A stretch of 64,000 nucleotides of DNA from Pseudomonas sp. (GTDB lineage: Bacteria; Pseudomonadota; Gammaproteobacteria; Pseudomonadales; Pseudomonadaceae), in the NCBI RefSeq assembly GCF_030698175.1, contig NZ_JAUYNT010000039.1:29647-93646 (forward strand). Direction: 5' to 3'. Positions 1-64,000 of the stretch are shown one piece after another. The translations under genes were made by a program, and so were the position numbers. Each line of letters opens with the position of its first letter. The stretch's first letter is position 1. Under the pieces are notes generated by a model that had not been told where the DNA came from, did not search any database, and saw only the letters and a list, made by a program, of their open reading frames with translations.

Positions 1-1380
<1,380 letters not shown>

Positions 1381-1392
1381 GCTCTCAAAATG

Positions 1393-1421
1393 CACAAAGC
1401 CCCGAAGGACGAGGCTTTGTG
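1393..1421 (-). other. Intercistronic hairpin between gcvH and gcvP (9-bp perfect stem CACAAAGCC/GGCTTTGTG)
   Basis: Perfect inverted repeat read directly, no clear T-tract. Confidence 0.45.
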
Positions 1422-1435
1422 GAATTAACCGGTAA

Positions 1436-1825
1436 TCAGGCTTCGGTGTTGCAGGCTGCGGTGTAAGCAGCAGCGTCGAGCAGCTTGTTCAGCTCGGCGG
1501 CGTTGCTTGGTTGCAGCTTGAAGAACCAGCTGGCGTAAGGGTCGCTATTCACTTGCTCAGGGCTGTCGGTCAGCACTTGGTTGACGGCGAGCACTTCACC
1601 TGAAATCGGCGCGTAGATGTCCGAGGCGGCTTTTACCGACTCCACCACCCCGGCTTCCTGGCCCGCGTTCAAGCTGGCGCCGACTTCTGGCAGCTCAACG
1701 TAGACCACGTCGCCCAAGGCTTCTTGCGCGTGATCGGAGATGCCCACGGTCACAGTGCCGTCGGCTTCCAGGCGAACCCATTCGTGGCTGGCGGCGTAAC
1801 GCAGATCGGCGGGGATATTGCTCAT
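1436..1825 (-). CDS. gcvH: Glycine cleavage system H protein
   Basis: [57 protein letters not shown] lipoyl-lysine motif. Confidence 0.97.
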
Positions 1826-1922
1826 TTCAGAGTCCTCAAAGTTTGACTGGGCAGCTGAGTGCCCGCATAAAGTTAGCAGCTAGCCGCCATCGGTCGCGTT
1901 CGCGACGATAGCCGGCAGTTTG

Positions 1923-3005
1923 TTAGATTAGGGCCTTGCCGTTACGCACAAAATTTGGCTGCACCACGCGCACCGGGTACCACTTGCCGCGGATCTCCAC
2001 CTCGGCGCGCTCGCCGGTGGCTACCGGTACGCGGGCCAGCGCGATCGACTTACCCAGACTAGGCGAGAAACTGCCGCTGGTGATTTCGCCTTCGCCCACG
2101 CCGTTGATCCGCACCACTTGGTGGGCGCGCAGCACACCGCGCTCTTCCAGCACCAGGCCGACCAATTTGTCGGCAACCCCGGCGTCCTGCTGGGCTTGCA
2201 GCGCCGCACGGCCGACGAAGTTACGCGCTTGCGGCTCCCAGGCGATGGTCCAGGCCATGTTGGCGGCCAGCGGCGAAATCTCTTCGTTCATGTCCTGACC
2301 GTAGAGGTTCATGCCAGCTTCCAGACGCAAGGTATCGCGGGCACCCAGACCAATCGGGGCGATCCCGGCACCCACCAGCTCAGTGAGAAAGCCTGCGGCT
2401 TCGGCGGCTGGCAGCATGATTTCCAGGCCGTCTTCGCCGGTATAGCCGGTGCGGGCGATAAACCACTCGCCGTCGGCCAGACCCTGGAAGGGCTTGAGGC
2501 CGCTGATCAGCGCGGCGCGGGCCGGGCTCACCAGTTCGGCGGTTTTCAGCCGGGCCTGCGGGCCTTGAATGGCCAGCATCGCCAGTTCGGCGCGCTCATT
2601 GAGGGTCACGTCAAAGCCGGCGGTCTGTTTTTCCATCCAGGCGATGTCTTTGTCGCGAGTCGAGGCATTCACCACCACCCGGTAACCCTCGACGGCCAGG
2701 TAGACGATCAGGTCGTCGATCACCCCGCCCTGCTCATTCAGCATGCCGCTGTACAGCGCCTTGCCGAGCACTTGCAGGCGTTCAACGTCGTTGGCCAGCA
2801 GGTGTTGCAGGTAAGCCTTGGCCTGACTGCCGGTGACATCCACCACGGTCATGTGCGACACGTCGAACACCCCACAGTCACGCCGCACCTGATGGTGCTC
2901 CTCGACTTGCGAGCCGTAATGCAAGGGCATGTCCCAGCCGCCGAAATCGACCATCTTGGCGCCCAAGGCTAGGTGCTGTTCGAAGAGTGGTGTGCGCTGT
3001 CCCAT
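1923..3005 (-). CDS. gcvT: Glycine cleavage system aminomethyltransferase T
   Basis: [38 protein letters not shown] typical GcvT N-terminus; 360 aa; operon with gcvH/gcvP. Confidence 0.97.
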
Positions 3006-3184
3006 GGGATTTCCTTATGAAGCTACTGTGGGCGGGCAGAGGTTCGTCGGGGCAAGCTGCCAATGAGCCTGATGTACTGTGGCGCGGCGGCTCACCGTCG
3101 GAAACCCTGCTGAATACTGTGGGCATCAATAAAACGCGCGCATTGTAGCCCCTCAGTCGGCGGCTGGACACCCGCACTGGCGAG

Positions 3185-4801
3185 TTAGCCGAGCGGACGC
3201 GCCGAACGGCGAATCAGCACTATCACCGGCAGCAACCCCACCAGCACCAGGCTCAAGGCCGGCAAGGCGGCGCGCGCCCACTCGCCTTCACTGGTCATTT
3301 CAAACACCCGCACCGCCAGCGTGTCCCAGCCAAAAGGACGCATCAGTAAGGTAGCGGGCATCTCCTTGAGCACATCGACAAACACCAGCAAGGCGGCCGA
3401 CAGCACGCCGGGCAGCAGCAGTGGCAAATACACCCGGGTGAACAGCGCCACGCCGCTGACCCCGAGACTGCGCGAGGCCTGCGGCAGGGACGGCCGAATC
3501 CGCGCCAGGCTGCTCTCCAGCGGGCCATAGGCGACGGCGATAAAACGCACCAGATAGGCCAGTAACAAGGCCAGCAAGCTGCCCAGCAATAAGGGTTTAC
3601 CGGCGCCGCCCAACAGCGTCGAGAGCGGCATCACCAGCCAACGGTCGAAATAACTGAAGGCCAGCATCAGCGCCACCGCCAGCACCGAGCCGGGCAAGGC
3701 GTAGCCGAGATTGGCCACCGCCACCGCCAGGTGAATCGGCCGGGTCGGCGCCATGCGTCGGGCGAACACCAACAACAAGGCAACGCTGACCGTGAGCAAG
3801 GCGGCCATCCCGGCCAGCGTCAGGCTGTGCAGAATCAAGCCGCTGTAGCGCTCGTCCAGGTCGAAACGGCCGCGCTGCCAGACCCACAGCAGCAACTGCA
3901 GTACGGGGATGACAAAGGCGCAGGCAAACACCAGACCGCACCAGGCACTGGCCGCCCAGGCCGCTAAACCGCGCAGCTGAAACAAGGCCTTACTGCGCTG
4001 CCGCTCATTGGCCGGACGTACCGCTCCGCGGGCGCCGCGCTCGGCCCAGACCAGCAGCGCCACCACCAACAGCAGCAAGCTGGCCAACTGGGTGGCGCTG
4101 CTCAGGCTGTAAAAGCCGTACCAGGTCTTGTAGATGGCCGTGGTGAAGGTATCGAAGTTAAACACCGAGACCGCACCAAAGTCGGCCAGGGTCTCCATCA
4201 AGGCCAGGGCCAAGCCGGCGCCAATCGCCGGCCGTGCCATCGGCAGCGCGACCCGCCAAAACGCCTGCCACGGCGATTGCCCAAGCATCCGCGCCGCTTC
4301 CATCAGGCCCTTACCCTGGGCCAAAAAAGCGCTGCGGGCGAGCAGGTACACATAGGGATAAAACACCAGCACCAGCACCAGTATTACCCCGCCCGTGGAG
4401 CGCACCCGCGGCAGTTTCAAGCCACTGCCAAAGTAGTCGCGCAACAGGCTTTGCAAAGGCCCGGCAAAGTCCAATAAGCCGACAAACACAAAGGCCAGCA
4501 CATAGGCCGGAATGGCAAAAGGCAGCATCAACGCCCAGTCCAACCAGCGCCGACCGGGAAACTCACAGAGGCTGGTGAGCCAGGCCAGGCTGACGCCCAG
4601 CAGCGTCACGCCAACACCCACTCCGAGCAGCAACTTGGCGGTATTGCCCAGCAGGCGCGGCATCTGGGTTTGCCACAGATGCGCCCAAATCTCACCATCG
4701 ACTTGCTGCCAACTGAGCAGCAATACGCTCAAGGGCAATAGCACCAGGGCGGCAATGGCAAAGCTGATGGGGTACCAGCGCCGCTGGACAGAATGACTCA
4801 C
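3185..4801 (-). CDS. Iron(III) ABC transporter permease (FbpB/HitB-like)
   Basis: 538 aa, two sets of transmembrane helices with two EAA-type loops (EAARMLGQSPWQAFWRVALPMARPAI; ASRSLGVSGVALFTRVYLPLLLPGV). Confidence 0.88.
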   Translation of the reverse strand: MSHSVQRRWYPISFAIAALVLLPLSVLLLSWQQVDGEIWAHLWQTQMPRLLGNTAKLLLGVGVGVTLLGVSLAWLTSLCEFPGRRWLDWALMLPFAIPAYVLAFVFVGLLDFAGPLQSLLRDYFGSGLKLPRVRSTGGVILVLVLVFYPYVYLLARSAFLAQGKGLMEAARMLGQSPWQAFWRVALPMARPAIGAGLALALMETLADFGAVSVFNFDTFTTAIYKTWYGFYSLSSATQLASLLLLVVALLVWAERGARGAVRPANERQRSKALFQLRGLAAWAASAWCGLVFACAFVIPVLQLLLWVWQRGRFDLDERYSGLILHSLTLAGMAALLTVSVALLLVFARRMAPTRPIHLAVAVANLGYALPGSVLAVALMLAFSYFDRWLVMPLSTLLGGAGKPLLLGSLLALLLAYLVRFIAVAYGPLESSLARIRPSLPQASRSLGVSGVALFTRVYLPLLLPGVLSAALLVFVDVLKEMPATLLMRPFGWDTLAVRVFEMTSEGEWARAALPALSLVLVGLLPVIVLIRRSARPLG

Positions 4802-4935
4802 GCAATGACCTCAAGACGGAAACAACCCACACCCGCAAGCCGGGCGGCGCAGTATAAGCGCCGCAAGGCAGACTCAGCAGCGTAACGCGCAGACCGCCAG
4901 CCAGCGCTGCAGGCAATTGCGACTAGAACACAACC

Positions 4936-6492
4936 TTACTTAAGCCCCAAGCGCACGGCCAGCCGATTAAGATTGGCGCGGTCCAGCCCCAGCTCGCGGG
5001 CGGCGGCCGCCCAGTTGCCCTGCTGGCGCTCAAGACAGGCACCGATGAACTGGCGCTGATACACATCCAGCGCGGCCCGCAGTTCGCCGCCGCCAAGCAT
5101 GGCCGCCGGCTCTGCATTAGTTTCGGCCACTGCATTGGGCGGCTGGCTGCCGGGCAAATCCAGATCGTGCGCCTGCAGAGTAAGAATTCGTGGCCGCTCA
5201 CGGCACGCGGCCAGCGCCTTGAGTGAGGCACGGCCGATCAAGTGCTCCAACTCACGGACATTGCCCGGCCAGTCGTAACCGAGCAGCGCGGCCTGGGCAT
5301 CGGCGCCCAAGCGCAGGCTACGCAACCCCAGGCGCGGGCGATTCTCTTCGAGAAAACAGCCGGTCAGTAAAATCACGTCGCGACCGCGTTCGCGCAGCGG
5401 CGGCACGCGCAACGGATACACGCTAAGACGGTGATAGAGGTCGGCACGCAAGCGCCCGGCGCGCACCTCCTCGGCCAGATCGCGGTTGCTGGCGGCCAAC
5501 ACCCGGACATTGACTCGATGCTCGCGGTCCGAGCCGACCCGTTGCAGCTGGCCGCTCTGCAACACTCGCAAGAGCTTGGCCTGCGCCGCCAAGGGCAACT
5601 CACCGACCTCATCGAGAAACAAGGTGCCGCCGTCGGCCAGCTCGAACTTGCCTTGGCGGTCAGCGTGGGCGCCGGAAAATGCACCGCGCACATGGCCAAA
5701 CAACTCGCTTTCGACCAGGGTTTCCGGCAGTGCGGCGCAATTCAGGCTAACCAACGCCGCCTGGGCCCGCGCCGACTGGGCGTGGATGGCGTGCGCGACC
5801 AGCTCCTTGCCGACACCGGTTTCACCACTGATCAACACGTTAAGTTCAGTGCCGGCGACCAATCCGATCTCGGCCAGCAGGGCTTTATGCGCCGGGCTCT
5901 GGCCAATCATCTCGCGGGGGCGCAACTGCGCGGCGGCCTGCTTGTAGAGCTGCGCCAACTCATGCTCGGTTTCGACCCGGCGGGCCAGGCTTTGCATCCG
6001 CTCGCCGGCTTTAACCGTGGCGGCGGCGAGGCTGGCAAAGGCCTCCAAGGTGCCCAGATCGGCGCCACTGAAGCGCTGTGGATTGAGTGCATCGAGGGTC
6101 AATACACCCCACGGCTGCTGATCCAGATACAGGCCGCAACCGAGACAATCATGTACCTCCAGCTGTCCCAGATGGCCCTCGACGAGGCCGTCGTAGGGGT
6201 CGGGCAACTCACAATCGGCGGCAAAATGGGTGGCCTGCGCACTGCCCAGCAACGTCTGCAAGCGCGGGTGTTCGACCACTTTAAAACGCCGTCCGAGGGT
6301 GTCGGCGCTCAAGCCATCGACCGCCACCGGCACCAATTGCTCGCCATCCAGGCGCAACAAGGCCGTGGCATCGCAGGGCAACAAGACGCGCAAGGCACCG
6401 AGCAAACGCCGATACCGCTCGGCCTCGGGCAACTCACAGGCCAGATCAGCCACCAGTGGCAGTAAGGTGGCGAGCAGGGGATTAGTAGTCAT
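4936..6492 (-). CDS. norR: Nitric-oxide-responsive sigma-54 activator (NorR/FhpR family)
   Basis: GAF domain, AAA+ core (GETGVGKELVAHAIH, GAFSGAHADRQGKFELADGGTLFLDEVGELPL), C-terminal Fis-type HTH; divergent from hmp. Confidence 0.92.
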   Translation of the reverse strand: MTTNPLLATLLPLVADLACELPEAERYRRLLGALRVLLPCDATALLRLDGEQLVPVAVDGLSADTLGRRFKVVEHPRLQTLLGSAQATHFAADCELPDPYDGLVEGHLGQLEVHDCLGCGLYLDQQPWGVLTLDALNPQRFSGADLGTLEAFASLAAATVKAGERMQSLARRVETEHELAQLYKQAAAQLRPREMIGQSPAHKALLAEIGLVAGTELNVLISGETGVGKELVAHAIHAQSARAQAALVSLNCAALPETLVESELFGHVRGAFSGAHADRQGKFELADGGTLFLDEVGELPLAAQAKLLRVLQSGQLQRVGSDREHRVNVRVLAASNRDLAEEVRAGRLRADLYHRLSVYPLRVPPLRERGRDVILLTGCFLEENRPRLGLRSLRLGADAQAALLGYDWPGNVRELEHLIGRASLKALAACRERPRILTLQAHDLDLPGSQPPNAVAETNAEPAAMLGGGELRAALDVYQRQFIGACLERQQGNWAAAARELGLDRANLNRLAVRLGLK

Positions 6493-6543
6493 TTACACCC
6501 TTTAGCAGTCATATTGACTCGATTTAGCCATAGTCTTAATGAC
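6488..6543. promoter_or_regulatory. Candidate NorR operator array: GTCATATTGAC (6508-6518), GTCTTAATGAC (6533-6543), weaker GTCATTTACAC (6488-6498)
   Basis: Matches the known NorR half-site pattern GTCA-N3-TGAC (GT-N7-AC) in the norR/hmp divergent region. Confidence 0.7.
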
Positions 6544-6585
6544 TCATTAAAAAACTAACCAATTGATATTTAACGACTTATTTTA

Positions 6586-6601
6586 TGGCACGAATCCTGA
6601 T
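6586..6601 (+). promoter_or_regulatory. Candidate sigma-54 (-24/-12) promoter for hmp
   Basis: TGGCACGAATCCTGAT against consensus TGGCACGRNNNTTGCW; 44 bp before the proposed hmp ATG at 6645. Confidence 0.65.
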
Positions 6602-6644
6602 ATGTCCCAGTGTAGATGCTCAATTACTCTTCAGGAAAACCGCC

Positions 6645-7826
6645 ATGCTCAGCCCCGCACAAACCGCCTTGATTAAAGCCACTGTCCCACTGCTGGAGTC
6701 GGGTGGTGAAACCCTTACCGCGCACTTCTACACCATCATGCTCAGCGAGTACCCCGAAGTCCGTCCGCTGTTTAACCAAGCGCACCAAGCCAGCGGCGCC
6801 CAATCGCGGGCCTTGGCCAATGCGGTGCTGATGTATGCCAAACACATTGATCGCCTGGAGGCGCTCGGCCCGCTGGTTGGGCAGATCGTCAGCAAGCATG
6901 TGTCGCTGCAAATCTTGCCCGAGCACTATCCGATTGTCGGCGCCTGCCTGTTGCGGGCGATTCGCGAGGTACTGGGCGCCGAGATTGCCACCGATTCGGT
7001 GATTGCCGCCTGGGCGGCGGCCTATCAGCAACTGGCCGAGATTCTTATCGGTGCCGAAGAACAGGTCTACGCCGAGAATGCCGCAGGCGCTGGCGGCTGG
7101 CGCGGCGCGCGAGCGTTTCGAGTGGCGCGCAAGCAGGTCGAAAGCGAAGAAATCACCTCCTTCTACCTGGTACCCGAAGACGGCGGCGCATTACTGAGTT
7201 TCAGCCCCGGCCAATACATTGGCTTAACCCTGCAACTGGACGGCGAAGAAGTGCGCCGCAACTACTCGCTGTCGGCCGCCGCCAACCAGCACGAGTACCG
7301 CATCAGCGTTAAGCGCGAAGCCGGCGGGCGAGTGTCGAACTACCTGCACGATCAGGTGGCCGTCGGCGCTACCCTGCAGCTGTTTCCGCCGGCCGGCGAT
7401 TTTGTCCTGCGCCCATCCAGTAAACCTTTGGCGCTAATTACCGCCGGGGTCGGCATCACCCCGGCGCTGGCAATGTTGGAGCAGGCGCTGAGCAGCGGCC
7501 GCGAGGTTCACTTTATCCACTGCGCGCGCCATGGCGGTGTGCATGCCTTTCGCGACTGGCTGGAGACTATGGTGGCCAAGCATCCGCAGTTGCAGCGTTT
7601 CTACTGCTACAGCGAGCCGCGCGCCCATGACGGCCACTGCGCCAGCGGTTTGCTGACCGAGCCATTGCTGGCGCAATGGTTGCCGGTGCAGCGGGATTTG
7701 GACGCCTACTACCTCGGCCCCAAGCCGTTTATGGCACAGATCAAGCGTCACCTGCAGCGCCTCGGTGTACCGGGCGACCAATGCCACCATGAGTTCTTTG
7801 GTCCGGCGACGGAACTTGAAGCGTAA
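6645..7826 (+). CDS. hmp: Flavohemoprotein / nitric oxide dioxygenase
   Basis: MLSPAQTALIKATVPLLESGGETLTAHFYTIMLSEYPEVRPLFNQAHQ globin domain plus FAD/NAD reductase (RRNYSLSAA, GVGITPALAML). Start at 6645 preferred because the ORF-track start (6585) overlaps the sigma-54 promoter. Confidence 0.95.
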   Translation: MLSPAQTALIKATVPLLESGGETLTAHFYTIMLSEYPEVRPLFNQAHQASGAQSRALANAVLMYAKHIDRLEALGPLVGQIVSKHVSLQILPEHYPIVGACLLRAIREVLGAEIATDSVIAAWAAAYQQLAEILIGAEEQVYAENAAGAGGWRGARAFRVARKQVESEEITSFYLVPEDGGALLSFSPGQYIGLTLQLDGEEVRRNYSLSAAANQHEYRISVKREAGGRVSNYLHDQVAVGATLQLFPPAGDFVLRPSSKPLALITAGVGITPALAMLEQALSSGREVHFIHCARHGGVHAFRDWLETMVAKHPQLQRFYCYSEPRAHDGHCASGLLTEPLLAQWLPVQRDLDAYYLGPKPFMAQIKRHLQRLGVPGDQCHHEFFGPATELEA

Positions 7827-7837
7827 ACCAACACCTC

Positions 7838-7857
7838 CGGCCGGCACTCGCCGGCCG
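7838..7857 (+). terminator. GC-rich hairpin downstream of hmp (CGGCCGGC-ACTC-GCCGGCCG)
   Basis: Perfect 8-bp stem 11 bp after the hmp stop; no T-tract. Confidence 0.4.
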
Positions 7858-8017
7858 CTCTACCTCAAGCCACATAGCCAAAGCCCGCAGCCTACCTGTG
7901 CGCCGACGTTGGCCGGGCGCATAAAGCCCTCCACCAGCTGCCGCAAACATGCGCTTTACGCTACCATCGGTCGCCGGCAGCCCCACCGCCGTGCCCACGA
8001 CCGCTAGGAGCGACCCC

Positions 8018-9121
8018 ATGCTACCCACCCAAATAACTGAGAAGGTGCTGTCGCGCGGCCTGCTTGATGTACTGATTCGGGCCGGCTTGATTGCCGCCCT
8101 GGTGATCTCCTGCTTCCAGATCTTCCGTCCCTTTCTCAATCTGATGCTGTGGTCGGTTATTTTGGCCATCACCCTCTATCCCTTGCACGGCATGCTTAAA
8201 CGCAAGCTGGGCAACAGTGACGCGCGGGCCGCGTCGCTGATTATATTTTTCACCGTGGGCATTCTGCTGGTGCCGGTGTACCTGCTTGGCAACTCAATGG
8301 CCGAATCGATCCAGCAAACTATTGCAGTGGTCAAAAGCGGTGGTTTGCATATCCCGGCGCCGGCTGATTCCGTGGCCAGTTGGCCGCTGGTGGGCAAAAG
8401 CCTGCATGGATTCTGGCTGCAAGCGTCGACCGACCTCACCGGTTTGCTGCAAACCGTGGCCCCGCATCTCAAGGGCCCGAGCCTGAGCCTGCTGGGCAAA
8501 CTGGCCGGGGCCAGCGTCGGCCTGCTGATGTTTATCTTCGCGCTGTTTATCGCCGGCATTGTCATGGCCTACGGCGACAAAGGTAGCCACAGCGCGCAGC
8601 TGATCGCGGCACGCATTTCCGGCCCGGAGAAAGGTCCGCAGATCGCCGAGCTGTGCACCGCCACCGTGCGCGCCGTCGCCCAGGGCGTGGTCGGTATCGC
8701 CTTTATCCAGATGTTGCTGGTGGGCGCCGGTTTTGTGGTGATGGGCATTCCCGGCGCCGGTTTGCTGGCCCTCGGCGTGTTGCTGCTGGGCATCATGCAG
8801 TTGCCGGCCAGCCTGATCATCATCCCGGTGCTTGGCTTCGTGTTCGCCACTGAAGGCGCCACTGCCGCGACCATTGGGTTTGCCATCTACAGCGTCCTCG
8901 CCGGCATGGTCGATAACGTGCTCAAGCCCTTGCTGCTGGGTCGTGGGGTGGCGGTGCCGATGCCGGTGATTCTGATCGGCGCCTTGGGCGGGATGATTGC
9001 CAGCGGCATCATCGGCCTGTTTATTGGCCCAGTGATGCTGGCGGTGGCTTATCAGTTGTTTTGGCAGTGGATCAACGACCAGCCCGCGCCCGACGCGACC
9101 AGCGACACCAGCCAAAGCTGA
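8018..9121 (+). CDS. AI-2E/PerM family transporter-like membrane protein
   Basis: MLPTQITEKVLSRGLLDVLIRAGLIAALVISCFQIFRPFLNLMLWSVILAITLYPLH; multi-TM, AI-2E-type C-terminus. Confidence 0.85.
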   Translation: MLPTQITEKVLSRGLLDVLIRAGLIAALVISCFQIFRPFLNLMLWSVILAITLYPLHGMLKRKLGNSDARAASLIIFFTVGILLVPVYLLGNSMAESIQQTIAVVKSGGLHIPAPADSVASWPLVGKSLHGFWLQASTDLTGLLQTVAPHLKGPSLSLLGKLAGASVGLLMFIFALFIAGIVMAYGDKGSHSAQLIAARISGPEKGPQIAELCTATVRAVAQGVVGIAFIQMLLVGAGFVVMGIPGAGLLALGVLLLGIMQLPASLIIIPVLGFVFATEGATAATIGFAIYSVLAGMVDNVLKPLLLGRGVAVPMPVILIGALGGMIASGIIGLFIGPVMLAVAYQLFWQWINDQPAPDATSDTSQS

Positions 9122-9271
9122 TTGGCACTTGGCACACCGGCGGTAATCGGCCGCGGACGACCGTTATGCTGAGCGGCCTGACGATGATGCGCCAGTGCTG
9201 TTGGCCTCGTCCGGCTAGTCATCCGAAGGCCTGCTGCTGAGCGTGCCGGTGCTCAACCTCAGGCTATTTAA

Positions 9272-9661
9272 TTAAGCGCTGCGCCGCACGCCGATCAAGT
9301 AGCTGACAAACAGCGTAATCATCAGCGCATCCACCAAGATATCCAGCCCGGCTTGATGGCCAAGAAAGTCGCGGCCGTAGGTCAGGATCAGACCGATAAA
9401 GCTCAGCTTGCTAACGCAGGCCGCCACTAACACCAAAGATCGGGTCGGCGGATTGAAGGCGGCGTAAATCAACATGCCGCCCACCAGCGCAATCAGCACG
9501 CCCCAGCTGCGCACGATAATTTCTGCCAACGGACCTTCCAGGGTCACGCCAAAGGTGCTGAGCAACGCCGCCTGCGGGGCGATGGCGGCAAACAGCATGC
9601 TGCAAGTCAGCACCCCGGCGACCAGCATGATCCATTTGATGTTCGCAACAATCCAGCTCAT
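9272..9661 (-). CDS. Small conserved integral membrane protein (hypothetical)
   Basis: MSWIVANIKWIMLVAGVLTCSMLFAAIAPQAALLSTFG...; about four predicted TM segments. Confidence 0.75.
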   Translation of the reverse strand: MSWIVANIKWIMLVAGVLTCSMLFAAIAPQAALLSTFGVTLEGPLAEIIVRSWGVLIALVGGMLIYAAFNPPTRSLVLVAACVSKLSFIGLILTYGRDFLGHQAGLDILVDALMITLFVSYLIGVRRSA

Positions 9662-9778
9662 GAAATGCTCCTTTTGGGGTTTATGCATGCTTGCAATAAG
9701 CGTCGTGACGCGGCGCGGCCTGAACCTATCGCCAGCCTCTGCGGATCAAAGGCCCCGCTGCTGGGCCTGGCGCTGAAA

Positions 9779-9812
9779 CAACAACGCCCCGCACTATGGC
9801 GGGGCGTTGTTG
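9779..9812. terminator. Rho-independent terminator-like hairpin downstream of the iron-binding protein gene
   Basis: AACAACGCCCCGC-actat-GGCGGGGCGTTGTT inverted repeat. Confidence 0.75.
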
Positions 9813-9848
9813 GCAACTCAAGGGCTCAGTCTTTTAACCGCGCCAGGC

Positions 9849-10859
9849 TCAATTCCAGCCGGCGCGATCCATCAACTTCAAGGCTTCGACCTGGCGCTTG
9901 CCGGCCACTTCCAGCGGAATGCTGTCGGCTTTAAACGGCCCCCAAGCACTGACTTCCGCCGAAGGTTTAACCGCAGGGTTAGCCGGGAACTCCTGGTTGA
10001 TGTCGGCAAACAGGTTTTGCGCCTCGGCGGTGGTCATCCACTCCAGCAGTTTTTGCGCCTCAACCCCATGGGGTGCGTATTTGGTCACGCCGGCGCCCGA
10101 GAGGTTGACGTGCACACCACGATCGGCCTGATTGGGCCAGAACAGCTTAACCTTGAGGTCCGGGTCTTGCTTATGCAGGCGGGCAAAGTAGTAGGTATTG
10201 ACCAGGCCAACATCGCACTGGCCGGCATCGATGGCCTGCAGCAAGGCGGTGTCGTCGGCAAACACGTCGGTGGCCAGGTTATTGACCCAACCCTTGACGA
10301 TGGCTTCGGTCTTAGCCGCGCCGTGGGTTTCGATCAGGGTGGCGGTCAACGACTGGTTGTAGACCTTCTTGCTGGTGCGCAAGCACAGACGGCCAGCCCA
10401 GTCCTTGTCGGCCAAGGCTTCGTAGGTCGACAACTCAGAAGCTTTAACCCGCTCGGTGGAATAGACGATGGTCCGCGCCCGCAGCGACAGGCCAGTCCAA
10501 CTACCGGTGCTGGAGCGATATTGCGCGGGGATATTGGCGTCGATAACCGCCGATTTTAACGGTTTGAGCACGCCTTCCTGCTCGGCCTGCCAGAGGTTGC
10601 CGGCATCCACGGTAATCAGCAGGTCAGCCGGCGTATTGGCGCCCTCGGCCTTGAGACGCGCCATCAAGGGCGCCTCTTTGTCGGTGATGAATTTGACTTT
10701 GACCCCGGTTTTGGCGGTGTAGGCATCGAACACCGGCTTGATCAGCTCGTCGATGCGCGCGGTGTAAACCATCAATTCTTCGGCCGCCAGCAGCGGGGCA
10801 GACACCGTAGAGAGGGCAAGAACGGGAAGCGTGGCAAGCAACGTCTGGCGCAGGCGCAT
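9849..10859 (-). CDS. Fe(3+) ABC transporter periplasmic substrate-binding protein (FbpA/FutA-like)
   Basis: Signal peptide [57 protein letters not shown]; FbpA-type motifs ([24 protein letters not shown]). Confidence 0.92.
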
Positions 10860-10893
10860 GGCGATAATCTCGGCAGAGTGATAATTCTAAACA

Positions 10894-10912
10894 AATACTA
10901 ATGAATAGCATT
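10894..10912. promoter_or_regulatory. Candidate Fur box upstream of the Fe(3+)-binding protein gene
   Basis: AATACTAATGAATAGCATT, imperfect 19-bp palindrome, AT-rich, 35 bp upstream of the start codon. Confidence 0.6.
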
Positions 10913-11006
10913 TAGGTTAGCAATTACTCTCACACAAACGCCACCGCCGGCACTTGTCGCCGATCAATTTATCTGGGCTTTAGCCCGCCAATACGCCGGC
11001 CTCTGG

Positions 11007-12239
11007 CTACGCCCGCGCCAGCTCCGGTAAATCACCGGACAAACCCAAGGCCTGACGCACCAGCAAGGCCTTGCCTTCATTCAGGCCATCAACCAGATTC
11101 AGCCCCGAATTACGCAACCAGCGCAGCGGCAGCGGATCGGCCTGGAACAACCGCTCGAAGCCCTCCATCGCCGCCATCATCGCCAGGTTATGCGGCATAC
11201 GGCGGCGCTCGTAACGGCTGAGCACGCGAATATCGGCAGGGTTTTCGCCGCGCTCCAGCGCATGCAGCAGCACTTCGGCGAGCACCGCAGCATCCAGAAA
11301 ACCCAGATTGACCCCCTGGCCGGCTAACGGGTGAATGGTGTGGGCGGCGTCGCCGATCAAGGCCAGGCCGGGCTCCACATAGCGCTTGGCATGCCGTTGG
11401 CGCAGCGGGATGCAATGCCGTGGGTCGGCCTCCAACACCTCACCCAGACGCCACTCGAAGGCCTTGCCGAGGGCGTAGCGAAACGCTGCGTCATCCAGTG
11501 CCATCAAGCGTTCGGCCTCGCTCGGCGTCACCGACCAGACAATCGAGCACCATTGCTCGGCATCCTCGCCCGTGCGCCCGGCCAAAGGCAAAAACGCCAG
11601 CGGGCCATCGTCGGTAAAGCGCTGCCAGGCGGTTTGTTGGTGTGGCTTGGCGCAGCGCACGCTGGTGACTAGGGCGTGGTGCAGGTAATCCCATTCGCGG
11701 GTGGCGCAGCCAGCCAGGCGCCGTACCGCCGAGTTGGCGCCATCGGCGGCGATCAGCAGCGGCGCGCGTAACTCGCGGCCATCGCTGAGGGTCAGCAACC
11801 AGTCGTCGCCGGAGCGGCGCAGTTGCTCCAGGCGCGCGCTGGGCAAAATACCCAGGTCGGCGTCATACAGGGCATCCAGCAGCGCATCCTGAACCACGCG
11901 GTTTTCGACTATATGGCCGAGCACCTCGGCATGCACGCTGGCAGCGGAAAAATGCACCTGGCCGGTGCCGGAGCCGTCCCACACCTGCATCTCGCCGTAG
12001 GGGCTGGCGCGCCGGGCGACGATCCCCGGCCAGACCTGCAGGCGCTCAAGGATGCGCTGGCTGGCGGCCGACAGGGCGCTGACCCGTGGCTCAAAGGCCG
12101 CAGCCTGATCGAACGGCTTAACGCTCAGCGGGCCGCCATCCAGCAACATGATTTGCAGACCACTGTTTTGCAGCGCCAAGGCCAAGGCACTACCAACCAT
12201 ACCGGCGCCAACAATGATCACATCCGCTTGTAGTTGCAT
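11007..12239 (-). CDS. UbiH/UbiF/VisC family ubiquinone biosynthesis FAD hydroxylase
   Basis: MQLQADVIIVGAGMVGSALALALQNSGLQIMLLDGG; GDAAHTIHPLAGQGVNLGFLD motif. Confidence 0.92.
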   Translation of the reverse strand: MQLQADVIIVGAGMVGSALALALQNSGLQIMLLDGGPLSVKPFDQAAAFEPRVSALSAASQRILERLQVWPGIVARRASPYGEMQVWDGSGTGQVHFSAASVHAEVLGHIVENRVVQDALLDALYDADLGILPSARLEQLRRSGDDWLLTLSDGRELRAPLLIAADGANSAVRRLAGCATREWDYLHHALVTSVRCAKPHQQTAWQRFTDDGPLAFLPLAGRTGEDAEQWCSIVWSVTPSEAERLMALDDAAFRYALGKAFEWRLGEVLEADPRHCIPLRQRHAKRYVEPGLALIGDAAHTIHPLAGQGVNLGFLDAAVLAEVLLHALERGENPADIRVLSRYERRRMPHNLAMMAAMEGFERLFQADPLPLRWLRNSGLNLVDGLNEGKALLVRQALGLSGDLPELARA

Positions 12240-12241
12240 GC

Positions 12242-12724
12242 TTAGGCTGCCTGCCGCGCGCGCGGCTTGAGTCGTACATAAAGGGTTTTGTGCACCCGCG
12301 CCACCAGGGTGCCTTCGCCGTCGCGCACGTCAACGTGCAACTGCGGCAGGTATTTTTCGCCGGCGGCGGTGTGCGCGCGAATGTCCGCCAGCAGCTTATC
12401 GTCGATGACAAAGTCGGCGTACACCGGGCCTTTGCCGGGGGCGATAAAATCGATGCTGGCGGCCTTGTCCCAGACCAGATAATCGTCGCCCAACAAGGGC
12501 ATCAACAACAGCATGTAGAAGGGATCGACCATGCTGTACAGCGAGCCGCCGAACTGGGTGCCAACCGCATTGCGGTTGTACCAGCGCAACGCCATCTTCA
12601 CCCGCGCCTGCCGGCAATCCGGACTGATCTGCTGCACCGAGATGCCGGCACCGAGGTAAGGCGGATAGAGGTTCAGGCCAATGCGCAACAAACGCGCGCG
12701 ACGGGCCAATTTGGCATCACTCAT
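12242..12724 (-). CDS. DUF4442-type hotdog-fold protein (thioesterase-like)
   Basis: MSDAKLARRARLLRIGLNLYPPYLGAGISVQQISPDCRQARVKMALRWYNRNAVGTQFGGSLYSMVDPFYMLLLM. Confidence 0.8.
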   Translation of the reverse strand: MSDAKLARRARLLRIGLNLYPPYLGAGISVQQISPDCRQARVKMALRWYNRNAVGTQFGGSLYSMVDPFYMLLLMPLLGDDYLVWDKAASIDFIAPGKGPVYADFVIDDKLLADIRAHTAAGEKYLPQLHVDVRDGEGTLVARVHKTLYVRLKPRARQAA

Positions 12725-12734
12725 AACAGTTCTC

Positions 12735-13919
12735 TCACGACGGGCGCGGGCCCAGGCCCATGGCCTGGCGGGCAAACCAGCGCTTGGCCGGCGGTAATAA
12801 ATCCAGCCCCAGGAGGCCGAGATTGCGCCCGGCGGCCAGCAGCGGCTGGTCACTGGTAAAGAGTTTGGTGACCTGATCGGAAAAACCCACGGTCAGTTGC
12901 TGGTCGAGGCGCTGGCGCTCCAGATAACCCTGCAAGCAGGCCAGCTCGCCCAAGGGCGCAGTGCTGGCCAACAGGGTTTCAGCCAGCTCCAGAGTATCGC
13001 GCAGCGACAGATTGTAACCCTGGCCAGCAATCGGGTGCAGGCTGTGGGCGGCGTTGCCGAGCACCACCAGATGGGGCCGCACTTGCTCCTGGGCCTCGGT
13101 CAGCGCCAGCGGATACAGATGGCGAGCGCCAACCTTGTGCAAGGCGCCGAGACGATAACCAAAGGCCTCCTGCAGTTCGGCCAGAAAGTGCCGATCATCC
13201 AGTTGCAGCAAGCGTTCGGCATCCGCGCTCGGCCGGGTCCAAACCAACGCGCAGCGGTTATCCGCCAACGGCAGCATGGCCATCGGCCCGGCCTCGGTGA
13301 AGCGTTCGAAGGCCTGCCCCTGGTGCGCCTGACTGGCGCTGATATTGGCGATCAGCGCACTCTGCTGATAGGCCTGCTGGCTGACGGCGATGCCCAGTTG
13401 CTCGCGCAAGCCGGAGCGGCCGCCATCGGCCAGCACGGCCAGGTCGCACTCCAGGGTCGAGTCATCATTCAAAGTTAAGCGATAGCCATCACCGAGACTG
13501 TGCATGGCCAGCACTTCGGCCGGGCAGCGCCAACTGATCACATTCTTATCCAAGGCTTGCCACAGGCAATGGCCGAGCCAGGCGTTCTCGACTACATAAC
13601 CGAGCGCAGGCACCCCTTCATCGGCGGCACTTAGCCGTGCGGCGCCAAAGCGACCACGGTCGGAGACATGAATTTGCGCAATCGGTTCGGCCCGCTCGGC
13701 GATGCTCGGCCACAGGCCCAGGCGCTGGTAAATCTGCCGGGTGCCGAACGACAAGGCGGTGGAGCGCGCGTCGTAGCTGGGCTGGTAGCTGCTGCCGGGG
13801 GCAAATGGCTCGATCAGCACTATCTGCCAGCCGCGGGCTTTGGCACCGGTTTGCAACGCCAAGGCCAAGCTGGCGCCGACTAGGCCGCCGCCAATAATCG
13901 CCAGTTGCACCCGTGCCAT
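12735..13919 (-). CDS. ubiH: 2-octaprenyl-6-methoxyphenyl hydroxylase
   Basis: MARVQLAIIGGGLVGASLALALQTGAKARGWQIVLIEPF; GNAAHSLHPIAGQGYNLSLRDT; 1-bp overlap with pepP stop. Confidence 0.93.
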   Translation of the reverse strand: MARVQLAIIGGGLVGASLALALQTGAKARGWQIVLIEPFAPGSSYQPSYDARSTALSFGTRQIYQRLGLWPSIAERAEPIAQIHVSDRGRFGAARLSAADEGVPALGYVVENAWLGHCLWQALDKNVISWRCPAEVLAMHSLGDGYRLTLNDDSTLECDLAVLADGGRSGLREQLGIAVSQQAYQQSALIANISASQAHQGQAFERFTEAGPMAMLPLADNRCALVWTRPSADAERLLQLDDRHFLAELQEAFGYRLGALHKVGARHLYPLALTEAQEQVRPHLVVLGNAAHSLHPIAGQGYNLSLRDTLELAETLLASTAPLGELACLQGYLERQRLDQQLTVGFSDQVTKLFTSDQPLLAAGRNLGLLGLDLLPPAKRWFARQAMGLGPRPS

Positions 13920-15274
13920 TAGCCGGCCACCGCCGCCGCTACAGGTGCGACCACACGGGCCGGCGCCATCAGCGCCTCGATGGCGGCCACGGTCTTGGGC
14001 ACCCCATCGGTGAGGATCTCGCAGCCGGTTTTGGTCACCACCACGTCGTCTTCGATGCGCACGCCAATGCCGCGCCACTTCTTGGCGACGTTCTGGTTGT
14101 CGACGGCAATGTAGATACCCGGCTCCACCGTCATGGCCATGCCGACCTCCAGCTCGCGCCATTCGCCGCCGACCTTGTAGTCGCCGACATCATGCACATC
14201 CATGCCCAGCCAGTGGCCGGCACGGTGCATATAGAACGCTTTGTAGGCCTCGCTGGCGATCAGCTCATCGACCGCGCCTTCGAGCAGGCCGAGTTCGACT
14301 AAGCCTGCGGTGATCACCCGCACCGTCGCCTCATGGGCGGCGTTCCAATGTTTGCCGGGAGCGATTTCCTTGAAGGCGGCTTCCTGGGAGGCCAGCACTA
14401 ACTCGTAGATGGCTTTTTGCTCGGACGAGAATTTGCCACTGACCGGGAAGGTGCGAGTGATGTCGCTGGCGTAGCAATCGATCTCGCAGGCGGCGTCGAT
14501 CAGCACCAGATCGCCGTCTTTGAGCAACGCATCGTTCTCACGGTAATGCAGGATGCAGGCGTTTTTGCCGGCCGCGACGATGGAGCCGTAGGCCGGCATT
14601 TTCGCCCCGCCCTTGCGGAATTCGTAATCCAGTTCGGCTTCCAAGTGGTACTCGTACAAGCCGGCGCGGCAGGCTTGCATGGCGCGCACATGGGCGCGGG
14701 CGGAAATCGCCGCGGCTTCCTTCATCACCTTCACTTCGGCCGCCGACTTGTACAGACGCATGTCGTGCAGCAGGTGATCGAGGGCAACAAACTCATTGGG
14801 CGGCTGCGCGCCTTGGCGGGCCTTGGAGCGGATCACGTTGATCCACTCCATCAGATGGCGGTCAAACTCTTGATGAATGCCCAGGGCGTAATAGACCCGC
14901 TCGCGGCCCTCGATCAGGCCCGGCAGAATCTCGTCGATGTCGCTGATCGGGAAGGCATCGTCGGCACCGTACTGGCTGATGGCGCCGTCCTGGCCGGCAC
15001 GCAGACCGTCCCAGAGTTCACGCTCGGGATTACGCTCGCGGCAGAACAGCACGTACTCACCATGGACGCGGCCGGGGATCAGCGCCAGCACCGCTTCCTG
15101 CTCGGGGAAGCCGGTGAGGTACTGGAAATCACTGTCCTGGCGGTAGATATGCTCAACGTCGCGGTTGCGGATATACACCGGCGCCGCCGGCAGTATGGCG
15201 ATGCTGTTGGGTTCCATCTGCGCCATCAGCGCCTTGCGCCGGCGCGCGAATTCGGCTTTCGGGATGCTGATCAT
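13919..15274 (-). CDS. pepP: Xaa-Pro aminopeptidase P
   Basis: MISIPKAEFARRRKALMAQMEPNSIAILPAAPVYIRNRDVEHIYRQDSDFQYLTGFPE; M24 metallopeptidase motifs (HRAGHWLGMDVHDVG). Confidence 0.95.
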   Translation of the reverse strand: MISIPKAEFARRRKALMAQMEPNSIAILPAAPVYIRNRDVEHIYRQDSDFQYLTGFPEQEAVLALIPGRVHGEYVLFCRERNPERELWDGLRAGQDGAISQYGADDAFPISDIDEILPGLIEGRERVYYALGIHQEFDRHLMEWINVIRSKARQGAQPPNEFVALDHLLHDMRLYKSAAEVKVMKEAAAISARAHVRAMQACRAGLYEYHLEAELDYEFRKGGAKMPAYGSIVAAGKNACILHYRENDALLKDGDLVLIDAACEIDCYASDITRTFPVSGKFSSEQKAIYELVLASQEAAFKEIAPGKHWNAAHEATVRVITAGLVELGLLEGAVDELIASEAYKAFYMHRAGHWLGMDVHDVGDYKVGGEWRELEVGMAMTVEPGIYIAVDNQNVAKKWRGIGVRIEDDVVVTKTGCEILTDGVPKTVAAIEALMAPARVVAPVAAAVAG

Positions 15275-15346
15275 GGGGACCTCCAACGATTTGATTAACC
15301 CCGCCGAATCAGGCTGTGTGAAATGCCGGCGGATATAGACTAGGAA

Positions 15347-15901
15347 TCAGTGCAACGCCGGTTTTGGCACGGCAGCCAGCGGCTTGGCACACTCGGTAAA
15401 CAGCAGCAACGGCGCCACGCGCAGGTACTCCATAACCTCCATGTAATCGTTCTCGCCGTCTTCGGACTCTTCCAGCGCGTCCTGCACCTGGGCGATCCCG
15501 GCCAGGTCCTGCAGCACTTCAATGGCCTCGGCCGACAAGGCCGCATCGCGGGCAGTCAAACCAAAACCACCGAGGAAACCCTGGCACCATTGGCCCAAGG
15601 CCTGGGCCCGCTCGGCCAGCGGCGCATCGTCGTTGGGCAGCAGCAAGATGATGGTCACCTCACTGCCAGACAGCTCGCCTTTGACCATTTCTTGCAGGCC
15701 AATCAGGGCCTGACGGACTTGCTCGGACGGCTCACTGTCGAGCAAGTCAGTCGCGTCGAGCAGCCAGGCTTCACTGTCAAAGCCGGCGCCGGCACAACTG
15801 CGACCGAGCAACAGACCATGCAACTCGGCAGGTGAAACAGGATGACCATTGCTGGCAAGCAAGGCGGCGAAGGCGGCATAGGGCGAATTTTGAATGGGCA
15901 T
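15347..15901 (-). CDS. UPF0149 (YgfB/YecA) family protein
   Basis: [38 protein letters not shown]; location directly upstream of pepP. Confidence 0.88.
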
Positions 15902-16104
15902 AATGGCGGGCATCGAAGTAGGTTTCTGAGCTAGGCGTCAGACGACGCAATGACTAGAATGAAGGTGGCTATCCTAGCACCGGCAGCCGCGCCAAGACCA
16001 TTGATGGTGCGCAACGGGTTTGACCGATACGCCTAACGACCTTATATATTTCACCGCTTTTTTTGCTTATTCATCGCCAAGTAGAGAGCCCAAGTAGAGA
16101 ACCT

Positions 16105-16314
16105 ATGCACGACGCCGACCTGCGCGCACTGACGGCCAAGCTGGAGCTACTGATCCAGCGCACCGAGCATCTCAAGGCTCACAACCGGCAGTTACTGGCG
16201 AGCGCGAAAGCGTGGCGCGAGGAACGCAGCCAACTGATTGAAAAGAACGAATTGGCCCGCAGCAAGGTCGAATCGATGATTATGCGCCTCAAGGCCCTAG
16301 AGCAAGACTCATGA
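16105..16314 (+). CDS. TIGR02449-type short coiled-coil protein preceding zapA
   Basis: MHDADLRALTAKLELLIQRTEHLKAHNRQLLASAKAWREERSQLIEKNELARSKVESMIMRLKALEQDS; ATGA overlap with zapA. Confidence 0.85.
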   Translation: MHDADLRALTAKLELLIQRTEHLKAHNRQLLASAKAWREERSQLIEKNELARSKVESMIMRLKALEQDS

Positions 16315-16625
16315 CCCAAGCCAAAAGCGTTACCGTGCAAATCCTCGACAAGGAGTATTGCATCGCCTGCCCGGCCGACGAGCGCGCCAACCTCGAAGGT
16401 GCCGCCCGCTACCTCGACGGCAAGATGCGCGAGATCCGCGCCAGCGGCAAAGTCATCGGCGCCGACCGCATTGCGGTGATGGCCGCACTGAATATCAGCC
16501 ACGACCTGCTGCACAAAAAACAGCGCCTCGACCAAGCCGCCGAAGAAACCCGCGAGTCGGTGCGCGACTTAATCGAGCGCGTCGACCAGGCCCTGATCAC
16601 CCATCCCGATGAAGCACAAGGCTGA
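16311..16625 (+). CDS. zapA: Cell division protein ZapA
   Basis: MTQAKSVTVQILDKEYCIACPADERANLEGAARYLDGKMREIRASGKVIGADRIAVMAALNISHDLL. Confidence 0.95.
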   Translation: MTQAKSVTVQILDKEYCIACPADERANLEGAARYLDGKMREIRASGKVIGADRIAVMAALNISHDLLHKKQRLDQAAEETRESVRDLIERVDQALITHPDEAQG

Positions 16626-16673
16626 TAGCCGAGCGGCATACCCATATGCCAGACGCGGGGGTATACTGCCAAC

Positions 16674-16855
16674 TCCTCCCTGGTGTGTGCGCCAGTTGGC
16701 GATGTCCCTGAGCCGATTCGCACAACCCCGGGGGTTGCACGTTGAGGTCGGTGTGCATGTCCGCTTGACGGAAAGCCTTAACGCCTCCTGCAACCTCCAC
16801 CTTGAACTTTCGGGTTCAAGGGCCAAGCCGGCAGCGGCACTCCGGGGAGTCATAT
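16674..16855 (+). ncRNA. ssrS: 6S RNA
   Basis: Pseudomonas-type 6S sequence CTCCCTGGTGTGTGCGCCAGTTGGCGATGTCCCTGAGCCGA...CGGTGTGCATGTCCGCTTGACGGAAAGCCTTAA...CCACCTTGAACTTTCGGGTTCAAGGGCCAAGCCGGCAGCGGCACTCCGGGGAG; between zapA and fau. Ends approximate. Confidence 0.92.
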
Positions 16856-16961
16856 TTTTACAGACATTGCCGCTCAGCCTGAGCCGCAGTTCAGCCCTAG
16901 CGCAGCGCCACTCGCGCGCTGCGCATACAGCACAGCTCAACCAATCCAGCAGTCCGCAAGC

Positions 16962-17558
16962 ATGAGCTCTCAGCCAGCGCTCAGTCGTGCCCAACTGCGC
17001 CGCCAATTACGCGCCGCCCGCCGCGCCCTGAGCCGCAGCCAACAACAACGGGCCGCCCGCGATCTGTACCGACAGCTGGCACAACATCCAATGTTTCGCC
17101 GGGCTCGGCAGATTGCCTTGTACCTATCCAGCGACGGCGAGATTGACCCGCAGCACTTAATGCGCGCCGCCCAACGTCGCGGCAAGGCCACTTATTTACC
17201 GGTCCTTAGCGCCTGGCCGAAAACCAAGATGGTCTTTCAGCGGGTGCGCGCCGACGAGCCGTTGCGGCTTAATCGCTTTAAAATTGCCGAGCCGCGGGCC
17301 AACCGCAATAGGCAACGCAAAGTCTGGGCGCTGGATTTAATCCTGCTGCCGCTGGTGGGTTTTGATCTGGACGGCGGTCGTCTGGGCATGGGCGGTGGCT
17401 TTTATGACCGAAGTTTGGCGTATCGCAAACTGCGCGCACAGCCGCAAAAGCCGCAGCTACTGGGCTTGGCCCATGAGTGTCAAAAAGTCGGGAAATTGCC
17501 GCTGGCCAGCTGGGATGTGGCGCTGACGGCGACGGTGACCGATCGGGCCTGGTATTAG
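16962..17558 (+). CDS. fau: 5-formyltetrahydrofolate cyclo-ligase
   Basis: MSSQPALSRAQLRRQLRAARRALS...; LGMGGGFYDRSLAY motif; downstream of 6S RNA. Confidence 0.94.
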   Translation: MSSQPALSRAQLRRQLRAARRALSRSQQQRAARDLYRQLAQHPMFRRARQIALYLSSDGEIDPQHLMRAAQRRGKATYLPVLSAWPKTKMVFQRVRADEPLRLNRFKIAEPRANRNRQRKVWALDLILLPLVGFDLDGGRLGMGGGFYDRSLAYRKLRAQPQKPQLLGLAHECQKVGKLPLASWDVALTATVTDRAWY

Positions 17559-17632
17559 CAGGCCACCATCGGACTGAAGATCATGCCGGACGGTTTAGCT
17601 GAGCAGTAAACCGCGAGGGTGCCGCTGACTCA

Positions 17633-17776
17633 TCAGCGCTTGGCTTCAACTTGGAGCGCCACACTGCTCGGCGCATCACTCTGGCTCGCCCAGTAGCTTT
17701 GCGCATAGGCGCTGGTGACCACGCCCAGACCGAACACAACCACTAAAATCCACAATATATCTGGCTTACGTTTCAT
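17633..17776 (-). CDS. Small single-TM hypothetical protein (47 aa)
   Basis: MKRKPDILWILVVVFGLGVVTSAYAQSYWASQSDAPSSVALQVEAKR; TM or signal segment. Confidence 0.6.
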   Translation of the reverse strand: MKRKPDILWILVVVFGLGVVTSAYAQSYWASQSDAPSSVALQVEAKR

Positions 17777-17965
17777 CAATGCCCCCGTGATAGACAGCTT
17801 CGCGCAGTTTTCCACGCTGATTATTGTTATAAGCCGTCCGGTGGCATTTTTTAATCGGCGCTATTGTCCAATAACCGGCACGTCCGTGCAATTTTTTTGC
17901 CAGCACTCAGTGTCAATAAGTGCACATTTTTTAACCGCAATGCGGGTACTTACAGAGTTCAGTCC

Positions 17966-18418
17966 ATGGCCTATTGGTTAATGAAATCGGAACCCGAGGA
18001 ACTGTCGATCCTCGACTTGCAACGCCTGCGCAGCGCCCAGTGGGATGGCGTACGCAATTATCAGGCGCGCAATTTTTTGCGCAGCATGGCGGTCGGCGAT
18101 CTGTTCTTCTTCTACCACTCCAGCTGCCCGCAACCGGGCATCGCTGGGATTGGCTGCATCAGCGCCAGCGCCTATCCGGACCCAACGGCGCTGGACCCAC
18201 ACAGCGCCTATTTTGACCCCAAGGCCAGCAGCGAGAAGAACCCCTGGAGCGCCGTCACAGTTGCGTACCACGAGGCCTTTAGCCGCGTACTGAGCCTGGG
18301 CGAACTGCGCGGCCAAAGCGCACTCGGTGAGATGCCGCTGCTGCAAAAAGGCAGCCGCTTGTCGGTGATGCCGGTGACCGCCGAGCAATGGCAAGCCGTG
18401 CTGGCCTTACGCGGCTAG
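17966..18418 (+). CDS. EVE domain-containing protein
   Basis: MAYWLMKSEPEELSILDLQRLRSAQWDGVRNYQARNFLRSMAVGDLFFFYHSS typical EVE domain. Confidence 0.92.
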   Translation: MAYWLMKSEPEELSILDLQRLRSAQWDGVRNYQARNFLRSMAVGDLFFFYHSSCPQPGIAGIGCISASAYPDPTALDPHSAYFDPKASSEKNPWSAVTVAYHEAFSRVLSLGELRGQSALGEMPLLQKGSRLSVMPVTAEQWQAVLALRG

Positions 18419-18531
18419 CCCGCCACGAGCCTGTGCAACGCGGCTGATTCAGACGGCCTGGATTGACAGGTATCAACACAAACTCCGGCCAAAACCGGCA
18501 GACTGCAGCATCAACCTCAGGAGGAGGAAGC

Positions 18532-19497
18532 ATGTCTAGCTCGCACCGCCCATCGAGTTTACTGGTCATCCCACTGATTTTGATTTTGTTGGCGGTGGCC
18601 GGCTTCGGTTACTGGCAATCCCTCAGTTCGCGCCTGCCAGAAGGCCTCAGCATGGCCAACGGCCGGCTGGAAGCCACCGAAGTGCAGATCGCCAGCAAAA
18701 CCCCGGGCCGCTTGGCCGAGGTACTGGTCAATGAAGGCGACCGGGTGAGCAAAAATCAGCTGCTCGCCCGCCTCGACACCCGCACTCTCGAGGCCCAGCG
18801 CAGTCAGGCCGAAGCCGAGGTGCTGCGGGCCAAGGAAACCCTGGCGGCCGCCGAGGCCACGGTGCAATTTCGCTTGAGCGAGCAACGTCTGGCCAGCCTG
18901 GAGCTCAAGCGCACCAGCGAACTGTTCCAGCGCAATTACGCCAGCCGGCAATTGCTTGAACAGCAACAGTCGCGCCTGGAGACCAGCAACGCCGCCGTCA
19001 ATGCCGCCCAGGCGCAAGTCGGCGCGCTGCGGGCGGCCATCGGCGCGGCCGAGGCACAAGTCGCCCAGCTGGCCAGCGAAATCGACGACAGCAGCCTGCT
19101 CGCCCCCATCGACGGTATCGTCCAGCTACGGCTGGCCGAGCCCGGCGAAGTGCTCGGCGCCGGTGGCCGGGTGTTGCTGATGATCGACACCAATGACCAG
19201 TACATGAACCTTTATCTACCGGCCGCCCAGGCCGGCGCCCTGACCGTTGGCGACGAGGCGCGGATTTTGCTGGACGCCCTGCCAGACCACGCACTGCCGG
19301 CGAAAATCAGCTTTGTCGCGGCCAAATCGCAGTTCACCCCCAAAGAAGTGGAAACCCGCGACGAGCGCCAGAAGCTGGTGTTCCGCGTCAAACTGCACCT
19401 GACCGATCCGGCGGCCGCGCCACAAGCCAAGCCCGGCATGCCCGGCGCCGGTTATGTGCGCAGTAATGGCGCGGCCTGGCCGGCCAATCTGCAATGA
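18532..19497 (+). CDS. HlyD-family periplasmic adaptor of an ABC exporter (YhiI-like)
   Basis: MSSSHRPSSLLVIPLILILLAVAGFGYWQSLS...; biotinyl-lipoyl-like and coiled-coil regions; 4-bp overlap with the next gene. Confidence 0.88.
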   Translation: MSSSHRPSSLLVIPLILILLAVAGFGYWQSLSSRLPEGLSMANGRLEATEVQIASKTPGRLAEVLVNEGDRVSKNQLLARLDTRTLEAQRSQAEAEVLRAKETLAAAEATVQFRLSEQRLASLELKRTSELFQRNYASRQLLEQQQSRLETSNAAVNAAQAQVGALRAAIGAAEAQVAQLASEIDDSSLLAPIDGIVQLRLAEPGEVLGAGGRVLLMIDTNDQYMNLYLPAAQAGALTVGDEARILLDALPDHALPAKISFVAAKSQFTPKEVETRDERQKLVFRVKLHLTDPAAAPQAKPGMPGAGYVRSNGAAWPANLQ

Positions 19498-22223
19498 GCG
19501 AACTGGCGCTTAAGGCCAACGGTCTGCGCCACAGCTATGGCAAGCAACCGGCCCTGCAGGAAGTCAGCTTCAGCCTCGCCGTCGGCACCCACTGCGGCCT
19601 GATTGGCCCGGATGGCGCCGGCAAATCCAGCCTGCTGGGACTGATCGCTGGGGTGAAAATCCTCCAGCAGGGCGAGCTGGAGGTACTCGGCGGCGCCATC
19701 ACCGATCACAAACACCGCGCCAGCCTCTATCCGCGCATCGCTTTTATGCCCCAAGGCTTGGGGCAAAACCTCTACCCCGAGTTGTCGATTGCCGAGAACA
19801 TCCAGTTCTTCGCCACCCTGTTCGGTCTCAGCCGCGCGCAATGCCAGGCGCGCATGACCGAGCTGCTGGCCGCCACCGACCTCAGCGCCTTCGCCGAACG
19901 GCCGGCGGGCAAGCTGTCGGGCGGCATGAAACAAAAGCTCGGGCTGTGCTGCGCGCTGATCCACGACCCGGATTTATTGATCCTCGATGAGCCCACCACC
20001 GGCGTCGATCCGCTGTCACGCCGGCATTTCTGGGAGCTGGTCGAGCAAGTCCGCCGCCAGCGCCCGCAGCTGACCTTGCTGGTGGCCACCGCCTATATGG
20101 AAGAGGCCGCGCAGTTCGAGCAATGCCTGATGCTCGACCGTGGCCAGTTGATTGCCCAAGGCACCAGCGCCGAACTGGCGGCTGCCACCCCGAGCGGCAA
20201 ACTCGATGATGCCTTTACCCATTTTCAGGGCGATCAGGCGGGTAAGCATGAGCCGCTAGTAATTCCGCCGCAATCAGAAGGCGAGGCGGAAATCGCCATC
20301 GAAGCCAACGAGCTGTGCCTGCGTTTTGGCGACTTTACCGCCGTCGACAAGGTTAGTTTCGCCATTCGCCAGGGCGAGATTTTCGGTTTTCTCGGCTCCA
20401 ATGGTTGCGGCAAGACCACCACCATGAAGGTGCTCACCGGCCTGCTGGCGGCCAGCGCAGGCAGCGCCAAGCTGTTCGGCAAACAGGTGGACGCCAAAGA
20501 CCTGGCCACCCGCAAGCGCGTCGGTTTTATGTCGCAGAGCTTCTCGCTGTACGGCGAGCTAAGTGTGCGGCAGAACCTTGAGCTGCACGCGCGCCTGTTC
20601 GACCTACCAGCAGCGGAAGGCGTGGCGCGCAGCCAGGCCTTGATGGAACGCTTTGGCCTCACCGAGGTGGCCCAGCAGCAATCCGGCGAGTTACCCCTGG
20701 GGGTGCGTCAGCGCCTGTCCCTGGCGGTCGCCGTGCTGCACAAACCGGAAGTGCTGATCCTCGATGAACCCACCTCCGGGGTCGATCCGGCGGCGCGGGA
20801 TGACTTCTGGCGCCTGCTGATTGAATTGTCGCGCGAACAGGGCGTGACCATCTTTCTGTCCACTCACTTTATGAACGAAGCCGAGCGCTGCGACCGCATC
20901 TCGCTGATGCATGCCGGCAAGGTGCTGGCCTGCGACACCCCGGCCGCGCTGCAGCAGCAGTATGCCGGCGAGAACCTGGAGGCGGCGTTCGTCAGCTGCC
21001 TGCAGCAAGCCCAAGGCGAACCCGCCACTGGTGCAGCAGCCAGCTTGGGCGGCGACAGCGCACCCGAGGCCAGCACCCCGATTCAAACCCGCCGGGGCTT
21101 TAGCCTGAACCGCCTGCGGGCGGTGGCCGTGCGCGAGGGCAAGGAGCTGCGCCGCGACCCGGTGCGCCTGGCGTTCGCCCTGCTCGGCTCGGTGTTTATG
21201 ATGGTGATCTTCGGCTACGGCATCTCCCTGGACGTGGAGAACCTGCGCTTTGCCGCCTTCGACCAGGACAACTCGCCACAGAGCCGCAGTTATCTGGAAG
21301 CTTTTCGCGGCTCGCGCTACTTCGAGGAACACCCGCCGATCAGCTCGCCACAAGAGCTGCACCAGCGCCTGCAACGCTCGGAAGTCAAAATAGTCCTGGA
21401 AGTGCCGCCCGGCTTTGGCCGCGACCTGTATGCCGGGCGCCAGCCACAGGTGGCCGTATGGCTGGACGGCAGCATGCCGTTTCGCGCCGAGACCAGTCGC
21501 AACTATATCGAGGCGGTGCACCTGGCCAATCTGCAGGAATTCGCCAGCAACAGCAGCCAAACCAGCCGACCACCGGCCGGCGCCAGCCTGGCCACCCGTT
21601 TTCGCTACAACCAGGACGTGATCAGCGTGAATGCCATAGGCCCTGGCGTGATGGCGCTGATTCTGGTGTTTATCCCGGCCATGCTCACCGCCCTCGGTGT
21701 GGTGCGTGAAAAAGAACTCGGCTCGATCAGTAATTTTTACGCCACGCCGCTGAGTCGCCTGGAGTTTCTGTTCGGCAAGCAGCTGCCCTATATCGCCGTC
21801 AGCCTGCTCAATCTGGCGTTGCTGGTGGCGGTCAACCGCTGGCTGTTTGCTGTGCCGCTGAAGGGCAGCGTGCTCACCCTGGCCTTCGGCGGCCTGCTCT
21901 ATGTGCTGGCCACCACCAGCCTCGGCCTGCTGATCTCGGCCTTCACCAAGACGCAGATTGCGGCGATCCTCGGCACCATGATTCTCACCAGCCTGCCGAC
22001 CATTCAGTTTTCCGGGCTGATCGTGCCGCGCTCGTCCCTGGCCGGTGGCGCCGCGCTGATGGGCAATCTGTTCCCGGCCGGCTACTTTCTCGACATTGCC
22101 GTCGGCACCTTCACCAAGGCCCTGGATTTGCGCCAGCTCTGGCCGCAATGCCTGGCCTTGTTTGGCTTCTTCGCGGTGTTTACCGCGCTGAGCGTGGCGC
22201 TACTGAAAAAGCAGGAGGCCTGA
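19494..22223 (+). CDS. ABC transporter: two fused ATPase domains plus ABC-2 permease (RbbA/YhiH-like, 909 aa)
   Basis: Two Walker A motifs (GPDGAGKSSLLG; GSNGCGKTTTMK), two LSGGM/LPLGVRQ-type signatures, C-terminal ABC-2 membrane domain. Confidence 0.9.
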   Translation: MSELALKANGLRHSYGKQPALQEVSFSLAVGTHCGLIGPDGAGKSSLLGLIAGVKILQQGELEVLGGAITDHKHRASLYPRIAFMPQGLGQNLYPELSIAENIQFFATLFGLSRAQCQARMTELLAATDLSAFAERPAGKLSGGMKQKLGLCCALIHDPDLLILDEPTTGVDPLSRRHFWELVEQVRRQRPQLTLLVATAYMEEAAQFEQCLMLDRGQLIAQGTSAELAAATPSGKLDDAFTHFQGDQAGKHEPLVIPPQSEGEAEIAIEANELCLRFGDFTAVDKVSFAIRQGEIFGFLGSNGCGKTTTMKVLTGLLAASAGSAKLFGKQVDAKDLATRKRVGFMSQSFSLYGELSVRQNLELHARLFDLPAAEGVARSQALMERFGLTEVAQQQSGELPLGVRQRLSLAVAVLHKPEVLILDEPTSGVDPAARDDFWRLLIELSREQGVTIFLSTHFMNEAERCDRISLMHAGKVLACDTPAALQQQYAGENLEAAFVSCLQQAQGEPATGAAASLGGDSAPEASTPIQTRRGFSLNRLRAVAVREGKELRRDPVRLAFALLGSVFMMVIFGYGISLDVENLRFAAFDQDNSPQSRSYLEAFRGSRYFEEHPPISSPQELHQRLQRSEVKIVLEVPPGFGRDLYAGRQPQVAVWLDGSMPFRAETSRNYIEAVHLANLQEFASNSSQTSRPPAGASLATRFRYNQDVISVNAIGPGVMALILVFIPAMLTALGVVREKELGSISNFYATPLSRLEFLFGKQLPYIAVSLLNLALLVAVNRWLFAVPLKGSVLTLAFGGLLYVLATTSLGLLISAFTKTQIAAILGTMILTSLPTIQFSGLIVPRSSLAGGAALMGNLFPAGYFLDIAVGTFTKALDLRQLWPQCLALFGFFAVFTALSVALLKKQEA

Positions 22224-22224
22224 G

Positions 22225-23334
22225 ATGCAGCGTCTGGCGCATATTTTCCGCCTCGGCCTGAAAGAACTCACCAGCCTGCGCCACGACAGCGTGCTGCTGC
22301 TGTTTCTGCTGTATGCCTTCAGCGTCGCCATCTATATGCCGGCCAAGGGCTCGATCATGGGCGTGCACAACGCCAGCGTGGCGATAGTCGATGAAGACCG
22401 CAGCGCGCTGTCGCGCAAACTGACCGACGCCCTGCTGCCACCGGAGTTCCAGGCGCCGCAGCCGCTCAGCTACGCGCAAATGGACAACGCCCTGGACAGC
22501 GCCCAGTACACCTTCGTACTCAACGTGCCGCCGAACTTCCAGAGCGACCTGTTGGCCGGGCGCCAGCCCCAGGTGCAATTGAATGTCGACGCCACCGCCA
22601 TGAGCCAGGCCTTTATGGGCGCCGGCTATCTGGCACGGATCTTCCAGCGCGAACTCAGCGACTACAGCGGGCAAACGCCGCAAAGCCCAATCGGCATGAC
22701 CACCCGCGCGCTGTTCAATCCCAATCTGGAGGGCGGCTGGTTCCTGGCGGTGATCCAGATCGTCAACAACATCACCATCCTCGCCATCATCCTCACCGGC
22801 ACAGCTCTGCTGCGCGAACGCGAGCACGGCACCCTCGACCACCTGCTGGTGCTGCCGCTGACGGCGCTGGAGATCATGCTGGCGAAGATCTGGAGCAACG
22901 CCCTGGTGGTGGTGCTGTGCACTTGGGTGTCGCTGGAGCTGGTGGTGAAATGGCTGATCGGCGTGCCGCTGTCCGGGCCACAGCCGATGTTTCTCGCGGT
23001 GACTGCGCTGTACCTGTTCGCCAGCACGGCGCTGGGGATCTTTCTCGCCACCCTGGCGCGCTCGATCCCGCAGTTCGGCCTGCTGAGCATCCCGGTGATC
23101 ATCCCGATGCTGCTGCTGTCGGGCGGCACCACGCCGCTGGACAGCATGCCGGTCTGGTTGCAATGGGTGATGCAGATCTCGCCCTCGACCCACTTTGTCA
23201 GCCTGTCCCAGGCGATCCTGTTCCGCGATGCCGGCCTGGCGCTGATCTGGCCCGAGCTGCTGGCGCTGACGACCATCGGCTTAGTGTTTTTTGCCGTCGC
23301 ACTGGCGCGCTTTCGCAAAAGCCTGGCGGCCTGA
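22225..23334 (+). CDS. ABC-2 type transporter permease (YhhJ-like)
   Basis: MQRLAHIFRLGLKELTSLRHDSVLLLFLLYAFSVAIYMPAKG...; REREHGTLDHLLVLPLTALEIMLAKIWSNALVV. Confidence 0.9.
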   Translation: MQRLAHIFRLGLKELTSLRHDSVLLLFLLYAFSVAIYMPAKGSIMGVHNASVAIVDEDRSALSRKLTDALLPPEFQAPQPLSYAQMDNALDSAQYTFVLNVPPNFQSDLLAGRQPQVQLNVDATAMSQAFMGAGYLARIFQRELSDYSGQTPQSPIGMTTRALFNPNLEGGWFLAVIQIVNNITILAIILTGTALLREREHGTLDHLLVLPLTALEIMLAKIWSNALVVVLCTWVSLELVVKWLIGVPLSGPQPMFLAVTALYLFASTALGIFLATLARSIPQFGLLSIPVIIPMLLLSGGTTPLDSMPVWLQWVMQISPSTHFVSLSQAILFRDAGLALIWPELLALTTIGLVFFAVALARFRKSLAA

Positions 23335-23352
23335 TCGGGGCACGCCTAAGAA

Positions 23353-23471
23353 TCTGAAAGCGTAGCGAGCGAAGGTTAGGCTAGGCGGCGGAGCTGGGAA
23401 AAAGCGGAGTTGGCTGGTGCCAATGAGCATTTTTCCCAGCTCCGCCAACGCCGCATAAACGAGCGCAGCAG
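23353..23471 (+). repeat. Long-hairpin intergenic repeat, copy 1 (conserved flanks, 17-bp perfect stem 23387-23403/23430-23446, inner hairpin 23409-23424)
   Basis: Flanks match 51803-51920 on the opposite strand; stem read directly. Confidence 0.8.
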
Positions 23472-23476
23472 CTTTC

Positions 23477-23902
23477 CTATTGCAGGATCAGATTGTTGAA
23501 CAGCAGGTCTTCCACATAGGGCTTGCCCTCTTCCTGCTCCAACACCTGCTTAACCTGCTTAAGCGCTTCTTGGCGGAGTTTTTCCTTGGCATCCATGCTG
23601 CCGAGGGTTTCGTCGGTCTGCTGGGAAAACAGCATCACCAGCTGATTACGAATCAGCGGTTCATGGTATTTGACCTTCTCCTCGGCCTCGCTGCCAGTCA
23701 CTTTGAGCGAGATGTCGGCCTTGTAAAACTTCATCTTCATGCCCGAGCTGTAGTTGCCCACCAGCGCCGGCACTATGCCGACATAGATGATTTTCGGCGC
23801 GGCGTTTTCGCCCTCGGCTTCTTCTTTTTTCTCTTGAGCCAGTGCCGACAATGGCAGAGACAGGGCCAGCAACAGCGTGAGCAAAACTTTCACAGAGGTC
23901 AT
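23477..23902 (-). CDS. FliL-like flagellar basal body-associated protein
   Basis: MTSVKVLLTLLLALSLPLSALAQEKKEE...VKYHEPLIRNQLVMLFSQQTDETLGSMDAKEKLRQEALKQVKQVLEQEEGKPYVEDLLFNNLILQ FliL-type C-terminus. Confidence 0.85.
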   Translation of the reverse strand: MTSVKVLLTLLLALSLPLSALAQEKKEEAEGENAAPKIIYVGIVPALVGNYSSGMKMKFYKADISLKVTGSEAEEKVKYHEPLIRNQLVMLFSQQTDETLGSMDAKEKLRQEALKQVKQVLEQEEGKPYVEDLLFNNLILQ

Positions 23903-24052
23903 TCCTTAGAGGGGCATGGCCTAGCATAGCCATTGCCGAGCCCCGACCCAAGCCCAATGCTTATAGACCACCATCAGAGTCGGCCATGCTCGTTGACCCG
24001 CGCCCCTCAGCTGCGGCACTGTCTGGGGATAACCACCCGAGGATTACTGTCG

Positions 24053-25030
24053 ATGAAAGCCGTGCTATGCAAAGCCTTTGGCCCCGCCGAAACCCTGGTG
24101 TTGGAAGAGATCGCCAGCCCCGAGCTGAAAAAAACCGAAGTGCTGATTGAGGTGCATGCGGCCGGGGTCAACTTCCCCGACACCCTGATCATCGAGGGTA
24201 AGTATCAGTTCAAGCCGCCCTTCCCGTTCTCACCGGGTGGCGAAGCGGCCGGCGTGGTCCGCGCAGTAGGCGAGAAAGTCAGCCACTTAAAAGTCGGCGA
24301 CCGGGTCATGGCGCTGACCGGCTGGGGCAGTTTTGCCGAGCAAGTAGCGGTGCCGGCCTATAACGTCATGCCGATTCCGGCCAGCATGGACTTCAACAGT
24401 GCCGCCGCCTTCGGCATGACCTACGGCACCTCGATGCATGCCCTCAAGCAGCGCGCCAATCTGCAACCCGGCGAAACCCTGTTGGTGCTCGGCGCCTCCG
24501 GCGGAGTCGGCCTGGCCGCCGTGGAAATCGGTAAAGCCTTGGGCGCACGGGTAATCGCCGCCGCCAGCAGCGCCGATAAGCTCGCGGTGGCCAAAGCGGC
24601 CGGCGCCGATGAGCTGATCAACTACAGCGAGAGCAATCTCAAAGAAGAAATCAAACGTCTTACTAACGGCCAGGGCGCCGACGTGATTTACGATCCGGTG
24701 GGCGGCGATTTATTTGATCAGGCGATCCGCTCCATCGCCTGGAACGGCCGCTTGCTGGTGGTCGGCTTCGCCAGCGGGCGCATCCCGGAACTGCCGGTCA
24801 ACCTCTGCCTGCTCAAGGGCGCGGCGGTGCTCGGGGTGTTCTGGGGCGCCTTCGCCCAACGTCAGCCGCAAGACAACGCCACCAACTTTGCCCAGCTATT
24901 TGCTTGGCACGCCGAGGGCAAAATCAAACCGCTGGTCTCGCAGGTGTTCCCGCTGGCGCAGGCTGCCGAGGCGATCAACACTCTCGGCCAACGTAAGGCA
25001 GTGGGGAAATTGGTGGTGCAGGTCAGGTAA
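24053..25030 (+). CDS. NADPH:quinone oxidoreductase family (zinc-less MDR)
   Basis: MKAVLCKAFGPAETLVLEEIASPELKKTEVLIEVHAAGVNFPDTLIIEGKYQFKPPFPFSPGGEAAGVV; VLGASGGVGLAAVEIGKALGARVIA. Confidence 0.92.
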   Translation: MKAVLCKAFGPAETLVLEEIASPELKKTEVLIEVHAAGVNFPDTLIIEGKYQFKPPFPFSPGGEAAGVVRAVGEKVSHLKVGDRVMALTGWGSFAEQVAVPAYNVMPIPASMDFNSAAAFGMTYGTSMHALKQRANLQPGETLLVLGASGGVGLAAVEIGKALGARVIAAASSADKLAVAKAAGADELINYSESNLKEEIKRLTNGQGADVIYDPVGGDLFDQAIRSIAWNGRLLVVGFASGRIPELPVNLCLLKGAAVLGVFWGAFAQRQPQDNATNFAQLFAWHAEGKIKPLVSQVFPLAQAAEAINTLGQRKAVGKLVVQVR

Positions 25031-25147
25031 ACACCGAGATGTAGTGGCGCTTTTGCCATCCGCCGACTGTTGGTGGACGGCCGGTGGAAAACGCTTCGCG
25101 GTTTTCCACCCTACGAACCACCACGCATCGTGCCTTAGACTCTCAAA

Positions 25148-26116
25148 TTAATCCCGTGGCGCGTAGGCAAACACGTCGGCGCGCAGCTGGTGCGGGTCCA
25201 TGCCCGCCTCGACCAAGGCATCGAGGGTGGCGTAGACCATCCCCGGCGAGCCGCTGGCGTAGATATGCAGCGGTTTGAGGTCGGCGAAGTCCTCGCGCAC
25301 CGCCTGGTGCAATTGACCGAGCCGGCCATGCCAATCGCGCGGATCGCTGACCACCTGGTGCAAAAACAGGTTGGGCAGCTGCTGCCACTCTTGCCAGTGC
25401 GGCAGTTGGTAAAAATCCTTGGCCCGTCGCGCGCCCCAATACAGATGCACCGGATGCTTGAAACCGGCCGAGCGGCAATGCTCGATCAGGCTGTGCATCT
25501 GCGCCATGCCGGTACCGGCGGCGATCAGCACCAGGGGGCCATCCGGCAACTCGGCCAAATGGGTGTCGCCAAACGGCAACTGCACCCGCGCCATCCGGTC
25601 ACGCTGCAATTGCGTCAGCAGCTCTTGGCTGCTCGCTTCACGGGCGAGGATATGCAACTCGAGGTCGCGCCCGCAGTGCGGTGCCGAGGCCAAGGAGAAA
25701 GCCGCTGGCTCGCCACCCTCGCGCTCGATCAGCAGGTACTGCCCGGCGTGGTAGCGCGGCGCTTTGCCCGCCGGCGTGCGCAGGCGTACCCGCCACACAT
25801 CGCCGCCCACCTCGACGCATTCGAGCAACTGGCAGCTGAGTTGGCGCGTCGGCAGCTCATGGGGCGCCAAGACCCCGTCCCAGTGCAGCAGGCAATCTCC
25901 CAGCGGCTCGGCGATGCAGGTGAACAACTCGCCGTGATCACGCTCCTCGCCGGCCTGGCGAATCCGCCCGTCGAGCAACAGCGCCGCGCAAATATGGCAA
26001 TTACCGTTGCGACAGCTTTGCGGGCAGTCGTAGCCGAGCCGTCGAGCGCCGTCGAGGATGCGCTCGCCGGGCTCTAATTTAAGCACCGCACCCGAGGGTT
26101 GCAGGGTGACGTTCAT
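25148..26116 (-). CDS. 2Fe-2S/FAD oxidoreductase (CDP-6-deoxy-delta-3,4-glucoseen reductase-like)
   Basis: N-terminal plant-type ferredoxin (DCPQSCRNGNCHICAA) plus FNR-type reductase; next to ubiD. Confidence 0.85.
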   Translation of the reverse strand: MNVTLQPSGAVLKLEPGERILDGARRLGYDCPQSCRNGNCHICAALLLDGRIRQAGEERDHGELFTCIAEPLGDCLLHWDGVLAPHELPTRQLSCQLLECVEVGGDVWRVRLRTPAGKAPRYHAGQYLLIEREGGEPAAFSLASAPHCGRDLELHILAREASSQELLTQLQRDRMARVQLPFGDTHLAELPDGPLVLIAAGTGMAQMHSLIEHCRSAGFKHPVHLYWGARRAKDFYQLPHWQEWQQLPNLFLHQVVSDPRDWHGRLGQLHQAVREDFADLKPLHIYASGSPGMVYATLDALVEAGMDPHQLRADVFAYAPRD

Positions 26117-26156
26117 AAGCCTTGGCTCCGAGCCATCCAGACCAATAGGGCTGCCA

Positions 26157-27623
26157 TCAATCTATTCCTAATTCTGACCAGAGTGCATCGACGCGCTGCT
26201 TGACCGCCTCGTCCTGAACTATCACCCGGCCCCATTCGCGCGGGGTTTCGCCCGGCCATTTGTGGGTGGCGTCCAGGCCCATCTTGCTGCCCAGGCCCGA
26301 CACCGGCGAGGCAAAGTCCAGATAGTCGATTGGCGTGTTGTCGATCAACACGGTGTCGCGCTTGGGGTCCATGCGGGTGGTAATAGCCCAGATCACGTCG
26401 TTCCAGTCCCGCGCGTTGATGTCGTCGTCGGTGACTATGACGAACTTGGTGTACATGAACTGTCGCAAAAACGACCAGACACCGAGCATTACGCGCTTGG
26501 CGTGGCCGGGATACTGCTTCTTGATGGTTACCACCGCCATGCGGTACGAGCACCCTTCCGGCGGCAGGTAGAAGTCGGTGATTTCCGGGAACTGCTTTTG
26601 CAGAATCGGCACAAACACCTCGTTCAGGGCCACGCCGAGAATCGCCGGCTCGTCCGGTGGCCGGCCGGTGTAGGTGCTGTGGTAGATAGGTTTTTGCCGA
26701 CGAGTGATGCGCTCGACGGTAAACACCGGAAAGCTATCCACCTCGTTGTAGTAACCGGTGTGGTCGCCATACGGGCCTTCATTGGCCATCTCACCGGGAT
26801 GAATCACCCCTTCCAGCACGATTTCGGCGCTGGCTGGCACCTGCAAGTCGCTGCCACGGGCCTTGATCAGCTCGGTGCGATGGCCGCGGAGCAAGCCGGC
26901 GAAAGCGTATTCGGACAGGGTGTCGGGCACCGGCGTGACTGCACCGAGAATGGTCGCAGGATCTGCACCGAGGGCGACGCACACCGGATAGGGACGGTCC
27001 GGGTATTTCTGGCACCACTCGCGATAATCCAGGGCGCCGCCGCGATGGCTGAGCCAGCGCATGATCAGCTTGTTGCGGCCGATCACCTGCTGGCGATAGA
27101 TGCCCAGATTCTGCCGCTCTTTGTTCGGGCCTTTGGTGATGGTCAGGCCCCAGGTAATCAACGGGCCGACATCGCCGGGCCAGCAGGTTTGCACCGGCAG
27201 TTTGCTCAGGTCGACGTCTTCGCCTTCTTCGATCACTTCTTGGCAAGGCGCGTCTTTGACCACCTTGGGCGCCATGGCCAGCACTTTGCGAAAGATCGGC
27301 AGCTTGGACCAGGCGTCTTTAAAGCCCTTGGGCGGCTCCGGCTCTTTCAAAAAGGCCAACAGCTTGCCGATCTCGCGCAACTCGCTGACTTCTTCGGCGC
27401 CCATGCCCAAGGCCACCCGTTTCGGCGTGCCGAACAGATTGCCAAGTACCGGCGTATCGAAGCCAGTGGGGTTTTCGAACAACAGTGCCGGGCCCTGCTT
27501 GCGCAGGGTGCGGTCGCAGATTTCGGTCATTTCTAACACCGGCGAAACCGGTGTCTGGATGCGCTTGAGTTCGCCGCGCTGTTCCAGCCCACGGATAAAG
27601 TCGCGAAGGTCGCGATACTGCAT
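26157..27623 (-). CDS. ubiD: 4-hydroxy-3-polyprenylbenzoate decarboxylase
   Basis: [75 protein letters not shown]; 488 aa. Confidence 0.96.
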
Positions 27624-27711
27624 GCTTGAGCCTCATCTGCGGCAAAACTGTCGGAGCTAAAGTTTAGCGCCGAACTCAGTTATTCAGAAATTTCAATCAA
27701 TCGCAGACAAA

Positions 27712-27745
27712 CAAAAGCCGGGTTTCCCCGGCCTTAGTTTGTGTC
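27712..27745 (-). terminator. Intrinsic terminator-like hairpin downstream of rho (GCCGGG-tttc-CCCGGC core)
   Basis: CAAACAAAAGCCGGGTTTCCCCGGCCTTAGTTTG inverted repeat; T-rich on minus strand. Confidence 0.6.
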
Positions 27746-27755
27746 ATACGGCAAT

Positions 27756-27867
27756 TCAAGATCGTAGCGAGCGACGGTCAAGGCCGCACCCGCTCCCTGC
27801 GGTTAACGGCATTTCCCACATCCATGTGGGTCACTAGGCGCAACGCAGCCTCACCTAAGCGCAGTAG
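27756..27867 (+). repeat. Probable divergent member of the long-hairpin intergenic repeat set
   Basis: CGTAGCGAGCGACGGTCAAGGC ... CCCACA-tcca-TGTGGG ... AACGCAGCCTCACCTAAGCGCAGTAG resembles the flanks of 23353-23471. Confidence 0.5.
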
Positions 27868-27873
27868 ATCCAG

Positions 27874-29133
27874 TTACTTGCGCTTCATCAGCTGGAAGAA
27901 CTCTTCATTAGTCTTGGTCGAACGCAACTTGTCCAAGAGGAACTCGATGGCGGCAATTTCGTCCATCGGGTGCAGCAGTTTGCGCAGAATCCACATACGC
28001 GACAGCTCTTCCTCGCCGGTCAGCAACTCTTCGCGGCGGGTGCCGGACTTGTTGATGTTGATGGCGGGAAACACGCGCTTCTCGGAAACCCGGCGATCAA
28101 GGATCAGCTCCATGTTGCCGGTACCCTTGAACTCTTCGTAGATCACTTCGTCCATCTTCGAGCCGGTTTCTACCAGCGCGGTGGCGATGATGGTCAGCGA
28201 GCCGCCTTCTTCGATGTTGCGCGCAGCGCCGAAGAAACGTTTCGGTTTCTCCAGGGCATGGGCATCGATACCACCGGTGAGCACCTTGCCGGAGCTTGGG
28301 ATCACGGTGTTATAGGCACGGGCCAAACGGGTGATGGAGTCGAGCAGGATGACCACGTCTTTCTTGTGCTCGACCAGGCGCTTGGCCTTCTCGATGACCA
28401 TTTCGGCCACTTGCACGTGACGGCTTGGCGGCTCGTCGAAAGTCGAAGCCACCACTTCGCCGCGCACGGTGCGCTGCATTTCGGTCACTTCTTCCGGACG
28501 TTCATCGATCAGCAACACGATCAGATGCACTTCCGGGTTGTTACGGGTGATGTTGGCCGCAATGTTCTGCAGCATGATGGTTTTACCGGCTTTCGGCGGC
28601 GCGACGATCAGGCCGCGCTGGCCTTTACCGATCGGCGCGCAGAGGTCAATCACCCGGCCGGTCAAGTCTTCGGTAGAGCCGTTGCCGGCTTCCATCTTCA
28701 TCCGCACCGTGGGGAACAACGGTGTCAGGTTTTCGAACAGAATCTTGTTTTTGGCGTTTTCCGGGCGATCGTAGTTGATCGTGTCGACCTTGAGCAGAGC
28801 GAAATAACGCTCACCTTCTTTTGGTGGACGGATTTTGCCGACTATGGTGTCGCCGGTACGCAGGTTGAAGCGGCGGATCTGGCTCGGCGAGACGTAAATG
28901 TCGTCTGGGCCGGCGAGATAGGAAGAGTCCGCGGAGCGCAGAAAACCGAAACCGTCCTGGAGAATTTCCAACACGCCATCACCGGAGATTTCATCGCCGC
29001 CGCGTGCGTGCTTCTTCAACAGGGAGAAAATAATGTCCTGCTTGCGCGAGCGGGCCATATTTTCGATGCCCATCTGTTCGGCCATGTCGAGCAGATCGGT
29101 AATGGGTTTTTGCTTGAGTTCAGTCAGATTCAT
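27874..29133 (-). CDS. rho: Transcription termination factor Rho
   Basis: [67 protein letters not shown]; 419 aa. Confidence 0.98.
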
Positions 29134-29334
29134 AGGAATGACGTATTCATGAAAGAGGGAGGTAAGCACTTGGCTTAAGAGGCCGCGTCGCGAGAAAGGC
29201 GACAGGATCACTGCACTTATTCGGTGAACTTGGATGAATAAGAATGGAGTGGCGACGGCTGGTAGAGGGCAACGGAGAAACCGTTGCGAGCCGAATGTAA
29301 CACCGGCTTTTCGAGGCGTCTAGCCTCAAGCGTA

Positions 29335-29360
29335 AAAAACCCCGCAGTGTGCGGGGCTTT
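29335..29360 (-). terminator. Rho-independent terminator of trxA
   Basis: On minus strand AAAGCCCCGCACACTGCGGGGTTTTTTACG: GC stem plus T-tract. Confidence 0.85.
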
Positions 29361-29409
29361 AGAGCAAGCAACTGAAGTGCTATTGGCGTCGCTCAGCAAC
29401 GCCGCACGA

Positions 29410-29736
29410 TCAGATGTTGCTGTCGAGGAACGCGGCCAATTGCGACTTGGACAGCGCGCCAACCTTGGTCGCTTCGACGTTGCCATCTTTGAACAACATC
29501 AGGGTCGGAATACCACGCACGCCGTATTTAGGCGGGGTGTCCTGGTTTTCGTCGATGTTCAGTTTGCACACTTTCAACTTACCTTGGTAAGTCTGGGCGA
29601 TCTCTTCGAGTACCGGTGCAATCATCTTGCACGGGCCACACCATTCGGCCCAATAGTCGACCAGCACCGCGCCCTCGGCTTTGAGCACGTCTTGCTCAAA
29701 ACTGGCGTCGGTGACATTGGTGATGAATTCGCTCAT
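29410..29736 (-). CDS. trxA: Thioredoxin 1
   Basis: [61 protein letters not shown] active site; 108 aa. Confidence 0.98.
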
Positions 29737-29825
29737 GGAAAATCTCCGCGTTCGCAAGCAAAAGTGCTCATAAAGTGGCGCTAATGATAGCCCGCCTTGG
29801 CGCCGGCCGAAAGGCGCAGGCGATA

Positions 29826-30090
29826 GGTTCTGTTGACGCAAGCGCGCATGCCGCGACGGAGGCTGTCTTGTCGCAGGGCAAGACGCGAGGAGCGTGGTTT
29901 GGTCATTCCAAACGAGCGACGAGTAACGCCGCCCTGCGACAAGACAGCACCGTCCCTTCGGGTTGCGCGTCAAAGCCCGCCATGCGGTGTTGCAGGACTT
30001 GACAAGGGAATGACCATTGCCAGCGTCCTGCGCCTAGCCTGGCGGGCTTTGACGCGGCAACGCGGCGCGCTCGCTTGCGGCAACAGAACC
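29826..30090. repeat. Composite cloverleaf-like inverted-repeat element (closing stem plus two long hairpins)
   Basis: Outer stem 29826-29844/30072-30090 (18/19), hairpin A 29863-29879/29931-29947 (17/17), hairpin B 29967-29982/30040-30055 (16/16). Confidence 0.8.
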
Positions 30091-30238
30091 CACGCTTCGC
30101 TATCGCGATAACGGGTAGAATCGATCAATCGACCACGCAGTGGCGGCGCGACATGGCGCCGCGCTTAGCCTAATCCGCGTTGGCCTCGCCCGCCGATCAT
30201 GGCAGGATGTCGCCGTTCTGCACCGAGACCCGCCCATC

Positions 30239-31741
30239 ATGTTGCCAACCGCTGCCAAGCATTTCCCGATGATCGCCGCCATTGACCTTGGCTCGAATAG
30301 CTTTCACATGGTCCTGGCCAAGGCCGATCATGGTGAAATTCGTATCCTCGAACGGCTTGGCGAAAAAGTTCAGCTGGCCGCCGGACTCGACGATCAGCGC
30401 CTGCTCAGTGAAGAAGCGATCCAGCGCGGGCTCGACTGCCTGCGCCGCTTTGCTCAGCTGATTACCGGTTTGCCGGAAGGCGCGGTGCGGATTGTCGGTA
30501 CCAACGCCCTGCGGGAAGCGCGCAACTGTGCCGAGTTTATCCGCCGCGCGGAAGAAATCCTCGGCCATCCGGTGGAGGTAATTTCCGGCCGTGAAGAGGC
30601 CCGCCTGATTTACCTCGGCGTCTCCCACAGCAGCGCCGACACCCCGGGCAAACGCCTGGTGGTGGACATCGGCGGTGGCAGCACCGAATTTATCATTGGC
30701 CAGCGCTTCGAGCCCTTGCTGCGGGAAAGCCTGCAAATGGGCTGCGTAAGTTTTACCCAGCGCTATTTTCGCGACGGCAAAATCACCGCCGCCCGCTATG
30801 CCCAGGCCTATACCGCAGCGCGCCTAGAGCTGATGGGTATCGAATACGCCCTGCACCGTCTGGGCTGGCAAGAAGCCCTCGGCGCCTCGGGCACCATTCG
30901 CTCGATTGGCCTGGTGATCAAGGCCGCCGGGCATGGCAATGGTGAGGTCAACGCCGAAGGCTTGGCCTGGCTCAAGCGCAAAGTGCTCAAGCTCGGCGAC
31001 GTCGACAAGCTCGAACTGGATGGTATCAAACCGGATCGGCGCGGCGTGTTCCCGGCCGGCTTGGCGATTATGGAAGCCATCTTCGATGCCATGAAGCTCG
31101 CCAGCATGAACCACTCCGAAGGCGCCCTGCGTGAAGGCGTGCTCTACGACCTGCTGGGCCGGCATGTGCATGAAGATGTGCGCGAGCGCACCCTGGGCGC
31201 GTTGATGGAGCGCTACCACGTCGACCTCGAGCAGGCCGCACGGGTTGAAGCCAAGGCCCTCGGCGCCCTGGAAAAAGTCGCGCCGATCTGGCAGCTAACC
31301 GACGACTGGCAGCGCGAGCTGCTCAGCTGGGCCGCGCGAGTGCATGAGCTGGGCCTGGATATTGCGCACTACCAGTACCACAAGCACGGCGCCTACCTGA
31401 TCGAGCACTCCGATCTGGCTGGCTTTTCGCGGCTCGACCAGCAAATGCTGGCGCTGCTGGTGCGCGGCCACCGACGCAATATCCCCCGCGACAAACTCAG
31501 CGACTTTGGCGATCACAGCCAAACACTGCTGCGCCTCTGCGTGCTGCTGCGTTTTGCGATTTTGTTCCACCATATCCGCGGTGGCCAGGAGATGCCCCAG
31601 GTCGAGTTGATTGCCGGGCCGCAGAGCCTGGATGTGCAATTCCCCGACGGCTGGCTGCAGGCCAACCCGTTGACCCAAGCCGACTTCGCCCAAGAAGCCG
31701 AGTGGCTGAGCCGCACCGGCTTCAACCTGCGGGTACGCTAG
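30239..31741 (+). CDS. ppx: Exopolyphosphatase
   Basis: [52 protein letters not shown]; divergent from trxA, convergent with ppk. Confidence 0.95.
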
Positions 31742-31899
31742 CCGCAGGCCGGCATGGCGCAATCTGCGAGCCGATAAAAAGGCGCTGCCCCAATTATGCG
31801 TTGCAAAGCGCAAGTCCTGTAGCCTCTGTTTTTTGATCCAGATGGATATGGGAAAAAGAATGGCTGCCCTGCAGGATTGTCAGCGTACTCACGCTTGCT

Positions 31900-31986
31900 T
31901 CGCGGATAAATCCGCTCCTACACAAACCCGGCTCCGGCAACAGCTCCATCGGCTGACCAGCCCTGTAGGAGCGGATTTATCCGCGA
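31900..31986. repeat. REPIN (two inverted Pseudomonas REP sequences)
   Basis: TCGCGGATAAATCCGCTCCTACA (31900-31922) and its exact reverse complement TGTAGGAGCGGATTTATCCGCGA (31964-31986). Confidence 0.9.
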
Positions 31987-32072
31987 TTGGCCGGTGCAGA
32001 CAGCACAAGCATCGAGACTGATTCCCTCTCTCGAAAGGTTACGTTCTTTACAACACGTAACTGGTACAGGGC

Positions 32073-32120
32073 TAATAAAAAACGCCCCGTCAGCTGAGCT
32101 GTACGGGGCGTTTTTTATTA
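32073..32120. terminator. Bidirectional Rho-independent terminator between ppx and ppk
   Basis: TAATAAAAAACGCCCCGT...ACGGGGCGTTTTTTATTA, perfect 18-bp inverted repeat with A and T tracts. Confidence 0.93.
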
Positions 32121-32139
32121 GCCGCTAAAACCGCGCCTG

Positions 32140-34338
32140 CTAGCGCACGGGCGGCGGACTGGTGAGTTTTTCCAACAGCATGGTCTGGGCATTACGCGCG
32201 TGCTGATTGCCGCTCGGGCTGCTGCGTACATAACGGCCATCGGACTGCAGCAGCCAGCTCTGGGTGTTATCGCTTAGGTAGGCCTCAAGTTCCTTTTTCA
32301 CCCGCAACAGCAAGCGTTTGCCCTCAATCGGGAAGCAGGTCTCGACGCGCTTGTCGAGGTTGCGTTCCATCAGGTCGGCACTGGACAGGTACAACTGCTC
32401 ATCGCCACCGTTGTAGAAGTAGTAGATGCGGCTGTGCTCCAGGAAGCGACCGATAATCGAACGCACATGGATGTTATGCGACACCCCCGGCACACCCGGC
32501 CGCAGGCAGCACATGCCGCGCACCACCATGTCGATCTTCACGCCGCACTGACTGGCCTTGTACAGGGCGCGGATGATCTTCGGGTCGGTCACCGAGTTGA
32601 CCTTGAACATGATGTGCGCAGGCTTGCCTTCGCTGGCCTGCAGGGTTTCGCGGGCAATCATGTCGAGAATGCCCTTCTTCAGGGTGAAGGGTGCGTGCAG
32701 CAACTTCTTCATGCGCAGGGTTTTACCCATGCCGATCAGCTGGCTGAACAGCTTGGAAACGTCTTCGCAAAGCGCTTCATCGGAGGTCAGCAGGCTGTAG
32801 TCGGTGTACAGCTTGGCGTTGCCGGCGTGGTAGTTGCCGGTGCCCATATGCGCGTAACGAACGATCTCGCCATTTTCGCGGCGTAAAATCAGCATCATCT
32901 TGGCGTGGGTTTTAAACCCCACCACGCCGTAAATCACCACCGCGCCGGCCGCCTGTAAACGGCTGGCCAGCAGCAGGTTGGACTCTTCATCGAAGCGCGC
33001 GCGCAGCTCGATAACCGCCGTCACTTCCTTGCCGTTACGCGCGGCGTCCACCAGCGCATCGACGATCTCGGAGTTGGCCCCGGAGCGATACAAGGTCTGG
33101 CGCACCGCCAATACTTGCGGGTCTTTGGCGGCCTGGCGCAGCAAGTCGACCACCGGGGTGAAGGACTCAAAAGGGTGCAGCAGCAAGATGTCCTGCTTGC
33201 TGACCACGCTGAAGATGTTCTCGCTGTTTTGCAGCAGCTTGGGGATCACCGGGGTAAACGGCTTGCACTGCAATTCCGGGTGGCTGGCCAGCCCGGTGAT
33301 GCTAAACAGCCGCGTCAGATTGACCGGACCATTGACCCGGTACAGCTCGCTCTCGCTCAGGCTGAACTGCTTGAGCAGGTAATCGGCCAAGTGTTGCGGG
33401 CAGGTGTCGGCCACTTCCAAACGCACGGCGTCGCCATAACGGCGCGAGAACAACTCGCCGCGCAGGGCCCGCGCCAAGTCTTCGACGTCTTCGGTATCCA
33501 CCGCCAAATCGGCGTTGCGGGTCAGGCGGAACTGGTAGCAGCCCTTGACCTTCATGCCCTGAAACAAGTCATCGGCATGGGCGTGGATCATCGACGACAA
33601 GAACACGTAGTTGGCGCCAGGGCCGCCGATATCTTCCGGCACCTTGATGACCCGCGGCAATAACCGCGGCGCCGGGATGATGGCCAAGCCCGAGTCGCGA
33701 CCAAAGGCATCGACGCCTTCCAGTTCGACGATAAAGTTCAGGCTCTTGTTCACCAACAAGGGGAATGGATGGGTTGGATCCAGGCCAATCGGGGTGATGA
33801 TCGGCGCGATCTCATCGCGGAAATAACGCCGCACCCAGGCTTTGAGCTTCGGTGTCCAGTGCCGGCGGCGGATAAAACGCACATGGTGTTTTTCCAGCGC
33901 CGGCAACAACGCGTCGTTGAGGATCGCGTATTGACGTTCGACCTGCTCGTGCACCAGCTCGGCAATCCGCGCCAACACTTGATGCGGCTGCAGGCCATCG
34001 GCACCGGCGGTCTCGCGGGCGAAGGTGATTTGCTTCTTCAGCCCGGCGACGCGAATCTCGAAGAACTCATCGAGGTTGCTGGAGAAGATCAGCAGAAACT
34101 TCAGTCGCTCCAGCAGCGGATAGGACTCATCCAGCGCCTGCTCAAGCACGCGAATATTAAACTTCAGCTGCGACAGCTCGCGGTGAATATACAAGCTGCT
34201 GTCATCCAGCCCCGGCACCACATACACCGCCGGCGTAGGCGCGGCGACCGGCTCAACTGCCACCAGTGTCTCCAGCACTTCAGCCACCACGGGCGGCTCT
34301 GCGGGCACGGGGTTGTCGCTGAGTCCTTCGGTATTCAT
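32140..34338 (-). CDS. ppk: Polyphosphate kinase
   Basis: [54 protein letters not shown]; 732 aa; next to ppx. Confidence 0.97.
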
Positions 34339-34356
34339 TTGCTCGTCCTAGGGGGC

Positions 34357-35379
<1,023 letters not shown>

Positions 35380-35589
35380 CTAAGCCCGCGCAGGCGAGCG
35401 AGTGTGACAGTTATAAGCGGACATTATGACTAAAGCATGACGACTGCTGCAAAGCTGCGGCGACGCGTCGCATTTAGCCCAGGCTAAGCACTAAAGACAT
35501 TGTCCGCAGCGGCGTCCACGGCTACCAGCGCTTTCCCACAACGACTGGAAGGGTTAGGCTGCCGACTCTTTTCCGTACGCGTCGCCATT

Positions 35590-36147
35590 ATGCTCGAACA
35601 ATTTTTACAGGATTTCGGCTATTTCGCCCTGTTTCTCGGAACTTTCTTCGAGGGCGAAACTATTTTGGTGCTGGCCGGATTTCTTGCCGCGCGCGAGTAC
35701 ATGAACATCTATACGGTGATTATCACGGCGTTTTTCGGCAGCTATGCCGGCGATCAGCTCTGGTATTACCTGGGCCGGCATAAAGGCCGCCAACTGCTGG
35801 CACGCAAACCTAACTGGCAAGCCATGGGCGACCGCGCGTTGCGGCTGATTAGCCGTCACCCAGATTTATGGGTGCTGAGTTTTCGCTTCTTCTACGGTTT
35901 GCGCACCGTGATGCCGGTGGCCATCGGCTTGTCCGGCTACCCGCCGCTACGCTACCTGATCTTGAATGGCATAGGCGCGATCGTCTGGGCGGTGGCCTTG
36001 GGCAGCGCCGCCTTCCATTTCGGCGCAGCCATGGAAAGCCTGCTCGGCGACATCAAGCGCTATGAGTTCTGGGTGCTCGGCGGACTGATTTTAGTCGGCT
36101 TCATCCTCTGGCTACGACGCCGCCTCAAGAAAGCCCAAGCCGTCTAA
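35590..36147 (+). CDS. DedA family membrane protein
   Basis: MLEQFLQDFGYFALFLGTFFEGETILVLAGFLAAREYMNIYTVIITAFFGSYAGDQLWYYLGRHKGRQLL. Confidence 0.93.
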   Translation: MLEQFLQDFGYFALFLGTFFEGETILVLAGFLAAREYMNIYTVIITAFFGSYAGDQLWYYLGRHKGRQLLARKPNWQAMGDRALRLISRHPDLWVLSFRFFYGLRTVMPVAIGLSGYPPLRYLILNGIGAIVWAVALGSAAFHFGAAMESLLGDIKRYEFWVLGGLILVGFILWLRRRLKKAQAV

Positions 36148-37374
36148 GCGGCGTTTAAACAGCCCCCGCAGGCGCCACAACCACAGCGCACTGCCCAGGC
36201 TGTAAACGCCGACCAGCGCCCAGCTGGCAGCAGCCAAGGGCAAGAGTTCGGCCTGCTGCAGCCAGTACAGCAACGGCACATTCAGCAGCAAGCGCAACGC
36301 CTCCAGCCACAACGCCGCCGGGCGACTCTCCAGCCACTGGCCAAAGCCATACAAACTAAACGCCACCCAGCACCAAGCGGCTAACAGCAGCGCGGGCGTG
36401 AGGCTGGCACTGATCGCCAGCAAATAGCTGCCGGCCAGCAGGCACAACGCAAATTGCAGCCCGACATAGCATTTTTGCCCAGTGGCCAACGGCACTTCGT
36501 ATTTCACAAACTGGCTGAGTTCGGGCTTGCTCAAGGGGTACTTGGCGGCCACATCCGCCGGCCGCCAACCAGTGGGCATAAACCAGATGCGCAGCTTGTC
36601 CGAGATCGCCTCAGCGCGCGCCGCGTCGTGCCACAGCTGGGCATAAAACTGCAGATTGGCCCACAGCGGATTCCAGCTGGCCAGCGGCGTGGTCACCCCG
36701 AAAACCACCGGCTGCTCGTCCAACTCCTCTTGAAAGGTGCCAAACAACCGATCCCACAGAATAAACACGCCGCCGTAATTGCGGTCCATATACACCGCGT
36801 TTTGCGCATGGTGGGCACGGTGGTTGGAGGGGGTCACAAACACCCATTCAAACCAGCCAAGCTTGGGGATATGCCGGGTGTGCACCCAAAACTGATAGAG
36901 CAAATTCAACGCCGCCACGCTCAAAAACACCAGCGGCGGCACGCCCAACAGAGCCATCGGCAGGTAGAAGATCCAGCCGAAGATAAACCCGCTGCTGCTC
37001 TGGCGCAGGGCCGTCGACAGGTTGTAATCCTCACTCTGGTGATGCACCGAGTGTGCGGCCCAGAGCACATTGCGCTCATGCCCTAAGCGGTGGTTCCAGT
37101 AGTAGCAAAAGTCATACAGCACAAAGGCCAGCAGCCAGACCCACAGCGGCTCAGCCGACATTTCAAACAGCGCCAGATGCTCCCAGGCCAAGGCATAGGT
37201 CAGCAGCCCGAGGCCCTTGGTCAGCAGCCCGCTGATCTGCGACAGCACACCGGCGCTGAGGCTGTTGATCGCATCCGCCAGCCGATAAGTGCTGAGCCCA
37301 CGCCAGCGATCAACCAGTAGTTCCAGGCCGATCAGCAGAAAGAAAAACGGAATCGCGTATAACACGTAGTTCAT
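36112..37374 (-). CDS. Sterol desaturase / fatty acid hydroxylase superfamily protein
   Basis: Histidine clusters NHRLGHERNVLWAAHSVHHQSEDYN and NHRAHHAQN; multi-TM; 3' end overlaps the DedA gene by 36 bp. Confidence 0.92.
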   Translation of the reverse strand: MNYVLYAIPFFFLLIGLELLVDRWRGLSTYRLADAINSLSAGVLSQISGLLTKGLGLLTYALAWEHLALFEMSAEPLWVWLLAFVLYDFCYYWNHRLGHERNVLWAAHSVHHQSEDYNLSTALRQSSSGFIFGWIFYLPMALLGVPPLVFLSVAALNLLYQFWVHTRHIPKLGWFEWVFVTPSNHRAHHAQNAVYMDRNYGGVFILWDRLFGTFQEELDEQPVVFGVTTPLASWNPLWANLQFYAQLWHDAARAEAISDKLRIWFMPTGWRPADVAAKYPLSKPELSQFVKYEVPLATGQKCYVGLQFALCLLAGSYLLAISASLTPALLLAAWCWVAFSLYGFGQWLESRPAALWLEALRLLLNVPLLYWLQQAELLPLAAASWALVGVYSLGSALWLWRLRGLFKRRLDGLGFLEAAS

Positions 37375-37641
37375 GAGTCACCCATGGCATGGCCGCAACT
37401 ACCCGGCTAGGTTGGCCAGTTGAGTTGGCCGGCTTAAGCCTAGCCCAGCAGCGCAGCGCAACCGCGACGGCAAGTGACAAAGCAAGCGGCATTTGGCGAC
37501 AGCCGCCGGCAACCAACAGCGACCGGCGCCAGCAAAGTGCGGGCTATTGCGCCAACGGTCCCGCCAGTTACGCCGCCGCACTGGCTAAATCGCTGTTACT
37601 GCGCCAGCCTAGCGCTTCTGACTCTCTCGCCTAGGTTCGCC

Positions 37642-38112
37642 ATGACTACCGCTCCGTTCGAACTCACCGCCGACCTGCACGACGCACTGCAGGGTTTCCT
37701 CAAGCGGATTCCGTTCAATCAGGTGCTGGGCATTGAGCTGGGCGAAATGAGCACGCAAAAGGTGCTGATGTACCTGCCGATGAAGCCCGAGTTAATCGGC
37801 AACTTCCTGCACGGCATCTTGCACGGCGGGGTGATTTCATCGCTGCTGGATGTGGCGGGCGGCGCCATGGCGCTGATCGGCGCCTTCGAGCGGCATCAGC
37901 ATTTGTCCGGCGCCGAGCGCCTGAGCAAACTGTCGAAGCTCGGCACCATCGACCTGCGCGTCGACTACCTGCGCCCCGGCCGCGGCCAACGCTTTACCGC
38001 CCAGGCGGTGCTGCTGCGCTCGGGCAACAAGGTGGCGGTGGTACGCACCGAGCTGCACTCGGACGATGGCACCTTGGTGGCGGTTGGTACCGGCACTTAT
38101 CTGTGCGGTTAA
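37642..38112 (+). CDS. PaaI-type thioesterase family protein
   Basis: MTTAPFELTADLHDALQGFLKRIPFNQVLGIELGEMSTQKVLMYLPMKPELIGNFLHGILHGGVISSLLDVAGG. Confidence 0.9.
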   Translation: MTTAPFELTADLHDALQGFLKRIPFNQVLGIELGEMSTQKVLMYLPMKPELIGNFLHGILHGGVISSLLDVAGGAMALIGAFERHQHLSGAERLSKLSKLGTIDLRVDYLRPGRGQRFTAQAVLLRSGNKVAVVRTELHSDDGTLVAVGTGTYLCG

Positions 38113-38156
38113 GGATGGAAAAGTGGGGAGTGGGGAGTGGAAAATCGCCCGTGACC

Positions 38157-38181
38157 GTAGCCCGGATGTAATCTGGGCTAC
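38157..38181. repeat. GTAGCCCGGAT...ATCTGGGCTAC short hairpin repeat overlapping the UPF0178 gene stop codon
   Basis: GTAGCCCGGATGTAATCTGGGCTAC imperfect palindrome. Confidence 0.55.
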
Positions 38182-38630
38182 GCGCGCATCAAGCGGGTAA
38201 GAATACGGTCTAGGGCATTGGCGAAGGCTTGCTTGTCGCGCTCGCCATAGGCGCCCTGACCGCCGCTCATCTGCCCCTGCTCGCGCAGTTCGGTGAACAG
38301 ATTACGCACCGCCAGGCGCTCGCCCATATTGCCTGAGTCGAACTCCTTGCCACGCGGATCGAGGGCCGCCACGCCTTTTTTGATCAGGCGGTCGGCCAGC
38401 GGAATATCGCTGCAAATCACCAGCTCACCGGGCACCGCATGCTCGACCAGATAATCATCGGCGGCATCCGGGCCGCTGGGCACCACGATCAATTTAACGC
38501 AGGCAAAGGCCGGCTTGATCTGCGCCTGACCCGCCACCAGCACCACCTCAAACTGGCGCTTGAGGGCGAACTTGACCAGCTGATCCTTGGCCGCCTTAGG
38601 GCAGGCGTCGGCATCAATCCAGACCCGCAT
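38178..38630 (-). CDS. UPF0178 (YaiI/YqxD) family protein
   Basis: MRVWIDADACPKAAKDQLVKFALKRQFEVVLVAGQAQIKPAFACVKLIVVPSGPDAADDYLV. Confidence 0.94.
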   Translation of the reverse strand: MRVWIDADACPKAAKDQLVKFALKRQFEVVLVAGQAQIKPAFACVKLIVVPSGPDAADDYLVEHAVPGELVICSDIPLADRLIKKGVAALDPRGKEFDSGNMGERLAVRNLFTELREQGQMSGGQGAYGERDKQAFANALDRILTRLMRA

Positions 38631-38656
38631 AGACCTCCCCTCACTCAGGTCCATCA

Positions 38657-40531
38657 TCAGGCTTTCTGCCGCAGCCAACTGCGCCCATAGAGCATGGCCA
38701 CACAGAGTAGCGCCAGTGACTGGGCGGCCAGCGACCAACCATCCGGATGAATCCCCAGCCAGTCGAACTCAAAAAACGCCACCGGATAGGCGCCGAAGAT
38801 CCCGACTTCCTGCAGGGCTTTCACCCCGTGCCCGGCATACACCACCGAGAGCACGCAGAGCAGCACCGCATTGACGCTGAAGAAGGTCGCCAAAGGCAAC
38901 TTGGCACTGCCACGCAAAATCACCCAGGCCAATAGCACCAACAACACCAGGGCCGTGCCGGCACCCGCCAGCACCATCGAATGACCGCTCGGCCCGGCTT
39001 GCAGCCAGAGGGTTTCATAAAACAGGATGACTTCGAACAGCTCGCGATAGACCGCAAAGAACGCCAGCGCGGCAAAACCGAAACGCCCACCGCCACTTTG
39101 TAGATGGCCGCGAATGCTCGTCTGCCAAGCCGCGGCGTGGCGGCGATCATGCATCCACACGCCGACCCAGAGCAGCACCACGCTGGCAAACAACGCCGTG
39201 CCACCTTCCAGCAGTTCCCGCTGGGCGCCGCTGACGCCAATCACATAGGCGGCCAGCGCCCAGGTCGCCAGCCCCGCCAGCAAGGCCAGACCCCAGCCAA
39301 CATGGACGCTGCGCAATGCGGTTTTCTGCCCGGTATTGCGTAAGAAAGCCAAAATAGCCGCCAGCACCAGAATCGCCTCGAGTCCCTCGCGCAGCAAGAT
39401 CATCAGGCTGGAGACGTAGCTCAAGGAACCACTCATGCTGTCGCCTTTGAGCAGCGCCGCACACTCGTCGAGTTTGCCCTTGGCGAGGTTCAGTTGCTGC
39501 TCCAATTGCGCCTGCGGCAAGCCGTCCCGCAGCCCTTGGCGATAGGCCATCAGGGCGACTTCGGTGGTTTTACGCAGCTCTGGATCGAGGTTATTCAGGC
39601 CGCTTTCAACCAGCTCAAAACCTTCCAGATAGGCGCCCACCGACAGGTCGTAAGCTTGCTCATGCTCGCCGCTGGCGTAAGCCGCCAGACTCTTGTCGAG
39701 GGTGAGTGCGGTGAACTCGATCAACTGCTGTGGGCCGCGCTGGGTCGGCGCTGGCTTGGCCCGCTGGGCGCGAAACGCGGCGGCCGCAGGCTCACCTTGA
39801 GCCGCCTGAATTTGCCCGGGAGTCTGCTCGACCAATTCGCCCAAGGTGAAACTGCTGCTGCCGGTCTGCGTCGGCTCCGCACTGAAACCGGCAATATAGC
39901 TGGCCAGATCCCAGCGCTGGCGCTCATCGAGCTGATCGCTATAGGAGGCCATGTCGGTGCCATCAATCCCCAGACTGAGGGTATTGAACAGGTCATAGAG
40001 ACTCAGGCTGTCGAGCCGCGCGACCACCTGCAGATTCGCCGGCGGCGGCTGCAAGCCAACGCCGGCCGGGCCATCACCGGCGCCGCTAACACCGTGACAG
40101 ACACTACAATTCTCGGCATACAACGATTGACCACGTTGCGGATCCGGGGTGATCGACGGCAACAGGCTAAGTTGGTAAATCGTGCGCAAGCGCTCGGCCA
40201 GCTGCCGGGCCTGCACAGAAACCAGCGCACCGTCGGCGCGCTGCTCAACCGCTTGGCGCAACTGCGCGACCCCGGTTTCCAGCTCGGCGCGCTGCGCGTG
40301 CGCCGGCAAGTCCAGCAGCAACCCCTGCAACACCCCGAGAAACTCCAGCTGCTCGCGGTACTCGCCGGCATCGATCACCTCGCCAGCGGCCACAGTCGCC
40401 GGGTAATCGGCACTGAGATAACCGAGCAAGTGCAAAGCCCGCGCCGATGGATCAGCGCTGCTGGCGTAAAGATTGAGGCAAAGCAGACTTAACAGCGGCA
40501 CAAGCAGCCAGGCAGCGAAACGAGGAGGCAT
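38657..40531 (-). CDS. FTR1-family iron permease with N-terminal cytochrome c domain
   Basis: CSVCH heme-binding motif (ENCSVCHGVSGAGDGP); FTR1 REGLE (REGLEAILVLAAILAFLR) and RELFE motifs; signal peptide MPPRFAAWLLVPLLSLLCLNLYASSA. Confidence 0.9.
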   Translation of the reverse strand: MPPRFAAWLLVPLLSLLCLNLYASSADPSARALHLLGYLSADYPATVAAGEVIDAGEYREQLEFLGVLQGLLLDLPAHAQRAELETGVAQLRQAVEQRADGALVSVQARQLAERLRTIYQLSLLPSITPDPQRGQSLYAENCSVCHGVSGAGDGPAGVGLQPPPANLQVVARLDSLSLYDLFNTLSLGIDGTDMASYSDQLDERQRWDLASYIAGFSAEPTQTGSSSFTLGELVEQTPGQIQAAQGEPAAAAFRAQRAKPAPTQRGPQQLIEFTALTLDKSLAAYASGEHEQAYDLSVGAYLEGFELVESGLNNLDPELRKTTEVALMAYRQGLRDGLPQAQLEQQLNLAKGKLDECAALLKGDSMSGSLSYVSSLMILLREGLEAILVLAAILAFLRNTGQKTALRSVHVGWGLALLAGLATWALAAYVIGVSGAQRELLEGGTALFASVVLLWVGVWMHDRRHAAAWQTSIRGHLQSGGGRFGFAALAFFAVYRELFEVILFYETLWLQAGPSGHSMVLAGAGTALVLLVLLAWVILRGSAKLPLATFFSVNAVLLCVLSVVYAGHGVKALQEVGIFGAYPVAFFEFDWLGIHPDGWSLAAQSLALLCVAMLYGRSWLRQKA

Positions 40532-40637
40532 GGGTAAAACCAAATGAGAATCGGATTGATTAATTGTCCGCTTCTCACCCCCACGACTCAAGGCAAACAC
40601 TTGTGACCAGATGTCACAGCAGCCGAATGCCCGCCAG

Positions 40638-41270
40638 CTAGCTCGTACCATGGTGAATAGTCGCCAACAGACCGGCAGCGACAACAAACATCAGAGCAAA
40701 GCTGCGGTTGAGCAGCTGCTGCTGCCGGGGTGAGCGCAAGACGTGCAAGACCTTAGCGGCCAGCCCGGTATAGCCGGCCATGACTATTAGGTCGACGCCG
40801 ATCATGGTCGCCGCCATGCTCAAGTACTGAGGCAACAACGGCGCCTGCGGCTGCAGAAACTGCGGCAGCACGGCGAGGATAAACACCACCGCCTTGGGGT
40901 TACTGGCATTCACCAGAAAGCCGCGCAGTATCAGGGTGAGCGGCCGACCCAATGGTCGCGGCGCCGACTGGTCGGCCAGATTACTGGGCAAGGCCCGCCA
41001 CTGCGCCAGCGCCAGCCAGAGCAAATAGATCACCCCAAACCACTTGATCAAACTGAAAGCCAGTGCCGAGGTCGCCAGCAGCGCGCCAACGCCGGCGGCG
41101 ACAATAGCAATCTGCAGCGCCAGGGCCAGCTGCAGACCGATGACATTCCAGTAGCCGCGATAGAAGCCGTACTGCAGCCCGCAGGACATCGAGGCAATAG
41201 CCCCCGCGCCCGGTGACAGGCTGATCACCCAACAGGCAACAAAGAAGGCAAGCCAGGTCTCGAAGGCCAT
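40638..41270 (-). CDS. LysE/RhtB family amino-acid exporter
   Basis: MAFETWLAFFVACWVISLSPGAGAIASMSCGLQYGFYRGYWNVIGLQLAL. Confidence 0.92.
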   Translation of the reverse strand: MAFETWLAFFVACWVISLSPGAGAIASMSCGLQYGFYRGYWNVIGLQLALALQIAIVAAGVGALLATSALAFSLIKWFGVIYLLWLALAQWRALPSNLADQSAPRPLGRPLTLILRGFLVNASNPKAVVFILAVLPQFLQPQAPLLPQYLSMAATMIGVDLIVMAGYTGLAAKVLHVLRSPRQQQLLNRSFALMFVVAAGLLATIHHGTS

Positions 41271-41357
41271 AAATGCACTCGCTGAAAAAACCAAGGGCAG
41301 GCTTGGCAGCCTACCCTATGGAATGAAACTGACCCAGTCGCCCGGACAGTTACAGCC

Positions 41358-42110
41358 TCAGTCCGGCATGTCTTTACGCAGGTGCACCGGCTCGTGCTTC
41401 TTGGCCATGGCGCCGCGCAGGCGGATGTTCAAGGCTTCGACCGCCAGCGAGAAGGCCATGGCGAAATACACGTAGCCCTTAGGCATGTGCACGCCAAAAG
41501 CTTCGGCAATCAGCACGGTACCGACCACGATCAGGAACGACAGCGCCAGCATCTTCAGCGATGGGTGCTTCTCGATAAAGTCGCTGATGGTGCCGGCAGC
41601 CAGCATCATCACCAACACCGAGATAACGATGGCAGCAACCATCACCGGCACATGCTGCACCAGGCCGACGGCGGTGATCACCGAGTCGAGGGAGAAGATG
41701 ATGTCGATGATGGCGATCTGCACGATGATCCCCATAAAGCCATAGACCTTACCGCCACCCTGAGCCGTTGCCTCTTCGCCTTCGAGGCTGGTGTAGATTT
41801 CCATGGTGCTTTTAAACAGCAAGAACAGGCCACCAAAGAACAGGATCAAATCACGCCCGGAAATGCCCTGGCCGAACACTTCGAACAGGTCGGCCGTCAG
41901 GCGCATCACCCAGGTGATCGACAACAGCAGCAAGATCCGCGTGCCCATCGCCAACGCCAAACCGAAGAAACGGCCTTTAGCTTGCTGCTCTTTCGGCAAG
42001 CGGGCGACCAGGATCGAAATGAAGATGATGTTGTCGATACCGAGAACAATCTCCAGGGCGGTCAGGGTCAAAAAAGCCACCCAGATCTGCGGGTCCATCA
42101 GCCATTCCAT
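41358..42110 (-). CDS. TerC family integral membrane protein
   Basis: MEWLMDPQIWVAFLTLTALEIVLGIDNIIFISILVARLP; TerC acidic motifs (EIVLGIDN, DIIFSLDSVITAVGL). Confidence 0.94.
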   Translation of the reverse strand: MEWLMDPQIWVAFLTLTALEIVLGIDNIIFISILVARLPKEQQAKGRFFGLALAMGTRILLLLSITWVMRLTADLFEVFGQGISGRDLILFFGGLFLLFKSTMEIYTSLEGEEATAQGGGKVYGFMGIIVQIAIIDIIFSLDSVITAVGLVQHVPVMVAAIVISVLVMMLAAGTISDFIEKHPSLKMLALSFLIVVGTVLIAEAFGVHMPKGYVYFAMAFSLAVEALNIRLRGAMAKKHEPVHLRKDMPD

Positions 42111-42126
42111 GTGTACGTGCCTCTTT

Positions 42127-42175
42127 AGTGGGAAGTAGGTTTAGTGGGGAGTAGGGAGTAGGGAGTAGGGAGTGG
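42127..42175. repeat. Heptamer tandem repeat (GGGAGTA)n with G-quadruplex motif
   Basis: AGTGGGAAGTAGGTTTAGTGGGGAGTAGGGAGTAGGGAGTAGGGAGTGG. Confidence 0.85.
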
Positions 42176-42188
42176 CATGCCGCAGAGC

Positions 42189-44102
42189 TTAATCGACTTG
42201 GGCCAGTTGCTGCTCCAACTGCTCAAGCAACTCCAGGGCGCCCATCCAGCTGTCTTCCAGCTCGCCTTCGCGAACTTTCAAGCGCGCCTGCTCGGCCAGC
42301 AAGTCGCGCAGCTCGTCCTTGCGCGCCGCCTCATAGACGGCGGCGTCACCGAGCTTGCTCTCGGTGGCCGCCAGCTGCTCATGCAGCTGGCCAAGGGCTT
42401 TCTCCAGTTTCTCCGCTTCACGCTTGTGCGGCGCCAGCTGCTGGCGCAACACCGCCGCCGCCTGGCGCTGGGCGCGCTTGTCGGTCTTGTCGGCGGCCGG
42501 CTCGTTGCTGCTGCCTGCCGGCATTTGCCGAGCTCGGAAGTCCACCAGCCAACGGGCGTAGTCTTCCAGGTCGCCGTCGAACTCTTGAATCTGCCCATCA
42601 GCCACCAGGAGAAACTCATCGGTGGTGCTTTTTAGCAGATGACGATCGTGGGAAACCACCAGTACCGCGCCGGCAAAATCTTGCAGGGCCATGGTCAGCG
42701 CCAGGCGCATGTCCAGATCCAGGTGGTTGGTCGGCTCATCGAGCAGCAGCAAGTTGGGCTTGCCCCAGGCGATCAGCGCCAGCGCCAGGCGGGCTTTCTC
42801 GCCACCGGAGAAGTTCACCACCGGCTCGTCGGCGCGCGGCCCGCGAAAGTCAAAGCCACCGAGAAAATCGCGCAACACCTGCTCACGCTCGGTCGGGGCC
42901 AGGCGCTGCACGTGCAGCAACGGGCTGGCGCGGTCATCCAAGGAATCCAGCTGGTGCTGGGCAAAGTAGCCCACCACCAGGTTCTCGCCACGCTGCAGAT
43001 GGCCGGCGATGGGCGCAAGCTCTGCCGCCAGGGTCTTGATCAGGGTCGATTTGCCGGCGCCATTGGGGCCGAGCAGACCGATCCGCGCGCCGGGCACCAG
43101 TTGCAACTTGACCTTCGACAGCACCACCTTGTCGCCATAGCCGAGCTGCGCATCGCTCAGATCCAGCAACGGGCTGGAGATCTTATCGGCTTCGCGAAAG
43201 CAAAAATCGAAAGGCGAATCGACATGCGCCGGCGCCAATTCTTCCAAGCGCTCCAGCGCTTTGATCCGGCTCTGGGCCTGGCGGGCCTTGGTGGCCTGGG
43301 CCTTGAAGCGGGCAATGAATTTTTCCATATGCGCGCGCTGGGCTTGCTGCTTGTCGAAGGCTTGTTGTTGCTGGGCCAGGCGCTCGGCACGGGCGCGCTC
43401 GAAAGCCGAGTAACCGCCGCGATAGAGGCACAGCTTTTGCTGTTCGAGATGGGCGATGTTGTCGACCACCGCATCGAGAAAATCCCGGTCGTGGGAAATC
43501 AGCAGCAAGGTGCCGGGATAGCTTTTCAGCCAGCCTTCCAGCCAGATGATCGCGTCCAGATCCAAGTGGTTGGTCGGTTCATCGAGCAGCAGCAAATCCG
43601 ACGGGCACATCAGCGCCTGGGCGAGGTTCAAGCGCATGCGCCAACCACCGGAAAAGTCGCCGACCGGCTGGGTCATCTGCGGATTGCTAAAGCCCAAGCC
43701 GGCCAGCAGCTTACGGGCGCGGGCATCGGCACTGTAGCCGTCGGCCGAGTCCAGTTCGGCATGCAGCCGTGCTTGCGCCGTGCCATCGTGGGCGGCTTCG
43801 GCCGCGGCCAAATCGCGCTGCACCTGGCGCAGGCGCAAATCGCCATCCAGCACGTAGTCCACGGCCAGGCGCTCGAGGGTTTCGACTTCTTGGCGCATAT
43901 GGGCGATACGCCAATCGGCGGGCACCAGGCAGTTGCCGGCATCGGGCGTTAATTCGCCACGCAGCAAGGCAAACAGGCTGGATTTACCGGCGCCATTGGC
44001 ACCAATCAGGCCGACTTTATGGCCTGGGTGCAGGGTCAGCTCGGCGTCTTCTAGCAGACGCAGCGGGCCACGCTGTAGAGTGAGGTTTTCTAGTCGTATC
44101 AT
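42189..44102 (-). CDS. ABC-F family ATPase (YheS-like)
   Basis: MIRLENLTLQRGPLRLLEDAELTLHPGHKVGLIGANGAGKSSLFALL; duplicated LLLLDEPTNHLDLD motifs; no TM domain. Confidence 0.94.
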   Translation of the reverse strand: MIRLENLTLQRGPLRLLEDAELTLHPGHKVGLIGANGAGKSSLFALLRGELTPDAGNCLVPADWRIAHMRQEVETLERLAVDYVLDGDLRLRQVQRDLAAAEAAHDGTAQARLHAELDSADGYSADARARKLLAGLGFSNPQMTQPVGDFSGGWRMRLNLAQALMCPSDLLLLDEPTNHLDLDAIIWLEGWLKSYPGTLLLISHDRDFLDAVVDNIAHLEQQKLCLYRGGYSAFERARAERLAQQQQAFDKQQAQRAHMEKFIARFKAQATKARQAQSRIKALERLEELAPAHVDSPFDFCFREADKISSPLLDLSDAQLGYGDKVVLSKVKLQLVPGARIGLLGPNGAGKSTLIKTLAAELAPIAGHLQRGENLVVGYFAQHQLDSLDDRASPLLHVQRLAPTEREQVLRDFLGGFDFRGPRADEPVVNFSGGEKARLALALIAWGKPNLLLLDEPTNHLDLDMRLALTMALQDFAGAVLVVSHDRHLLKSTTDEFLLVADGQIQEFDGDLEDYARWLVDFRARQMPAGSSNEPAADKTDKRAQRQAAAVLRQQLAPHKREAEKLEKALGQLHEQLAATESKLGDAAVYEAARKDELRDLLAEQARLKVREGELEDSWMGALELLEQLEQQLAQVD

Positions 44103-44152
44103 AATGGCGGCGGAGTCTATCAGCTTCGCCCCAGCATTGCCCGGGAAGCACC

Positions 44153-44611
44153 ATGCCTTCTGACCTGTGGAATTTTGCCCAACGCCTGTATGGGCGCCCA
44201 GGCGTCGAATCGGCCTGCTTGCAGCTGCAAGCAGCCGGGGCCGATGTTTGCCTGCTGCTGTGCGCCTGCTGGCTCGAACAATCGGCCCAGGCCTATTGCC
44301 CACAGCGTTGCCAGCAGCTGCAAGCGATTGCTCAGCCTTGGCAGCAACAAGTGATCACGCCGCTCAGACAACTGCGACAAAGCTGGCGCACGGCGGCGCA
44401 GCAACAGCCAGAGCTGGCTATTTTGCGCGAACAATTAAAGGATTTAGAGCAACAGGGCGAACGCCAACTGTTGATGCAACTACAAACCTGCGCCCTGAGC
44501 TGGCCGGCTTTGGACAGCGCCGCTAGCAGCGACTGGCTTGCACCATTGGCCGCTGGAGCCACGTCACTCGACGCGCTGCAAGTGCTGCGCGCCGAGGCTC
44601 AGCAGGCTTAA
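44153..44611 (+). CDS. TIGR02444-type protein
   Basis: MPSDLWNFAQRLYGRPGVESACLQLQAAGADVCLLLCACWLEQ. Confidence 0.88.
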   Translation: MPSDLWNFAQRLYGRPGVESACLQLQAAGADVCLLLCACWLEQSAQAYCPQRCQQLQAIAQPWQQQVITPLRQLRQSWRTAAQQQPELAILREQLKDLEQQGERQLLMQLQTCALSWPALDSAASSDWLAPLAAGATSLDALQVLRAEAQQA

Positions 44612-45432
44612 GAAGCGCTGGTGACTGGCGCAGTCGCGCCATTGCCACTCGTTGGGGCAACAGTCGCAGTGGTGGCAACAGCCGCAGGCTTAACCACAGC
44701 TTTAGCCGCGGGCTTAGGAGCCGCTTTAGCGACAGCTTTGGCCGGAGCCTTGACCGCTGGCTTGACCGCTGGCTTGGCCACCGCCTTGACTGCCGGCTTA
44801 GCCGCCGCTTTGCTGACCGGGGCTTTAGCGACCGGTTTAGCCACTACAGGTTTGGCGGCAACCGGTTTGGCTACTGCAGCGGCCTTGGCAGCTGGCTTGG
44901 CCGGTGCTTTACGGGCCACTGGCTTGGCAGCTACAGGCTTAGCTGCAGCAGCCGTTTTGCTGGCCACTTTAACGGCTGGCTTAGCGGCTGATTTGGCCAC
45001 TGACTTAACGGCAACAGCCGTGGCTTTTGCCGAGCGTGCGCTCAACACCTTGCTGACGGCCTCTTTTACTTTGCCGATACCCTGGGCCAATTTCAGGCTT
45101 TCTTGGGCATCACGCTTGAGCTCGGCGATATAGGCACGAGTCTCGGCTTGGCGCTCTTGCAGGCCATCCAGCAAAGCTTCCAGATCGGCAATCAGCAGCT
45201 TGCTTTTAGCTTGCGACTTGGCCTTGCCAGCGACGGCCGCGTCTTGCAGTTTTACCCGAGCGGTGTGCAGTAAATCCTGGCCTTTGCCACGCTGCTTCTC
45301 CAGCTTAGCCAACAGCTTTTCCGCATCAACCAAGGCGCCGGCGCAGGCGTTCTCGAGATGCTCAAGCAGGCTATGGGAAAGGTTTTGCAGCAAATGCAAA
45401 GGGGTAGTAACGGCGTTCTTCTTGGCCGACAT
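44608..45432 (-). CDS. algP: AlgP-like histone-like protein (Lys/Ala/Pro-rich C-terminal repeats)
   Basis: MSAKKNAVTTPLHLLQNLSHSLLEHLENACAGALVDAEKLLAKLEKQRGKGQDLLHTARVKLQDAAVAGKAKSQAKSKLL followed by (K/A)PAAK/VAKPV repeats; next to algQ/rsd. Confidence 0.9.
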   Translation of the reverse strand: MSAKKNAVTTPLHLLQNLSHSLLEHLENACAGALVDAEKLLAKLEKQRGKGQDLLHTARVKLQDAAVAGKAKSQAKSKLLIADLEALLDGLQERQAETRAYIAELKRDAQESLKLAQGIGKVKEAVSKVLSARSAKATAVAVKSVAKSAAKPAVKVASKTAAAAKPVAAKPVARKAPAKPAAKAAAVAKPVAAKPVVAKPVAKAPVSKAAAKPAVKAVAKPAVKPAVKAPAKAVAKAAPKPAAKAVVKPAAVATTATVAPTSGNGATAPVTSAS

Positions 45433-45559
45433 AGCGGGCCTCCTAGCGGGCGGGTGTGCGCCCATACTAGACGCCTGTGCGGTCAAGCGCCAAGCACAGC
45501 GTTGAGGCGCCGCCGACTACTGGCATAATCAGCGGCACAGTCACCCGGAGAACTCGTTC

Positions 45560-46210
45560 ATGCTGCGTCGCCTGCCGTTATTGTTTTGCCTGTTGTCTGC
45601 GCAGCTAATGGCCGCCAACCCCGAGACCGATCACGACCTTGCCTACAGCCTGGGCGTGCGCCTGGGTGAACGCTTGCGCGCCGAGGTGCCCGACTTACAA
45701 CTGCAAGCCTTGCTCGACGGCCTGGGTCAGGCGTATCGCGGCGAACCGCTGGCACTGAAAAGTGCGCGCATCGAACAACTACTCGCCGAGCACGAAGAAC
45801 GCTTGGCCGCCGCCCCTGACAACGCAGAACCGGCCATCCGCGCGGAAAGACTGTTTCTGGTCAACGAGAAAGCTAAGGCCGGCATCCGCGAATTAGCCGG
45901 CGGGATATTACTGACCGAATTACGCCCAGGCACTGGCGCCAAACCGAAAGCCAGCGGTCGAGTGCAGGTGCGTTATGTCGGGCGTTTGGCCGATGGTAGT
46001 GTGTTTGATCAGAACGAGCAGCCGCAGTGGTTTCGCTTGGACAGCGTAATCAGCGGCTGGCGACTGGCGTTGCAGGAGATGCCCAGCGGGGCAAAGTGGC
46101 GCCTGGCGATACCTTCAGCCCAAGCTTATGGGGCCGAAGGCGCTGGCGATCTGATCCCGCCTTACGCGCCACTGGTGTTTGAAGTAGAGCTGCTGGGGAC
46201 CGCCGACTGA
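45560..46210 (+). CDS. FKBP-type peptidyl-prolyl cis-trans isomerase
   Basis: MLRRLPLLFCLLSAQLMAANPETDHDLAYSLGVRLGERL; C-terminal FKBP domain (VRYVGRLADGSVFDQNE...IPSAQAYGAEGAGDLIPPYAPLVFEVELL). Confidence 0.92.
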   Translation: MLRRLPLLFCLLSAQLMAANPETDHDLAYSLGVRLGERLRAEVPDLQLQALLDGLGQAYRGEPLALKSARIEQLLAEHEERLAAAPDNAEPAIRAERLFLVNEKAKAGIRELAGGILLTELRPGTGAKPKASGRVQVRYVGRLADGSVFDQNEQPQWFRLDSVISGWRLALQEMPSGAKWRLAIPSAQAYGAEGAGDLIPPYAPLVFEVELLGTAD

Positions 46211-46238
46211 AGCGCCGGCCCACGTCTATCTGCAGCGC

Positions 46239-46338
46239 TTAATTGGCCGCTACGGCCTGTTCTTGATGAGCCTGCTGAGGCAGCCTACGCACGAGTTCTC
46301 GGGTGCGTTTAATTAGCCGCTACCGCCTGTTCTTGATG
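46239..46338 (-). repeat. 30-bp direct duplication of the rsd/algQ 3' coding end (46239-46268 and 46309-46338)
   Basis: TTAATTGGCCGCTACGGCCTGTTCTTGATG vs TTAATTAGCCGCTACCGCCTGTTCTTGATG; 28/30 identical. Confidence 0.9.
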
Positions 46339-46782
46339 GGAGTTGTGCAGCACTTCGATCAGGCAATCTTCCAACTCAAAACGTTCGTGCAACATCTGCC
46401 CCAAACGCTTTAGCTCGGCATTTAACGAGACGCTGTCACGGTTGTCGCCGTTGTCACAGTGGTCGTTAAACACCAGGGCGGCTTCGGTGATGGCTTCAAT
46501 GCGCGGGTAGATTTGCTTGGCCAACTCCAGCCCACGTACGTCGCCAAAGGCTTTGGCTTCGCTGGTGAGCTGCTCGTAGACTTCGAAGTGCCCAGCCGAA
46601 ACGTAATCGACCAAAATCTCACAGAATTTTTGCACCGCTGCCGCATTCGCAACTGCCGGCTGCGGCGCTTCATCGAGCACACTATAAGCCGAGACCAATT
46701 CATGCCGCTCTTGCAGCCAGCGGTCGATCAGCAGGTGAACCCCACCCCAGCGTTCTTGGGCGTTTTGACAGTTATCAAGCAT
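46309..46782 (-). CDS. algQ: Anti-sigma-70 regulator Rsd/AlgQ
   Basis: [72 protein letters not shown]. Confidence 0.95.
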
Positions 46783-46972
46783 GGCAATCTCACTTCCCTT
46801 ATTAGGTACTGCTGTTTTACGTCTGCGCCCAACAAAATTTTGTCGTTTAGCGCTTGAGCGTGGGAAGGCACCGCCAAACTGGCAATTTCCCGGCGGGACT
46901 TGGAGCCAGATTATGCTCGGGTCGCAGTGGCATCAAGCCGCTGGTCTGAGAAAGTTTCATACAAGCGTTTAA

Positions 46973-47464
46973 TTAGCGGCGGCGCAGCAGTTGATACAGA
47001 CTGAACAGGATCATGGCGGCAAACGCCAGCAAGCTCCATTCCGGAATGCTCATGCCCAACAGCGTCCAGTTGACCTCGGCGCAATCTGCCGAGCCATGCA
47101 ACACCAGCCGAATAATGTCTTGGAGTGGCAACGCTTGCATCATGTAGTCCAGGCTTGGCAGGCAGGCGGGCAATTCGTCCGCTGGCACATTTTGTAGCCA
47201 CACCTGGCGCCCGGCGGTGCCGGCGCCGGCCGCCGCACTCAGCAGAGCTAAAGCCGCATAACCACGCTGACCGCCACGACCCGGTGCATGCACGGCCGCC
47301 AACAGGCAAATCAAGCCAAACACAATCACGCACACGCGCTGCACTATGCACAGCGGACAGGGTTGCTGACCGAGTACGTGCTCCAGATACAGGGCGCCAC
47401 CCATGATCGCGAGGCAAAAGATAAAGGCGGCGAAAAATAACGAACGCGGGCTGGCCAGAGACAT
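46973..47464 (-). CDS. dsbB: Disulfide bond formation protein B
   Basis: MSLASPRSLFFAAFIFCLAIMGGALYLEHVLGQQPCPLCIVQRVCVIVFGL; CPLC motif. Confidence 0.93.
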   Translation of the reverse strand: MSLASPRSLFFAAFIFCLAIMGGALYLEHVLGQQPCPLCIVQRVCVIVFGLICLLAAVHAPGRGGQRGYAALALLSAAAGAGTAGRQVWLQNVPADELPACLPSLDYMMQALPLQDIIRLVLHGSADCAEVNWTLLGMSIPEWSLLAFAAMILFSLYQLLRRR

Positions 47465-47591
47465 GGCAGTTCCGTAGATAGCTGAAAGGGCGCTTACGGT
47501 AGAGCAAAGCCGGCGCGCCTTTCAAGCCATATAACGGCTTAGGCCGCGGTACCCATCCGCACAATCACACCTTGCGTCTGATTTAACCGCG

Positions 47592-47623
47592 CCACTGGGC
47601 GGGCGTATCTACGCCCCCAGTGG
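47592..47623. terminator. Strong hairpin downstream of hemY (CCACTGG...CCAGTGG)
   Basis: CCACTGGGCGGGCGTATCTACGCCCCCAGTGG inverted repeat between dsbB and hemY. Confidence 0.55.
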
Positions 47624-47635
47624 CCGATTTGCGGC

Positions 47636-48877
47636 TTAGCTCAGCTCGGGTAAAGGCAGCTTCGGCAGGTGCTGTTCAAGCAACCCCAGGCCTTCTTGGA
47701 ACAGCTGATTGCTGCGGGCAATTTCCCCCTGATGGGCCAGCAGACGCGCCAACTCGGCGCAGCTTTGCGCGCTACGAGACTGGGCCAAACTGGACTCCAG
47801 ATAATCGCGAGCCTTGCTCCACAAGCGGTTTTGCAAGCACAAACGTCCCAGCGCCAGCAGTAATTGCGGATCATTCGGCTGCTGCTTGAGCCAGCCCTCG
47901 GCTGCGTGTAATTGCCGCGCTGGATCGCTGCTACAGAGGGTGCCGTACAACGCCACCAGGCTGGCGTCATAGTGTCGTTTGAGGGCCGTACGCAGCAGCT
48001 CTTCGGCCTCTTGCTCGGCGCCCAGCACGCGCAGTTGCTCGGCATAGGCCAGCAATAGTTGCGGTTCCTGGCGTTGTGCGCTCGACAATTGTTGCCAGGC
48101 CTGGGTCAGCGGTTGCAGGCTCCCCGCACCGGCGTCCAAACCACTCTGCCCGGCCAGCGCCAGGCGCGCACGCCAAGCCCGACGCTCCAACTCCAACAAC
48201 TCGGGTTCGGCCAAGGCTTTATTTTTGCGCAGTTCTGGCAACAAACCGAGCAGCGCCGACCAGTCGCCCTGCTGCTCATACAATGCCTGCAACTGACGCA
48301 ACACCTGACGGTGACGCGGATGACGCTCGCGCATCGCCTGCAAAGTTTCCAAGGCGGCGGCAGGTTCTGCGCGGGCCATCTGCAGCTCGGCATGGGCCAA
48401 GGCAATCGCCAATTCGGCCTGCGGTTGGCGCGTTAACGCCCGCTCAAGCAAACTATCGCTCTCTGCATAGCGACCCAGTTCCTGCGCCGCACGGGCGGCG
48501 CCGAGGTAATGCATCAACGGTTGCGGTTCAGCTTCGGCGGCGCGGCGCAAATGCCGCAACGCCCGCTCCCAACGGCCCTCGGACAAATCCAGCAAGCCTT
48601 GCTCGGCCGACATCTGCGCGCGGCGGCTGCGATTGCGCCGTGACCATGGATTAGCTACCCGACCCGAAGCGGTCAATAGGCGCCACGACAACCGCACGAC
48701 AAATACCACGGCCCACAGGGTGGCCAACAGCGCCAGCGTGCCCCACAGGCTCGATTCATAGCGAAAGCCCTTGTAGGCCACCAGCACGTATCCCGGTTGC
48801 TCGATGTACGTCACGCCATAGGCCGCAGCCGCCAGCACCACCAGCAATAACAGCAGCAGCAAAAGAATCCGCTTCAT
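47636..48877 (-). CDS. hemY: HemY protein (TPR-containing)
   Basis: MKRILLLLLLLLVVLAAAAYGVTYIEQPGYVLVAYKGFRYESSLW; hemC-hemD-hemX-hemY order. Confidence 0.93.
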   Translation of the reverse strand: MKRILLLLLLLLVVLAAAAYGVTYIEQPGYVLVAYKGFRYESSLWGTLALLATLWAVVFVVRLSWRLLTASGRVANPWSRRNRSRRAQMSAEQGLLDLSEGRWERALRHLRRAAEAEPQPLMHYLGAARAAQELGRYAESDSLLERALTRQPQAELAIALAHAELQMARAEPAAALETLQAMRERHPRHRQVLRQLQALYEQQGDWSALLGLLPELRKNKALAEPELLELERRAWRARLALAGQSGLDAGAGSLQPLTQAWQQLSSAQRQEPQLLLAYAEQLRVLGAEQEAEELLRTALKRHYDASLVALYGTLCSSDPARQLHAAEGWLKQQPNDPQLLLALGRLCLQNRLWSKARDYLESSLAQSRSAQSCAELARLLAHQGEIARSNQLFQEGLGLLEQHLPKLPLPELS

Positions 48878-49995
48878 GGGCTGGACTCCTCCAGGGCACC
48901 GTCAAGGGTGGTCTCGCTGGCCGGCGCCGGACCCGACTCACGCAGTTGCACATAAGCCTGCAACGCCACCATGGACTGGGTTAAATCCGGCATGGCGACG
49001 CTGACCGGCTGGGTGAGCAGCTCGGCGAGGCGATTGCGCAGCCCCTGCACTTCGGGATTGTCTTGATTGAACTGGTCATCCAACACGTCGCGCGCCTGTT
49101 GCAGCGACTGCTGATAAACCCCGCTGTCGCCATTCAACGCGCCCCACTGGGCCTGCTCCAAGGCCAGGGTCAAGGCTAGACGAACTTGCGCCAGACTTTG
49201 TCCGGCCAATAGCGGGCGAATATCCTGAGCGGCACTGAAGTCGATGCGAAAGTAATGCGAGAGTTGTTCCAGCCACTGCGCCCAGCGGCTACTGCCATCG
49301 CCCTCGGCCGCGAGGCTAGCGAGCACGCCGCCGGTGTCGGCGAAGGCCGGGGTTTGCGGATTAAGCTGGCCGACCTGGGCGCGCAAGGCACCCAGCTGCA
49401 AGAACAATCCGGTGCGATCCGGCTGTTGCAGGCTGCGCAGCGCCTCCAGACTCTTGGCCAGCTCGCCACGGGCGGCAAAGGCGGCCGGATCGTCTTGCTC
49501 GCGCAAGATGTCGTCGGCAGTCTGCACCAACGCTTTGGCGCCGTTTATTTCCTGCAAGGCCGACAGCCGCAAGCTGGCCAGTCGCAGCAAATGCTCGGCC
49601 TCGGCCAGGCGCCAATCTTGCCGACTGGCATTCAGCACATTATCCAGCCGCACGCTTAAGCGCTGCTGATCGCCCTGCACGCTGGCCAGTAAACGCTGGC
49701 GCTCGGCCAACTCATCGGCCGAGGGCAATTGCGCAAGCCGGGCCGTCAGGCTTTGCTCGCGCTGGCTTAGCCGTTGCGCCTCGGCCTGCGCCTCGGCGAG
49801 CTGGGTTTGCTGCTGCTGCGTCTGCACCTGCAAGCTACGCAGTTGCCACAGCCCCCAACCGGATGCACCGACGCCAGCCAGCGCCAGCAATAACGCCAAG
49901 GGCGCTAAACCACGCCCGCGCGGCGTAATGGCGGGAGCGACACTAGACATACTCGGCACGGGTTGCAGATCGTCTTGCGGGGTTGTTTGGCTCAC
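48874..49995 (-). CDS. hemX: HemX (putative uroporphyrinogen-III C-methyltransferase-like membrane protein); GTG start proposed
   Basis: (V)SQTTPQDDLQPVPSMSSVAPAITPRGRGLAPLALLLALAGVGASGWGLWQLR; in frame to 48874; TM segment plus coiled coil. Confidence 0.88.
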   Translation of the reverse strand: MSQTTPQDDLQPVPSMSSVAPAITPRGRGLAPLALLLALAGVGASGWGLWQLRSLQVQTQQQQTQLAEAQAEAQRLSQREQSLTARLAQLPSADELAERQRLLASVQGDQQRLSVRLDNVLNASRQDWRLAEAEHLLRLASLRLSALQEINGAKALVQTADDILREQDDPAAFAARGELAKSLEALRSLQQPDRTGLFLQLGALRAQVGQLNPQTPAFADTGGVLASLAAEGDGSSRWAQWLEQLSHYFRIDFSAAQDIRPLLAGQSLAQVRLALTLALEQAQWGALNGDSGVYQQSLQQARDVLDDQFNQDNPEVQGLRNRLAELLTQPVSVAMPDLTQSMVALQAYVQLRESGPAPASETTLDGALEESSP

Positions 49996-50011
49996 GTATC
50001 CATCCTTTGTA

Positions 50012-50782
50012 TTAGGGCGCGGGCGCGGGTTGTGCCCGCAACGCCGCCAACAACGCCGTGGCACTCGCGCCACGGCAATCCAGCACAATCTCGGCGCCCG
50101 CCGCACGGGCTTGTTCGGCCACCCGCGCACTGGGCACAAACAACGGCAACCGGGCCACCTGCGACCAAGCCGCGCCGGCCAGTTGCAACAGGTGGGCAAA
50201 GCCTTCACCGCTGCTGACAGAGATACCATTCAGGCGCTGCGCAGTTAACTGCTCAATCAGTAGCGTCGGCGGATAAGCCGGCAGGCTACGGCGATAGAGT
50301 TGCAGATAGTCGACCGTCACGCCTTGGCCGCGCAAGCGTTCGGCGATGAATTCGCGGCCACCCTCGCCGCGCATAATCAACACCCGCGGACTGTGGACTG
50401 TCAGCGCCACGCTCAGTTCCGGCATGGCCAGCAACGCCTCACTGGCATCGCCCTGGGCGGGATACTTTGCGCTGAGGCCGTGCTCTTGAAGAATTTGTGC
50501 GCTGGCCGCGCCGACCGCGAACCAGCTGGGGGTCAGCGGTGGCTGTGACCAATAGCGATCCAGCAAGGCCAGACCCAGGCGCGCGGCCGGTTTGCTGACC
50601 ACTATCACCGCGCAATAACGATCCAGATCCAGGATCAGCGCGCGTTGTTCGGCGCTGTCAGCCAGCGCTTCAATCTGTAGCAGCGGCAGGCTGTAACTGA
50701 ACACACCCTGCGCGGCCAAAGTAGCGGCTAGCTGCGCCGACTCAGCAGCCGGGCGGGTCAGCAGCAGCCGCCAGGCTGTCAC
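50012..50782 (-). CDS. hemD: Uroporphyrinogen-III synthase
   Basis: [40 protein letters not shown]; between hemC and hemX. Confidence 0.94.
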
Positions 50783-51720
50783 TCTTGACCGGCCTCGCCA
50801 TACACGGCGGCCAGGATATCGGCCGCACCCTGCGCCAGTAGCGCTTCGGCGACCTGCACACCCAGCGCCTCGGCATCCGTGCTAGCCGCCCGTGCCTCGG
50901 CGCGCAGCAACTGACTGCCATTCGGCTGACCGACCAGGCCGCGAAGCCACAACTGTTCACCTTCCAGCAACGCATAACAGGCAATCGGCACTTGGCAGCC
51001 GCCGTTCAGATGCTTATTCAACGCCCGCTCGGCCGTGACCCGCAACGCGGTTTCGCGGTGGTGCAGTGGCGCCAACAGGGCATGAATCTCCAAGTCCGCG
51101 CTGCGGCATTCGATGCCGACCGCGCCTTGGCCACCGGCGGGCAGACTGGCTTCGACACTGATCGAGGCGCGAATCCGCGCGGCAAAACCGAGGCGAATCA
51201 AGCCGGCGGCAGCGAGGATAATGGCGTCGTACTCACCGGCATCCAGCTTGGCCAGGCGGGTGTTGACGTTACCGCGCAGGAAGTGGATTTTCAGGTCCGG
51301 CCGCAGCGCCAATAGCTGCGCCTGACGACGCAAGCTGGAGGTGCCGACCACGCTGCCGGCAGGCAACTCAGCAAGGCTGGCGAAGGTATTGGAGACGAAG
51401 GCATCGCGCGGATCTTCCCGCTCGCAGATGCAATACAGGCCCAGTCCTGCGGGGAAATCCATCGGCACATCCTTCATCGAATGCACGGCGATGTCGGCCT
51501 CATTCTCCAGCAGGGCGGTTTCCAGCTCTTTGACGAACAGCCCCTTACCGCCGATTTTCGACAAGGGCGCGTCGAGCAGTTTGTCGCCGCGACTGACCAT
51601 CGGCACCAGGCTGACGCTCAGCCCCGGGTGCGCCTGCTCGAGACTGGCCTTAACGAATTCTGCCTGCCAGAGGGCGAGGGCACTTTTGCGGGTGGCGATG
51701 CGGATTTCGCGGATGGACAT
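50779..51720 (-). CDS. hemC: Porphobilinogen deaminase (hydroxymethylbilane synthase)
   Basis: [67 protein letters not shown]. Confidence 0.97.
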
Positions 51721-51802
51721 GACGGCTCTCAAAACGAATGAACGCCAGCATGATAAGGCAGCCCGGCGGGTGGTGCACCCACCGCGACCGGCTGGGTGAA
51801 AA

Positions 51803-51920
51803 CTACTGCGCTCGGTTATGCGGCGTTAAAAACAGGCTCAAAATGCTCATTTACAACTCGTAAACTGCGCTTTTTCGCCTGTTTTTGCCTTGCCTAACCT
51901 TCGCTCGTTACGTTTTCAGG
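51803..51920 (-). repeat. Long-hairpin intergenic repeat, copy 2 (same flanks as 23353-23471, unrelated stem)
   Basis: Stem AAAAACAGGC (51828-51837)/GCCTGTTTTT (51877-51886); inner hairpin 51849-51865; flank alignment with copy 1. Confidence 0.8.
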
Positions 51921-51960
51921 CCGCCTACTTAAAGGACGCTGAAAAAACCGCAGGCTTGGA

Positions 51961-52707
51961 TCAGAGGTGATTCATCAACTTGCGCACGCCCGCCACATGC
52001 CGGCGGCTGACGATCAGCGGGTCGCCATTCAGGCCGCGTAAAAACAGCTGAAAGTGCCCCAGCGGCGTACGTTGCAGGCGCTCGATGCGCTCGCGGGCGA
52101 CCAAGGCATTGCGATGGATACGCACGAAGCGGTCACCAAATTCGTCTTCCAGGGATTTTAGCGGCTCATCCAGCAACACCTCGCCCCCTTCATGGCGCAG
52201 GGTCACGTACTTGTGATCGGCGATGAAGAAGATCACATGCTCCAGCGGAATCAACTCGATGCCCTTGCGGGTGCGCGCACTGATATGGCTGCGCGGGGCG
52301 CCGCTGTGATCGAGCGCCGGCCGGGTTAGCGCCGCCAGCTGCACGCGATTGGGCCGTTCGGCTTTTTTCAATGCCTCGCTCAACGCCTCTGGGCGCACTG
52401 GTTTAACCAAATAACCCACTGCACTGACCTGAAACGCCTCGAGGGCAAATTCATCGTGGGCCGTGCAAAAAATTACCGCCGGTGGCGCCTCGCGCTCACA
52501 CAGCTTGGCCGCTACCTGCAAACCATCCAGGCCCGGCATGCGGATATCCAACAACACCACATCGGGTTTCAGGCTATCAATCAGCGCCAGGGCTTCCAGG
52601 CCATTGCTGGCACACGGTTGCAGCACACGGCAGCCATCCAGCTCGGCCACCATGCGGCTTAGTCGCTCGCGGGCCAGGGGCTCGTCATCAACGATCAGGA
52701 CATTCAT
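51961..52707 (-). CDS. algR: LytTR response regulator AlgR
   Basis: MNVLIVDDEPLARERLSRMVAELDGCRVLQPCASNGLEALALIDSLKPDVVLLDIRMPGLDG plus LytTR DNA-binding domain. Confidence 0.95.
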   Translation of the reverse strand: MNVLIVDDEPLARERLSRMVAELDGCRVLQPCASNGLEALALIDSLKPDVVLLDIRMPGLDGLQVAAKLCEREAPPAVIFCTAHDEFALEAFQVSAVGYLVKPVRPEALSEALKKAERPNRVQLAALTRPALDHSGAPRSHISARTRKGIELIPLEHVIFFIADHKYVTLRHEGGEVLLDEPLKSLEDEFGDRFVRIHRNALVARERIERLQRTPLGHFQLFLRGLNGDPLIVSRRHVAGVRKLMNHL

Positions 52708-53789
52708 ATAGCTCGGGCTTCCTGCGTGGGTCTCGCACAAGCATAGCGTAGACAAGTAAAGTGCCGTCCGTCACGCCGTTCCACACTAAGACTGGCACTT
52801 GGGCCAAAAAGTGCAGCCAGGCGTGCATCAATATTGGCTAATGCCTGATGAGTACCGCGCGAAGGCGGTGCCTCAACGGCAGCGTCATAGGGGCTACTGA
52901 CGCAGAGCCGGAACAGGCCATCGGTATATTCGGCCTCGATGGTCACCAAGCCGCCTTCGATGCGCGGCTGTATGCCATAGATCAAGGCGTTTTCCAGCAG
53001 CGGCTGCAAGGTCAACTGCGGGATCGGCAAATCTGCCGGCACGCTGTCCACCTGCCAATCCAACTGGAGCCGCTCGCCGAGGCGGTATTGCTCAATCGAC
53101 AGGTAGCGTTTGGACAGCTCCATCTCATCACTCCAGCTCACCAGATTGCCCGGCTTAGCCAAACTGGCGCGAAACAAATCGGACAAATCCAGCACCGCCT
53201 GCTCGGCTTTAAACGGGTCGATAGTCACCAGGCTGGCGATGCTATTGAGGCTATTAAACAAAAAATGCGGGCGAATCCGCGCCTGCAACGACTCCAACCG
53301 CGCGCGCAATTCGGCCTGTTGCTGACGCCGCCACTGACTCTGCAAATAAAAATAGCGCAGCAGCAAGGTCGACATAATCAAGCCAATCAAGCCATGGCGC
53401 AGGTACAGATTAACCTCGCCATCGCGCTGCAGCGGCCCGCCCAGCTGGTAGTAATCGGCCACCGCCGTGCAAGCCACGGTCAAACCCACCACCACTGCGC
53501 TGCAGTAAATACCCGCCAACCAGGCCGGCAAGCCGGCCAGCCAGGGGCGCAAGCGGCACAACAAGGCGGCGCTGAGCAGAACTATCCATTGCGCGAACAG
53601 CGAGGTCAGAGCCAGCCTGACCCAGTTAAAACCGGCCTGCATAGGTTCGGCCAGGACCAGCACCAGCACCAGCAGTTCGGCGAGCAACACCAAGACCAGC
53701 AACGCCTCCGGCAAGCACAGTTCCGGGAGGAAGAAGTCATCGTCGTTCGGCGCCGCCACGCGCCCTTTATTCAGCCAGTTAGTTTGCAT
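52704..53789 (-). CDS. algZ: LytS-type sensor histidine kinase AlgZ/FimS
   Basis: RPHFLFNSLNSIASLVTIDPFKAEQAVLDLSDLFRASL; 4-bp overlap with algR. Confidence 0.93.
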   Translation of the reverse strand: MQTNWLNKGRVAAPNDDDFFLPELCLPEALLVLVLLAELLVLVLVLAEPMQAGFNWVRLALTSLFAQWIVLLSAALLCRLRPWLAGLPAWLAGIYCSAVVVGLTVACTAVADYYQLGGPLQRDGEVNLYLRHGLIGLIMSTLLLRYFYLQSQWRRQQQAELRARLESLQARIRPHFLFNSLNSIASLVTIDPFKAEQAVLDLSDLFRASLAKPGNLVSWSDEMELSKRYLSIEQYRLGERLQLDWQVDSVPADLPIPQLTLQPLLENALIYGIQPRIEGGLVTIEAEYTDGLFRLCVSSPYDAAVEAPPSRGTHQALANIDARLAALFGPSASLSVERRDGRHFTCLRYACARPTQEARAI

Positions 53790-53917
53790 CCGCCGAGTGT
53801 CCCTGTGGTTGCCTGCGCCAGCAAGTTAGCCAGCCGCGACTGGTTAAAATAAATCACCGAAATGCCGCTTATTCGCTTAAAGCGTGATTCAAGCGACTTA
53901 TCCACGCGTTGCGCCTA

Positions 53918-54080
53918 GCAGCCTGTCGGACTTAGGCGTCCGTAGCGAGGGAAAGACCGGTTTGAGGCAGTTTTTGCGCTCTTTCGAGGCGAATAGTCAT
54001 TCTATTCAACGAGAAAGAGCGCAGAAAATGACCAAATCCGGCTTTTCCGCAGTAGGACAGACCTAAGTCCGACAGGCTGC
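53918..54080. repeat. Nested inverted-repeat element, outer 19-bp perfect arms
   Basis: GCAGCCTGTCGGACTTAGG (53918-53936)/CCTAAGTCCGACAGGCTGC (54062-54080); inner TGCGCTCTTTC (53975-53985)/GAAAGAGCGCA (54013-54023); innermost GAATAG-tcatt-CTATTC. Confidence 0.88.
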
Positions 54081-54197
54081 GACGCAAAGCCCAGCCACGA
54101 TTGTGCGGCTGAGCCTGTTATTATTGCGCAACTTTTTTGCCGTGCAGGCCACCCGCAGTGGCACTGCGCTTATTTCTCTATTCGCCGAGAGCATGCC

Positions 54198-55592
54198 ATG
54201 AGCGTTGAGCAAACCAACCAGTCCTGGGGCGGTCGTTTCAGTGAGCCCGTCGACGCCTTTGTCGCCCGTTTTACCGCCTCGGTCGGCTTCGACAAACGCC
54301 TGTACAAGCACGACATCATGGGCTCCATCGCCCACGCCACGATGCTGGCCAAGGTCGGCGTACTGACCGTTGACGAGCGTGACGCCATCGAAGCTGGCCT
54401 GAAACAAATCCAGACGGAAATCGAAGCCGGCCAATTTGACTGGCGCGTCGATCTGGAAGACGTGCACATGAATATCGAAGCGCGGCTGACCGATCGCATC
54501 GGCATCACCGGCAAAAAATTGCACACCGGTCGTAGCCGCAACGACCAGGTGGCCACCGACATTCGCCTGTGGTTGCGCGATGAGATCGACCTGATCCTGG
54601 CGGAAATCACTCGCCTGCAACAAGGCTTGCTGGGGCTGGCTGCGGCGGAATCCGAGACCATCATGCCCGGTTTCACCCACCTGCAGACCGCCCAGCCGGT
54701 GATCTTCGGTCACCATTTGCTGGCCTGGTTCGAGATGCTGTCGCGCGACCATGAGCGCCTAGTCGATTGCCGCAAGCGTGCCAACCGCATGCCACTGGGC
54801 TCGGCCGCGCTGGCCGGCACCACCTACCCGATTGACCGCGAGCTGACCGCGCAACTGCTGGGTTTTGACGCCGTTGGCGGCAACTCGCTGGATGGCGTGT
54901 CCGACCGGGATTTCGCCATCGAATTCTGCGCCGCCGCCAGCATCGCCATGATGCACCTGTCGCGTTTCTCCGAAGAGCTGGTGCTGTGGACCTCGGCGCA
55001 GTTTCGCTTTATCGACCTGCCGGATCGTTTTTGCACCGGCTCCTCGATCATGCCGCAGAAGAAAAACCCCGACGTTCCAGAACTGGTGCGCGGCAAAAGC
55101 GGCCGGGTGTTCGGCGCCCTGATGGGCCTCTTGACCCTGATGAAAGGCCAACCACTGGCCTACAACAAGGACAACCAGGAAGACAAAGAACCGCTGTTCG
55201 ACGCCGCCGACACCCTGCGCGACTCGCTACGCGCCTTCGCCGACATGGTGCCGGCGATCAAGCCCAAGCGCGAGGTGATGCGCGAAGCGGCCCTGCGCGG
55301 TTTCTCCACCGCCACCGATCTGGCCGATTATCTGGTGCGCAAAGGTCTGCCGTTTCGTGATTGCCACGAGATCGTCGGCCACGCGGTGAAATACGGCGTG
55401 CAAACCGGCAAAGACCTGGCCGAAATGAGCCTGGCAGAGCTGCGCGGCTTCAGTGAGCAGATCGATGACGACGTGTTCGCCGTGCTGACCCTGGAAGGCT
55501 CGGTGAATGCCCGCGACCATATCGGTGGCACCGCGCCCAATCAGGTACGCGCCGCCATCGTCCGCGGTCAGGCCTTACTGGCCAGTCGCTAA
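54198..55592 (+). CDS. argH: Argininosuccinate lyase
   Basis: [76 protein letters not shown] signature. Confidence 0.98.
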
Positions 55593-55605
55593 GCCTGTGG
55601 CTCAG

Positions 55606-55625
55606 GCCCGGCCGCGCGGCCGGGC
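55606..55625. terminator. Perfect GC-rich palindrome between convergent argH and TonB-receptor gene
   Basis: GCCCGGCCGCGCGGCCGGGC, 20-bp perfect palindrome. Confidence 0.6.
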
Positions 55626-55656
55626 TTGAGCAATAGCGCGCAACCGTTAAACCCGT

Positions 55657-57762
55657 TTACCAATCCAGCGAATAACTGACCGCCAAGGTACGCCCCTCGG
55701 CATTCGGGAAAGGCTCGCGGGCATTGGCCTGGGTAAACAGATTCTCATAGGTCAGATTGCCCAGGTTGTAGATGCCGCCGTCCAGGCGACCGGTCGGTAA
55801 CTCCAGCGAGCCGAGCAGATCGACCAGGGTATAGCCGTCGATGTCGCGGCCCGTGCCGTCTTTGGCGGCGCCGCTGTAGTCGGCCAACTGCATGGCCTGC
55901 AGGCGCAGGTTGTAGCTGTCCTGGCTGTAACCGACGAAGGCCGTGGTTTTCACCGGCGACACCCGGGTCGCCGGCAGGTCCAGCCATTGGCCGTCTTGCT
56001 TGGTTTCGCCCTTGGTCCAGGCGTAGGTACCCCCCACCGACCAATGCTCGACCGGGTAGTAGGTCAGGCTGCTCTCCACCCCGCGCACCCGTTCTTGTTG
56101 ATTGACCAGGCGCAGCACCCGGTCGGTCGCATCGTAATACTGGGTCACATCCGAGGTGTTTTCGTAGACCGTCACCGCCGCCTGCCATTGTTGCCAGTCG
56201 CCACGCCAGCCGGCCTCATAGCTGTTCACCTTGATCGCCTGGGCATTCAGGGTCTGGATATCGAAGCGGCTGTCCACGTCGCGCAAGAAGCGCTGAATAT
56301 CCGGCAGCGAGAAGCCTTGGCTGAAGTTGACGAACAGATCCTGCTGCGTGCTCAGGTGATACACCGCGCCGAGGTTATACAGCGTGTCGTCATACTTGAG
56401 GCTGCCGCCCGGTAAGGTCGCCCGGTTACCGGTCTGCCAGATTTCACCGTAGGCGATGCTGTCCGCCACATCCGCCTCGATCCATTCACGCCGCACGCCG
56501 CCGCGCAGGGTCCAGTCGGCGATATCCCAGGACATTTGCCCGAACAGCGCCTTGGTGGCGGTCTCCACATCCGGGCCCAGCTCATAGGTGGTGCCGGTTT
56601 TGTGGTACTCCAGGCCATTGATTGCATAGCGGTCGCCGCGCTGGCGGCTGCGCTCGTTCTGATAATCCGCGCCCCACACCAGGTTGCCGCTGGCTGCGCC
56701 AATCGGCGGCAAAGGGCTGTCGACTGCGGCGCGCAAGCCAAAAATATCTTGCACGCTGTTGTTATCCGAAACCCCGGCCTTGCCACGCGGACGATCCGGG
56801 AAGAACAAGGCATCGGCGCGGCGCCAGTAGCTTTCCACCAGCAGGCTCTGGCCGTAGAGGTCCTGATCGCTGTAATTGAGGTTGATCGCCTGGTTATGGG
56901 TGTAGGGCTGATCCGCCAGTTTCAGGCCCTTGGCCGCCACCGCCTCGCCGTCGATTGAACGCTGGGTGTAGTCGCTGTCTTGCTGGTCCTTATAGTCCTG
57001 CAACGACAGGCTGAGCTTTTTATCCGGGTCGATGGCGTAACCGAAGCGTCCCTGCAGGTCATAGGTTTCGGTGTCCATGGCGCTGCCCTGGGAAGTGTCC
57101 TGGGGAATGCGCTGGCCATCGCCGTCGAACTGGTCGTTGCGCTGGGTGAGGTCGGCCGACAGGTACCAATCGAGGTCCTGATTGCGCCCCGTGGCGCTCT
57201 GAAACGCCTCATAGGCCAAGCCCTTGGCATTGAGGTTGTTGGCACTGGTCAAACCAAAGCGACTGCTGAGGGCCAGGTCCTGACCCTGATTGCGCTTGGT
57301 GATGATATTGATCACCCCGCCCGAGGCGCCGGCGCCATAAATACTGCTGGCCCCGGAGATCACCTCGATCCGCTCGATGCTGGCCGGGGCGATACTGTTG
57401 AGCTGGCGAAAGTTATCCCGACTGGCGTTTTGCGAGACACCATCGATCAACACCAGCATGTTGCGACCGCGCAGGGTTTGCCCGAAGTTGCTCATGCCGC
57501 CGCTGGAGGGGGCCAGGCCCGGCACCAGCTGCCCGAGAATGTCGGCGACCTTGCGCCCGGCGCCGCTTTGCTGGCGTAACTGCTGCTCGTCGATGACCTG
57601 CACCGAGCCTGGAATCGAGGCAATGCTGGTTTCGCTGCGGGTGGCCGAGACCACACTTTCCGACAGGCTCAAGGCCTCGGCTGGCGGCGGAGTTTCGGCC
57701 GCCAGCAAAGGACTCAGCGGGCTAAGCAGGGGCAGCAGAATGGCAAATTGAGTGGTTTTCAT
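55657..57762 (-). CDS. TonB-dependent siderophore receptor (IutA-like)
   Basis: Signal peptide, plug domain (VVSATRSETSIASIPGSVQVIDEQQLRQQSGAGRKVADILGQLVPGLAPSSGGMSNFGQTLRGRNMLVLIDGVSQNASR), beta-barrel ending in aromatic residue (YSLDW). Confidence 0.9.
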   Translation of the reverse strand: MKTTQFAILLPLLSPLSPLLAAETPPPAEALSLSESVVSATRSETSIASIPGSVQVIDEQQLRQQSGAGRKVADILGQLVPGLAPSSGGMSNFGQTLRGRNMLVLIDGVSQNASRDNFRQLNSIAPASIERIEVISGASSIYGAGASGGVINIITKRNQGQDLALSSRFGLTSANNLNAKGLAYEAFQSATGRNQDLDWYLSADLTQRNDQFDGDGQRIPQDTSQGSAMDTETYDLQGRFGYAIDPDKKLSLSLQDYKDQQDSDYTQRSIDGEAVAAKGLKLADQPYTHNQAINLNYSDQDLYGQSLLVESYWRRADALFFPDRPRGKAGVSDNNSVQDIFGLRAAVDSPLPPIGAASGNLVWGADYQNERSRQRGDRYAINGLEYHKTGTTYELGPDVETATKALFGQMSWDIADWTLRGGVRREWIEADVADSIAYGEIWQTGNRATLPGGSLKYDDTLYNLGAVYHLSTQQDLFVNFSQGFSLPDIQRFLRDVDSRFDIQTLNAQAIKVNSYEAGWRGDWQQWQAAVTVYENTSDVTQYYDATDRVLRLVNQQERVRGVESSLTYYPVEHWSVGGTYAWTKGETKQDGQWLDLPATRVSPVKTTAFVGYSQDSYNLRLQAMQLADYSGAAKDGTGRDIDGYTLVDLLGSLELPTGRLDGGIYNLGNLTYENLFTQANAREPFPNAEGRTLAVSYSLDW

Positions 57763-58976
57763 AATTCTTTCTGTTCAGGTGTTAAAGGGCAAACCAGAAC
57801 CTCTGGCGCCAAGGCACGCGAACGGATCAGGCGGATGCCCAGAGCCGCAAGCGCGTAAGTCAGAGCCACCAGCCAGAAGCTGTAAGCCAGCCCCGCCAGT
57901 TGCATGCCGAGGGCGCCCAGCAGGGTGCCGAGCAAGGCGCCGGCCTTGGCCGCGCTGTTGCCCAAGCCGAGGGCGAAACCTTGCTGATTGGTGGCCACCC
58001 GGTTGGCGATCAGCGCATAGGCGACCGGCAGTAACGCGCCCTGCCACAGCCCCCAGAGCAGGCGACTGGCAATAAAGCCGAGCCAGCCACTGGCCAGCGC
58101 GGTGAGTGCCAGGGTCAGGGCGCAGAGCCAGGCCACCCCTTCCACCACCCGCAGGGTTTGCGCCGGTTTCCAGCGATCAAACAAGCGCCCCCACAGCGGC
58201 GCCGACAGCGCCAGGGTGACGGCACTGGCGGCGTAGCTGGCGCCGATCAGCCAGCCTGGGGCGTGCAAAACCTCGGCGACATACAGGGCGTAGAACGACT
58301 GCGGCATCATCTTCGCCGCCTGCACCAGCACGATGATCGCCAAAATACCGGCCAGCCAACCGCTGGGCAGCTTGCTCGGCGTTTGCGGGCGGCTCGGTCG
58401 TGACTCTGGTCTGTCGGCCGGCAAGCCGAGGCTGAGCAGCCCACAGAGCAGGCAAATCAGTGCCGCGCCAACACAGAGAGCGGCAAAACCCGACACATCC
58501 ATCAGCCAGCCGCCCAACACCGGGCCGACCAGGGAACCGACGGCGGTGGCCGATTGCAGCCGGGCCAACACCAGACCACGACCGCCGCTGGCACAGCAAG
58601 CCAAGGCATAGGCCTGGGCGGCGGCAATAAAACCGGCCAGCGCGCCTTGCAGGGTACGAATGGCCACCAGCAACCAAGGGTCCAGCGTGATCGCCGCCAA
58701 GCCCTGACACAGCGCCAACGCCAGCAGTGCCCGCAGGATCATTGGCTTGTGTCCGGTACTGTCGCCCAAACGCCCCCACAGCGGGGTCAGCAACATCGCC
58801 GCGAGCATCGGCCCGGCATACACCAGCGCCGACAGCAGTGCGGTGTACTGGGCCTGCGCCGGCCCGAGCAACGCCTGGATCTGTAACGGCCAAAACGGTC
58901 CGCTCATCTCCATGGCCGCCATCGAAACCAGCTGGATCAGCACCAGCAGTCGCAATGACGAACCCCTAACCGCCAT
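57759..58976 (-). CDS. MFS transporter (putative siderophore exporter)
   Basis: MAVRGSSLRLLVLIQLVSMAAMEMSGPFWPLQIQALLGPAQAQYTALLSALVYAGPMLAAMLLTPLWGRLGDSTGHKPMILR; multi-TM; overlaps flanking siderophore genes. Confidence 0.88.
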   Translation of the reverse strand: MAVRGSSLRLLVLIQLVSMAAMEMSGPFWPLQIQALLGPAQAQYTALLSALVYAGPMLAAMLLTPLWGRLGDSTGHKPMILRALLALALCQGLAAITLDPWLLVAIRTLQGALAGFIAAAQAYALACCASGGRGLVLARLQSATAVGSLVGPVLGGWLMDVSGFAALCVGAALICLLCGLLSLGLPADRPESRPSRPQTPSKLPSGWLAGILAIIVLVQAAKMMPQSFYALYVAEVLHAPGWLIGASYAASAVTLALSAPLWGRLFDRWKPAQTLRVVEGVAWLCALTLALTALASGWLGFIASRLLWGLWQGALLPVAYALIANRVATNQQGFALGLGNSAAKAGALLGTLLGALGMQLAGLAYSFWLVALTYALAALGIRLIRSRALAPEVLVCPLTPEQKEL

Positions 58977-60891
58977 GGGTGGCGTGGCGCAGCGGATTGC
59001 TCAGGCGGCCAACCATGTCGACCTGACTGTCGGCCAGGCGCATGCGGATAAAAGCCTTGGCCGGCCAGTCGTGTTCGAGCAAGGCTGCGCGCTCGGCCTG
59101 CCAGCGCTCAGCCTCCACCCGCCCGCGCAGCGCCTCGAAGCAGTCACCGACGTGACCGGCCAACAGCGCCCACAAAGGCTGTTCACTGACGCCCCAGTGC
59201 CGGGCGCAGAGCAACACCAACTCGCCCAGGTGGCACATAAAACTGGTGTGCAGCAGCTTGTCGCGCACCGCCTCGGCGTCGTCCAGCAGGGTCATGGCCG
59301 GGTCGTGCAGCTCAAGATCCAGGCCATGGGCCTGCAGGGTCGGGCGATGGATGCGGATGTCGCCAAAGTCGCGCAGCAACAGCCGGTTGGGCTGCCCCTG
59401 AGCGTCCATGACCATAAAACTGTTCTGCTGATGGGCTTCGAACGCCACGCCGTAGAGCAAATACATGCCCAGTAAACCGTGCACGGCGATTGCCGCGTAA
59501 GCGTCAAAAAAATCCAGCAATGCCTGAGCATCATCGCCGCCCCGGGCCAGCGTTACCCACTGGCGCAGCAGGGGTTGGCCCTGAGCATCATGGGCGAACA
59601 GGCTGCCGACCGGGACGGCCAGCTCACCGGGCTGCAACAGGCTCTGCGGATTGTCCCGATAGAGCACCGCCAAATGCCGGGAACGTTCGTCATCGGCAGG
59701 CTTGGGGCTGAAGTGCAGACCCAGCCGTTCGGGCAGCACGCAGAGCAGCCGCGCCAGCTCCGGCTCTTGCGCCAAGATGCCAAGCAACAGCCGACTGACC
59801 CGTGGCCCCATACGCGCCGAACGCGGCGAGACGGTGCGCTGGACACTGGTCAAGCGCAGCGCCACCGGCAGTTTGACCATCGGCGTGAGCAGGCTGCCCT
59901 CCGGCAGCACGGTACGAAAGGACATAGTCGGATGGCCCTGGAAGGCGACTATGTCGGTCAGCAGCAGGCGCTGCTCGGCGATTTCAGCGGCAAACAAGCG
60001 CGGCAGCGCCTCACTGACCTGCCAGGGATGTACCGGCAGCGGCAGATAGTCCTGCGCCGCCAAACCGCGACGCTGCAACTCGGCCCGCAGTTGCTCGGCG
60101 GCTTGGGGGAAATGCCCTTGCCACCACGACCAGTAATCCTCGCCCGCCAGCGCCTCGACATGCCCGCACAGCCGGTGCAGCGCACAGAGGCTGACCGGGA
60201 AACGCGCCTCGAATTCGGGCGACAAATCCACCACCTGTGCGGTGCTCAGGCCCAGCTTGGTCTTGTAACTCGGGTGCCAGGGGTGCCCCAACGTGCCCCA
60301 CTGCTCCAGCAACAAGCTCGGGTTGCTCTGGGCGAAACCGGCCTTTAGCCAGGCCAGCAGATTAGGCTCGGACTGCTTGGCAGTCTGCTGCTGCAACTGC
60401 TGGTTCCAGCAGTGGTGATAGGCCAGGCAGAGAGTGTCGTTGGCAAAACTGTCATTCAGTTCGGCGGCCAGTCGGGTAAAGGCGGCGGCCACTGGCGGCG
60501 GCGCAAGCTGATCGCGCAGCAATTGCAGCAATTCGGACGGGTATTGCAGCTCATAGGGCGCGCGCTGGGCGCGGTACAAGGTGACACTGCCGCGCAGCTG
60601 CCAACTGTTCATGCCGCCCGCCTGCAAGTGCTCGAAACGCAACAAGGCGCCGGCCTCACCCAGGCTCAACCAACAATGCTGCTGCTCATCGTAAGCACAA
60701 CTCTGGGCATCCAGCAGGCCCTCGCGAAACAACGCCTGCAGCAGCCGCTGAAAGCTGCGTTCACGGGCCGGTGCCAGTGCCTGAGCGAGATGATCGAGGG
60801 TGACTTGACGGACCTTGAAGCTCGGCGTGCCAAGCGCCTCGCCCCAGCGGGAAAGCAACTGTTGCAGTTGCGTCGGTACAGCGATAGTCAT
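58966..60891 (-). CDS. IucA/IucC family (NIS) siderophore synthetase
   Basis: 641 aa; KTKLGLS, LPVHPWQ, PTMSFRTVLPEG, KLPVALRLTSVQRTVSPRSARMGPR, EAHQQNSFMV, LLRDFGDIRI motifs of NIS synthetases. Confidence 0.93.
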   Translation of the reverse strand: MTIAVPTQLQQLLSRWGEALGTPSFKVRQVTLDHLAQALAPARERSFQRLLQALFREGLLDAQSCAYDEQQHCWLSLGEAGALLRFEHLQAGGMNSWQLRGSVTLYRAQRAPYELQYPSELLQLLRDQLAPPPVAAAFTRLAAELNDSFANDTLCLAYHHCWNQQLQQQTAKQSEPNLLAWLKAGFAQSNPSLLLEQWGTLGHPWHPSYKTKLGLSTAQVVDLSPEFEARFPVSLCALHRLCGHVEALAGEDYWSWWQGHFPQAAEQLRAELQRRGLAAQDYLPLPVHPWQVSEALPRLFAAEIAEQRLLLTDIVAFQGHPTMSFRTVLPEGSLLTPMVKLPVALRLTSVQRTVSPRSARMGPRVSRLLLGILAQEPELARLLCVLPERLGLHFSPKPADDERSRHLAVLYRDNPQSLLQPGELAVPVGSLFAHDAQGQPLLRQWVTLARGGDDAQALLDFFDAYAAIAVHGLLGMYLLYGVAFEAHQQNSFMVMDAQGQPNRLLLRDFGDIRIHRPTLQAHGLDLELHDPAMTLLDDAEAVRDKLLHTSFMCHLGELVLLCARHWGVSEQPLWALLAGHVGDCFEALRGRVEAERWQAERAALLEHDWPAKAFIRMRLADSQVDMVGRLSNPLRHATHGG

Positions 60892-60955
60892 AGCGATTTC
60901 CTTGAGTAGCAGTAATCAAGGCCCCCCACGCTAACGTCAATAAGATTCAATTACA

Positions 60956-60974
60956 AATAAGAATTATTATTAAT
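60956..60974. promoter_or_regulatory. Candidate Fur box upstream of the NIS siderophore operon
   Basis: AATAAGAATTATTATTAAT; near-palindromic, 12/19 to GATAATGATAATCATTATC by hand count; 65 bp upstream of the synthetase start. Confidence 0.65.
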
Positions 60975-61084
60975 TGGTTTTTGAGGCCGACCAACTACCC
61001 CTATTGCGGCCTGCGGCAAAATTGCCCACCCAGCCCGCAAACCAGCCGTGGCACACTGTGTGTTCATTCCAGCAGAGCCCCGCC

Positions 61085-61369
61085 ATGAGCGAAATCGACG
61101 ACCACGAAGACACTGACGAAGCCTTCACCGCAGCCACCCTCACCCAGGCCATCGAGAATCAGCTCGAAGCCGATAGCCCAGCAGCCGCCAAGGCCACCTA
61201 CAACAAGCTGACGCTGGTCGGTTACCCGCGCGAGGAGATCCTCGAACTGATGGCCCAGGTGCTGGCCTATGAAGTGCGCGCCATGCTCGACGGCGACCGC
61301 CCGTTTAATCTGGTCTGGTACGAACAAGCCCTGCGCGCGCTGCCGGAATTGCCCAAAGAGCCAAGCTAG
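61085..61369 (+). CDS. Conserved hypothetical protein (94 aa, acidic N-terminus)
   Basis: MSEIDDHEDTDEAFTAATLTQAIENQLEADSPAAAKATYNKLTLVGYPREEILELMAQVLAYEVRAML. Confidence 0.78.
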   Translation: MSEIDDHEDTDEAFTAATLTQAIENQLEADSPAAAKATYNKLTLVGYPREEILELMAQVLAYEVRAMLDGDRPFNLVWYEQALRALPELPKEPS

Positions 61370-61416
61370 TTGCGGCCCGGGCGCGCCCGCTAAAACCAGG
61401 TGCGCGGAGCATGCAA

Positions 61417-61430
61417 TTGATCCAGGACAA
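61417..61430. promoter_or_regulatory. Candidate Anr/FNR-type box upstream of the TIGR02647 gene
   Basis: TTGAT-CCAG-GACAA, near TTGAT-N4-RTCAA. Confidence 0.35.
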
Positions 61431-61584
61431 GGATCGCTTTCACAGATTATTTACCAATGGCAACAGAACCCAGCGCACTGCAGCGCAGCTTCGCTACACT
61501 GCTAAAACCCGCAGCCAACTCGGTGCGGATCACTACCGCCGGGCCAGTTGCCCCGGTGCCTTTCTCGAAGAGTCTGGAGCGCCT

Positions 61585-61830
61585 ATGTCGTATACCCCTG
61601 AGCTGATTGCCGAACTGGAAATCCTTACATTGTTCAACCTGGCTAATACCCAGGAAGGCCTCAAGGTTCATCACGTCGCCGCGCCCAAAGCGATTGCCGC
61701 AGCGCTTCGCCTGCATGACAAAGGCCTGATCACCCAAGTCGATGGCGGTTATCTGACCAGCCTTGGCCACGAAGCGGCCACCCACGCCCAAGGCCTGCTG
61801 ACCATCCTCAACGTCGCTGAAACCGCTTAG
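61585..61830 (+). CDS. TIGR02647-type small protein
   Basis: MSYTPELIAELEILTLFNLANTQEGLKVHHVAAPKAIAAALRLHDKGLITQVDGGYLTSLGHEAATHAQGLLTIL. Confidence 0.88.
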   Translation: MSYTPELIAELEILTLFNLANTQEGLKVHHVAAPKAIAAALRLHDKGLITQVDGGYLTSLGHEAATHAQGLLTILNVAETA

Positions 61831-61839
61831 CCTGAAACC

Positions 61840-61871
61840 GGCGGACTGTGCGCTACGCGCCTGAGTCCGCC
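61840..61871. terminator. Hairpin between convergent TIGR02647 gene and phnX
   Basis: GGCGGACT (61840-61847)/AGTCCGCC (61864-61871). Confidence 0.5.
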
Positions 61872-61885
61872 GCCAACCCCGCGTT

Positions 61886-62719
61886 TTATGGCCGCTCGCC
61901 GTTACTCAGGCGCAGCTCGATGGCGTCGAGCACCGCCGGTAATTCGGCAATGCTGGCGATCACATAATGGGCGCCGGCCTGATACAACTTGGCCGCCGCC
62001 GGGCGCGCGCACTCGGCTTGCTCAGCAGGCGCGAGGGCCGACCACTGGGCATGGCTCAAACCCACCTCGTTACCGGAGGCCGACAGCCCGACTGTCCACA
62101 TGCCCGCCGCCAGCCCCTCGTCGATGCCGGGCACGGTGTCGTCGACCTTGACGCAGGCGGCCACGTCGCTGGCGCCGAGGCGGATCAGGTTTTCCAACGC
62201 CATCCACGGCCCCGGTCGGCCACCCGCCGGCAAGTCATCGGTGGCCACCACCCAGTCCGGGGCGTAGCCGGCGGCGGCGGCAATCGGCAGCAGCGCATCC
62301 ATCACCACCCGTGGGTAGCCCGAGCAGGAACCGATTTTTAAGCCCCGCTGACGCAGCGTGGCGATGCACTGCAGCGCACCGGGAATCAGCGCCGAGTAAT
62401 CGCCCACCCGCTCGATTTGCAGCGGAATAAAGGCCGCGTACAACGCATCCACATCGGCATCCTGCATGGCCCGGCCAAAGCGTGCCCGCCAGCGTGCGGC
62501 CACGGATGGCAAACGCCCCAGCGCCTGGATGTGATCCCACTTGGCCAGGCCCATGGGGATGCGCGCCTCGGCCAAGCTGACCTCGATATCGAAGCCGGCG
62601 AACGCCTCGATCAGCACCTGAGTCGGGGCGAAGGAGCCGAAATCCACCACTGTGCCGGCCCAGTCAAAGATCACCGCCTGTAACTGGCCGGTGTAACGGC
62701 GTTGATAGCGGTAAGTCAT
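61886..62719 (-). CDS. phnX: Phosphonoacetaldehyde hydrolase
   Basis: [70 protein letters not shown] motif DWAGT. Confidence 0.96.
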
Positions 62720-63831
62720 GGTTTTACTCCTGTAGAACACCAACCGAGGTCGTCGAGGGCGGCGCCCAACGCGGCCAGCGCCTGATCGATTTCAGCGTGA
62801 TCGATAGCGCCGATACAGCCGACGCGGAAAGTCTCCAACTGGGTCAATTTGCCCGGATAGAGGATAAAACCGCGCGCCCGCACGGCCTGGTACAGGGCCA
62901 TAAACTGGTAGCTCGGATGCGTTGGCGCATGGGCGGTATAGATGATTGGCGCCTGCACAGCGGCCGGTAGATAAGGCTGCAAACCCAGCGCGGCGAGACC
63001 GGCGCGCAAACGCTCGGCATTCGCCTGATAGCGCGCCAGCCGCGCCGGCTGGCCACCTTCGGCGTGAAATTGATCGAGGGCAGAGCGCAGCGCCGCCAGC
63101 ACATGGGTCGGCGGCGTATAACGCCACTGGCCGGTGCGGGCCAAATAGGCGTGCTGGTCATACAGGTCCAGCGACAAGGAATGGCTGTTGCCCCGGCTGG
63201 CCGCCAGAGCCTGTTTCGCCACCAACACAAAGGCTATGCCCGGCACGCCTTCCAGGCACTTGTTGGCCGACGACACCAGCGCCGCAAACGGCAACTCATG
63301 GGCATCCACCGGCAAGGCGCCGAAGCCACTCATGCTGTCGATAATCAGCTGGCGACCGGCCGCCGCCACCACAGTGGCAATCGCGGCCAGCGGATTGAGC
63401 AGGCCGGTACTGGTTTCACAGTGAATGGCGCCGACATGGCTGATCTGCGGATGGGCGGCCAGATACTCGGCCAGTTGCTGCGGGCACACCGGCTGGTCAT
63501 CGGCAAAATTCAGGGTCGCCACTTGTCGGCCCATGACCTCGGCCAGTTGCGCCATGCGCAGCCCGTAAGCGCCATTGACCAGCACCAGCAAGGCGCCGTC
63601 GCGCGGCACCAGGGTGCCGATAGCCGCCTCCACGGCGAAGGTGCCGGAGCCCTGCAAGGGCACACAGACATGGCTGTCCTGGGCCTGGGCAATCGCCAGC
63701 AAATCGGCGCACACACCCGCCGTCAGGGCATTGAAACGGCTGTCCCAGGAGCCCCAATCATTCAGCATCGCGGTCTTGGTGGCCAGGCTGGTGGTCAGCG
63801 GGCCGGGGGTGAGGAGAATGGCGTCACGCAT
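62716..63831 (-). CDS. phnW: 2-aminoethylphosphonate--pyruvate transaminase
   Basis: [54 protein letters not shown] lysine region [12 protein letters not shown]. Confidence 0.96.
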
Positions 63832-63883
63832 TACAAATGACCTCTTGGCTAGTGGTGAAAGTTTGTAGATACTCTGTTGGAGG

Positions 63884-64000
63884 TCAAGCTTTCACTTGGT
63901 GAATGCTGCTGAACAGTTTGCTGGAATCAAAGCGCTCGCCCTGCTGGATGCAGGCCCAAACGCCGGTCAGATACTTGCGCATCACTGCGCACAAGGCTTG
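63884..64000 (-). mobile_element. IS110-family-like transposase, C-terminal fragment visible (rest beyond the right edge)
   Basis: Reverse-strand reading: QALCAVMRKYLTGVWACIQQGERFDSSKLFSSIHQVKA*, typical of IS110-family transposase C-termini. Confidence 0.72.

Follow-up and report, generated by a model that had tools for sequence, protein, structure and literature searches.

Two hairpin repeats in the 64,000-nucleotide stretch of Pseudomonas DNA analysed here (the window) belong to one widespread family, probably, if far from certainly, of non-autonomous mobile elements in which a core joined to exchangeable ends would be moved in trans and kept for its fold as single-stranded DNA. Copy 1 (23353-23471, + strand) and copy 2 (51803-51920, - strand) read as a sequence-only reading of the window had described them: common flanks around differing self-complementary stems are confirmed from the sequence, and copy 1 does lie between convergent genes, with an ABC permease gene ending at 23334 on one side and, on the other, a FliL-like gene that runs along the - strand to its stop at 23477. 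The relationship that it proposed between the copies stands; what it missed is that copy 2 represents a mobile class (class I) and copy 1 a class settled behind a stop codon (class II). In copy 1 the stem pairs perfectly over 17 bp, whereas in copy 2 a GA/GA internal loop separates stems of 10 and 4 bp. Because these architectures differ, we assign the copies to different classes of one family. The features are as follows.

23354..23476, + strand: copy 1, whole element of the settled class II type, from CTGAAAGC to GCTTTC (sequence; covariance-model match of 98.8 bits)
23387..23403, + strand: copy 1, left arm of the variable stem, GGCGGAGCTGGGAAAAA (sequence; folds)
23404..23428, + strand: copy 1, conserved inner hairpin GCGGAGTTGGC-TGGT-GCCAATGAGC (sequence; the motif recurs at orthologous sites)
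23430..23446, + strand: copy 1, right arm of the variable stem, TTTTTCCCAGCTCCGCC (sequence; folds)
23477..23902, - strand: FliL-like gene, whose stop codon adjoins the right end of copy 1 (ORF; closest NCBIfam model FliL, E 7.6e-27, under the cut-off)
22225..23334, + strand: ABC-2 type permease gene, ending 19 bp ahead of copy 1 (ORF; NCBIfam ABC permeases)
51791..51928, - strand: copy 2, whole element of the mobile class I type with degenerate type-a ends, boundaries approximate (sequence; covariance-model match of 129.6 bits, L008; empty site in relatives)
51877..51886, - strand: copy 2, left arm of helix P3, AAAAACAGGC (sequence; covariation)
51875..51876, - strand: copy 2, GA on the left side of the internal loop with tandem GA/GA (kept in 167/187 cores)
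51845..51870, - strand: copy 2, conserved inner hairpin GCGCAGTTTAC-GAGTT-GTAAATGAGC (sequence; alignment)
51838..51839, - strand: copy 2, GA on the right side of the internal loop with tandem GA/GA (kept in 167/187 cores)
51828..51837, - strand: copy 2, right arm of helix P3, GCCTGTTTTT (sequence; covariation)
51961..52755, - strand: ORF upstream of copy 2, algR-like (ORF; C-terminal residues)
50779..51732, - strand: ORF downstream of copy 2, hemC-like (ORF; N-terminal residues)

The first of the two ORFs beside copy 2 is presumably an algR-type gene for a LytTR response regulator, judged from C-terminal sequence alone, and the second we take to resemble hemC, from N-terminal sequence alone. 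In the whole window there are exactly two instances of each flank motif, GAGCGAAGGTTAGGCNAGGC and AACGCCGCATAANCGAGCGCAG (means of 0.05 and 0.00 in shuffled sequence). On the strand given by the sequence-only reading, folding stands out from dinucleotide-shuffled controls both as RNA (z -5.9 for copy 1, -4.0 for copy 2) and as DNA (z -5.5 and -4.9). Two ordinary known RNAs also lie in the window, namely 6S RNA at 16674-16852 (+) and a Pseudomon-Rho element at 29182-29295 (-).

The family extends well beyond the window. A scan of the genome, suggested when the repeats were first noticed, yielded not just two copies: a DNA search with copy 1 as the query returned 43 matching stretches, and queries with both copies together gave, by our own count, about 50 distinct places, some of them interrupted. 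Covariance-model matches were found in 211 of 250 sampled genomes of the genus, in 143 of 369 sampled genomes of the class (116 of 272 genera) and, at E<=1e-8, in 72 of 399 genomes of a phylum-wide sample, some of these outside the class. At least 10 copies per genome are common among the matches listed. Fifteen plasmid records, mostly from Pseudomonas, carry the element, and a search of phage records gave no match. A loop-pattern scan over 84,980 species genomes returned 93 stretches. More than 10 copies occur in a metagenome bin labelled Acidobacteriota (Md513_bin91; L271, L275, L281, L291, L316 and others), reflecting either horizontal spread or a misassigned bin. Other palindromic repeats (L147, L149, L164, L165, L168, L171) share just GGCAAGGC, GGTTTGG..CCAAATGAGC and AACGCAGC with the family, which suggests a wider superfamily. 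At L026 2097-2263, L073, L079, L080 and L081 another G+C-rich hairpin repeat, unrelated to this family and some 60-75 nt long, has been inserted into one or other arm of the stem.

An alignment of 68 copies, which could be made without difficulty, defines a folded core of roughly 75-110 nt. Read on the + strand from the outside in, the left half runs through a terminal repeat, GTAGCGAGCG, helix P2, AGGCAAGGC, P3 (10 bp), GA, P4 (4 bp), GC, G[GC]AG and P6; after the P6 loop, the right half continues with TGA, GC, A, P4', GA, P3', AACGCNGCAT, P2', CGAGCGCAGTAG and the second terminal repeat. It is the unpaired motifs that are conserved and the helices that vary: P2 appears as GGTTA/TAACC, GGTCA/TGACC, CGGCTA/TAGCCG and others, and P6 as TTTAC/GTAAA, while a tandem GA opposite GA is kept in 167 of the 187 distinct cores, along with further mismatched or unpaired positions (GNAG/TGA, a bulged A and AAC). 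A short ORF from an inner ATG was considered and set aside, as judged by eye in the alignment; stops and stem changes break it in other copies.

A covariance model with a test of stem covariation had been proposed as the check on structural selection, and the stem does covary. On the structure, 93.1% of cells pair, as against 31-42% with slid partners, and 29 of the 36 pairs show double-sided changes. Using an R-scape-like test of our own, in which substitutions were re-dealt along a FastTree tree (a rough phylogenetic null, the trees being built from short and possibly recombining elements), six of the 36 pairs were significant over all column pairs: P2 16-97, P3 26-86, 30-82, 32-80 and 34-78, and P4 40-72. 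No column pair outside the structure was significant against the same null. Reconstruction on the 187 cores gave about 165 changes from one Watson-Crick pair to another. The suggestion of selection on structure is thereby supported, by a stem that covaries beyond the phylogenetic null over hundreds of copies and also at fixed orthologous sites.

Class I, of which copy 2 is an example, has the GA/GA loop and includes well-preserved copies with clear terminal repeats and target duplications; the ends of copy 2 itself are degenerate, with no clear target duplication. Elements of the family are 119-141 bp long and carry no transposase gene. Around the one core stand several types of end, namely CAGRCYGTGTGAAAAC (type a), CAGGCYGTTGAAAAA (type b), GGAAYCTCTGAAAAAG (type c), GGTTCTGTACGAAAAGT (type d), GGTACCTCTAAAAAC (type e) and rarer others. 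Perfect 4-bp target duplications flank 16 of 64 type-a copies and 36 of 88 type-b copies, and 34 of the 36 perfect type-b duplications read YTAR. At the site of copy 2, between the algR-like and hemC-like genes, comparison with relatives revealed the empty state: the interval measures 280 bp here and 157-179 bp in those congeners where both sides could be joined. This shows an insertion, and no more than that.

The ends point to candidate movers. In the same genome, type-a ends also flank a 1.6-kb element (G000:C30, from 49466) that encodes a 476-aa transposase of the IS1182 family (NF033551, E 1.7e-124). In a sister genome, complete IS1182-type elements occupy terminator-like hairpins whose 4-nt loop is duplicated (TGCG, CTGG), and type-a copies likewise sit in terminator loops with 4-bp duplications, such as CAAG in GGGAGC-CAAG-GCTCCC; the flanks of type-a copies pair beyond re-paired controls (p 0.0025). 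Hairpin and terminator targeting has been published for IS1272/TnSha1, an element of the IS1182 family (PMC4923244). Type-d ends match 0.9-kb IS5-family elements in relatives, flanked by CTAG, and a search of 10 genomes for an autonomous partner of the type-b ends found none. Similarity to these insertion sequences ends after the termini, so the core did not arise from them by internal deletion. There are also very short derivatives that have type-d ends but no core (L109, L113, L104 and L099, near the locus centre); in those at L109 and L113 the junction falls on CGAGCG/CGCTCGG, the direct repeat flanking the core, which looks like loss of the hairpin by slippage. Their existence implies that the core may be dispensable for movement.

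Class II was revealed when transposase genes were considered as constant neighbours of the core; that idea was rejected, for the flanking proteins cluster instead as orthologous host genes, many of the 93 loop-pattern stretches having orthologous flanks. Here the stem is continuous, the terminal repeats are weak and the right end often lies at a stop codon, with no clear target duplications, copy 1 included. The orthologous sites are few: the relA-mazG intergenic region and positions behind gabT, behind an FAD oxidase gene that neighbours serA and behind a gene adjacent to argE. There the element retains its flanks and the stem changes with compensation. At the relA site there are 24 distinct stems, with a mean of 5.8 of 17 positions differing between arms. 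Thus, one self-complementary stem can give way to another at a fixed site, no re-insertion being needed, and the 'swapped stem' of the window copies is better read as compensatory divergence between two classes than as a fresh swap.

A mobility mechanism that regenerates palindromes, offered earlier to account for the stems, is not supported: settled stems diverge by compensation, and conserved mismatches survive. The same observations bear on the idea that no structural selection exists and that repeated template switching inside the palindrome copies arm onto arm, creating the compensation. Template switching can perfect quasi-palindromes, and class II stems are indeed perfect and fast-varying. 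Copying one arm onto the other would, however, erase GA/GA, GNAG/TGA, the bulged A and AAC; many differences between orthologous stems are single pairs rather than tracts; and the process predicts no strand asymmetry, yet wobbles outnumber A-C mismatches. We therefore regard it as very improbable.

Several further observations concern settled palindromes. In several species of the genus the rplY-pth interval holds a fixed, diverged core, oriented in the sense of both genes (L154 1501-1560; also L153, L155-L163, L167 and L174), and tandem pairs of differing subtypes stand behind relA (L266 4400 and 4532; L282 2515 and 2645). Among relatives (L358, L362, L363, L364, L371, L380), the place of copy 1 at the FliL-like gene's 3' end is taken in one by another variant of the element and in several by REP-like palindromes, so that this gene end looks like a palindrome hot spot.

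Which strand folds can be judged from unequal mismatches. A change from G-C to G-T leaves a tolerable wobble on one strand and A-C on the other. Reconstructed wobble and A-C events numbered 68:21 in class I (p about 6e-7), some of whose copies were retrieved with a G-U-favouring structure model, and 25:9 in class II (p 0.009), which was mostly fetched by loop pattern and not by the structure model. By orthologous site, gabT, the serA-linked site and argE account for the excess, with relA balanced at 7:7. From this excess of about 3:1, the + strand appears to be the folding strand. All copies pooled show no orientation bias relative to genes, for which reason the classes were counted separately, with gene orientation taken from mechanical ORF calls: class I ends proximal to stops divide 25 to 30 between the two directions, and class I copies also lie between divergent genes, while in class II transcription of the stop-adjacent gene usually proceeds from the opposite strand (29 against 9, orthologous loci being non-independent).

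These counts argue against conservation on account of a role in termination or in the 3'-UTR. That the elements are retained as bidirectional transcription terminators, or as 3'-UTR hairpins acting on the mRNA ends of adjacent genes, would fit the placement of class II behind stop codons, the inner loop flanked by an A-tract, hairpin and T-tract, and the terminator-like site called within copy 1 at 23409-23424. Termination at the T-tract would nevertheless leave the outer arm untranscribed, yet the outer stem covaries; no terminator was called in copy 2; class I lacks orientation bias; and the gene adjacent to class II usually has its transcript on the strand opposite that with the wobble excess. 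We judge this explanation unlikely. Somewhat less unlikely, though still doubtful, is that the + strand acts as RNA, either as a dispersed small RNA or as an RNA element that binds protein and was spread by transposases. The strong covariation would suit it, as would the wobble excess on one strand and the tandem GA loops, which are typical of structured RNA, and there is the precedent of Coxiella MITEs that give small RNAs (PMC5896051). Against it stand the presence of class I in either orientation, even between divergent genes, the lack of any Rfam match at the element at gathering or relaxed thresholds, and the finding of no promoter-like site adjoining copy 1 or copy 2. The excess on the + strand, combined with the indifference of class I to direction, favours a single-stranded DNA hairpin, on which we infer that selection acts.

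By its defining features class I is a MITE, and its mobilisation in trans is predicted. Bacterial MITEs such as MITEPsy1 of P. syringae (PMC3189936) and MITEAba12 (PMC6382973) resemble the element in being about 100-140 bp long and gene-less, with terminal inverted repeats, short target duplications and a resident insertion sequence with matching ends. Indeed, MITEPsy1 has CTAG/YTAA targets and ends resembling type c; its p1448A-A copy, however, is without the core, and it was rejected as the same element. MITEAba12, QMITE1/2 and the Thiomargarita MITEs are set apart by their descriptions, as their ends, duplications or size differ. A single end type characterises each of these described MITEs, whereas here one covarying core occurs with several end types of different transposase families; this, together with a settled class at stop codons, distinguishes the family from MITEs in the descriptions consulted. 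Type-a copies share terminal bases and the preference for terminator hairpins with the IS1182 family (NF033551; IS1272/TnSha1, PMC4923244), but lack a transposase and have a core absent from the insertion sequence; furthermore, IS1272 deletes part of its target (PMC4923244), whereas type-a copies duplicate 4 bp. Type-d copies similarly share terminal bases and a CTAG/TA target with the IS5 family (NF033580), but contain no transposase, and the similarity ends after the termini. An internal-deletion (type I) MITE of one insertion sequence was rejected, as IS ends share just terminal bases with the element.

REP/REPIN sequences of Pseudomonas are likewise intergenic, palindromic and often placed right behind stop codons, and in several relatives the position after the FliL-like gene that corresponds to that of copy 1 holds, judged by eye, REP-like repeats. 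The element differs in being longer, with several conserved mismatched loops and terminal repeats, and in the target duplications of class I. The constant GTAG foot of REP/REPIN was not found: GTAG stands in columns 1-4 of A1 in part of the copies, and others have GTCA, GTCG, TCGC or further variants. Integron attC sites present RYYYAAC and then GTTRRRY; they were rejected, the order of boxes being reversed here (GTTAGGC first), the second box reading GCATAAC and both varying freely in other copies. R178 of P. fluorescens, a 101-bp repeat with inverted repeats of 11 bp inside it (PMC2718517), was compared by description and fits in size, genus and internal inverted repeat. Of the exact strings sought in 5.4 million open-access papers, one flank string gave no match and six others gave 41 papers, of which the 20 listed were unrelated by title. 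A check for an exact match to a named family, covering Rfam, the open-access literature and, by description, R178, found none; the family may nonetheless carry an earlier name.

Taken together, the explanation that we favour is that both copies belong to one family with a folded core bounded by exchangeable terminal inverted repeats. Class I may be moved in trans by the cut-and-paste transposases whose ends its copies carry, with the IS1182 family acting on type-a ends, the IS5 family on type-d and others on further end types, while class II copies keep their positions from species to species, immediately after stop codons. The core would be kept through folding as a single DNA strand and recognised in that form, a function that the covariation and strand asymmetry suggest; mutations would survive if compensated, so that the stem drifts to a new self-complementary sequence. 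It is tempting to speculate further that the hereditary unit is the folded core and not the ends: a strand-specific module of single-stranded DNA, recognised by protein, that changes transposase vehicles and has settled behind stop codons across Pseudomonadota. We put this forward only tentatively.

The usual view of MITEs is of remnants that retain the ends of a single parent and hold nothing of value between them. In many species, the fixed sites after relA, gabT and others show the same shape with very different stem sequences. The findings would permit the annotation of a repeat found in most sampled Pseudomonas genomes and, if true, a core kept by pairing and ends traded between transposase families would make MITEs modular, with an interior under selection.
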